A DNA stretch of 40,939 nt from Planctomycetota bacterium (GTDB lineage Bacteria; Planctomycetota; Planctomycetia; Planctomycetales; Planctomycetaceae). The notes below the pieces were generated by a model that was given only the letters and a program-made list of their open reading frames with translations, did not search any database and was not told the origin of the DNA. Shown here in pieces: positions 1 through 40,939 of this stretch (the first letter of the stretch is position 1; the number at the start of each line of letters is the position of its first letter). The position numbers and the translations under genes were made by a program. Location: the NCBI GenBank assembly GCA_016872645.1, contig VGZH01000053.1:1-40939 (forward strand), in the 5' to 3' direction.

Positions 1-453
1 CACGCCTTGCTTTTCGAGGTCTTCCTGCAAGCTGCCGTAGATGACTTCCGACTCGTACTGCGCCTTCACGCCGGCGAGATATTTCTTTTCGGCCTCCGGG
101 ATGCCTAGCCGGTCGTACGTTTTGCGAATGTCGTCCGGCACGTCCTCCCAACTCTTTTCGAGCTTCGCCGCCGCCTTCATGTAGTAATAGATGTCCTGAA
201 AGTCGATTTCCTCCAACGCCCCGCCCCAGTGCGGCATCGGCTTCTGAAAGAAGGTCTCCAGCGAGTTGATGCGAAAATCCCGCATCCACTTCGGCTCATT
301 CTTCATCTCGGAGATCTGATACACGATCTCCCGATCCAGCCCCTTCCGGCTCTTGAACACATACTTGTCCGTCGGATCGTGAAACCCGTACTGATAATCG
401 CCAATGCCGACGTCTTCGACGTCACGTTCTTGAACTGCCAGGTCGGTGGTCAT
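1..453 (-). CDS. sufB: SufB, Fe-S cluster scaffold (N-terminal part, runs off the window)
   Basis: Reading the minus strand from an ATG at 453 gives 151 codons open to the window edge. The protein starts MTTDLAVQERDVEDVGIGDY and carries the SufB-type N-terminal signatures YQYGFHDP, a KGLDREIVYQIS segment, and the PKWMRDFRINSLETF block that in SufB precedes the core beta-helix. SufB forms the SufBC2D scaffold on which Fe-S clusters are built in the cytoplasm. The gene lies 52 bp after sufC on the same strand, so the two are very probably cotranscribed. Catalytic and scaffold residues of the C-terminal half lie outside the window. SufD shares the beta-helix fold but usually lacks this N-terminal block, so SufB is preferred. 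Confidence 0.93.
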   Translation of the reverse strand, partial: MTTDLAVQERDVEDVGIGDYQYGFHDPTDKYVFKSRKGLDREIVYQISEMKNEPKWMRDFRINSLETFFQKPMPHWGGALEEIDFQDIYYYMKAAAKLEKSWEDVPDDIRKTYDRLGIPEAEKKYLAGVKAQYESEVIYGSLQEDLEKQGV

Positions 454-505
454 GATTAAATCTCGTATGGGGTGCGGTGTATCAGCACCGCTTTGGATAA
501 TTTGA

Positions 506-1312
506 TTACGCCTTCACGGCGACCGCTTGCTCTTCCGCCGCTTCGGTTGGATGTCGTTCTCTGACCGCCGCGTAGCCGTTGGCATGCAGGTCGTGAGCGA
601 GCGACGCGTCGCCCGTTTCCACAATTTTTCCGGCGAGCATCACATGCGTGAAGCTCGGCTTGTTGAATTCGAGCAGACGTTCGTGGTGCGTGATGATGAG
701 CACGCCCATGTGCGGGCCGTGGAGCTTGTTGAGTCCTTCGCTGACGGCTCGGACGGCGTCGCTGTCGAGGCCGCTGTCGGTTTCGTCGAGGATCGCGAAC
801 CGCGGCCGCAGCAGAGAGAGTTGCAAAATCTCCATCCGCTTCTTCTCGCCGCCAGAGAAGCCGTCGTTCAAGTAGCGCCGAGCGAACTCGCTGTCGATGT
901 CGATCTCGGCCATCTTGTCCTTCAGTTCGCGGCGGAAATCCTTCATCGGGATCAGCCCCTCGCCTTCCTTACGGTCGGGGTTGCGAACGTTCGAAGTCGC
1001 ATGCCGCAGGAAGTCCGAGACCTTCACTCCCGGAATCGTCACCGGGTACTGAAAGGCTAGAAAGATGCCCAGCCGCGCTCGCTGACACGGATCCAAATCC
1101 AGCACATTGACGCCGTCGAGCTCAATCTTCCCGCCGGTGATCTCGTACTTCGGGTGCCCCGCGATGACATACGCCAGAGTGCTCTTTCCACACCCATTCG
1201 GCCCCATCAACGCATGAATCTCTCCCTGCCGAATCTCCAGGTTCACCCCCTTGAGAATCGGCTTGCCATCCACGGCCACTCGCAAATCATCAATCTTCAA
1301 AATCGCACTCAT
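506..1312 (-). CDS. sufC: SufC, ABC-type ATPase of the Suf Fe-S assembly complex
   Basis: This 268-residue protein is a soluble ABC ATPase. Visible motifs are Walker A GPNGCGKS (37-44), the signature FSGGEKKR (152-159), Walker B FAILDETDSGLD (172-183) and the H-loop histidine at 209. The GGEKKR signature and the ETDSGLD Walker B are characteristic of SufC rather than of transporter ATPases. In the family SufC drives conformational change of SufB-SufD during cluster assembly. It is slightly longer than most SufC proteins (about 250) because of a C-terminal Ala/Glu-rich tail. sufB follows 52 bp downstream and nuoB and sufR lie upstream on the same strand, supporting a suf operon. Confidence 0.96.
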   Translation of the reverse strand: MSAILKIDDLRVAVDGKPILKGVNLEIRQGEIHALMGPNGCGKSTLAYVIAGHPKYEITGGKIELDGVNVLDLDPCQRARLGIFLAFQYPVTIPGVKVSDFLRHATSNVRNPDRKEGEGLIPMKDFRRELKDKMAEIDIDSEFARRYLNDGFSGGEKKRMEILQLSLLRPRFAILDETDSGLDSDAVRAVSEGLNKLHGPHMGVLIITHHERLLEFNKPSFTHVMLAGKIVETGDASLAHDLHANGYAAVRERHPTEAAEEQAVAVKA

Positions 1313-1333
1313 TCGACTTTCACTCTTTCCGCA

Positions 1334-1398
1334 GTACCGCGACCGTTAGAAAGCGGCCCACTTCGATCGACGTGGCCGCCTCCTAACGGTCGCGGTAC
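1334..1398. repeat. Palindromic intergenic repeat, copy 1
   Basis: Two perfect 16-bp inverted arms, 1334-1349 and 1383-1398, flank a 33-bp centre. The arm reads GTACCGCGACCGTTAG. The same design, with the same arm core GCGACCGT and a related centre, recurs at 2021-2088, so this is a repeat family and not just a terminator. It fills the gap between nuoB and sufC and would fold into a long hairpin in the transcript. Confidence 0.85.
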
Positions 1399-1424
1399 AG
1401 AAAAATGCTAGACCCTTCAATGAC

Positions 1425-1979
1425 TCACACGTTCAACACGCTCGGCACGGCCGCGACGCCGCTATGGTGCGGGACGGGCAGGACTTCGGTCATGCCTTTG
1501 CCGAGCTTGCGGGCTTTGATCTTGTCTTGGATGCGCATGATCCCTTCGAGCAGAGCTTCCGGGCGCGGCGGGCAGCCGGGGACATACACATCGACCGGGA
1601 CGACCAGATCGACGCCCTTGACGACGTGATAGCCCCACTTGAAGTACGGGCCGCCGCCGACCGTGCAGGCTCCCATCGCGATCACGTACTTCGGATCGGG
1701 CATCTGCTCGTAGAGCCGCCGGACTCGGCTGGCCATTTTGTAGGTGACGGTTCCGGCTACGATCATCAAGTCCGCTTGCCGAGGACTCGCGCGGAACGCC
1801 CCGGCCCCGAAGCGGTCCAAGTCAAACCGGCTGGCCCCAACGGCCATCATCTCGATCGCACAACAGGCCAGACCGAACGTCATCGGCCAAACACTGGACT
1901 CCTTGGCCCAGTTCATTGCCTGCTCCAGCGTCGAAACAATCACGTTCTCTTCAAAGCGTCCTTCGATCCAACTGCTCAT
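1425..1979 (-). CDS. nuoB: NuoB, NADH-quinone oxidoreductase subunit B
   Basis: The 184-residue product (from ATG at 1979) is the complex I subunit that holds cluster N2, the last Fe-S centre before quinone. The tandem cysteines are at C39-C40 ([10 protein letters not shown]), with C105 (GACTVGGG) and C136 (VPGCPPRP) completing the expected ligand set. The frame is open further upstream to 2096, but that part runs through a palindromic repeat and is unlikely to be coding; ATG at 2018 (MTKLKTS) is the other plausible start. No other nuo gene is in the window. The gene sits between sufR and sufC, an unusual place for it, with a palindromic repeat on each side. Length and motifs are intact, so it should be functional in complex I at the membrane. 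Confidence 0.95.
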
Positions 1980-2020
1980 GATTTGATCCGTTGTGTTTGA
2001 TGTTTTGAGTTTCGTCATCC

Positions 2021-2088
2021 TTACTGCGACCGTCAGGGAGCGACCCGATCGAGCATCGACGCCGACCGCTTCTTGACGGTCGCGGCAC
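2021..2088. repeat. Palindromic intergenic repeat, copy 2
   Basis: Inverted arms GCGACCGTCA (2026-2035) and its exact complement (2074-2083) enclose a centre similar to that of the element at 1334-1398. It lies just upstream of nuoB, so the two copies bracket that gene. Confidence 0.75.
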
Positions 2089-2154
2089 GAAAACACTCCC
2101 TGAATTACGGTCGAGCCGCAAACTCTAGCGGCACGAACTCGTCCTGCAATCGAC

Positions 2155-2784
2155 TCAACTTCTTACCGTTTCCGGCTGAAACTCACAGCAATGATGCCCG
2201 TCGAGGCAACACTTCGTGAGCGTCATTTTTGTCCCCAAGACTTCCGCGAAGACGTCTTGTTCCAATCCACAAATTCCGACGTCCGAAGACGCCAATTCTT
2301 GATACGGGCAACTGTTTTCTCGGAGGATTGGCAGATCGCCCGATTCGTCAACCTCGACATCGAACCCGCGATCCGCGAGCGAGGCTTGCAACTGCCGCAA
2401 ACGATCTGACAACGACCGCGAGCGATCCGTTCGCCCGTATCGCTTCACCATCGACTCGCGCACGCGCCGCACCACTCGATCGCGGAGCACCGGTTCTTCG
2501 ATGCTCTGCATCTCCTGCCAGAGGATCAGGGCGAGGTCGCTGTAATTCTCGCCGAGCTGGTTCAAACCCAATTCCGAAACCTGATAAACAAAGTGTGGGC
2601 GACCTCGGCCACTGCGGACCATGACTCGCGAGACAGACCCTTGCCCCTGCAACCGGACGAGTCGCTGACGCACGGCGGTCGCAGTCACGCCGACCGAACG
2701 GCAGATGTCTGAAATCGTGCCGGAACCGAGCCGATGAAGCTGATCTAAGAATGCTCGATCACTGGTTTCGAGTGCGACTTTCAT
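2155..2784 (-). CDS. sufR: SufR-like Fe-S-sensing transcriptional repressor
   Basis: From ATG 2784 the product is 209 residues; an upstream TTG at 2823 would add 13. The N-terminal part is a winged helix ([19 protein letters not shown] recognition region, wing [11 protein letters not shown]), and the C-terminal part holds a cysteine cluster: a C-x12-C pair (SCPYQ and ICGLE) followed by KCC and HCC pairs. This layout matches the SufR family, DeoR/ArsR-like regulators that bind an Fe-S cluster and repress suf genes when clusters are sufficient. The position as first gene of the suf block, just behind a palindrome overlapping the promoter, fits autoregulation. Which four of the six cysteines bind the cluster cannot be told from sequence alone. 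Confidence 0.85.
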
Positions 2785-2867
2785 GGCTAAACCGACTGCA
2801 CTACCTTGAGGTTGCGACGACAAGGACAGACCAAAAATGGTGCTTCGAGTCAGATCGTATCGGGACG

Positions 2868-2895
2868 ATTTAATTTAGACAATCAAAATTGTCAA
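2868..2895 (-). promoter_or_regulatory. Candidate promoter of the sufR-nuoB-sufC-sufB block
   Basis: On the minus strand a perfect -35 box TTGACA (2895-2890) is followed after 16 bp by TTAAAT (2873-2868) as -10 box. Transcription would start near 2861, about 75 bp before the preferred sufR ATG. The region is AT-rich in an otherwise GC-rich neighbourhood. Confidence 0.6.
2878..2893. promoter_or_regulatory. Candidate SufR operator
   Basis: The perfect inverted repeat GACAATCAAAATTGTC (two 6-bp arms, 4-bp centre) overlaps the last four bases of the -35 box and the spacer of the sufR promoter. A dimeric repressor bound here would block RNA polymerase. The sequence differs from the operators described in cyanobacteria and mycobacteria, so assignment to SufR rests on position and symmetry. 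Confidence 0.55.
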
Positions 2896-3082
2896 AAATC
2901 ACCGGAGCGATCACCAACTCTCAATCTGCCGGACACTTTACCGCTTCCAACCAAAGACAACTCGAACAACAAATGACCAAGAAGTAGACTCCTCTCACGC
3001 GTCGACGGCTTCGCCGAATTCTCAGCCATTTTGAGTCTCGCGATACCCGGAGGGGATTCAGATTTCGACGGGACTGAACTTC

Positions 3083-4081
3083 ATGAATCAACCTCTAATT
3101 CCCAAACCTCCGCCAGATAGCGAACAGGTCTTGGGTTTTCTGTTTCGTCCTCCATCGCAGACTTGGGAACAGGTTTTGATTGGTGATGGATCAAAGCGGT
3201 TCGTGTGGATGTGGTTCAAGCCTCCAACGGTTCCCCAAGGTTTGATCATCCGAGTTCCCGAGGATAACTCACCGGCACACGGCTTGACGCTCCGTTCTGT
3301 CCTGCCCTTCGCTGGTGTCGACCCGACCTGGGTGGTGATGTGGCAGGTCTATGGCATGACCTATCCAGGCATGAACGGAACCAATCCTCTGTTAGATCAG
3401 TCAATCCCCGCTCCAGTAGTTGGCCAAGACCCAAGCATCGTGATCTTTGTTGGAGCCCCGCAGCCGAGTTTCATGCCGATTCCGCCGATGATCCCACTGG
3501 CTTCGATGCCAATAACGTCGCCGGTTGGGCAGACAGCGACTTCCATTCAAGACAACGCCGCTGAAGTCTTAGAAAGGCTGGACATCGAATGGAACGCGGC
3601 AATGGATGTCGAGAAGGATCTCGATCGCCTGCGCAAGATGCTGGTCGACATGATGAGTCGATTGAAGTCGTTGAACCGAGATTTGAATCCTGATGAGCGA
3701 CTTTATTCCAGCCGCGAGGACAAACAGGATTGGCTCGACGCGAGGCGATTCTTAAGGGACTCAGACAATCGACTGCGAGCAGCCGTCAAAGAGTTCGACA
3801 TCGGCGATCCCAGTTCGGCCGGACACAAGCGTTACTACGAGGGGCTACACGCTCAGTTCGTCGTTCCGCGGGTGCCATTCGATGGGATGGAGCAAGCGCT
3901 GATTGGATTCGAGTTCTACCGCAAGTTGCTGACGACTCTGCACGGCAAAATGAACAGCGTCTACCTCGCCGCCCAAAGTAACGCCGAACGCCGAGCACAA
4001 ATGGTCTTGGCCCGAATCGCCAACAAAGTCCGCGAGGCGAGCAACAAGAAGACGGCGCTGGGCGTCGTTATGGACGGCTGA
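3083..4081 (+). CDS. Hypothetical protein with proline-rich middle and coiled C-terminal half
   Basis: I do not recognise this 332-residue protein. There is no signal peptide. Residues 1-125 look like a compact beta-rich domain rich in Trp and Pro (FVWMWFKPP, WVVMWQVYGM). Residues 126-160 are a Pro/Met/Ile-rich linker. From about 165 the protein is helical and charged (EKDLDRLRKMLVDMMSRLKSL), probably coiled coil, ending with a conserved-looking helix and a basic tail. It starts 182 bp or more from the divergent suf promoter and has no codirectional neighbour. The ATG follows a GGGA stretch nine bases upstream. It may be lineage-specific. Confidence 0.75.
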   Translation: MNQPLIPKPPPDSEQVLGFLFRPPSQTWEQVLIGDGSKRFVWMWFKPPTVPQGLIIRVPEDNSPAHGLTLRSVLPFAGVDPTWVVMWQVYGMTYPGMNGTNPLLDQSIPAPVVGQDPSIVIFVGAPQPSFMPIPPMIPLASMPITSPVGQTATSIQDNAAEVLERLDIEWNAAMDVEKDLDRLRKMLVDMMSRLKSLNRDLNPDERLYSSREDKQDWLDARRFLRDSDNRLRAAVKEFDIGDPSSAGHKRYYEGLHAQFVVPRVPFDGMEQALIGFEFYRKLLTTLHGKMNSVYLAAQSNAERRAQMVLARIANKVREASNKKTALGVVMDG

Positions 4082-4096
4082 TCTTGAGCGTCAGGA

Positions 4097-4210
4097 TCAG
4101 TCGCCGTCGTTGTGTGGCGGAGTCGTCAGCACGAGCCAAAAGAAGCGGCCGGTGAAGCACGCGATCACGGTCCAGGTGGCGAGCATCATCGCCCAGGCGG
4201 TGGTAGTCAT
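4097..4210 (-). CDS. Small single-span subunit of the NSS transporter (MetS-like)
   Basis: A 37-residue reading frame whose ATG overlaps the TGA of the transporter gene (ATGA at 4210-4207), so translation is coupled. The product starts MTTTAWAMMLATWTVIACF, forms one hydrophobic helix (residues 5-28) and ends with a short acidic tail PPHNDGD. This matches in size, topology and position the small subunits found next to bacterial sodium:neurotransmitter-type symporters, such as MetS beside MetP in Corynebacterium. The usual family length is 30-60 residues. It is too short for many gene finders. The overlap and helix are seen directly; the partnership is inferred. Confidence 0.68.
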   Translation of the reverse strand: MTTTAWAMMLATWTVIACFTGRFFWLVLTTPPHNDGD

Positions 4211-5841
4211 TGAGCGGGCTCCTTCTTGCGATTCAGGGCGACGTAGACCAGCACCGCGCAGCCGATGAACAGCAGCACTAGGAGCAGTCGGGTAATGTCT
4301 TCGACGAAGTGATTAGTCATGCCGCCAGCGGCATTGAACCAAGCGTAGTCCTTCACGCCAACATGTAGCAGTTTGCCGATCACGCTGCCGGGATCGAGGC
4401 TCCAACCGTCGCCGGAAAACAGGCCGGAGAACGACTCGCCCCACGGCTTGCTTGGCTTGATGAGTGAGCCAACGAAGACCGTCAGAATGAACAGCGGAGT
4501 GACGTACTTGATGATGAAGCGAAACGCAAGCGGCACTTTCATGTCCGCTCCACGAGTGATCTCGTCCCAGCCTTTGTCCATGCCGAAGACGTAGGCGAAG
4601 ATGAAGGACTCCAGCAGCGCGAACACCACGAGACCGAACGTTCCGGCCCAGAAGTCGAACTCGTCAAACATGCCGGAGTGGTAAAAGAAGATGCACGGCA
4701 GCGCCAGGGCCAGCGTCACCGCTCCGAACGCCAACGACGAGCGCGAGCGTGGGACTTTGAACTCGTCTTCCAGAAACGCCATCACCGGCTGCCCCATCGC
4801 CAGCGACGACGTAATCCCCGCGAAGAACAGCAGTCCGAACCACATCGCTCCGGCGACCGGAGCGAACCAACCCCAGTTGTTGAACAGCGTCGGCAGCGTG
4901 AGGAATCCGAGTGCGAAGCCGCCCCCTTTCGTCGCCTCCATCACGGCGTCGAGACCGAGGTACGCGACAGAAATTGGAATCAGAATCGAGCCACCCAGCA
5001 GTACCTCCACGAATTCATTCATCCAGCCGGCTGACGCCGCGTTGAGGGCGATGTCGTCTTTCTTCCGTAGGTACGAGGCGTAACAGTGGGCCGACCCCAT
5101 TCCGACCGACAGAGTGAAGAAAATCTGACCAGCTGCAGCGAGCCAAGTAGTCGGATTCAACAGGCCATCGAAGTTCGGATTCCAGACGAAATTCAATCCG
5201 ACCAACGGACTTTCCTTCACGTTGGGTGAGTCCGTCGAAAGTGTCAGCCCGCGAAACGCCAGGATCGCTCCAAAGACGATCAGCAGCGGCATTCCGATTT
5301 TCGCCGCCAGTTCGATCCCCTTCGCTAAGCCACGAGACAAGAACCAAACGTTCAAACTCAGCGTCAGCCCGAACCAAAACAGCGCCTCGCCTGGGCTGGA
5401 AAGAATTCCCGATTCGGGCTTGCCGAGATACTTGTCGAGGAATGCACTCGGCAGCGTGTCGCGAAATGTCCCGATGACCGAATGCCAGACATACGCCAAC
5501 GTCCAGGACTCGAGATAGCAGTAGTACGCGGCGATCGTCAGGTTAGCGAACAGCCCAAACACACCGACGTACTTCAGCCAACCGGCTCGCCCCATTTTGT
5601 CGAACATGCCGGGGCACGAGTGATGCCCAAATTGCCCGCCGTGTCGGCCAATCGCCCACTCGATCCAAAGCAGCGGCAGCCCCATGAGCACGAAAGTTAC
5701 CAAATACGGAATGATGAACGCCCCGCCGCCGTTCTGAGCCGCTTGAGCCGGAAATCGCAGAAAATTCCCCAACCCAACCGCGTTGCCGGCCATCGCCAGC
5801 ACGAGCCCCAGTCGACTTCCCCAGCCTTCCTTCTGCGACAT
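4207..5841 (-). CDS. Sodium-dependent transporter, NSS/SNF family
   Basis: The 544-residue protein is a polytopic inner-membrane symporter. The first helix has the family hallmark GNAVGLGNFLRFP (19-31), the unwound sodium and substrate binding segment; further hallmarks are GGGAFIIPYL in TM2 and the FFTLSVGMGSAHCYASY segment in TM6. About 12 helices are predictable by eye. Bacterial members import amino acids such as tryptophan, tyrosine, methionine or alanine with sodium. The coupled MetS-like subunit directly downstream suggests a methionine/alanine type importer, but substrate cannot be fixed from sequence. The start ATG is preceded by GGAGGC seven bases upstream. It is separated from phoB by 140 bp and probably has its own promoter. 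Confidence 0.93.
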   Translation of the reverse strand: MSQKEGWGSRLGLVLAMAGNAVGLGNFLRFPAQAAQNGGGAFIIPYLVTFVLMGLPLLWIEWAIGRHGGQFGHHSCPGMFDKMGRAGWLKYVGVFGLFANLTIAAYYCYLESWTLAYVWHSVIGTFRDTLPSAFLDKYLGKPESGILSSPGEALFWFGLTLSLNVWFLSRGLAKGIELAAKIGMPLLIVFGAILAFRGLTLSTDSPNVKESPLVGLNFVWNPNFDGLLNPTTWLAAAGQIFFTLSVGMGSAHCYASYLRKKDDIALNAASAGWMNEFVEVLLGGSILIPISVAYLGLDAVMEATKGGGFALGFLTLPTLFNNWGWFAPVAGAMWFGLLFFAGITSSLAMGQPVMAFLEDEFKVPRSRSSLAFGAVTLALALPCIFFYHSGMFDEFDFWAGTFGLVVFALLESFIFAYVFGMDKGWDEITRGADMKVPLAFRFIIKYVTPLFILTVFVGSLIKPSKPWGESFSGLFSGDGWSLDPGSVIGKLLHVGVKDYAWFNAAGGMTNHFVEDITRLLLVLLFIGCAVLVYVALNRKKEPAQ

Positions 5842-5981
5842 GCTGCCTGCCTCCGATGGGAAATGCTCAACGCCAAGATGCGTGAGGCGGTGTAGCGTAT
5901 TGTTGCCCAGCGATTTTTCAAACGGTCATCGCCCGACACTCTGCGTCTGGCTCGTTTTTACCGCTGGGCTCTGAAGTTACG

Positions 5982-6668
5982 CTACTCGGCCTTGAAGCGA
6001 TAGCCGATGCCGCGAACCGTCTCGATCAAGCAGCCTCTGTCGCCAAGCTTTTGCCGCAGCGAGCGGACATGCACGTCGATCGTTCGTTCGAGGGCGTTCG
6101 CATCCTCGCCGCGAGCGTTGTCGAGCAATTCGTTGCGCGAGTACGGCCGGCCGGGACGGCGCATCAGCGTCCAGAGCATCTTGAATTCGGTGGGCGTGAG
6201 CTGCATCTCCTCGCCATCGAGTGTTGCCGTGTGCAGCGTGCGATCGACTTCGATACCCGCAACCGAAATCACTTCGCCCGAGACGGGTTCGACCGACGGA
6301 CGTCGCAACAGAGCTTTAATGCGGCTGATCAGCGGTTTGATTTTGAACGGCTTGGCGACATAGTCATCAGCTCCCATGTTGAAGCCGACGATCTCGTCCA
6401 CCTCTTCGCTTTTCGCGGTGACCATCAAAATACGAATGCCCTGAGTCTTGGGATCGGAACGAAGTTGCCGACAAATCTGCAGGCCATCGAGCCCGGGCAG
6501 CATCAGGTCTAGCAAGACCAGATCGGGAACGGATGCCTGCGCCCGCCTCAAACCCTCGGCGCCGTCGCTGGACGCGCTGACGTCGAAGCCTTCGCGGCTC
6601 AAGTTGTAGCTCAGGATGTCGATCAGCGAGCGTTCATCCTCGATGATCAGGATCTTGGGCTTCGGCAT
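5982..6668 (-). CDS. phoB: PhoB-type response regulator
   Basis: An OmpR/PhoB-class response regulator of 228 residues from ATG 6668 (an in-frame start at 6689 adds seven). The receiver domain has the acidic pair E10-D11, phospho-acceptor D54 (LLDLMLPG), T84 and K106 (AKPF). The C-terminal winged helix (about 130-226) has the typical TPTEFKML and TIDVHVRSLRQKLG segments and ends GIGYRFKAE. It is the last gene of the phoR-pstSCAB-phoU-phoB run, 59 bp after phoU, so it should answer PhoR and bind Pho boxes when phosphate is low. AAAGG lies nine bases before ATG 6668, which decides for that start. Confidence 0.95.
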   Translation of the reverse strand: MPKPKILIIEDERSLIDILSYNLSREGFDVSASSDGAEGLRRAQASVPDLVLLDLMLPGLDGLQICRQLRSDPKTQGIRILMVTAKSEEVDEIVGFNMGADDYVAKPFKIKPLISRIKALLRRPSVEPVSGEVISVAGIEVDRTLHTATLDGEEMQLTPTEFKMLWTLMRRPGRPYSRNELLDNARGEDANALERTIDVHVRSLRQKLGDRGCLIETVRGIGYRFKAE

Positions 6669-6727
6669 GGAGAAAGCCTTTCTCGTCATACAGTATTACG
6701 AAAGAACTGTTTTCGGCTCGCCAATTC

Positions 6728-7390
6728 TCATTGGAAGTGAGCCCGGTGGCGAATGATTTCCCCTTCGACCAGATAGACTACATCTTCCGCGATGTTAGTG
6801 GCGTGATCGGCGACTCGTTCGATGTGCCGTGAGGCCGAAAAAAGACTCAATGCCGCCTCGATGAACTGCGGATCGCGTTTCATCACTTCCATGAGCTCGA
6901 AGATGATCTCGCGATTGAGTTCATCCACGACGTGATCGGACTCCGTCACATGCCGTGCGAGCTGGCTGTCCAGCCCGACGTAGGCATCGATCGACTGATG
7001 CAGCAATTCGACCGCCCGGTTGGCCATCTCTTTCAGTTTTTGAGGAACTTCAATCCCCGGCTGGTTGACCAAGCTGCAAGCTCGTTCGGCGATATGCACG
7101 CTGATGTCCGCGACTCGTTCCAGTTCGGCGCTGATCTTGAGCACCGAAGTGATCCGTCGCAGGTCGGTCGCCACCGGTTGATGCAGCGCGAGAATTTTCA
7201 GGCACTCTTCTTCGATGCTGACGTCGAAGCGATCGACCTCGTCATCTTGCTTGGCCAGTGCGCGAGCCCGATCGATGTCCGGGTCCGAAAGTTCGGCGAC
7301 CGCTTTGTGGACAAGCTCTTCGACGGTCGCGCACATCGACAGCAGATTGCGATGCAGGATCGTAAGATCGCGAGTGAGGTGAATGGTCAT
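6728..7390 (-). CDS. phoU: PhoU, phosphate signalling regulator
   Basis: The 220-residue all-helical protein shows the two tandem three-helix PhoU repeats, with the metal-binding type motifs RVADISVHIAE and RVADHATNIAEDVVYLVEG near residues 92-103 and 191-208. PhoU links the PstSCAB transporter to PhoR and damps the response when phosphate is plentiful. It sits 12 bp after pstB and before phoB, the usual place. Length is normal for the family. Confidence 0.96.
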   Translation of the reverse strand: MTIHLTRDLTILHRNLLSMCATVEELVHKAVAELSDPDIDRARALAKQDDEVDRFDVSIEEECLKILALHQPVATDLRRITSVLKISAELERVADISVHIAERACSLVNQPGIEVPQKLKEMANRAVELLHQSIDAYVGLDSQLARHVTESDHVVDELNREIIFELMEVMKRDPQFIEAALSLFSASRHIERVADHATNIAEDVVYLVEGEIIRHRAHFQ

Positions 7391-7402
7391 GGAATGATTT
7401 CG

Positions 7403-8320
7403 TTACCCGAATTTCCCCGTGATGTAGTCTTCCGTTTGCTTCTTTCGGGGTGTCGTAAACAGTCTTTGTGTGTCATCGACTTCGATCAAATAGCCTTGGA
7501 AGAAGAAGGCGGTTCGATCGCTGATGCGGGCCGCTTGCTGCATGTTGTGGGTTACGATGACGATCGTGTAGTTCTGCTTCAGCTCGAAGATCAGGTCTTC
7601 GATGCGTGCGGTCGAGGCGGGGTCGAGTGCCGACGCCGGTTCATCCATCAGGATCACTTCCGGATTGGTCGCCAGCGCTCGCGCGATGCAGAGACGTTGT
7701 TGCTGCCCACCGGAGAGGGCGAGGGCCGAGTCTGGCAGACGGTCTTTGACTTCGTCCCACAGCGCGGCTCGCTTGAGCGATTGTTCGACAATTTCCAAGA
7801 GAGCTTTGTGGTTCCGCTGACCGGCGATCTTCGGGCCATAGGCGACGTTGTCGAAGATCGACTTCGGAAATGGCGTCGATTTTTGGAAGACCATGCCGAC
7901 ACGCTTGCGCAGCGCGACCACATCGACATCGGAAGCGTAAATCTCCTGCCCTTCGAGCAGCACGGTCCCGTTGTGCCGCGAGCCTTCGATGATGTCGTTC
8001 ATGCGGTTGAGCGTTCTTAGGAACGTGCTCTTGCCGCAACCGGAGGGGCCGATGAAAGCAGTGACGCTCCGTTCGGCGATGGTCATCGACACGTCGAATA
8101 GCGCTTGTTTTTCGCCGTAGAAGAAGTTGAGGTTGCGGACGTCAAGCTTCGTGACCTCGGTTTCCACGGGACGAGTCCTTTTGTGGGTTTCGCGCTGTTG
8201 CCGCTGGTGCATCAAATCGGAAAACGACTGCATGATCGTCATACGATGAGCCTCCTGCCGCACGCCGAGCAGGCCGGCAGTGGCTTTGGTTGTCCGGTCG
8301 ATCGTGGATGATGTCGTCAT
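7403..8320 (-). CDS. pstB: PstB, phosphate ABC transporter ATPase
   Basis: The phosphate-importer ATPase, 305 residues from ATG 8320. Motifs: Walker [10 protein letters not shown]-loop in [11 protein letters not shown], signature LSGGQQQR, Walker [15 protein letters not shown]-loop THNMQQA. The [15 protein letters not shown] stretch is PstB-specific. An N-terminal extension of about 55 residues, rich in Thr, Arg and Gln, precedes the ATPase fold. The frame stays open upstream into pstA; ATG 8329 would overlap the pstA stop, and ATG 8320 lies right after it, so a start in this cluster gives tight coupling. Works at the cytoplasmic face with PstA and PstC. Confidence 0.95.
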
Positions 8321-8322
8321 AG

Positions 8323-9396
8323 CTACCATCGCGTTTGTTTTTGGAAGCGGTGTCGAATCAGGATTGCCGCCGTGTTCATCACCAACAAGATGGAGAGCAA
8401 CACGACGATGCCAGCCGCGGCGACGTGGGAATACTCCGCCTTCGGCTGGTTGATCCACTGATAAATCTGCAACGGAATTGCCGTGAACTTGTCGAACGGA
8501 GCGTCGAGCAAACCGTGTGGGTTTTTGAAGATGTCGGCCACATTCGTGATTTCACCGGGCGTGTAGGCGACATAGGTCAGCGCCCCGATCAGCATCAGCG
8601 GAGCCGCCTCGCCGATCGCGCGGGACAGGGCGAGGATCACGCCCGTCATGATCCCCGGCAGCGCGGCTGGGAGAACTTGATGCCGGATCGTCTGCCATCT
8701 CGTCGCGCCGAGGGCGTAGGAGGCCGTGCGAATGGAGGACGGAACCGCACGCAGCGCTTCCTGTGACGCGACGATGACGGTCGGCAGCACGAGCAGCGTC
8801 AACGTCAACGCGCCAGAAATCAGCGTGCGATCAAACGGGAGCGGAATGTCGACGGTTGTGAAGAGCAAGTTGACGACCAGCGTCTTCTCCTCGTCCTTAT
8901 GGAACAGGCCGAACATCTTCACGAACGCGGTCATGCCGAGCAGCGCGTAGACGATCGACGGCACTCCGGCCAAGTTCGACAGATTGAGTTGGATCAACCG
9001 CTTGAGCCGGCCTTCGTTCGCATACTCTTCCAAGTACACCGCCGAACCGACGCCGATTGGCACCGAGAACAACGCCACTAACATCGTCAGCCACAGGCTC
9101 CCCCATAGTGCGGAGAGCAAGCCGGCTTCGCGCGGATTGCGCGAGTGATAGTTTGTGAAGAACTTTTTGCTGAGCGGAGGAGGCGATGGCTGCGCCTTAT
9201 CCGGAGTGGCCTGTGCGGTAGCCGTCATGGCTTTGGGAGCGGGCCAAGTCATGGCTTTCCAGGCCACGCTCATCAGCAAAACACCGAGCACGACGATGCC
9301 GAACCAGGTTGATCCGCAGCACAACCACTCGAACGCTTTGCCGATCCGATGCCGGCGTGCCAAATCGGGTTCCTGAAGCTTGATCCGGACGCTCAT
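8323..9396 (-). CDS. pstA: PstA, phosphate ABC transporter permease
   Basis: A 357-residue permease with six helices in the core and an EAA loop ([20 protein letters not shown]) that contacts PstB. The start ATG 9396 overlaps the pstC stop as ATGA and has GGGAGG upstream, so it is chosen over an earlier in-frame start at 9429. An N-terminal insert of about 50 Pro/Ala/Lys-rich residues lies between the first helix and the permease core. Within it and the helix at 24-44 the protein is longer than E. coli PstA (about 296). A 30-residue insertion also follows TM3 ([14 protein letters not shown]). Function is phosphate import across the inner membrane with PstC. Confidence 0.94.
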
Positions 9397-10379
9397 TCGT
9401 AAACCTCCCGGAATCGCTTCATGACCCATTGAGCGAGAATGTTCATCCCCAGCGTGATGAGAAACAGCGTGAAGCCCACGCCGTAGAGACTCTTGTATTC
9501 GATCGTCCCAGCGGGCGTGTCGCCGAGGCTCACGCTGACCATGAATGCGGTCATGGTCTCCATGCTGCGGAACGGATTCAGTGAAAGACGCGGCATCTGG
9601 CCAGCCGCGATGCAGACCGCCATCGTCTCACCGATGGCTCGCGAAATCGCCAACAAGAACGACGCAACGATTCCAGAAAAAGCCGCCGGCACAACCACCT
9701 TCAAGCTCACGTCGTACTTAGTCGAACCGAGCGCATAGCCGGCCTCACGCAACCCGCGCGGAACCGACCGCAAAGCGTCTTCACTCAGCGAACAGACCGT
9801 CGGAATAATCATCACGCCGACCACGATGCCGGCACTCATCGCGTTGAAGATGTCCACGTCGATACCCAGCAGCGACTGAAAGATCGGCCGCAGGACATAC
9901 GGCGTCACAAAAACCAGCGCGAAGTAGCCGTACACAACCGACGGGATACCGGCGAGGATTTCCAGCAGCGGCTTGACGACTCGCCGCAACTTCGGATGAG
10001 CGTACTCGCTGAGATAGATCGCGGCCGCCAAGCCAATCGGCAGCCCGATCAAACCGCCGATGCCAGCAATCACCACCGTGCCGCACAGCAACGGCAGGAT
10101 GCCAAAATGTTTTTCCGAGAACTGCGGACTCCACTCCGTATCGGTCAAGAAATCGAGGACCGAGACTTCCTGAAAGAATGCCGTGTTCCCGCCGACTCCG
10201 ACCACGGCTTCCGTGACGAACATGTAAACGATCATCAGCGTCGTCACGAGCGACAGCGACGCGCAGCCCATTAACACGCCTTTGATCGCCGACTCTTTGA
10301 TGCGAGCCAGAGACAACTGCTTCGTCAATTGGATCGCCGCTTTCGGAGTCGAGAGTGGCGAAGTTTGAGCGACGGACAA
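9393..10379 (-). CDS. pstC: PstC, phosphate ABC transporter permease
   Basis: The 328-residue permease has about six to eight helices, the PstC segment [14 protein letters not shown] and the EAA loop [21 protein letters not shown] choose TTG at 10379 because AAGGA lies seven bases upstream; the frame continues to another TTG at 10430 with no clear ribosome site. The start lies 94 bp after the pstS stop. The stop overlaps the start of pstA. It forms the transmembrane channel with PstA. Confidence 0.93.
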
Positions 10380-10473
10380 GCGATGTTCCTTCAGTTGATC
10401 TGCCGAATTATGCGAGCGTTCGGTTCGCAAATCACCACAACAACCGGTCGTCAGCGTGTACCGGCGAAATCCC

Positions 10474-11505
10474 TTATTTGCTCCCTAACGCTGCCGCCAA
10501 CCGTTTCTGTGATTCCTTCAGGTCGTTCTCCGGCAACTGGATGTAGTGGACCTCTTGCACGAATTCCTGGCCTTTGGAGATGAAGTACTTCACGAACTCT
10601 TTGACCTGCGGCTTCTCGAACGACTTCTTGTTGATGTAGATAAACAGCGGCCGAGACAGCGGCTTGTAGGTTCCGCCGAGAATCGTTTCGTTGGTGGGAA
10701 TCACTGCTTTGCTGACGTCGTCACCGTCAGCGATCGCGACCAGCTTCACCTTGTCGGAGTTGTCGGCGTAGTAGGCGTAGCCGAAGTAACCCAGCGAGTT
10801 CTTGTCGCCGTTGACCCCTTGCACCAGCACGTTGTCGTCTTCGCTGGGGGTGTAATCCGAACGGCTGCTCTTCGCTTTACCGACAACGGCTTCCGTGAAG
10901 TAGTCGAACGTCCCCGAATCCGGGCCTGCTCCATACAGCCGAATCTCGGCGTCCGGCCAGTTCGGATCGAGCTCCTTCCACTTTTTGACGGTGCTTCCGG
11001 GACTCCACAGCGACTTGAGCTGCGGGATCGTCAGTGCCCGGCACCACGTGTTATCGGGATGTACGACGACCGATAGACCATCGATGGCGACTTTCAATTC
11101 GAGATACTCGATGCCGTTCTTTTGGCACTCGGCGATCTCTTTTTCGGAGATCGGTCGGGAAGCGTCGTTGATGTCGGTATCGCCCACGACAAACCGCTTG
11201 AAGCCGCCGCCCGTTCCAGCGATGCCGACGCTCACTTTCACGTCCTTGTGGACCTTCATGAATTCTTCGGCCACCGCCTGAGTGATCGGGTACACGGTGC
11301 TGGAACCGTCCGCGACCACCTCGCCGTTCAACTTGTCCGCCGGATCAGCGGCTGCGGACGCCCCGCCTGTCTCGTTCGTGGCACTCTTTCCGTTCCCAGA
11401 GAGGGAAGGCGTTCCGCTTGTGCTCGGCTTGCTCTCAACGGAACAGCCGACAGACAGAGCCAACAACGAGGACATCAAGAAAGTTCGTCTTAACAATGCA
11501 GCCAT
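10474..11505 (-). CDS. pstS: PstS, phosphate-binding lipoprotein
   Basis: The 343-residue protein starts with a lipoprotein signal (hydrophobic core [11 protein letters not shown], lipid cysteine C21), then a Ser/Gly/Ala-rich linker to about residue 60, then the binding domain. Phosphate-binding type segments are visible: [36 protein letters not shown] and [18 protein letters not shown]. It captures phosphate outside the inner membrane and passes it to PstCA. AAGGA eight bases upstream supports the ATG. A candidate PhoB box lies 67-110 bp upstream. Confidence 0.95.
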
Positions 11506-11571
11506 CCGTTCGATCCTTGTGTGGGAAGTGAGCGTTTTCAGACGTTGATCTGCGGGCGAACGCTATGCTCC

Positions 11572-11615
11572 CCAGAACAAGAACTGAAACAAGCTGCGGT
11601 TAAGAATTGATGAAG
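11572..11615 (-). promoter_or_regulatory. Candidate Pho box before pstS
   Basis: On the minus strand four imperfect 11-bp units run head to tail: CTTCATCAATT (11615-11605), CTTAACCGCAG (11604-11594), CTTGTTTCAGT (11593-11583) and TCTTGTTCTGG (11582-11572). The first three start with CTT exactly 11 bp apart, and unit two contains CTTAACC, the core of cyanobacterial Pho boxes. PhoB dimers bind such 11-bp direct repeats. Location about 70 bp before the pstS start fits activation of the pst genes independently of phoR. Confidence 0.5.
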
Positions 11616-11660
11616 GCGGCCAGCCGCCAAGACAGAAAGCGGCCCATCTCTGCCGCGTCC

Positions 11661-13472
11661 CTACAGCAAGCTGCCCACCATCGGCAGCCGGATCGTGAAC
11701 GTGCTGCCGCGTCCGGTTTCGCTGGCGACTTCCACTGAGCCTGCAAAGACTTGTACCCAATGCTTCACGATCGACAGGCCCAAACCGGTTCCGCCCAATT
11801 CACGTGAGCGGGCTTTGTCCACACGATAAAAACGTTCGAAGATTCGCAGTTGATGTTGTTTCGGAATGCCAATTCCAGTGTCTTCGACTTCGATCACCGC
11901 TCGGCGACCATCGACGTGCCAACGGATCGAGACTCGACCGGCGGCGGGCGTGTACTTGATCGCATTGTCCACCAGATTGTTGAGCACCGTCCGCAGTCCT
12001 TCTTCGTCGCCCCACACGACGACCTTGTCCGCGGCCGGCTGTGAGACCAGCGAGATCCCTTTTGAGTCGGCGACCGCTTGATGCTCAGCCACACAGAGAC
12101 GCACCGCCTCATCGATCGACACGGGCTGCAGCTCAAATGCCTCTTCGGCGGCCTCGATACGAGCGAGGCTCAGCAGGTCGAGAATCAAGCGGTGCAACCG
12201 TTCAGCCTGCTCGTCGATCCGTTGCAAGAATTGTCGATTGTGAGCCGCATCGTCGATCGCTCCGTCGAGCAACGTTTCCGTATAGGCTTGAATTGTCGTC
12301 AGCGGCGTCTTCAATTCGTGCGACACATTGCTGACGAATTCGCTTCGCAGGTTCTCCAGCCGCCGCAACTCGCTGACATCGTGCAACACGAGCACTGCTC
12401 CTGGAGTTGGCTGACCCGGCAGCGGCAACGCAATCAACGCCACGATCGCATTCGTCCTGGGAACCGCGTATTCGATTCGCTCCGGCTGCTCGCCCAGCAG
12501 CGCCTGCTCGATCACCTTTTGCACCCGCGGATGCCGAGCCGCCTCGAACAGCGAACGTCCGACCGCTTGCGTCGCCGGAAGATCCAGCAGCGGACCCGCA
12601 GCGACGTTCGCGTACAGAATTCGCTGCTGAGCGTCGATGACGACCACTCCTTCGATCATCGAACCAAGGACGGTTTCGAGCAGCTCGCTTTGTTCCGAGG
12701 ACTGACGAGTCTTCACTTGCAACTGATCGACACGCGATGCCAACTCGCGACTCATGCGATTGAACGCGCCGGCCAACATGCCGATTTCATCGCGGCTGGC
12801 GACGAGTACCTCCTGGCCCAGGTTTCCCGCCTCGATCGCCTGCGCCGCTTGAGTGAGCGTTTCGAGCGGATGCACCAATCGCCAAGCCAGCCAATAGGTC
12901 AAAGCCAGCGTGCAAACCAGAACGACAACCGCCGTGCTCCACACCAACCGAGCGGTCGCCTGCAACCGCGACTCGAACGGAGTCCACGGCAACGCCACTC
13001 GTACAAACCCGCGCGGTGCTTCGCGCGATCCAACACGCACCGCGCAGTATTCAAACGGCTCGCCAACCGATCGGCTGCCGCGTGTCGAAAATCCCACACC
13101 GACGCTCGCGGCTTCGAGAATCTCAGGGCGATCTCGATGATTCTCCAGCCGCCGAGCATCCGTCGCGGAATCGGCGAGCACGATCCCGTCGGCCAAAACT
13201 AACGTCAGTCGCGTACCGACTTCACGTCCGAGCGCCTCCAGCTTGGGCTGCCATGTCGCTCGCAGTTCTTCCAGCGGAACTTCCGATGCGACCCAGGACG
13301 GATCAGCGATATGCAACAGCACCTCCGCCTCATCCTGCATGCGCTGCCGCACCTCGACCTCAACCGCCTCCTGTTGCCACTTCAAGAAGATCACCACGAA
13401 CACCACCGACGCAACGATGGTTACCGAGGCATACGTCAGAAACAATCGCCAAAACAAACGAGAAGACCACAC
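11661..13472 (-). CDS. phoR: PhoR-type sensor histidine kinase
   Basis: A 603-residue membrane kinase. Order of parts: TM1 (11-31), a periplasmic sensor region (32-175), TM2 (176-197), HAMP (198-250), PAS (262-370), dimerisation domain with phospho-acceptor H385 in SNVSHELKTPL, and ATPase domain with N box LVDNAIKYTP, G1 DTGIGIP and G2 GGTGLGLSI. The start is GTG with AAGGATGA just upstream. Unlike E. coli PhoR, which has almost no periplasmic part, this protein has a 140-residue extracytoplasmic domain, as in PhoR of Gram-positive bacteria. It lies directly upstream of pstS and 27 bp behind an enolase-superfamily gene, with phoB at the end of the same run. Confidence 0.93.
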   Translation of the reverse strand: MWSSRLFWRLFLTYASVTIVASVVFVVIFLKWQQEAVEVEVRQRMQDEAEVLLHIADPSWVASEVPLEELRATWQPKLEALGREVGTRLTLVLADGIVLADSATDARRLENHRDRPEILEAASVGVGFSTRGSRSVGEPFEYCAVRVGSREAPRGFVRVALPWTPFESRLQATARLVWSTAVVVLVCTLALTYWLAWRLVHPLETLTQAAQAIEAGNLGQEVLVASRDEIGMLAGAFNRMSRELASRVDQLQVKTRQSSEQSELLETVLGSMIEGVVVIDAQQRILYANVAAGPLLDLPATQAVGRSLFEAARHPRVQKVIEQALLGEQPERIEYAVPRTNAIVALIALPLPGQPTPGAVLVLHDVSELRRLENLRSEFVSNVSHELKTPLTTIQAYTETLLDGAIDDAAHNRQFLQRIDEQAERLHRLILDLLSLARIEAAEEAFELQPVSIDEAVRLCVAEHQAVADSKGISLVSQPAADKVVVWGDEEGLRTVLNNLVDNAIKYTPAAGRVSIRWHVDGRRAVIEVEDTGIGIPKQHQLRIFERFYRVDKARSRELGGTGLGLSIVKHWVQVFAGSVEVASETGRGSTFTIRLPMVGSLL

Positions 13473-13499
13473 GACGAATCATCCTTCACCGGCACGAGC

Positions 13500-14621
13500 C
13501 TATTTCCGCGCGTCAAAACGCTTGAGCTTCTCGCGATCGATCTCGATGCCGAGTCCCGGCTTCGTGGGGATCTCTAAATACCCTTCGGCGTCAATGCGGA
13601 ACGGCTCGGTTGTCAATGAGTCAATGTACGCGCACGGCGTCAGATACTCGACATACCGAGCAATCGGCATCGCCGCCGCGAGCTGCAAATCAGCGGCCAG
13701 CCCCAGAGCCGTGTTCCAGCCGTGAGAAACCATCTGAATGTTGTGGTCGTAGGCCATCCATCCAATGCGACGCGATTCGGAGATGCCGCCGTTCTTCGTA
13801 CAGTCTGGCTGGATGATGTCCACCGCGCGGCGTTCAAGCCACGGTCGGAACGACTGCCGCCGAGTCAGCACTTCGCCAGTTGCGATCGGCACGGGGGAGA
13901 CGCGTGTCAGCTCGATGTACCCTTCGATGTCGTCCGGCGGCAGCGCCTCCTCAAACCAGACGATGCCGTAATCGGCCAGCATGTGCGCCGTCTCGCGGGC
14001 CCAATTCACGCCGTGCGGCCAGAACTGCTCGCTCCCTCCCGCATCGACCATCAAATCGACTCCGCCACCGACCGTTTCACGAGCGGTCCCGATCAGTAAC
14101 TCGTCGAACTTGCGATCGCGTCGCCCGAACGGCCGCCAACCCATTTTGATGGCCTTGAAGCCGCGTTCAACCGTCGATTCCAGCGTCGCTCGCAACGCAT
14201 CCGGCTCATCGAACAGGATCGAACCATATGGTTTGATCCGCTGCCGGTAATTTCCACCGAGCAACCGCGACACCGGTTGCCCGCACACCTTGCCAAACAA
14301 GTCCCACAGTGCAATGTCGAGGCCGCTGATTGCGTGCTCGACCGAGCCACCACGTCCTTGCCAGAACGACGATTGCCGCAGCTTCTCACTGACTCGTTCA
14401 GGTTCGACGGCCGATTCGCCCTTCAGCAGCGGCCACAACAATTCGACCGCCCCTTCGACGAGCTTCCCGGATGTGAAGCAGCTCCCCCAGCCGGACAAGC
14501 CCTCGTCGGTTCGTACTTCGACGAGCGTGTGCAGGTTCTCCTGCGGCTCATGACCTTGGGGCCAACCGCCGTCGACGGTCGCTCCGGTCAGAGGGATAAC
14601 CTCGATGTGTGTGATCTTCAT
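13500..14621 (-). CDS. Mandelate racemase/enolase-superfamily sugar-acid dehydratase or isomerase
   Basis: The 373-residue protein has the enolase-superfamily layout: N-terminal cap (1-125) and modified TIM barrel. Metal ligands are D193 (MVDAGG), E224 (WFEEALP) and E250 (ATGE); general acid/base residues K159 (AIKMGW) and the D273-H300 dyad (QPDCTKNGG, VSHGWNTA) place it in the mandelate racemase subgroup. Members dehydrate or racemise acid sugars in the cytoplasm by abstracting the proton alpha to the carboxylate. The exact substrate cannot be read. AAGGA nine bases upstream supports the ATG. phoR starts 27 bp downstream, so both may share a transcript although no metabolic link to phosphate is evident. 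Confidence 0.9.
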   Translation of the reverse strand: MKITHIEVIPLTGATVDGGWPQGHEPQENLHTLVEVRTDEGLSGWGSCFTSGKLVEGAVELLWPLLKGESAVEPERVSEKLRQSSFWQGRGGSVEHAISGLDIALWDLFGKVCGQPVSRLLGGNYRQRIKPYGSILFDEPDALRATLESTVERGFKAIKMGWRPFGRRDRKFDELLIGTARETVGGGVDLMVDAGGSEQFWPHGVNWARETAHMLADYGIVWFEEALPPDDIEGYIELTRVSPVPIATGEVLTRRQSFRPWLERRAVDIIQPDCTKNGGISESRRIGWMAYDHNIQMVSHGWNTALGLAADLQLAAAMPIARYVEYLTPCAYIDSLTTEPFRIDAEGYLEIPTKPGLGIEIDREKLKRFDARK

Positions 14622-14839
14622 GGGTGATGTCCTTGCAGAGTTGTCTCAATCACCGGCGACAGCATTCCGGTGAGCCGCTCTGGCGTCAAGAAAGACACAT
14701 CAACTCCAAACGCAGAATCTGAGAAAACCCGGTCGACGGATTCTTGCTGTCGCACTCGGACTTTCGAATTTCTGAATTCATGTTCCAGTCAATAGACTTA
14801 AGCCACGACCTCAACTTGGTCGCGACAAGAGAGCCTCCC

Positions 14840-15357
14840 ATGGGCAGCTCCACCCAGACCGTTCGCCGCCCGATGCAAGTGCAAATGATCGAGGACAGTT
14901 TGACTGCGGCCAAGTTGACGATGGATCCGCTGACCAGGAGACAGGTCGCGCATCTCATGACTTGATTTAACACCGGCGAGGATGCGCTGGAGTTCTTGCG
15001 GCGCACGGGCAAGTGCGCCAAGGGTCCGCGGCCCGATTTGATTTTTCTTAAACTTGGATTGCCCGGGATCAGCGAGAAAGATGTGCTCGCGGCCGTGAAA
15101 GGCGATGCCGCACTGGAAAGCTTGCCGGTCGTCGTGTTGACCGCATCAGTGGATCCGGCGGATCGTGCTGACGTCGAGCACTTTGATTTAGCGTGTGTCT
15201 CACCAAGCGGTTGGACCGCAATATCTTCTTATGGCTGACCAAAGAGTTGAAGCAGTTTTTGTTGTCCGAAGTCATCTTGCCTCATGTCGATGAGGCCGCC
15301 GCCATGCCACCGGATGGCGTGCTCTCTTCGGGCGGGTCGCTGGGCTTGTTCAAGTGA
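14840..15357 (+). pseudogene. Decayed Rcp-type response regulator
   Basis: Conceptual translation from ATG 14840 gives a single-domain receiver, starting with MQVQMIEDSLTAAKLTMDPL, interrupted by TGA at 14963-14965. Downstream the same frame continues FNTGEDALEFLRRTGK and ESLPVVVLTASVDPADRADV. The phospho-acceptor Asp is replaced by Lys (LIFLKLGLPG). Near 15200 the frame shifts, and the C-terminal part (KRLDRNIFLWLTKELKQF, end GGSLGLFK then TGA at 15355-15357) is in another frame; the conserved Lys-Pro loop is lost there. Three independent lesions show the gene is dead. Regulators of this class normally pair with a histidine kinase. Confidence 0.85.
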
Positions 15358-15503
15358 TGCCTGCGAACCCCGTGTAGCCCGAAAACAAGTCTTGCTCTGA
15401 AAATCGGATTTTCGATACATCCCGCTCTTCTCCTCTGAAGAGAGCTCTGTCTCTTCTCTGTCTTCCTTCCGAACTTTGATCCTCCAGCCGGAAAATCCAC
15501 CTC

Positions 15504-18305
15504 ATGAGCGGTGTCCAGGACGGCACCTTTTGTGGCGAGCGAGTGGGTCGTGTGCCCCACTGGGGATACTTGTCGCTGTTGGGGTTGGCTGTGCTGTCAG
15601 GATGCCAGTCGCTGCCTGACATTCGCGGCCAATCTCCGGCGTTCGACGAGCCCACTACAAGTAAATCGGTTCGGCGCATCAACGATGAGCCAACGCCCGA
15701 TGAAGAAATCCTTCCAGACGATCTCGATGAAGGTTTGAATCTGAAGGGAGAACGTCCGGACGCGTTGACCGATCCAATTGTCGACATTGTGATTGAGGGC
15801 AACGACACGATCGAAACGACTGCGATTCGCAAATTGGTGCGTTCGGCAATCGGGCGGCCTCCGGCAGAGTCTCAGATTCGCGAAGACGTGCGAGCCTTGT
15901 ACAGCACTCGCTGGTTTTTCAGCATCGAACCGCGTTATCGACGGAGCGAAGCGGGGTTGGTGCTGGTGTTTCGCGTGATCGAGCGGCCGATCGTCGAGAA
16001 GGTCGAGTTTCATGGCAACGAACGGATCAAAACGAGTTACCTCGAAAAATTGACCGGCCTCAAGCCAGGCAGCCCATTCGAGGTCAGTTTGAATCGCGAG
16101 GCGGCGAAGCGGATCGAAGAGCAGTACAAATCGAAAGGCTTTCCGTTCACGAAAGTCACGCTCGAAAAAGGAAATCAACGCGAAGACCGACAGGTGGTCT
16201 TTGTGGTCGACGAAGGCCCGAAAGTGATCGTCGGCTCTGTGAGATTCGAGGGTAACGAGTCCTTTTCAACTGGCGTCTTAAAACAGAAGCTCACGTTGAA
16301 ACCAGCGATTCTCGGGCTGGCATTTCTGGGTAAGTACAAGCCGGAACAATTGCCGGACGATGTTGCGGCTCTCAAGCAGTACTATCACAGCCTGGGCTAC
16401 TTCGACGCTGAGATCGAAAAAGAAGTCGGCATCGACGAAAGCCCATGGAACCCGCTGAGCTACAAGGCGGCCCACGCAATTATCACGTACAAGATCAAAG
16501 AAGGGCCTCGTTTCAAGATTCGTGATCTTGTCATTGAGGGGAACAAGATCTTCACGACCGAAGAGTTGTCCAACGAACTAAAATTGCGCTCCGGCGAGTT
16601 TTACAACTCGCGATACATGAGCAAGGATGTGGATGGAATTAAAGAGCGGTACGGTCATTTGGGGCGCACGTTTGCGAACGTCGAAGCGGTTCCTCGATTC
16701 CTGGAAGAGCCGGGGACGATGGATTTGGTTTACCATGTCAACGAAGACCGCGTTTACACAATTCGCCACGTCGATGTCCGCATTCACGAGGATCAGCCGC
16801 ACACGAAACTGTCGGTGGTACTCAATCGCATGATGGTTCATCCCGGCGATCTCGCGGACCCCAAAAAGATTCGGCAAAGCGAACGGCGGATCGGCGGCCA
16901 GATCTTCACTCCCGGTGGGCCGGAAGCTCCTCGCATTCAGATCTCGAAGGTGCCCGACGCGCCGACTTCCAATCGGTCGCAAGTCGCACAAGCGGATGTC
17001 ATTCGTGGGCAATCACCGGACCCCGCAATTGTCAGCCTGGAACGCCTGAAATCGGATTCGCTGATTTTTGGAACAAAAGTGTCGATTCGCGGCCAGAGTC
17101 CGGATTCGTCAGACGCCGATTCCCCGGACTTCAGTTCGTCGGTTTTGATGGCTCAGGTTCCCGCGCCGAATTATCCGTTCGGAGGTAATGCGACAGACCC
17201 CTTGGCGGTGCCTGAACTGCCTCCCGGACAAATCGATTTAGGGGTCGATGCAACCACTGCGCAAACCGGTCGCCTGTCGTTTGGCGTTGGCGTCAACAGC
17301 AATTCGGGAGTCGTCGGGTCCATCGTTCTCGAAGAAAACAATTTCGACATCATGAATTTTCCGCGAAGTGCGGAGGACATTTATTCCGGCCGAGCGTTTC
17401 GAAAGTTGCGCGGGCACGGTGAGCAATTCCGAATCGAGGCTGTGCCGGGTAATGTTGTCAGCCGCTATCTCGTGAGTTGGACCGATCCGTATTTCAATGA
17501 CAGTCCCTACAGCGTCGGCGTCAGCGGCTTCTACTTCAATCGCTTCTATCGAGATTGGACGGAACAACGCACGGGCGGTCGAGTCACCGTCGGTCGACAA
17601 TTAGATGCAGCTTGGTCGTTGATCGGTTCGCTTCGCATGGAATCGGTCCATCTCTCGAATCCGAGGACGCCGGTGGCTGCGATGGTGAGTGAAGTCCTCG
17701 GCAATTCCTTCTTGTCGACAGGTCGCCTCGCGGTCGCTCACGACACTCGTGATTCGCCGTTTCAGCCGCGTCACGGGCACTATGTCACGAGCGGATTTGA
17801 GCAGGCCTTCGGTGAGTTTAATTATTCACGAGTTGATGCGGAGGGGCATCAGTACTTCTACTTCTTGGAGCGACCCGATGGTGAGGGGGGGCACATTCTG
17901 TCGTTGGGCCTGCAAGCCGCATGGACCGGTGCCGACACTCCAGTCTACGAGCGCTACTTCGCGGGTGGCTTCCAATCGGTGCGAGGCTTCTCGTTCCGCG
18001 GCATCAGTCCGACCGATGGTCCAACACGCATTGGCGGGCAATTCAGCTTTCTCGGAGGAGCGGAATACCTTGTCCCGATCACTGCTGATGGAACCCTTGG
18101 AGTGGTTGCCTTCACGGACTTCGGCACAGTTCAAGACACTACGGCGAAGCTGGCCAATCTGCGGTTGACAGTGGGCTTTGGCCTGCGAGTCACAGTACCG
18201 ATGATGGGACCCGCTCCGATCGCACTCGACTTTGGCTTCCCGCTCATGAAAGAGAAGGATGACCTGCTGCAGGTCTTCCAATTCACGATGGGCCTGACAC
18301 GCTAA
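15504..18305 (+). CDS. bamA: Omp85/BamA-family outer membrane assembly protein with lipobox
   Basis: This 933-residue protein starts with a lipoprotein-type signal (HWGYLSLLGLAVLSGC, lipid cysteine C34). Several POTRA domains follow (about 90-480); the repeated VEFHGNERIKTSYLEK, VRFEGNESFSTGVLKQ and LVIEGNKIFTTEEL segments are their first strands. A Ser/Pro/Asp-rich insert (about 485-590) separates them from the C-terminal 16-strand barrel with the conserved VRGFSF loop near 826. Omp85 proteins insert barrels into the outer membrane, so its presence argues for an outer membrane in this organism. The motif IRGQSP occurs three times: just after the lipobox and twice in the insert. A lipid anchor is unusual for BamA. 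TamA is an alternative, but five POTRA-like repeats favour BamA. Confidence 0.88.
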   Translation: MSGVQDGTFCGERVGRVPHWGYLSLLGLAVLSGCQSLPDIRGQSPAFDEPTTSKSVRRINDEPTPDEEILPDDLDEGLNLKGERPDALTDPIVDIVIEGNDTIETTAIRKLVRSAIGRPPAESQIREDVRALYSTRWFFSIEPRYRRSEAGLVLVFRVIERPIVEKVEFHGNERIKTSYLEKLTGLKPGSPFEVSLNREAAKRIEEQYKSKGFPFTKVTLEKGNQREDRQVVFVVDEGPKVIVGSVRFEGNESFSTGVLKQKLTLKPAILGLAFLGKYKPEQLPDDVAALKQYYHSLGYFDAEIEKEVGIDESPWNPLSYKAAHAIITYKIKEGPRFKIRDLVIEGNKIFTTEELSNELKLRSGEFYNSRYMSKDVDGIKERYGHLGRTFANVEAVPRFLEEPGTMDLVYHVNEDRVYTIRHVDVRIHEDQPHTKLSVVLNRMMVHPGDLADPKKIRQSERRIGGQIFTPGGPEAPRIQISKVPDAPTSNRSQVAQADVIRGQSPDPAIVSLERLKSDSLIFGTKVSIRGQSPDSSDADSPDFSSSVLMAQVPAPNYPFGGNATDPLAVPELPPGQIDLGVDATTAQTGRLSFGVGVNSNSGVVGSIVLEENNFDIMNFPRSAEDIYSGRAFRKLRGHGEQFRIEAVPGNVVSRYLVSWTDPYFNDSPYSVGVSGFYFNRFYRDWTEQRTGGRVTVGRQLDAAWSLIGSLRMESVHLSNPRTPVAAMVSEVLGNSFLSTGRLAVAHDTRDSPFQPRHGHYVTSGFEQAFGEFNYSRVDAEGHQYFYFLERPDGEGGHILSLGLQAAWTGADTPVYERYFAGGFQSVRGFSFRGISPTDGPTRIGGQFSFLGGAEYLVPITADGTLGVVAFTDFGTVQDTTAKLANLRLTVGFGLRVTVPMMGPAPIALDFGFPLMKEKDDLLQVFQFTMGLTR

Positions 18306-18365
18306 TCCTGAACTGTGGACCAGATGCGTTTCGATTTGTGGATTCAACGGATGTATGCGTCCGAC

Positions 18366-19595
18366 CTACGACAATGACTCCAGCGGGCCGACGGCGACCG
18401 TGGTCGTGGCCCCGAGCGGATAAGCGTCGAGCAGTTCGCGGACGTCGCGTGACGTAATGCCACGCAGCGTCGTGAGGTCGTCGTCCACCGAGCGATACTC
18501 TTGGCGATAGACCCAATTGCCCCCCAGCGACGAGAGCCGGCCCATTGGACGCTCGCTTCGCAGCACGACGCGCGACGCGACTTTGTTTTTCGCCTGATCG
18601 AGTTCCTCGTCCCGGATGCCGTGCAGATTGACGTCGGCGTAGATCGCTTGAATGCGAGCGAGGTTTTCGGAAACGGCCTCCGGCTCGCACGACAAATAGG
18701 TCAAGTAGCTGCCGCTGCCGTCGTACTCAGAGAAGTCGAGGTCGGCCGCCTCGGCAAGACCGGGGTCGACTAGTTCCCAGAACAGTCGGCTGCCGCTGTG
18801 ATCCCCCACAATCACCGACAGAATCTCAGCGGCGAATCGCAGGTGATTCTGAGCCGACGGGGCGGGAGTCATCTGCATGATGTGCTCTTGCTGGCTTTTC
18901 GGCCGAGTGATGACTTTCAGTCCGCCCGACGGCTTCGCCTCGTGCGTCGCTCGGCCGCAGGTTCCTGATGGCCAATGCCCACAATGCTGCTCGGCGAGCG
19001 AAACAATTTGCGACCATGCGGAATTGCCAGCGATCGCCAGCGTGAAATTGCCGGCGAGATATCGGTCGCGGTGATAAGCACGCATCTGATCGCACGACAG
19101 CGCCGTGATGCTTTCTTTCGAGCCGAGCACGCTTTGCCCGAGCGGGTGCCCGGCGAAGTGTGTCTGCATCAGATTCTCGTAGGCCGTGAAGCTCGGCTGG
19201 TCGTCGTACATGCCGATTTCTTCCAAGATGACTTTTTTCTCCATGCCGAAGTCTTCTTGACGCAACGCGGGGCGCAGGATGTTTGCGAACAGTTCGAACA
19301 CTTGCGGCAAGTACTCGGGCAAGACAGCGCAGTAGAACAGCGTGCCTTCCTCACCCGTGGCCGCGTTGTTAATGGCTCCGACCTCGTCAAAGATTCGATT
19401 GACGTCGCCGGTCGAGTACTTCTCGCTCCCTTTGAAGACCATGTGTTCCAGAAAATGACTGACTCCCGAAACAGCAGCGGTTTCGTCACGCGAGCCAGTC
19501 CGGACGAAGAAGCCCAGCGCGACCGAATGTACCGCCGGATTCAACTCAGCGATGACCACCAAGCCGTTCGCGAGTTTTGTTTGATGAAATGTCAT
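18366..19595 (-). CDS. M16 zinc metallopeptidase, catalytic subunit
   Basis: The 409-residue protein has the inverted zinc motif HFLEH (H47, E50, H51) and a distal glutamate pair E125-E126 ([11 protein letters not shown]), the complete M16 active site. The N-terminal half carries catalysis; the C-terminal half is the structural repeat ([32 protein letters not shown]). M16B enzymes of this size work as dimers that degrade or process short peptides. The gene directly follows, 62 bp apart and on the same strand, a sister lacking the zinc motif, so a heterodimer is likely. No signal peptide is seen, so it is cytoplasmic. BamA on the other strand ends 60 bp away, convergent. Confidence 0.93.
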
Positions 19596-19657
19596 GGCAT
19601 CTTTCGTGGAGATAAGCGGCTCGCCTGTCGTGCGATGAGCAGGAGAACCGCCCGCTG

Positions 19658-20893
19658 CTACGGAACTTTCAAGGCGTTCGGGCCGATTGTCAGGACAGTG
19701 AAGTCACGCGCCGGATGTTGATGGACGTAGTCCAGCACTCCGGCCACGGTTAGTTCATCGATGTCGCGGCGGATGTCGTCCAGCGTTTGGACACGTTTCA
19801 GAAAATGCCAGTCGCGAGCGATGGACGTCGCACGGCTGGGCGTCGATTCCTGCTGCATGATCAGCGAACTCTTTGCGCGGGCTTTGCAGCGTTCGAGTTC
19901 ATGGGATTCGATTCCATCTCCGAGTCGCTGCAATTCACGCAGCGTCACGTCGAGGGTTTCCTGCGCACGTTCCACGGTTGTGCCGGCGTAGCAGAGAACT
20001 CGCCCTTCGTGCTTCAAACTGTTGAGCGATGCGTTGACCGAATAGCATAAGCCACGACGCTCGCGAACCTCGGTGAAGAGCCGCGCGCTCATGCCCCCGC
20101 TCAGGACTCCGACTGCCGCCCAGGCCTTGTAGTAATCGGGATGAGCGTATTCGATGGCGTCGTAACCAATGCCGATGTGCGTCTGCGTCGAGTCGTGATT
20201 GATGTGTCCGATTCGTTCACCGCGCGGGCCAGTGACCATCGAGGAATCGGGCTTCATGGCCCAGTCGCCGAACTTGTCGCCGATCAAGTCGAGCATCTCT
20301 GGAATCTCAACCCGGCCGGCGATTCCCAAAATGGCACCGTTCGGACGCAGGCAGCGGTCATAATGAGCTCGCACGGAGTTTGCCGTGATGCGTGCGATCT
20401 CTTCGAGAGTTCCTTCCGTCGGCAAACCCCAGGGCGCGTCGTAGCAGCGGCGGCGGAGCTCGATCATCAGTTTGCGTTGCGGTTCATCTTCGATCGCTCG
20501 CAGCGACTGCTCGATTCCGGCGATCGCACCTTCAAATTCTTCGTCGGGAAGTTGCGGTCGCCGGATGATGTCGGCATACAGCGACAATGCGGCCGGGACG
20601 TTTGCGCCCAGCGTGGCGGCCGTGAACGCCAGATGGTTCAGCCCGGTGCTCTCGTTTCGCTGCACGCCTAAGTTGTCGAGGGCATTCGACAAATCGCGAC
20701 TATCGAGGTCTCCGGCTCCGCGTATGATCCAGTCGGTCAGTACCGCTGCGGTACCGCCGTGGCTGGCAGGATCAAACGCGCTGCCGCCCGGAATCAAAAA
20801 ACAAAAAGCCGCCGATTGCACGTCGGACATCGGCTCGATCACGACCGTCAACCCGTTGGGCAACTCGTGCGTGTGAATGATTTGTTCGGGCAT
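19658..20893 (-). CDS. M16 peptidase-like protein, non-catalytic subunit
   Basis: A 411-residue M16 homologue. At the place of the zinc motif it reads [12 protein letters not shown], so no HxxEH and no metal site. It keeps the substrate-binding Arg-Tyr pair in [10 protein letters not shown], typical for the partner subunit. In two-gene M16B systems such as the Sphingomonas pair and mitochondrial processing peptidase, one subunit gives zinc and the other Arg/Tyr. Here the sister gene downstream gives zinc. The ATG at 20893 lacks a strong ribosome site. Upstream lies, 78 bp away, a transglutaminase-like gene on the same strand. Confidence 0.9.
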
Positions 20894-20971
20894 CGCACCG
20901 TCCGTGAGGCTGGCGAAAAAGCAAAAAGCCGGCGGAGTCTGACGGGGTACCGGGAGTGTGACAAGCGAGCG

Positions 20972-21571
20972 TCAAACAGCCCCGACGTGTCCCGCGGCGA
21001 ACAATCTCGCGTCGACGCTGCGGCGCCGACGCTCGATCGCCGGGGTCAGCACGCGTGTGTGTGGGATTGTGCAGAGATACTCGCAAATCTCCCAGACGTC
21101 TTCTTCCGTGGTCATCCAATGGATGTGATCAAAGCGATGCAAATTCACCGGTTGCGAAAAACTGCGCAGCGTCTTCTCACCGGCAGTGTTGAAATAGTGT
21201 TCGTAGTACGACATCACCAGTTCGCGAAGCGTGCGATAGACCGGTTCGCGAAATCGCAATCCCGCGTAGTTGGATTTGGCGATCGCGCCCCAACGACCGT
21301 GCTCGCGAAAGACGGTCAACAGATGGTCGTCATCGCGAATGGCCTCCATATCGATGATCAGCGGCGGACTTCCGTTGGCATCCAGCGCGGCCGCCGCAAA
21401 GAGTGCTCCTTCGGCACAATGAGCCCGGCGATCTCGGATGACACGACGCGGCGAGCGACAGGTTGTTTCTGGATTGTAGTGAACTTCGTTATCCAGAAAC
21501 GCTTGAATTTTCTCTGGTCGATTTAAGCTTTTGAGCAAGCCGAGTTCTTCCGGCGAGAGGCGTCCATCCAT
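20972..21571 (-). CDS. Conserved hypothetical protein, possibly transglutaminase-like
   Basis: A 199-residue protein from ATG 21571, which has AAGGTG six bases upstream; an in-frame GTG at 21580 would add three residues. I do not recognise a named family with certainty. A cysteine in RAHCAEGALFAAAALDANG followed by a histidine in RDDDHLLTVF resembles the start of the Cys-His pair of transglutaminase-like proteins, in which the Cys begins a buried helix. The Trp-rich part HGRWGAIAKSNYAGLRF fits that fold. The third residue of a triad is not clear. There is no signal peptide. It is the second gene of a four-gene run with the M16 pair, suggesting a link to peptide turnover, which is only inferred. 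Confidence 0.7.
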   Translation of the reverse strand: MDGRLSPEELGLLKSLNRPEKIQAFLDNEVHYNPETTCRSPRRVIRDRRAHCAEGALFAAAALDANGSPPLIIDMEAIRDDDHLLTVFREHGRWGAIAKSNYAGLRFREPVYRTLRELVMSYYEHYFNTAGEKTLRSFSQPVNLHRFDHIHWMTTEEDVWEICEYLCTIPHTRVLTPAIERRRRSVDARLFAAGHVGAV

Positions 21572-21619
21572 GAGCGTCACCTTGAATTGCTGCGAGTGAA
21601 ATCCGATCCAGCGAACCTG

Positions 21620-22120
21620 TCACGAGTCTCCGCTGATCACGGGAGCGAATTGTCCAGCCAGCCGAATCACGGCTTCGGCAGGATTCATGTTCATCAGCAC
21701 TCGGCCGCCGGTTCCCCAACGTCCGCGCTGGTAGTGAAAGACGGCGGCCGCATCGCGAACCGTGTCTACGGCAGCGACACCCTCCATGTCACCACCTTCC
21801 ACGGCTTCAAAGCGAATGTGCAGTCCAACGAATGCGGTCAGTAAGCCAGTGTCACAGGCACGAGCAAACGTGACTTCACTCTGCCAGTCGCCATCCAGCC
21901 ATTTCAGGCCTCGCGGCTTCCCGGAGACACGAGCGAGATCAAAGAACTTGGCCTCCAGAAGTTCACGCTGCATCCGAAATTGTTGCAGCGCGTCTTTTGT
22001 TTCGGCTTGGCGGCGCGCCGCGGCCCACGAAGCGAACAGACGACGGCCAAAGCCCAGGACCCCGAGCAGTCCGGCGGCAACAGCGATCAAGAGGGCAACC
22101 ATCGACCAGGGGAACAGCAT
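21620..22120 (-). CDS. Hypothetical single-span membrane protein
   Basis: From ATG 22120 (GGAG eight bases upstream) the product is 166 residues; a longer frame to 22168 overlaps a dead kinase gene and is less likely. One N-terminal helix (about 5-24, VALLIAVAAGLLGVLGFG) anchors it with the rest in the cytoplasm. A short coiled coil (RRQAETKDALQQFRMQRELLEAKFFDLA) is followed by a compact domain rich in Trp and Gly (GLKWLDGDWQSEVTFARA). Function unknown. It begins the run that continues with the transglutaminase-like gene 48 bp downstream. Confidence 0.65.
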   Translation of the reverse strand: MLFPWSMVALLIAVAAGLLGVLGFGRRLFASWAAARRQAETKDALQQFRMQRELLEAKFFDLARVSGKPRGLKWLDGDWQSEVTFARACDTGLLTAFVGLHIRFEAVEGGDMEGVAAVDTVRDAAAVFHYQRGRWGTGGRVLMNMNPAEAVIRLAGQFAPVISGDS

Positions 22121-22164
22121 GTTGGACTCCTGCAAATCAGCAAGAACATAGTATGTGCGAGCCG

Positions 22165-22690
22165 TCACAGTTCCAAGGGGAACAGGGCTGAGATCGCCGC
22201 CTCGAAGACACGCTCTTCGGAAGGAAGGAGGAAACTCAACTTGGAACCCGTGGGTGAAGCAGGTTTGTACCGCAATCGCCCACTGCGGCTCTCAATAATT
22301 GTCTTGCATAATGACAAGCCCAGTCCCAAGCCATCTGGCTTCGTAGTTACAAAAGCGCGAAATCCTTTTGGCTACTGTTCCGCAGAGACACCACAATCAC
22401 GGTGCGTGATGGATACTCGCAACCAACCGGCTCGTTCGTTTTGCAATTCCACCAACATCCGGCACTCGTCGGCGGGGATATCCTCCATTGACTCCAGACG
22501 ATTGCGGATCCGGTCGATCAATACTTGCGTAATCTCCGCGTGGTCGGCGTGTGCCTTTGGCGGATTCGGATCGGCTTTGATTTGCATCGACACGTCGACC
22601 CGGCGTCGGTGAAACCTCGCAATTCGAGCAGCATCCGAAATCAGCGGCGCGAGATCACCAAATTGTCTGTCAATAAATGCCGAGGCTTAC
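22165..22690 (-). pseudogene. Decayed histidine kinase, C-terminal ATPase domain
   Basis: Two minus-strand frames give parts of one ATPase domain. Frame one (about 22690-22372) reads RQFGDLAPLISDAARI, then the N-box region HAEITQVLIDRIRNRLES, then ERAGWLRVSITHRDCGVSAE and a TAG stop. Frame two (about 22355-22165) continues with FVTTKPDGLGLGLSLCKTII, the G2 box, and ends FPLEL before TGA at 22165. So there is a frameshift and a deletion of the F box, and the dimerisation and sensor parts are missing upstream. The style matches FixL/PAS-type kinases. It may be the lost partner of the dead response regulator at 14840-15357. Confidence 0.8.
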
Positions 22691-23123
22691 GACGCGCGCG
22701 TGGGTCCGGGATCTCATGAGCTTGAGCCCGCAAACCTCACTGCACGACATCGTCCCACGCCTGTTTTTTCACGACACCCCCTGAACCAATCCAAATCAAG
22801 AACAGCTTGTGATGACTCTGATTCATTCACGCAAACCGAACTCACAACGCCGTCACGACTCTTCACGCGTTGGCCCTGATGAACGCCATGGACGCCGCAG
22901 CAGACGCCCTTTTCCCACGTCGAGGGAGGTTCTCGAAGCAGTCCTCCATTTCGGCTCTCGCAAGATCGAGGCGGCAAACGCAATCTTCATGAGTTCCAGA
23001 TCGTTTGAACTGACCTACGTCCCGCCGGCAATCACTCACGCCGCCAAGACTTTTCTACCAACGACAAGGCCCGCGTGTCGCACGACAAGCGTGCGTTGAT
23101 TCATTGGGAACGACTGACTCAGA
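22691..23123. other. Gap of about 430 bp without an identified gene
   Basis: No convincing gene is seen. Short coding-like stretches occur on the plus strand (for example MNAMDAAADALFP near 22880 and a 47-codon stretch ending at 23152), but they have no start, no ribosome site and no recognised family. They may be further debris beside the dead kinase. Confidence 0.5.
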
Positions 23124-24830
23124 TCAGGCCGGATTGCGACCAAATGTCATGATCGTGATATCATCATTCTGCGGACGGCCATTGGCGTGGCGTCGAACAT
23201 CTGCCAGCAGAGCTTTACCGAGTTCATCCGCTTTTTTCGGCCCCTTCTTGATGAACTCGCGCAGGTGTTCCAGCGTGTAGAGGTCATCGTTCGGAGCCAT
23301 CGCTTCGCTGACACCATCGGTGAACAGAACCACGAGATCACCCGGTTCCAGTTTGAAGTTGAGCACGTCAAACGAATAGCTATCGACCACTCCGATTGGA
23401 ACACCGACGGTCTCGTCGGGAAACTCGAACAGGGACCCGTCGGCACGACGGATGATCGGCGACATGTGTCCGGCGTTGACCAGGCTCATCTCGTGGGTGG
23501 TCAGGTCGATGATCGCCAACACATAAGTCACGAAGCGTCCCTCAACCGCGTTCGCGCACATGTGGTGATTGATCGCCTCGACAGCCGGCCCAACCTCATA
23601 GACGAACTGCATTGTACTTTGGCAGCAACTTGACATGCGTGACATGATCAACGCGCCAGGAACCCCCTTGCCTGCCACGTCACCGAATGAGAGAAAAATC
23701 TTGTTTCCCGGCAACATTCCGGCATCGTAGTAATCACCGCCGACCGCTTGGGCCGCATCGTAGGAAGCGTAGAACTCGTAGCCAGGCGCTTTGGGAAGTT
23801 CACCCGGAAGCAACGCACGTTGGACGTTGCGAGCGATTTCCATTTCGCCGTCTTGCTTCTTCTTTTCCATGAAGGTGACCAACAGTTGAGCACCTTCGTA
23901 CGACAGCGCCGCTTGTCCAGCGACGGCCATCAACAGATCGAGGTCTTCTTCGTTGAACTGACTAATCGGGTTCTGAGTATCAATGCTGATCACGCCCATC
24001 GGCTCACCTGCATGGCTGAGCAACGGCACGCACATCATCGAGCGGATATTCAAACTGGAGATTGATTCGCTGGCGGAAAATGCGGCATCGTTGGCGGCAT
24101 CGGCCGACAGAATCCCCGTCTTGTCGCTGAGCACTTTGTTGAGAATCGTCCGGCTGAGCTTGACGGTTGCATCCTCACCAGTCCGGCGGTGCTTCATGGC
24201 TCGCGGAACCAGTTTTCCGTTTTCCTCTTTGAGCAGAATGCAACCACGGTCGGCCTGCGAAAAAATCTCGAACAGAGCTTCCAGAATCCTCGGACAAATC
24301 GCCGTCAAATCGACGACGCCCGCTAAGCTGCGTGTGATCTCGATGACGGCTTTGAGTTTGACCTCCGGCCGCACATCCAGCATTCCGAATTGGCCGCCCC
24401 CACCCCCGCCAATCCCCACTAAGGTTCCAGTGATTGTCGAGCCGTCATCCGTTTCTTCGACGAAGTCCACCTCGTGGCTTGTATCCGCCACGGGTTGGGG
24501 TCGTGGAATCATTGGCTTTATGGCTGGGGAAACCGATGCCGAACCTTCGCCCTGAAATCTCAGAAGGATCGGTCCAAGCTTGATGCGGTCATCGTGAACA
24601 AGCTGAACTTTGCCTTCGATCTGTTTGCCGTTCACGAACGTCCCGTTGCCGCTGCCCAAATCTTGGATGAAATAATTTTCATCAACCTTGGTCACTTGAG
24701 CATGACGCCGCGACACCGTGTTGGAGTCCAACTGAATGGTGCAGCCTGGATGCCGTCCCAGAATCGTCTCCCCGTCGAGAATCGGGTGCGAGACCGCTTT
24801 CCCTCCTTGTAATACAACCAAAATTGCCAT
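23124..24830 (-). CDS. FHA-GAF-PP2C (SpoIIE-type) phosphatase
   Basis: A 568-residue cytoplasmic regulator with three domains. FHA at 1-95 binds phosphothreonine (GRHPG 25-29, SRRHA 40-44, [10 protein letters not shown] 59-68). A Gly-rich linker precedes a GAF domain (about 175-315) that senses a small ligand. A PP2C/SpoIIE phosphatase follows (350-565) with metal-binding aspartates in AVGGDYYD (362-369), [12 protein letters not shown] (383-394) and [10 protein letters not shown]. Such proteins usually dephosphorylate anti-sigma-factor antagonists or read the output of Ser/Thr kinases. No partner is next to it. GGGGAA seven bases upstream supports the ATG. The FHA domain suggests input from Ser/Thr kinases, of which one is encoded at 35802-38435. 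Confidence 0.93.
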
Positions 24831-24957
24831 AACTGCTATTCCCCAACACCTAACTCAAAGACGGGGTGATTACTGACACCCGCCGTTCCCACAGCATGCT
24901 GAGGATGGTATTTGCCGCCGAATGACACTGCAACGAGACGACGATGATCAACGGATA

Positions 24958-26247
24958 TCACTTGCCGCTCACACCGAAGATCGCTTCGACATTTCCACGC
25001 AGATTCTGGCGGCCAAGTTCTAAAGCGTGCTCTTCCGCCCAGCCGCGGCCGATCACGAAATCTTCAGCCAAGACTTTCGCCAGAATGCGCCGATACATGC
25101 CGAACTTTGGCAGAGCGAATTCGAGCTTGTACATGTCGCTGTAGTAGCCGATCTGCTTGGTGCGCGGGACCGCTTGCAGACGAGCACGGCAGTCGGTCTC
25201 GATGTAGGCCGGGATGTTCGAGTACCACCAGTGCCCGTTCGTGACAACGTTCGGGAAGATCCACGAGTAGCTGACCAGTTCCTGGTTGCTGATCTGAGCC
25301 AGCACCGAGATTGGGAAAGTGACCTGCGGGAAGGCGTTGAACAGCGTCTTGTATTGAATCAGCGAGACACGCTGGTCGAACAGGTCTTGGCCTTGATAGA
25401 CGCCGGCTTCGTACACGCGGCGGTTGACTCCGATCATCAAATCGAACGGCAGCTTGTGATCGGCGCAGTGCTCGGCCAGCGTCCAGAAGACGAAGCGGCT
25501 GAGCGTGCGTTGTTCGTCGGCCGACAGTTCCTTGCCAGCGGCCACCGAGCGGATGATCGGATCGGCGGCGGACGCCTCGATGCGGATCGGCTCGAAGTCC
25601 GGCGGCAGCGAAATCGCGCAGGCTTTCGCGTTCTTCGAGACGAAGTGCTCAAACAGCTTGCCGACCGCCTGCTTGAGCGACGCCGCGCCGCTGAGTTCCA
25701 CGCCGGTCGCCTTCGCCAACCGCGTGCGAGTCTCCGGCTTCGTGAGATGAAACACGAGGTCGTCGGTGCGCAGGCAGGGGATGTAGCGTCGCGTGTCGAA
25801 GCCGGTCAGCGGTTCATCGAAATTGTTCGTGAGGAAAATCTGTTCGAGCTTGCTGATCTTCAGCACCTGCTCTTCCCAATCGGGCTGAGCCATCTTCTTG
25901 GCCGCGTCGTCGTACAGCTTCTCCCAATTCGACGGCGTGATGCGGTCCTCCTCGAAGCCGAAGAAGACGCGGCACATCTCCAGCAGCCAACTGTATTGAG
26001 CCGTGTTCTCGATGTCGGCCAGCTTCGGCACGAGCCGGCGGACCTTTTCCTGCGGGTCGATGCCCGGCTGTTCGATCTGCTCGCGCGGCAGCCCCGCCGA
26101 ATGAGCCAGCTCGGTGTAGTAGTGGTAGCCCAAGATGTCCGCCAACGTGTGCGACGCCGGATCAAGCTGATTGATGTGCGTGTGCGGGTCGATCAGGACG
26201 AGCTGTTCCAACTCCCCCAGCAGTCGTTGTTGCAAAGAAACTGACAT
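24958..26247 (-). CDS. Uronate isomerase-like protein (UxaC family, amidohydrolase superfamily)
   Basis: The 429-residue protein begins with the metal motif DPHTHI (H22, H24), followed by LADILGYHYYTEL, which is typical of UxaC-like proteins, and has GYYSDMYKLEFALPKF near the end where the family has a conserved Asp. UxaC interconverts uronates and keto-uronates in the cytoplasm. True UxaC is near 470 residues and reads DxHCHL, so this is a divergent member, and substrate may differ. No other uronate gene is near, and planctomycetes carry several such copies. It lies 127 bp downstream of the FHA-GAF-PP2C start and is read in the same direction. Confidence 0.78.
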   Translation of the reverse strand: MSVSLQQRLLGELEQLVLIDPHTHINQLDPASHTLADILGYHYYTELAHSAGLPREQIEQPGIDPQEKVRRLVPKLADIENTAQYSWLLEMCRVFFGFEEDRITPSNWEKLYDDAAKKMAQPDWEEQVLKISKLEQIFLTNNFDEPLTGFDTRRYIPCLRTDDLVFHLTKPETRTRLAKATGVELSGAASLKQAVGKLFEHFVSKNAKACAISLPPDFEPIRIEASAADPIIRSVAAGKELSADEQRTLSRFVFWTLAEHCADHKLPFDLMIGVNRRVYEAGVYQGQDLFDQRVSLIQYKTLFNAFPQVTFPISVLAQISNQELVSYSWIFPNVVTNGHWWYSNIPAYIETDCRARLQAVPRTKQIGYYSDMYKLEFALPKFGMYRRILAKVLAEDFVIGRGWAEEHALELGRQNLRGNVEAIFGVSGK

Positions 26248-26566
26248 CAGCAGCAGGCTCCCAAGTGTCCGAGGTCTCGATCAATGCGATCGTCGCGCGA
26301 CCAAGGGCCGCCGCGACGAACAGAGAATATCGAGGCGCGCCAATCCGTGACAGGAACCTCCCGACTGTGAAAACGCAAGACCGTGCGATGCCGTTGGGAT
26401 AGGCCGCACGCTTCCGATCTTGATATCCGCCTTGCCGACAAACCACGCATTCGGTTGGCAAACTCTGAACTCAGGGATAGTTTAGTTCGGTGGTCAAACA
26501 ATCGAGCCGATCGCAGCCGCCGAGAAAGGCCACGTCCAGCTCAATGCACTGTGGGGCGACAGCAAA
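26248..26566. other. Gap of about 320 bp between divergent genes
   Basis: This is the shared upstream region of the uronate-isomerase-like gene (minus) and the hypothetical gene at 26567 (plus). I see no tRNA, strong palindrome or coding frame. It should hold promoters for both genes but no clear -35/-10 pair stood out. Confidence 0.5.
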
Positions 26567-27142
26567 ATGAACTTCCTCAAACGACTATTTCGTCAAGGGC
26601 AACGTCAGTCTGACATGACGACTATCACCGGCGATTGGATTGGCCACTATGAGCAGTATCACAGTCGCAGCAGAATCGCTGCGACTCTTGTCCAAGATGG
26701 CGTTAGTATTTCTGGCCGCATGCGTGACTTAGACACCAATACTGCCCGGAAACTCTACGATGCCGTCGCACACGCTGGTCTTCCGCCGGGTGCTGACGAA
26801 AAACTTGACGAACAGATTCGAAGTGCGATTCCAAATGCTGGTCGTGATCCGATCGTCGTTCGTTCTATTCTCCCAACCGACGCGGTACTTGCGGGAACGG
26901 TGAATGGCGCATTTGTCCGGTTCTCAAAGACGTATCAGGGCAAATCATTTCATGGCTATGAAATCGGCGAGACAGGAATTGGATACGAAACACCTGCGCA
27001 TTCAGTTGAATACTCCGGACGGATCTCGCAGGACCGAATGAAGATCATTGGTAATTGGACGATTTATCAAAAGGAAGCACCACGCGGCTTCATCGACGGA
27101 AGCTTCGAGCTATCGCGAGTCATTCTGAATACGGATTCGTGA
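26567..27142 (+). CDS. Hypothetical protein, beta-rich
   Basis: Not recognised. The 191-residue product begins MNFLKRLFRQGQRQ, a short basic amphipathic stretch, then a domain with alternating beta-strand pattern: DWIGHYEQYHSRSRIAATL, then VSISGRMRD, and a final ISQDRMKIIGNWTIYQ. The GxWxGxY-type start and the repeated strand ends resemble small beta-barrel stress proteins, but this is a visual impression only. No signal peptide. The second half overlaps in other frames with nothing real. A thioredoxin gene with its own promoter follows on the same strand 239 bp later. Confidence 0.65.
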   Translation: MNFLKRLFRQGQRQSDMTTITGDWIGHYEQYHSRSRIAATLVQDGVSISGRMRDLDTNTARKLYDAVAHAGLPPGADEKLDEQIRSAIPNAGRDPIVVRSILPTDAVLAGTVNGAFVRFSKTYQGKSFHGYEIGETGIGYETPAHSVEYSGRISQDRMKIIGNWTIYQKEAPRGFIDGSFELSRVILNTDS

Positions 27143-27274
27143 TCATCGCCCAAGAAGACGGTCAACCCGAGCGGCGGATCGAGCGGGTTCTGAATTCAAA
27201 GGTTCTTGGCCGCCGCCGGGGTACCTTGATCGTTCGGCGTTCACATAGACTACGATGTCCCGCCGCGCATCACG

Positions 27275-27303
27275 TTGACACGTTTTCGGAGTTGACCAAT
27301 AAT
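27275..27303 (+). promoter_or_regulatory. Sigma-70-type promoter of trxA
   Basis: A perfect -35 box TTGACA (27275-27280), a 17-bp spacer and the -10 box AATAAT (27298-27303, five of six to consensus). Transcription would start near 27310, giving a leader of about 70 bases before the thioredoxin ATG. Confidence 0.7.
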
Positions 27304-27381
27304 CTCGCGACTTTTGAGGGCTGGCCGAGCCGATGTGTGGGCCGGCGGGTCTCGTTTCACTTTCGCAAAAGGTTCCTTGTC

Positions 27382-27708
27382 ATGGCCGGAAATGTTTTGG
27401 AGTTCACGGAAGCCAATTTTTCGTCGCAAGTTCTGGAGAGCAGCCAGCCGGTGCTGGTCGATTTCTGGGCTCCGTGGTGCGGCCCCTGCAAGATGCTTGG
27501 TCCGACAATCGATGAGATCGCTAACGACTATGCCGGAAAGTGCGCGGTTGGAAAAGTGAATACGGACAGCGACGGCAACATCGCGTCGCAGTACGGCATC
27601 CAAGGCATCCCCACCGTGATCCTGTTCAAGAATGGCCAGCCGGTCGATCGCTCGGTCGGCCTGGTCAACAAGGCCAAGCTCGCCAGCATGATCGACAAAG
27701 CGCTGTAA
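27382..27708 (+). CDS. trxA: Thioredoxin
   Basis: A 108-residue thioredoxin. Active site WCGPC (W32-C36), preceded by VLVDFWAP, and the cis-proline P77 in GIQGIPTVILF. It reduces protein disulfides in the cytoplasm with thioredoxin reductase. The ATG at 27382 has AAAGG nine bases upstream and gives normal family length; the frame is open further upstream to 27055, but that extension runs through the upstream gene and its promoter and is not coding. A strong hairpin follows the stop. Confidence 0.96.
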   Translation: MAGNVLEFTEANFSSQVLESSQPVLVDFWAPWCGPCKMLGPTIDEIANDYAGKCAVGKVNTDSDGNIASQYGIQGIPTVILFKNGQPVDRSVGLVNKAKLASMIDKAL

Positions 27709-27714
27709 TTTATC

Positions 27715-27774
27715 GGATGGGCACTCTGGCCCATCCCGCAGTTCCTGAAAAGGGACGGGCCAGAGTGCCCATCC
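27715..27774. repeat. Long inverted repeat after trxA
   Basis: Arms of 23 bp at 27715-27737 and 27752-27774, with one mismatch, flank 14 bp. The arm begins GGATGGGCACTCTGGCCC. No T-run follows, so it is not a classical terminator, but the transcript would fold into a very stable hairpin. The 5' part GTAGGAT/ATCCTAC resembles the element near 38535-38583. Confidence 0.85.
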
Positions 27775-27803
27775 TACGACTTTCCTGGGAAAGGACTCCC
27801 GGA

Positions 27804-29672
27804 ATGACTGACCAGACGCAAGCCGACCGTTCTGACTTGAAGCCGCATGCTCACGACGGCTCTCCGGAGCCGTTGTCTCGTTTTGTGCCGCTCGCTGATG
27901 GCCGAGTTGCTCGGTTTGATCCGGCGGACAATGAGGCTTCAGCGGCCTTCGATTCGGTTCCCGCGCAGCGGCACGACGAAGTGCTCAGCCAGGCGAGTCT
28001 GTTCGTCGATCAACTCCGGGCCCAAGTGTCCGAGCTACAGCGGCGCGACCAGATTTTGGCGACGCAGCTTCAGCAGATCGAACACGAGAGTCGTAACCTG
28101 CGGCAGTGGAAGCAAGAGGCCGATCAGGAGTTGCTGTCGAAAGAAATTACCCTGCGGCAGCGTGAGACGACGCTCGCCGAACAGATCGCCGCGCAGCAAC
28201 ACGCCATCGAACAGCTTCGTACTGAACAAGCAGGCCTTGCCAATGGCCGCGAGCAACTCGAAGCGGATCGCATCCGGCTGATGTCCGACATCGGCACAAA
28301 GGTCGTCGCCGAGCGAGAACGCTTGCAGCAAGCGATCGCGGCTGCCGACCTGGACCGACAGTGCCGCGAGATGGAGTTCGAGCAACAGCGGCAACGTCTG
28401 GAAGAGGCATTCCAACTCAAGTTGCAAGAAGTCGAGGCCGCAAAGTCGCATGTCCGCGAAGTCGTAACCGAAGAGGTACTCACGGCGGAGTTACGGACCG
28501 AACGAGACACGCTGCTTCGCGAGCGCAACGAATTCGAGCGCCAACGAGCCGACTTCATCGCGAAGCGCGACCGCGAACGGGCAGAACTCGAACACACGCG
28601 TGAAGTTCAGGAGGCGGCCGTCGCTCGCGTGCGTGAGGAATTGCTCGCCCAACGACAGGCGCAGTTCGCCGAACTGGATGCCGCGAAACAGGCTCAAGAA
28701 GCGAGCTTGCTCGAGGCCCAGGAAGCGTTTGCTCGGCAGCGCGAGCAGCAACTGACCGAACTGCGGCACGAACGCGCGGTCCTCGAAAACCGCTTGCGAT
28801 TCCAACAGGAACACCTCGCAAAGGCACGGCAGGAAATCGAATCGGCTCAGAACGACTTCCGCCGTGAAGCGCAGCGCGTGCGCGGCCAACTGGAAGAGGG
28901 CGAAGCGATCATACGCTTGCGGCAGTCGCAACTCGACCGCGTGCGAGCGTTGCTCGAAGAACGCGAACGGTCGGTCAATCGCGAGCGAGAGATGCTCTTC
29001 AAGTCGCAGCGAGCGTTCGAGCAATTCACCGAACACGACCGCGAGCGAATCGCTCGCGAACGCGAAGATTGGGATCGTGAGCGCGGGAGCCAATTGGCCG
29101 ATCTCCGTCGCCAGCAGGACATGCTCACGCTGCATGCTCAAAACCTAGAAGGCCGGCGTGAACGGCTGGACAACTTGCGAGCCGAACTGGAAGAAACGCA
29201 TCGCACGACGCTCGAACGCCGCATGGCCATCGAAGAAGCGTGGGCGCAGTTGACTCAAGCCTGCGGAGCGGAAGTCGCCCAGCAACGACTCGACCAAGCT
29301 CAGCAACAACTTTCCGGTCACTATCGCGGCCTGCGCGAAGCCTTGATCGAACAACGCCGCGAACTCGACGAGATGCGACTGGTCTTTCAAACCCAGCGAG
29401 ACGATGTCCGCTCCGAACAGCAGACGCTCTCCGACTGGGCCGCAACCCAGGAACGGAAGCTCCGGGCGCGCGAGAGCGATTTGCAGACTCAGGCCGAGCA
29501 GCTCAACGTCCGCGAGTCCGCATGGCGTTCTGCCAGCCAACGCTGGATCAACGAGAAGATCGAAGCCGAGGCGGTCATTCGCGACCTGCTTGAACAACTC
29601 ACTTCATTGACGGAGCCGACCTCGTCGGTTTCCATTTGGCCGCGTCCGGCAATGCCGGTCTACGAGCAGTAA
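27804..29672 (+). CDS. Large coiled-coil protein
   Basis: A 622-residue protein, from ATG 27804 with AAAGGAC upstream. The frame extends back into trxA, but that part is a shadow. Residues 1-60 are polar and unstructured. From about 65 to 600 the sequence is a nearly unbroken heptad coiled coil very rich in Glu, Arg and Gln (for example RQRETTLAEQIAAQQHAIEQ and DRERIAREREDWDRERGSQL). There is no transmembrane helix and no signal. The C-terminus (TSSVSIWPRPAMPVYEQ) is a short Pro-rich tail. It may be a cytoskeletal or scaffold protein, but family and role are unknown; such composition also mimics SMC/Rad50-like proteins, whose ATP motifs are absent here. Confidence 0.85.
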   Translation: MTDQTQADRSDLKPHAHDGSPEPLSRFVPLADGRVARFDPADNEASAAFDSVPAQRHDEVLSQASLFVDQLRAQVSELQRRDQILATQLQQIEHESRNLRQWKQEADQELLSKEITLRQRETTLAEQIAAQQHAIEQLRTEQAGLANGREQLEADRIRLMSDIGTKVVAERERLQQAIAAADLDRQCREMEFEQQRQRLEEAFQLKLQEVEAAKSHVREVVTEEVLTAELRTERDTLLRERNEFERQRADFIAKRDRERAELEHTREVQEAAVARVREELLAQRQAQFAELDAAKQAQEASLLEAQEAFARQREQQLTELRHERAVLENRLRFQQEHLAKARQEIESAQNDFRREAQRVRGQLEEGEAIIRLRQSQLDRVRALLEERERSVNREREMLFKSQRAFEQFTEHDRERIAREREDWDRERGSQLADLRRQQDMLTLHAQNLEGRRERLDNLRAELEETHRTTLERRMAIEEAWAQLTQACGAEVAQQRLDQAQQQLSGHYRGLREALIEQRRELDEMRLVFQTQRDDVRSEQQTLSDWAATQERKLRARESDLQTQAEQLNVRESAWRSASQRWINEKIEAEAVIRDLLEQLTSLTEPTSSVSIWPRPAMPVYEQ

Positions 29673-29776
29673 GCCGGAGCACGCTAGCGTCCGGTTCCCG
29701 CTACCAAGAATTCGAGTGGCGACAGTTAGCCGCAGGGTGCTAGCCCCGGTTGAACCGGACGCTGGCGCGTTCCGGC
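29673..29776. repeat. Imperfect inverted repeat
   Basis: Arms of 25 bp at 29673-29697 and 29752-29776 agree in 22 of 25 bases; the shared core AGCGTCCGGTTC is perfect. The 54-bp centre contains smaller inverted pieces. It follows the stop of the coiled-coil gene at once and precedes the permease gene. Confidence 0.75.
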
Positions 29777-29806
29777 TGATTCGTCCGAATCGCGAAGTGC
29801 AATGCC

Positions 29807-31204
29807 ATGAAACGTTCACTGCCGTTGATGGCGATTGTCAGCATCATTTTCTTCAACGTCTGCGGCGGGGCATATGCGTTGGAGGAAGTGTTGGCGGTCG
29901 GGCCGGGGTTGGCGGTGCTGTTGCTGATGATTACGCCGCTGGTTTGGGGTGCTCCGGTGGCGTTGGTCTGCGCGGAGTTAGGTTCCGCGATCCCGGAAGA
30001 AGGGGGCTATTACGCTTGGTCGAAGCGAGCGTTGGGGCCGTTCGGTTCGTTCTGCCAAGGTTGGTGGGCGTGGCTTTACACGTTCGTGGACATCGGGCTG
30101 TATCCGATGATGTTCTGCGATTATCTCGCGTACTTCGTGCCGGATGTCGGCGAGGACGGGAATTTCTGGCTGCGGCGAGGGGCGATGCTCGTCATCATTT
30201 GGAGCTTCGTGCTATTGAATCTGTACGGTTCGGTGACGCTCGGAAAGTTGGCCCACGGAGCGACGTGGCTGGTGCTCAGTCCGTTTGTGATTCTGGTGTT
30301 GATCGGAGTGTGGCGTGGCTGCACCTCGGGGTTCGCGCAAAGTCCAGTGACACCTTTCGTGAGCGGCGAGGCATCGATCGGATCGGCGCTGGCGGCGGCA
30401 ATCCCGTTGGTACTGTGGAACTTCATGGGCTGGGATTCGGTCTCGCCGATTGCCGGTGAGATGCAGCATCCGCAGCGCGACTATCCCCGCGCCCTGTTGA
30501 TCGCAGCGCTGGTGATTGCCGCGTGCTATGCCCTGCCCGCGTTGGTAGCGATGGCATTGCTCGACCCGGAACAGATCACCTGGACCCCCGGAGCTTGGAG
30601 CAACGCCGCAAAACAGATCGGCGGGGAGTGGCTGGGAAGTTATCTCAGCGCGATGGGAATGCTGTCCGCGATCGGTCTGTATTCGGCATTGGTCCTGGTT
30701 TACAGCCGAGTCCCGTTCGTGATGGGTGTTGACGGCTACTTGCCGAAGGTGTTGATGAAAACAAATCGCCGAGACGCACCGTGGGTCTCGTTGATCGTTT
30801 CCGGAGTGGTGTATTCGATCGTCGTCTGTTCTTTTCGAGACTTGGAAGAATTGGCGTCGGCGGATGTCACCATTTATGGGGCGATGCTGTCGCTGGAGTT
30901 GTTGTCGTTTTTGGTGCTGCGTCGCCGTGAACCGAATCTCGCAAGACCGTTCCGAGTCCCCGGAGGCTGGGGAATCGCGGTAATGCTCTGCGTGCTCCCG
31001 GTGCTGTGCATCGGAGCCGGTGTGTACTACCGAGTTCAAGAGCCTGCTGAAGAGGGTGGCGGCTTGTGGAATGTCGTCGGCCTCGCGTTGGCCATCATGG
31101 CGAGCGGCCCCCTGCTCTATCCGATTGCGGCATGGTGGCGTGTAAAGACCTGTCGCTCTGAATCAACGCCTGGCGAGCGGCAGGGCTTTAGCCCTCCGAG
31201 TTAG
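29807..31204 (+). CDS. APC-family amino acid or polyamine permease
   Basis: A 465-residue inner-membrane transporter with 12 predicted helices. The first helix shows the APC feature NVCGGAYALEEVL, where the helix is broken at Gly-Gly, the site of substrate binding. GGYYAWSKRALG in TM2-3 and the segment NFMGWDSVSPIAGEMQHPQRDYPRAL in TM6 are typical of the polyamine/cationic amino-acid branch. Likely an amino acid or polyamine symporter or antiporter; the substrate is open. The last dozen codons (TPGERQGFSPPS) run through a small palindrome (AGGGCT at 31182-31187, AGCCCT at 31190-31195), so the gene end seems to have been captured from a repeat. Confidence 0.88.
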   Translation: MKRSLPLMAIVSIIFFNVCGGAYALEEVLAVGPGLAVLLLMITPLVWGAPVALVCAELGSAIPEEGGYYAWSKRALGPFGSFCQGWWAWLYTFVDIGLYPMMFCDYLAYFVPDVGEDGNFWLRRGAMLVIIWSFVLLNLYGSVTLGKLAHGATWLVLSPFVILVLIGVWRGCTSGFAQSPVTPFVSGEASIGSALAAAIPLVLWNFMGWDSVSPIAGEMQHPQRDYPRALLIAALVIAACYALPALVAMALLDPEQITWTPGAWSNAAKQIGGEWLGSYLSAMGMLSAIGLYSALVLVYSRVPFVMGVDGYLPKVLMKTNRRDAPWVSLIVSGVVYSIVVCSFRDLEELASADVTIYGAMLSLELLSFLVLRRREPNLARPFRVPGGWGIAVMLCVLPVLCIGAGVYYRVQEPAEEGGGLWNVVGLALAIMASGPLLYPIAAWWRVKTCRSESTPGERQGFSPPS

Positions 31205-31307
31205 GCTTTTCGTCCGACAACAACTTTCGGTTCTCGGCATCAGACCGTCGGGGCTGTCATTTCGACGACAAATGCGGCACCGCAATCGAATTTGCTCACC
31301 ATGTCCC

Positions 31308-32804
31308 TCAGTGTCCGCCTCCCACGTTGCGGCGTTGGGCCAGATCTTCCGCCGTCGCTTGGGTGTGCTGGATGAAATTGGGGAGTAACGAACCAACGAT
31401 CATGCCGACGAACGATGCGGCCAAGCCGTAAAGCTGCGGCGGCATACTCCGCCAGACGTTTTCGCTCTCTGTGTCGTGGTACGAGAACATGAAGCCGAGC
31501 CAGACTGAGACGGCCAGCACGATTGCGAAAACCGCGCCTTGAGTGGTGGCTCGCTTCCAATACACGCCAAAAACCAGCGGTACAAAAGCGACTACCAGCG
31601 TCACGCTGTAACCCGCTTCGACCATCTCGTACATGGTGGCACCGGAGTTTACCGACATCGTCGTGGCCACGACCGCCACTAGAACCAGCAGCGAACGCAG
31701 CGTCATCAGCATTGCCTGGTCGGTCAGCTTCAGTCGTTGTAGAAAAATTCGCAGCACGTTTTCGGTGAGCACGCTGGCGGGGGCGAGCAATGTGCCGCTG
31801 GCGGTCGAGAGAATGGCCGACATCAACGCACCGAAGAACAGCACCTGGCACCAAATCGGAGTCACATTCAGCACCAGCGACGGCAGAACCTGTTGCACCA
31901 CGCGTGGATCGTCAGACTGGAATAACTCGACGAAGCTGGGGTCGATCAACGTGGCGGAGTAGGCAATGAACATCGGCACGAATGCGAACCCAAAATAGAA
32001 GAGACCGCCCCAAAAGGTGCCGATGGTCGCCGTCTTCTCATCCCGCGCGCTGGTGACTCGCTGAAACACGTCCTGTTGTGGGATCGAGCCAAATGCCATC
32101 GTGATGAACTGGCCGATGGCAACCATCCAGGCGGAAGCCGTCAGATGCGGAAAGACATTCAGTTTTCCCGCGCGATACGCATGGTCGATGACTTCGCCCA
32201 CGCCGCCGGCACGATGGCCTAGCAAGGCCGCGACAAGAATCAGCCCCACCACAATCGCCACCGTCTGAATCACGTCCGTCAGAGCGACCGACCACATGCC
32301 GCCAAACATGGTGTAGATCGTGACGATCACCGCTCCGACCATAATCGACTGATTCAGCGTCAGATACTCCGGGAACAAGACGTTGATGACCAATCCCAGC
32401 GCCGAGAGTTGAGCACTCGTCCAACCGAGGTACGAACTGGCAATCCCCAGCGACGTGATGACCTCGACGAACTTGCCGTATCGCAGATGGTAGTAGTCGC
32501 CGATGGTCAGCAGTTCGAGCCGATAGAACGTCCTCGCGAAAAAGAGAGCCACAAAACACAAGCAGACCGACGCTCCGAATGGGTCGCCGGAGACGGCCCC
32601 CAAACCGTCCTTGGCGAATGTCGCGGAGACTGACAACACGGTCTCCGCCCCGAACCACGTCGCAAACACGCAGGCGAAATTCATGTAAAGCGGCAGCGAC
32701 CGCCCCGCGACCATGAAGTCCTTCGAGTCCTTCACGCGCGTCGCCGCCCACAGGCCCACCGCCACCGTGGCGATCATGTAAAGAATCACGCACACCACCA
32801 GCAT
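31308..32804 (-). CDS. Sodium:solute symporter (SSS family)
   Basis: The 498-residue protein has about 13 helices in the SSS pattern. Helix 1 begins almost at the start (VILYMIATVAVGLWAATRV); hallmarks include VAGRSLPL before TM2, GDYYHLRYGK, GGMWSVALTDVIQ and the TM8 segment GALMSAILSTASGTLLAPAS, which has the Ser/Thr cluster of the sodium site. It is placed in the inner membrane and imports an unknown solute with sodium. GGAGAG six bases upstream supports ATG 32804. A gamma-glutamyltransferase gene ends 75 bp upstream on the same strand, so a shared transcript and a role in taking up products such as glutamate or Cys-Gly are possible. Confidence 0.92.
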   Translation of the reverse strand: MLVVCVILYMIATVAVGLWAATRVKDSKDFMVAGRSLPLYMNFACVFATWFGAETVLSVSATFAKDGLGAVSGDPFGASVCLCFVALFFARTFYRLELLTIGDYYHLRYGKFVEVITSLGIASSYLGWTSAQLSALGLVINVLFPEYLTLNQSIMVGAVIVTIYTMFGGMWSVALTDVIQTVAIVVGLILVAALLGHRAGGVGEVIDHAYRAGKLNVFPHLTASAWMVAIGQFITMAFGSIPQQDVFQRVTSARDEKTATIGTFWGGLFYFGFAFVPMFIAYSATLIDPSFVELFQSDDPRVVQQVLPSLVLNVTPIWCQVLFFGALMSAILSTASGTLLAPASVLTENVLRIFLQRLKLTDQAMLMTLRSLLVLVAVVATTMSVNSGATMYEMVEAGYSVTLVVAFVPLVFGVYWKRATTQGAVFAIVLAVSVWLGFMFSYHDTESENVWRSMPPQLYGLAASFVGMIVGSLLPNFIQHTQATAEDLAQRRNVGGGH

Positions 32805-32879
32805 CGTTCGCTCTCCAGGAAACAGACTGCTCGATCGATTAACAATCGAGGCGGATGGTAGTGAGGTCCGCCACTTTCG

Positions 32880-34628
32880 TCAGTATCCCACCGCACAGCC
32901 ATCTTTGCGCGGGTCGGTGCCGCCATGCAACACGCCATTTTTGTGGTCGATCAGAATTGCCTGATAACCGCCAAATGCACCGCCGGGACCAGTCAGTTGA
33001 TGACCGCGCTCGGTCAGCATCTTCAATGCTGCGGCCGGGAAACCGTACTCGTGCCCGACAGTGCCACCATTCGCCGACATCGGGCGGCCCGTGGGAGTCG
33101 CGCTGCCGGTGTGTTGCATACGCGGGTGCTCGCCCGCTTGTTGCACATTCATGCCGAAGTCGAGCATGTTGACGAGCACCTGCACATGCCCTTGCGGTTG
33201 GAAGTCGCCACCCATCACACCGAATGTCAGATACGGTTGGCCCTCCTTCGTGACGAACGCGGGGATGATGGTGTGGAATGGCCGCTTGTGCGGTTCCAGC
33301 CGATTGGGATGCGTTTCATCGAGCGCGAACAGGCAACCGCGATTCTGCAATGCGAAGCCGACGTTGCCCGGCACGATCTGCGAGCCGAAGCCGAAGTAAT
33401 TGCTTTGGATGAACGAGCAACAGTTGCGGTCCTTGTCGACGACCGTCAGATAGATCGTATCGCCATGAGCCAGCTTCGCGTCGATGTCGCCCGGCACCAC
33501 TTGCTTCGCCGCCCTAGCCATGTCGATGCGAGCGGCCTGTCGCGCGGCGTACTCTTTGGAGATCAACTCTTTCGTCGGTGGCACTCCGAACGCGGGATCG
33601 AAATAGAACCGCGAGCGATCCGCGAACGCCAGCTTCTTCGATTCAATCAGCAGATGCAGGTAGTCGGGATGAAACGGGCCCAGCGACTTGAGGTCATGCC
33701 GTTCCAGCACGTTGAGCATCTGCAGCGCTGCGATCCCCTGCCCGTTGGGCGGAAGTTCCCAAACGTCGTAGCCGCGATAGTTCGTGCTGACCGGTTCCAC
33801 CCACTCGGAGGTGTGATCTTTGAAATCGTGCATTGAGAAATACCCGCCGTTCGCTTCGCTGAACCGCACGATCTCGCCGGCGATCGCTCCTTCGTAGAAG
33901 GCATCTCGCCCTCCCGTCGCGATCGCGCGATAGGACGCGGCGAGATTCGGGTTCTTGAATATCTCGCCCACGCGCGGAGCTTTGCCGTTCGGCAAGTAGG
34001 TCTTCGATGAATCCGGCCACTGCGACAGACTGCTGGCCGAGCTGGACCAATAGCCCGCGATGATTTCGCTGACAGGAAAACCTTCGTCGGCCGTTTGGAT
34101 GCTCGATGCGAGCAGCTTGTCGTAGTTCATCGTTCCAAACTTCGACCGCAGCATCTCCCAACCATCAACGCAGCCCGGCACAGACCACGACAGCGGTCCA
34201 GTCTCCGGCATCTCGTCGAGCTTCTTCTGAGCAAACACCTCGCGATTGACGGCGTAAGGACTCCGCCCGCACGCATTCAGGCCGTAGAGCTTCTTGGTCT
34301 TCGCGTCCCAATAGATCACAAAGAGGTCGCCGCCGATGCCGCAACTCATCGGTTCGACAAGTCCAATCATCGCGTTGGCCGCAATCGCCGCGTCGGCCGC
34401 GTTACCTCCGGCCTTAAGGATGTCCAACCCCGCCTGAGCCGCCAGCGGATGACTGGTCGCGACAATGCCGTTCTTCGCAATCACCACCGACCGCCCCGGA
34501 TGCGGCAGTGTCTTCGGTGGAGCGGCCTCGGCCGTCGCCGACGTGAAATCCAATCCCGCAAAATATCCCAGCGACATGGCGGTCACTCCCAGCCACAAAA
34601 CATGGTTCAAAAGTCTGCGTCGATTCAC
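32880..34628 (-). CDS. ggt: Gamma-glutamyltransferase
   Basis: From GTG 34628 (AGAAGGGA upstream) the precursor is 582 residues; the frame is open further upstream but without ribosome site. N-terminal export signal: basic NRRRLL, hydrophobic core to about 30, cleavage near AEA-AP at 36. GGT-family segments follow: ATSHPLAAQAGLDILKAGGN, then EPMSCGIGGDLFVIYWD. The autocatalytic nucleophile is probably T391 in HGDTIYLTVVDKD, where the precursor would cut into two subunits. The enzyme transfers or hydrolyses gamma-glutamyl groups, for example of glutathione, in the periplasm. The C-terminal motif GGYQAILIDHKNGVLHGGTDPRKDG is typical. A sodium symporter follows 75 bp downstream. Confidence 0.93.
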   Translation of the reverse strand: MNRRRLLNHVLWLGVTAMSLGYFAGLDFTSATAEAAPPKTLPHPGRSVVIAKNGIVATSHPLAAQAGLDILKAGGNAADAAIAANAMIGLVEPMSCGIGGDLFVIYWDAKTKKLYGLNACGRSPYAVNREVFAQKKLDEMPETGPLSWSVPGCVDGWEMLRSKFGTMNYDKLLASSIQTADEGFPVSEIIAGYWSSSASSLSQWPDSSKTYLPNGKAPRVGEIFKNPNLAASYRAIATGGRDAFYEGAIAGEIVRFSEANGGYFSMHDFKDHTSEWVEPVSTNYRGYDVWELPPNGQGIAALQMLNVLERHDLKSLGPFHPDYLHLLIESKKLAFADRSRFYFDPAFGVPPTKELISKEYAARQAARIDMARAAKQVVPGDIDAKLAHGDTIYLTVVDKDRNCCSFIQSNYFGFGSQIVPGNVGFALQNRGCLFALDETHPNRLEPHKRPFHTIIPAFVTKEGQPYLTFGVMGGDFQPQGHVQVLVNMLDFGMNVQQAGEHPRMQHTGSATPTGRPMSANGGTVGHEYGFPAAALKMLTERGHQLTGPGGAFGGYQAILIDHKNGVLHGGTDPRKDGCAVGY

Positions 34629-34968
34629 AATCAGTCCCTTCTCAGAGCAGCAAACTGGTAAAGCGAAACGATCACATAGTCTCAACATCCTGATCCCGGC
34701 CGGCAAGCAGTAAAGTCGAACTGCCCGCATCTTCCGCCCACCGTTTTTCGACCGCTCTTCTAAAACTGATCGGACGGCAGACGGAAAATAAAACAGGCCA
34801 ACATGTCCACTCCGGGCGTGATCTTCAATGGCGGCGGAACGAGGAGTGGCCACCTGGATTTGTCGCTTTGTTCGACTCTGTGTCCCGTCGCGCCTCAGTG
34901 ATTCCCATTCGCGATTCGGGACTGGTCACAATCGAACAAAGGATTGGAAACCTCAGAGGTGCGACTAG
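34629..34968. other. Gap of about 340 bp upstream of ggt
   Basis: Promoter region of the ggt gene, then non-coding sequence up to the serC fragment. No RNA gene or strong palindrome seen. A plus-strand frame from 34868 to 35101 exists but has no ribosome site or recognisable content. Confidence 0.45.
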
Positions 34969-35139
34969 TCACAGAGGAAGATCATTGAGAATCACGCCGA
35001 AACCGCCGCCGGACTCGACGGCCTCAGGGGCCACCGTGACGTCGGCGGCATGCGAGCCAGCATCTAAAACGCCTTCCCGATCGAAGGGGTCGATGCTCTG
35101 ATCTCGCTGATGAAAGATTTCGAAGCCAAGAACGAGTAA
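34969..35139 (+). pseudogene. serC: C-terminal fragment of phosphoserine aminotransferase (serC)
   Basis: The plus strand reads AAGLDGLRGHRDVGGMRASI, then a stop TAA at 35065-35067, and then in frame NAFPIEGVDALISLMKDFEA KNE with the natural stop TAA at 35137-35139. This is the C-terminal end of SerC, where the intact family has G-H-R-x-V-G-G-M-R-A-S-I-Y-N-A; here the Tyr codon has become a nonsense codon. The N-terminal 300 residues, including the PLP lysine, are missing. The intact copy must be elsewhere because serine synthesis is essential. The fragment lies 75 bp from a transposase remnant. Confidence 0.8.
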
Positions 35140-35212
35140 CAGAGTTCGCACGATTTGAGATTGCGCAGTTCCGCCGACAATCGGCGACAATAGGCTTCAT
35201 GCTTTTTTTGCT

Positions 35213-35265
35213 GAAATGATTTTGCTGACCACATTAGCGTCATCGCTACTCAGCAAAATCATTTC
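35213..35265. repeat. Perfect inverted repeat near the transposase remnant
   Basis: Two exact 16-bp arms (35213-35228 and 35250-35265) read GAAATGATTTTGCTGA and its complement around a 21-bp centre. A partial third copy CAAAATCAT occurs at 35269-35277. It lies directly beyond the end of the transposase frame, so it may hold the terminal inverted repeat of the element. Confidence 0.75.
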
Positions 35266-35280
35266 GGGCAAAATCATAGT

Positions 35281-35545
35281 TCACCGGTTGACGACAGTAG
35301 AAAATGGCGGTGCTGGTCGGCTGCATGTGGTGTGATAGAGTGCGAAGAGTCGGAGCTTGAAGTGGCCGTAGTGGCGGTCGCCGTAAGCTCGACGTTGTAG
35401 GATTCCGATCTTGTTGTTGGTGCCTTCCAGCGGGCTTGTTGAGATTGGGTGGTTCTACAATCAAGAGGCCCACGCGATGCCCTCGGAGCGCTTGGCTCAT
35501 GGTGCTGAGGAAGCGGATGCTGGTGGCTTCTTGCGCGAACTGACC
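35281..35545 (-). mobile_element. ISL3-family transposase remnant (3' end)
   Basis: Minus-strand translation in two frames gives the C-terminal end of an ISL3-type transposase. Frame one (35545-35460) reads GQFAQEATSIRFLSTMSQAL; frame two (about 35456-35281) reads NHPISTSPLEGTNNKIGILQ, then RRAYGDRHYGHFKLRLFALY and a stop TGA at 35281. The P-L-E-G-T-N-N-K-I motif with R-x-A-Y-G is the ISL3 signature around the last catalytic glutamate. There is a frameshift between the parts and the N-terminal 350 residues are missing, so the element is dead. The palindrome at 35213-35265 probably stems from its end. Confidence 0.8.
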
Positions 35546-35586
35546 TTAGCCAAATTCGCTAGCGGTACGTCCGCCGATCCGCTTGC

Positions 35587-35793
35587 TTGGCCGAGATTCA
35601 AACACTCTCGTACAAAGACCTCGCTTCCGACCGCCAAACCGTCGCCGCCGTGCAAACCCTCAAGGCAATCCTCGCTCACGCGTCGAAGGGCGAGCCGGAC
35701 TGCATCATGCGAGTCAATGACTCGAAAGGTGGTCTTGGCCTGTATCGCGTGAGCAAGCCTAAGCTCGACGTTTTGTACGCCGCAAAAGCGTGA
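35587..35793 (+). CDS. Small hypothetical protein, perhaps a truncated gene
   Basis: A 68-residue frame from TTG 35587. The sequence (MAEIQTLSYKDLASDRQTVA to LYRVSKPKLDVLYAAKA) looks protein-like, with no transmembrane segment. No ribosome site precedes the TTG, and an in-frame stop lies about 27 bases upstream, so a longer gene could have been cut here when the neighbouring transposon inserted. No family recognised. It converges with the kinase gene eight bp away. Confidence 0.35.
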   Translation: MAEIQTLSYKDLASDRQTVAAVQTLKAILAHASKGEPDCIMRVNDSKGGLGLYRVSKPKLDVLYAAKA

Positions 35794-35801
35794 CTGTCGA
35801 T

Positions 35802-38435
35802 TCAGGGGAGGGCGAACGACGCTCTCGGCGATGCCGCGTCGCCACCGGAATCGTGGGCGAGGCCGGGGGCTTCGTGAAGGGTGCAAACTTTGGTGCGTTC
35901 AGCCTCGTTGCCGCTTCGAGTTTCAGTGAGACTTGAATCTGACGTCCGAGCGAGGTGCATGGCGACGCGAAAACCGATGTGCGGACTGCGGTATGAGCGT
36001 GGAATTGCTATTTGGCTTCGCAGCTCGCGGCGCGTCGATTGCAGTTCGGCTTCGAACCGACCGACATTGGGTAGCTTCAAGATGGGGTTGGTCCTTGCAA
36101 ACTGAGTGTAATGGCGAGGTGCTTCGTCCGAATGCATCCGAAACTCCAGCCACATCTCGGTGGCGCCGGTAAATTGCTCCGTGAGGTCGAACTCCCTCGG
36201 GACGACGGACAACCTGCCGCGATGCTTGAACACGGAGTACCATTCTTCCGCCACTGACTCCATACCTTGCCGACCAGCCTTGCGCACTCTTATTTCGAAT
36301 TCCGAATTCTCGACGTGCAATCCCGCTACATTCACCAATTTCGCACGCCGAATCGGCGACGAAACCGTGTAGTGGTAAACCAAACGCAACGGCTGATCGA
36401 GCGACTTCGGACAAAGGTATTTCGTCACTTCGTCCGGTTCTGTGTGAACATGAGCGTTCTCGGCACGCTCCAAAAAATCGTTGATGCCGCAATTCATGTC
36501 ATACGCATGCACAAATAGGTCGCGAGCGCCACCACCAAACACCAAGCGGCTCTCCTCTGCCGGCATCTCGCCCGTCGTGGCAAATGACACGACACCTTCC
36601 CACTGCGACGGCTTGCGAATCGAGGCATCGGTCCATTCCCACACATTTCCTGACAAACCCAACAGCCCTAGTGACGAGCGACTCGATCGCCGCGCGGCGA
36701 CGATTGTGTCATCGACAGGCGGCAAGCTGTCCACGAGCGTCGCTACGGGCGTACCGCGCGACAAGAGGTCAAAGCCATACGCGGCATAGGTCATTTCGAT
36801 TTCCCAAGGCAGATGATAAGTCCAAGGCCCCGGTTCGAGCATCGTGAGCTTTCGGCAGAACAACTCCGCTTCATCGAACGTGATGCCGGTCATCGGCAGG
36901 TCCTGATCCTCAACGAGTGTCGGCGAAGTAGCTACAGCAGCATTACCCATCACAGCCGCGAATTCGCGCCGCGTCACTTCACACTCTCCTAGGTAGAAGT
37001 CGCGATCGATGTTTCGCCAATCAATCCGTTCGGTCAGTTCGTGATGTTCGGAAAATGGGGGCCACGACGCGATCGGCGCTGGTGCTGGAACTCGCCGAAA
37101 TCTCATGCCGAGCGAATTAACGTAGGTGTCTGGGTCCAGCAATCCATGCACTGGAGACCGACCGAACCACAGGCACGCCAACGCGATCAGCGCACCGCTC
37201 AGCACCAGCAATACCCATGATCCCATCCGCAGCCGACTCCTCGCGTTCGGCTTCGGTGCGTGGACGGAGTGAACTCCAGCTTCGCTCTCAAGCCGGATCC
37301 GCCAAGGTATTTCTCGCATCGTGTCTGGCAGACCGCGGGCCACCGCCCAAGCGGCGCGAAACACTTCACAGAATTCTTCAGCAGTCGCATACCGATTTTC
37401 TGGCTCGGCCGCCAGACACGTTCGCCATACGGTCCGCAATCCGTCCTCGCAGGCGCCGGCCGATTCAGGCAATTCCAGCGTCTCGCGCATCATCCGAGCC
37501 GTGACTTCCGCGAGGGTACCGCCGGAAAAAGGGTGCCGCCGATAGACCAACAGAAACGTGATGGCACCCAGGGAAAACAAATCGCTGCGAAACGTGACCT
37601 TTCCACTGAGCAGTTGTTCGGGAGCCATGTACAACGGGGTTCCCGCGACCAGATCCGCGTCCGAGTGTCCCTCAAACGCCAGGCCAAAATCCACAATGAC
37701 GAGCTGACCCGAAGATTCGTCACGCAATACGTTGCCCGGCTTCAGATCGCGATGCACGATCCCCGCAGCGTGAATCGCTGTCACCCCTTGAACGATTTGA
37801 TCCAGCATGCTGAGTACAAGGTCGTCGCTCCTTTTTGGGTTTTGTTCCAGCCAGTTTTGCAGGGTCGTGCCAGGGATCCATTCCATCACGAAGTACACGA
37901 GTCCGGACGTGTCCTCCTCCGAAACATGAAAAATCGTGACCACATGTGGATGCCGAATGCGGCTAGCCATCCGCGCTTCATTGAGGAACTGACGGCGGCG
38001 AGTCGCATCCTCTGCGAGCGACGGGGCCAGCACTTTGATGGCAACGGGGCGATCCAACCGAGCATCCCAAGCTCGAAACACGAATCCCGTGTGTCCCAAG
38101 GCCACGCAAGTTTGGAGCGTGTAACCACCGAGTCGCCCCATGTTGGCCGACGATTCGCAACCCCCGATTTGAGCCAACACCGCCGCCAGGTCCGAGTCCC
38201 TCAAGCAGCGATCATCGTTCCGCGTCGTGAGCAACGACGAGTAGGCGACATTGGCCGGGACTTCAAACTGCCCCCCCCACCTTGCATGTGCAGCCAAGAG
38301 GCCTTCAACTTCGCGCGCGAGAAGCGGGGCTTCTTGCGACAACCGCGCGAGCCACACCTGTCGTTCCGCCTCCGAACGGAAACTCAGCGCGGCCGAGAAC
38401 GCGGACTCCAGTCGATCAACCGATGGCAAAGACAT
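35802..38435 (-). CDS. Ser/Thr protein kinase fused to a split formylglycine-generating-enzyme-like domain
   Basis: An 877-residue protein. Residues 1-100 are the helical leader seen in planctomycete kinases (ERQVWLARLSQEA, EVEGLLAAHA). The kinase domain (105-370) has VAIK (K134), HRDLKPGN (catalytic D230), DFG (249-251) and APE; the first glycine of the P-loop is Ala (ALGHTGFV). One transmembrane helix (405-424) separates it from an extracytoplasmic FGE/SUMF-like part: NSLGMRFRRVPA at the start, FYLGECEVTRREFAAVMG, the hallmark GNVWEWTD (597-604) and closing IGFRVAM (820-826). Between GNVWEWTD and that closing strand, about 165 residues of beta-rich, non-FGE sequence are inserted. An ECF sigma gene lies upstream. 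The FGE part probably binds a ligand, not an enzyme. Confidence 0.88.
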   Translation of the reverse strand: MSLPSVDRLESAFSAALSFRSEAERQVWLARLSQEAPLLAREVEGLLAAHARWGGQFEVPANVAYSSLLTTRNDDRCLRDSDLAAVLAQIGGCESSANMGRLGGYTLQTCVALGHTGFVFRAWDARLDRPVAIKVLAPSLAEDATRRRQFLNEARMASRIRHPHVVTIFHVSEEDTSGLVYFVMEWIPGTTLQNWLEQNPKRSDDLVLSMLDQIVQGVTAIHAAGIVHRDLKPGNVLRDESSGQLVIVDFGLAFEGHSDADLVAGTPLYMAPEQLLSGKVTFRSDLFSLGAITFLLVYRRHPFSGGTLAEVTARMMRETLELPESAGACEDGLRTVWRTCLAAEPENRYATAEEFCEVFRAAWAVARGLPDTMREIPWRIRLESEAGVHSVHAPKPNARSRLRMGSWVLLVLSGALIALACLWFGRSPVHGLLDPDTYVNSLGMRFRRVPAPAPIASWPPFSEHHELTERIDWRNIDRDFYLGECEVTRREFAAVMGNAAVATSPTLVEDQDLPMTGITFDEAELFCRKLTMLEPGPWTYHLPWEIEMTYAAYGFDLLSRGTPVATLVDSLPPVDDTIVAARRSSRSSLGLLGLSGNVWEWTDASIRKPSQWEGVVSFATTGEMPAEESRLVFGGGARDLFVHAYDMNCGINDFLERAENAHVHTEPDEVTKYLCPKSLDQPLRLVYHYTVSSPIRRAKLVNVAGLHVENSEFEIRVRKAGRQGMESVAEEWYSVFKHRGRLSVVPREFDLTEQFTGATEMWLEFRMHSDEAPRHYTQFARTNPILKLPNVGRFEAELQSTRRELRSQIAIPRSYRSPHIGFRVAMHLARTSDSSLTETRSGNEAERTKVCTLHEAPGLAHDSGGDAASPRASFALP

Positions 38436-38534
38436 CACAACTCCAATCTCTCACGTCAAGCGGAGCCGGCCGGAGCGGTGTCTCAGAGTTCTTTCGAAAG
38501 TCATTTTGTTCTTGTAGCCCAACCCTTGGCCCGT

Positions 38535-38583
38535 CGTAGGATCGGTTTTTCTTGGAAAGTCAATGCTCAGTCAAAATCCTACG
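38535..38583. repeat. Inverted repeat between sigma factor and kinase gene
   Basis: Arms CGTAGGAT (38535-38542) and ATCCTACG (38576-38583) flank 33 bp. Outer bases GGCCCGT and GCCCCAC extend the pairing weakly. The core GTAGGAT is shared with the hairpin after trxA. Confidence 0.55.
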
Positions 38584-38730
38584 CCCCACAAGGAGTCGGG
38601 CGACGGGTGCTTCGGACCTTTTCTGCGATCACCGCGGACATTCCATCAGTTTGGATCTTTCATGGACTGCTCAGGGTGAGACCAGCGTGCGGCTTCGATT
38701 GACAATGGGTTCATGAAAAAAGAGCAATGG

Positions 38731-39327
38731 TTAGTCCCCAAAGGATTCATCGCGCAGACGCCGAGCTAGCCAGGCCTTGGAAAACTCCCACTTACGGTAC
38801 GCGGTGGCCCGTGAGATCCCTAACAATTCCGCCGCTTGCTCGAGCGACGCTCCGCCAAAGAGTTTCAGTCGGACCAGTTCCGCATTGTCTGCCGACCGTT
38901 CCTCCAACTCGCGTATCGCTTGTTCGAGTCGCAGAAAATCCTCGGCCAACATGGCGACCGATTCGACGTCTGACTCGCTGCCGTAGTCCGGTAGGACATG
39001 GCCAGTTTCCAATCGTCTGCGAGATCGTCGCGACCGAGCACGGTCCACCAGAATCTGCCGCATGGCTTGAGCCGCGAAACGGATTGACCACACGGACAGC
39101 GGCCCACCCTCAGTCTCCGTACGATGCACCAGTTTCAAATACAGCTCATGAACCAGCGCGGTTGCAGTCAGCGTCGAATCCTTCGGCTCCTGGGACATCA
39201 ATCGCTGCGCAACCTGGCGCAACTGCTCGTAATCCAACGCGCGGGCCGAGTCGGACGGCCCATTCTCCCGCCGACCGCCCGCCCGCGAATCCCTACCGTC
39301 GGTTGATGCTTGCCGGACATCGAGCAT
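38731..39327 (-). CDS. ECF-type RNA polymerase sigma factor
   Basis: A 198-residue sigma factor of the planctomycete ECF type. ATG 39327 has GGAGAG seven bases upstream; the frame is open to 39378. Region 2 appears at about 40-110 (DYEQLRQVAQRLMSQEP, ALVHELYLKLVH, RFAAQAMRQILVDRARSRRS) and region 4 at about 145-195 with its helix-turn-helix (GGASLEQAAELLGISRATAYRKW). No anti-sigma gene is next to it; a Ser/Thr kinase gene lies 295 bp downstream on the same strand. Sigma factors of this class often sit beside such kinases and may be controlled by phosphorylation. Confidence 0.92.
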   Translation of the reverse strand: MLDVRQASTDGRDSRAGGRRENGPSDSARALDYEQLRQVAQRLMSQEPKDSTLTATALVHELYLKLVHRTETEGGPLSVWSIRFAAQAMRQILVDRARSRRSRRRLETGHVLPDYGSESDVESVAMLAEDFLRLEQAIRELEERSADNAELVRLKLFGGASLEQAAELLGISRATAYRKWEFSKAWLARRLRDESFGD

Positions 39328-39715
39328 GCGACATCTCTCCACATCCATCCGAATTCGATTTGCAGAACATCCCGGCAAGATCGGTGCGGAAAGTCGATGG
39401 CGAGTTGCTGCCGAGAACTCTTGATTGTGTCAGGTTATGTCCACCAAGGCCGTCCAGCAAGCAAACACACTGTTAGCGCCTAAACGCCGGGCCTTAATTG
39501 CCGTCGCTTTTTCAAAATCTTCCAAGAACACCTGAGACGTCCGCAGCCAAGCTCCGCCTTTCAGAGCGTCGGCCGGGTGCTGTTCTTTGTGCCCCTTGGT
39601 CGGGGTCTCTCGGACGGCTCTGGTTTGACGCTCCTCTCGTTTTGAGAGCGGCGCCAAACCAGAGGATTCGCCAACCCAGACTGCGAACCCCCTGATTCGC
39701 AAAAAGGAGCCAACG
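39328..39715. other. Gap of about 390 bp upstream of the sigma gene
   Basis: The region holds the promoters of the sigma gene (minus) and the lipoprotein gene (plus). A minus-strand frame 39430-39702 reads LEDFEKATAIKARRLGANSV and is open for 90 codons, but it has no ribosome site and no recognised family; it could be a dead fragment. A hairpin lies at 39618-39664. Confidence 0.45.
39618..39664. repeat. Hairpin upstream of the lipoprotein gene
   Basis: Perfect outer arms CTCTGGTTTG (39618-39627) and CAAACCAGAG (39655-39664) enclose a second, inner inverted pair CTCTC/GAGAG around GTTTT. It lies 52 bp before the lipoprotein start and could act on its leader transcript. Confidence 0.65.
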
Positions 39716-40342
39716 ATGATGCTTTCCAGCGTTCGTCAACCTCCCATCCTCGCCCAAAAAACCATCCTATTGATCGCCCTGGTGTTGGTGAATTCCGGTT
39801 GCGGCGGCCCCTCCGCGTTCGATCCTGCAAGTTTCAAGGAGTCAGCAAGCTTCCTCTCGAAGAGCAAACCGTACGTCGATTTTGAAGCGGCCTGTAAAGC
39901 AAAGAACCCAGTTCAGCTTCAAAAAGCAACCGATGAATTTGCAACATCTATTGCCGCTTTGAAAGGTCAAGAAGTGCGGTGGACATTAATCGTCTCGAAA
40001 ATCGAGGAGGACGGATGCCTCTTCAAAGTATCGAATCACGACGTATTAGTCGCAGGTTATCTGCAATCCAAAGACGCGCCTGACTGGAAAACAACAGTGG
40101 CAGGATTAGCCGTGGGGCAGTCGGTGAACATCACAGCCAAAATCAAAATCATCAACCCGTATGCGTCGTACCAAGGCATGATGGAAACATGGCTGAAAGA
40201 CCTTGGAGTGGAGGTGAATGAGAAAAGTGTGAAAAGATTCGCCGCCGAATTTGGACCGATTTTTTCTGGAAACGGAACTATCGACGAGAAACGCGAGACT
40301 CCCTTCATTTTTGTGGCACTTTCTGATGCGAAGCCCAACTGA
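39716..40342 (+). CDS. Hypothetical lipoprotein
   Basis: A 208-residue protein with a lipoprotein signal: hydrophobic core TILLIALVLVNSG, lipid cysteine C29. AAGGAG upstream supports the ATG. The mature part is mixed alpha/beta; the segment KGQEVRWTLIVSKIEEDGCL followed by AGLAVGQSVNITAKIKII looks like the strand pattern of an OB-type (tRNA_anti-like) fold found in many bacterial lipoproteins. No catalytic motif. It could sit in the inner or outer membrane. A zinc-ribbon protein gene begins 71 bp downstream in the same direction. Confidence 0.75.
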   Translation: MMLSSVRQPPILAQKTILLIALVLVNSGCGGPSAFDPASFKESASFLSKSKPYVDFEAACKAKNPVQLQKATDEFATSIAALKGQEVRWTLIVSKIEEDGCLFKVSNHDVLVAGYLQSKDAPDWKTTVAGLAVGQSVNITAKIKIINPYASYQGMMETWLKDLGVEVNEKSVKRFAAEFGPIFSGNGTIDEKRETPFIFVALSDAKPN

Positions 40343-40413
40343 CGCCGCTTGTGTAAAGAGTGGCACTCATCAGAGTCCGACTTCAAACATTTCACTCCGA
40401 CAAAGGCGTTTCC

Positions 40414-40939
40414 ATGTCCGAACTGATTCGCTTCGAGTGCCCGCAGTGTCGCAAATCCCTGTCGGCGAGACCCCAACATGCCGGGCGATCCACGAAATGT
40501 CCTGGGTGCGAGTGTCTGGTCAAGGTTCCGTCGCCGGAGGTGCAGACTGAGGATTTCTTTGATCTCTTGGAAGCGGCCGAACCAATGGCAAAGCTACCAG
40601 AACGAAATCCGCGTAATGAACTGTATCAGCAACTGAGCCAAGCGGCGGATTCTGGTGCGACAGACCAGGCGTTGGCGATCATTGCGCAACTGAAGGTGGA
40701 AGCCGCGAGTGATGAATTCAGCGATCTGTGGACCTTGGAACGGGAACTGAAACGAGCGGCGGTGGGAAGTTCCTCGTCAAATGTTGGCGAAACAAACACG
40801 TCGTCAGTGCGTCGCGAAATGGGGTTCAGTCCCCCACCGCCAACGTTCGAGTTACCGCCAGACCCAGTCGTTCCCAACCCAGCGTCCCAAACGGATGACG
40901 ATGCGATGTCTCGGCAGACGCCGCGGCCTACACCGCCGT
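40414..40939 (+). CDS. Zinc-ribbon protein (N-terminal part, runs off the window)
   Basis: From ATG 40414 (AAAGG eight bases upstream) the frame stays open for 175 codons to the window edge. Residues 7-34 form a zinc ribbon: C9-P-Q-C12, then 16 residues, then C29-P-G-C32. A helical stretch follows (YQQLSQAADSGATDQALAII), then a Pro/Ser-rich linker from about 135. Planctomycetes carry many proteins with such an N-terminal ribbon joined to a membrane or enzyme domain, but the distal part lies outside the window, so no function is given. Confidence 0.7.
   Translation, partial: MSELIRFECPQCRKSLSARPQHAGRSTKCPGCECLVKVPSPEVQTEDFFDLLEAAEPMAKLPERNPRNELYQQLSQAADSGATDQALAIIAQLKVEAASDEFSDLWTLERELKRAAVGSSSSNVGETNTSSVRREMGFSPPPPTFELPPDPVVPNPASQTDDDAMSRQTPRPTPP

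Follow-up and report, generated by a model that had tools for sequence, protein, structure and literature searches.

Taken together, our findings support a model whereby a Ser/Thr kinase with a two-part sensor hands a signal from outside the cell to the ECF sigma factor encoded directly upstream of it. The sensor found in the window (the whole analyzed stretch of DNA, 40,939 nucleotides) is an FGE-like domain that is interrupted shortly before its end by a second domain, and relatives of this second domain occur free-standing in other proteins. In our model, the kinase would cross the inner membrane once, placing the catalytic domain inside and the sensor outside, where a catalytically dead FGE fold, which is C-type-lectin-like, would serve as a scaffold that carries the second domain in one of its loops. 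A cell-surface ligand, for which a carbohydrate or some other component of the envelope is the likeliest choice, would bind the two-part sensor and bring about dimerization and autophosphorylation of the kinase; the active kinase would then phosphorylate Thr73 in region 2.2 of the adjacent sigma factor, and phospho-Thr73 would supply a negative charge that the sigma factor lacks, allowing it to bind RNA polymerase and turn on its regulon. We lean toward this chain of events as a whole, and we place more trust in the pairing of sigma factor and kinase than in the ligand step. Kinase–FGE fusions and sigma–kinase pairs are already known; what is new is the nested domain, together with the relatives scattered elsewhere and the tie to one type of sigma factor, and among the literature matches listed, no FGE sensor with an inserted domain was described. 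The features of the locus are collected in Table 1.

Table 1 Features of the kinase and sigma factor genes. Positions are those of the window; residues of the kinase protein are counted from the GTG at 38438 and Thr73 from the TTG start of the sigma factor.
Feature	Position	Strand	Basis
Ser/Thr kinase gene with nested FGE-like sensor	35802..38435	-	ORF and translation, Pfam, orthologs
Protein kinase domain, residues 101-366	37341..38138	-	Pfam PF00069, translation, tree
P-loop A-L-G-H-T-G-F-V, Ala113 replacing the first Gly	38079..38102	-	translation, orthologs
Single predicted transmembrane helix, residues 408-426	37161..37217	-	hydropathy
FGE-like core, first part, residues 437-654, including GNVWEW (36633-36650) and the GGGARDLFVHAYDMNCGIND segment	36477..37130	-	PF03781, alignment of six sensors
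Inserted domain, residues ~655-806	36021..36476	-	spacing, profile matches to free-standing relatives, insert model
FGE-like core, closing part with IGFRV, residues 807-830	35949..36020	-	alignment of six sensors
ECF sigma factor gene (PF07638, TIGR02999), directly upstream of the kinase, start codon tentative	38731..39378	-	Pfam, NCBIfam, kept gene order
Thr73 codon of the sigma factor, predicted phosphorylation site	39160..39162	-	translation, related sigma factors, EcfP/EcfK position

The kinase reading frame comprises 878 residues from the GTG at 38438 and 877 from the ATG at 38435, the latter being the position from which the orthologs align. By profile (PF00069, residues 114-354, E 5.1e-44) and by its K, HRD and DFG residues, the protein is a Hanks-type Ser/Thr kinase; VAIK, HRDLKPGN, DFG and APE were all found by eye in the translation. 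An earlier note on this DNA had described a kinase with an FGE-like sensor, which the Pfam matches to PF00069 and PF03781 bear out, and had pointed to an Ala in place of the first Gly of the P-loop. This Ala is indeed there, and it recurs in L001, L002 and L131, so that four of the seven kinases found to carry the nested sensor share it. Two others (L046 and L129) keep the first Gly and have Ala in place of the third; each member of this clade of six thus lacks one of the three P-loop Gly residues, with the other catalytic motifs intact, and the kinase of genome G977 is alone among the seven in having a canonical P-loop. The first Gly is present in all 11 readable sigma-linked sister kinases (n = 16; the pattern was unmatched in the remaining 5). 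The predicted transmembrane helix coincides with the hydropathy peak of the protein (2.26 over 19 residues), there is no further segment above 1.6, and the sensor is probably extracytoplasmic, as had been proposed. At its C-terminus, the window protein has a tail of ~45 residues past the end of the FGE-like core (35802-35948, minus strand), which L001 and L002 lack. Downstream of the kinase lies a gamma-glutamyltranspeptidase gene (32880-34853, minus strand), in the place of which L002 has an apparent helicase (by eye).

The interruption of the FGE-like core is evident from both profile coverage and motif spacing. The sensor matches PF03781 over residues 474-636 (E 1.2e-11; 45.2 bits versus a cut-off of 23.3), and because this match, which begins at profile position 31, stops at 220 of 255, the final 35 positions of the profile must be displaced. 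GNVWEW and G[FY]R stand 219 residues apart in the window, L001 and L002, versus 34-66 residues in 37 of 40 comparison FGE motifs (in the other 3, the pattern met no closing GFR, and in L078, one of the 37, the GYR at which it ended is perhaps not the closing strand) and 58-64 residues from GNVWEW to GFR in eight FGE kinases that are sigma-linked and belong to the window's genus. The distance in the window sensor exceeds the yardstick of ~70 residues that we devised in the present analysis. The GG strand, by comparison, follows GNVWEW after 32 residues in the window and after 12-37 in those comparators where the pattern located it; this spacing is ordinary, and the extra stretch therefore lies behind the GG strand and forms an insert of ~150 residues. 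The flanking patterns H..D...G.N and P........GFR bracket the insert in all six aligned sensors, and residues 637-654, in the scaffold adjoining the insert, are identical at 18 of 18 positions in the window, L001 and L002, making them the best-kept stretch. The claim that a segment interrupts the FGE fold between GNVWEWTD and the closing IGFRV strand thus stands, but its boundaries had to be redrawn, as the segment starts ~50 residues past GNVWEWTD and spans ~150 residues.

Judging from its relatives, the insert is a separate domain in its own right. This conclusion is drawn from sequence relatives because structure prediction for the whole sensor did not succeed (mean pLDDT 38.3, pTM 0.37 with three sequences). 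The window insert matches no Pfam family. Outside the class of the window, genome G269 encodes two adjacent secreted-looking proteins with two copies of the insert domain each, and when the profile of four kinase inserts was compared with that of these four copies, the probability was 96.0 (E 4.1e-9); controls reached at most 1.2 over 59 column shuffles and 0.2 with the reversed profile. In G867, the gene for a kinase with FG-GAP repeats is followed immediately by those for two small tandem proteins with signal-peptide-like starts (by eye); comparison of six inserts with these two small proteins gave 94.2 (E 1.2e-7; at most 11.4 in 50 shuffles), and comparison of the G269 copies with them gave 88.7 (E 2.5e-6). 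G836 resembles G867 in having a kinase followed by two small insert-related proteins, the second of which is interrupted by the contig end. The kinase and its two tandem exported-looking insert relatives occupy 871-4533 in L132 and 747-4292 in L133. The insert domain is matched weakly in G127 (E 1.5e-4) by a protein that, by eye, ends in a PEP-CTERM-like sequence; the PEP-CTERM-like frame with the weak match at L136 (1305-2135, minus strand) has 277 residues. The earlier note described the segment as beta-rich, which a model of the insert with its β strands bears out, and named two findings that would speak against a new insert, namely that it is part of an ordinary FGE core or a known repeat of the FGE family. 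Neither applies, as the comparison FGE cores lack the stretch and its relatives are free-standing in other proteins. Within the kinases, the insert evolves at the same pace as the remaining protein, with dN far under dS (window versus L001: insert, dN 0.174 and dS 0.77; first FGE part, 0.173 and 0.81; kinase part, 0.192 and 0.65), and it is 72% identical to that of L001 and 69% identical to that of L002.

The fold of the insert is likely a β-sandwich, which may belong to the galactose-binding or jelly-roll class. When modeled by itself (mean pLDDT 60.4, pTM 0.61; used solely for the class of fold), the insert shows successive β strands, whose block-mean pLDDT is 62-83, and poor ends. A Foldseek search with this model gave no match at E ≤0.001 (best 3.9e-3), and the best Z from the structure aligner was 6.3, a level which the tool calls common. 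The top aligner rows were mixed, with Z of ~5-6 for Elapor1, glycosidases, meprin MAM domains, a virus capsid protein, CBM29 and CBM32, and values in this range may reflect no more than a frequent arrangement of strands; the likeness to galactose-binding-like β-sandwiches (F5/8 type C, CBM32, CBM29) and MAM domains is middling in structure and comes with no significant sequence match to the insert. One free-standing relative aligned with F5_F8_type_C_2 at E 0.02-0.04, under its cut-off, and no solved structure was significantly similar in sequence to the sensor, A3, A7, A5 or one free-standing relative.

The insert may instead serve as a dimerization or spacer domain that binds no ligand, with the FGE-like scaffold reading the signal; we regard this as a minority possibility to be taken seriously, as no ligand or binding site was identified and the stretch kept best in the window, L001 and L002 belongs to the adjoining scaffold. 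The free-standing relatives in secreted-looking proteins, however, suggest that the domain works alone, and in G523 the insert is kept while the scaffold motif GNVWEW is lost. We prefer a sensor in which scaffold and insert would together bind the ligand; the earlier note had likewise proposed that the insert may be ligand-binding.

The nested sensor is present in seven kinases found in four genera and two families. A search with the insert alone matched 3 of 149 genomes, the window's own included, all in the window's genus, and a profile of four inserts matched 7 of 397 genomes of the class, in kinases of the window's own genome, G523, G1003, G977 and G1028 and in small proteins of G867 and G836; L001 and L002, which lie outside the 397-genome listing of the class, were added to reach the seven kinases. 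With narrower profiles, 2 of 392 and 3 of 392 genomes matched in samples of the phylum (one of the 3 partially). Matches were also found in 5 of 298 genomes sampled around G269 (four of them partial), 4 of 45 genomes of the order of G867 and 2 of 109 relatives of G977, and the viral contigs searched held no insert relative. Because few genomes matched across the class, phylum and order samples, the insert is rare and patchy within the sampled genomes. A profile of the whole sensor matched 91 of 120 genomes of the family, with full-length matches in the window and G523 only, among the matches listed. Partial weak matches in G342, G589, G593, G722, G798 and G870 and a partial fragment of 41 residues on contig 151 of G867 were left uncounted.

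The ECF sigma factor gene directly upstream, which was absent from the earlier note, gives the kinase its likely target. The window sigma factor matches PF07638 (E 2.7e-28) and TIGR02999 (128.6 bits versus a cut-off of 126.15), and a sigma factor gene adjoins the kinase gene upstream in all seven nested-sensor loci. In region 2.2 of the window sigma factor, T-A-T-A replaces D-A-E-D, the motif of many ECF sigma factors, and six of the seven partner sigma factors have Thr at the third motif position (TATA, TATS and TATG variants beyond the window's TATA); the seventh, in G977, is of another ECF type (PF04542) with the motif C-Q-D-D. We also took 21 further sigma factor relatives, namely all those at E 1e-10 in the 12 genomes of the genus. 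For 16 of these, a kinase reading frame on the same strand lies no more than 3 kb downstream, eight of the 16 with an FGE motif, and each of the remaining five has a contig end less than 700 nt away. Thr stands at the third motif position in every one of the 21, with Asp directly behind it in one case (L118, MPTD). Between the sigma factor and kinase genes, the window has ~225 nt of extra sequence (38476-38728, minus strand), so that 295 nt precede the ATG versus ~70 in L001. A repeat element was ruled out as the source of this stretch, which is present in a single genome copy, matches no Rfam family and has no internal repeats.

Support for phosphorylation of the sigma factor comes from the ECF43 group, in which, according to the cited accounts, the neighboring kinase phosphorylates a Thr, EcfP being modified by PknT and EcfK by PknS (PMC8999054, PMC13147305). 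As described there, the EcfP/PknT pair of Vibrio parahaemolyticus and the EcfK/PknS pair of Xanthomonas citri resemble the window in that a membrane kinase gene lies beside the ECF sigma factor gene, and ECF43 sigma factors and the window sigma factor both lack acidic residues in the region 2.2 motif and have Thr at the same position. The ECF43 consensus is given as QTTA versus TATA in the window (PMC13147305), and the resemblance of the window sigma factor to ECF43 is one of motif and gene neighborhood; the sensor domains reported for ECF43-linked kinases also differ from the nested FGE sensor. In the same account, a Thr51-to-Ala version of EcfK remains functional in the host, and the Thr is therefore not always essential; Thr51 is replaceable provided that a second site is left, and several sites may therefore count (PMC13147305). 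That the kinase targets something else and the adjacent sigma factor is regulated otherwise strikes us as unlikely in view of these precedents and of the pairing in 7 of 7 nested-sensor loci and beside 16 of 21 related sigma factor genes. It would, though, suit G977, where this sensor belongs to a diverged kinase whose neighboring sigma factor has acidic motif residues, and it would suit the presence of the Thr across related sigma factors generally; as the Thr is common to these as a whole, it does not by itself single out the window pair. We therefore retain the adjacent sigma factor as the predicted substrate in the window, and note that the phospho-Thr step cannot hold as written in G977 because its sigma factor is of the PF04542 type with C-Q-D-D.

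The G977 locus (L130, 1233-4507) combines the nested sensor with a more distant kinase and a different ECF sigma factor. Its sensor is 37% identical to that of the window, compared with 32% for G523 and 31% for G1028, while its kinase domain scores 109 bits versus 216 for G523, 223 for G1028 and 119-169 for six insert-free kinases. In a tree of 17 of 23 kinases (L101, L102, L105, L110, L111 and L112 were dropped for their short matched stretches), the six other nested-sensor kinases form one group with support of 97/97. The raw similarities suggest that the sensor moved onto another kinase–sigma pair in G977. This stays a suggestion because a tree with all seven nested-sensor kinases in one clade was not rejected (p-AU 0.21).

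Active FGE enzymes have an active-site cysteine pair behind the GG strand. A pattern search found no Cys-x4-Cys pair in the window sensor, and because this pair is missing, the FGE core is probably a scaffold rather than an enzyme. The pair is present, as GGSFMCNANYC, in L078 from the same genome, which is likely a true FGE. GNVWEW is replaced by GSLGEW in G523 and G1003, by GSNWEW in G1028 and by TNAWEW in G977, and the FGE core may therefore have lost its own role; in G1028, it falls below the PF03781 cut-off (14.9 versus 23.3 bits). That the window sensor is still an FGE-type enzyme whose insert alters the substrate range would agree with its PF03781 match over the cut-off and is, given the lack of the pair seen in L078, very improbable.

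A scaffold role for the FGE core has parallels elsewhere. The only solved-structure match of the window sensor was a weak one to 2y3c (E 0.13), which we take to be TvpA, the DGR variable protein of Treponema denticola. The C-type-lectin/FGE fold is described as being reused for recognition (PMC10907252). An example is this Treponema denticola protein; what the window sensor adds is a whole inserted domain instead of variable residues. In planctomycetotal kinases, the sulfatase-modifying (FGE, PF03781) domain is reported as the third most abundant partner and mostly as periplasmic (PMC11032199). These FGE kinases, like that of the window, combine a kinase, one transmembrane helix and an FGE-like domain. 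The eight sigma-linked FGE kinases that we compared have an uninterrupted FGE end, whereas the window kinase carries a second domain.

The occurrence of the insert domain beside a kinase in G867 and G836, and built into the sensor elsewhere, makes it tempting to speculate that it is a secreted signaling module for membrane kinases and that, in a Rosetta-stone manner, the free form acts as a secreted partner or competitor. We consider this a long shot; if true, activation of the sigma factor would follow from two inputs that the nested sensor reads simultaneously. Genomes of the genus give 10 to 71 kinase-query matches each, and to our knowledge the inputs sensed by such kinases are largely unknown. 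With clear domain borders, a named partner sigma factor and a named Thr, the input, the kinase and the output can here be tested together. Finally, our work defines an unnamed, probably extracellular domain that is shared by kinases, small exported-looking proteins and large secreted-looking ones.
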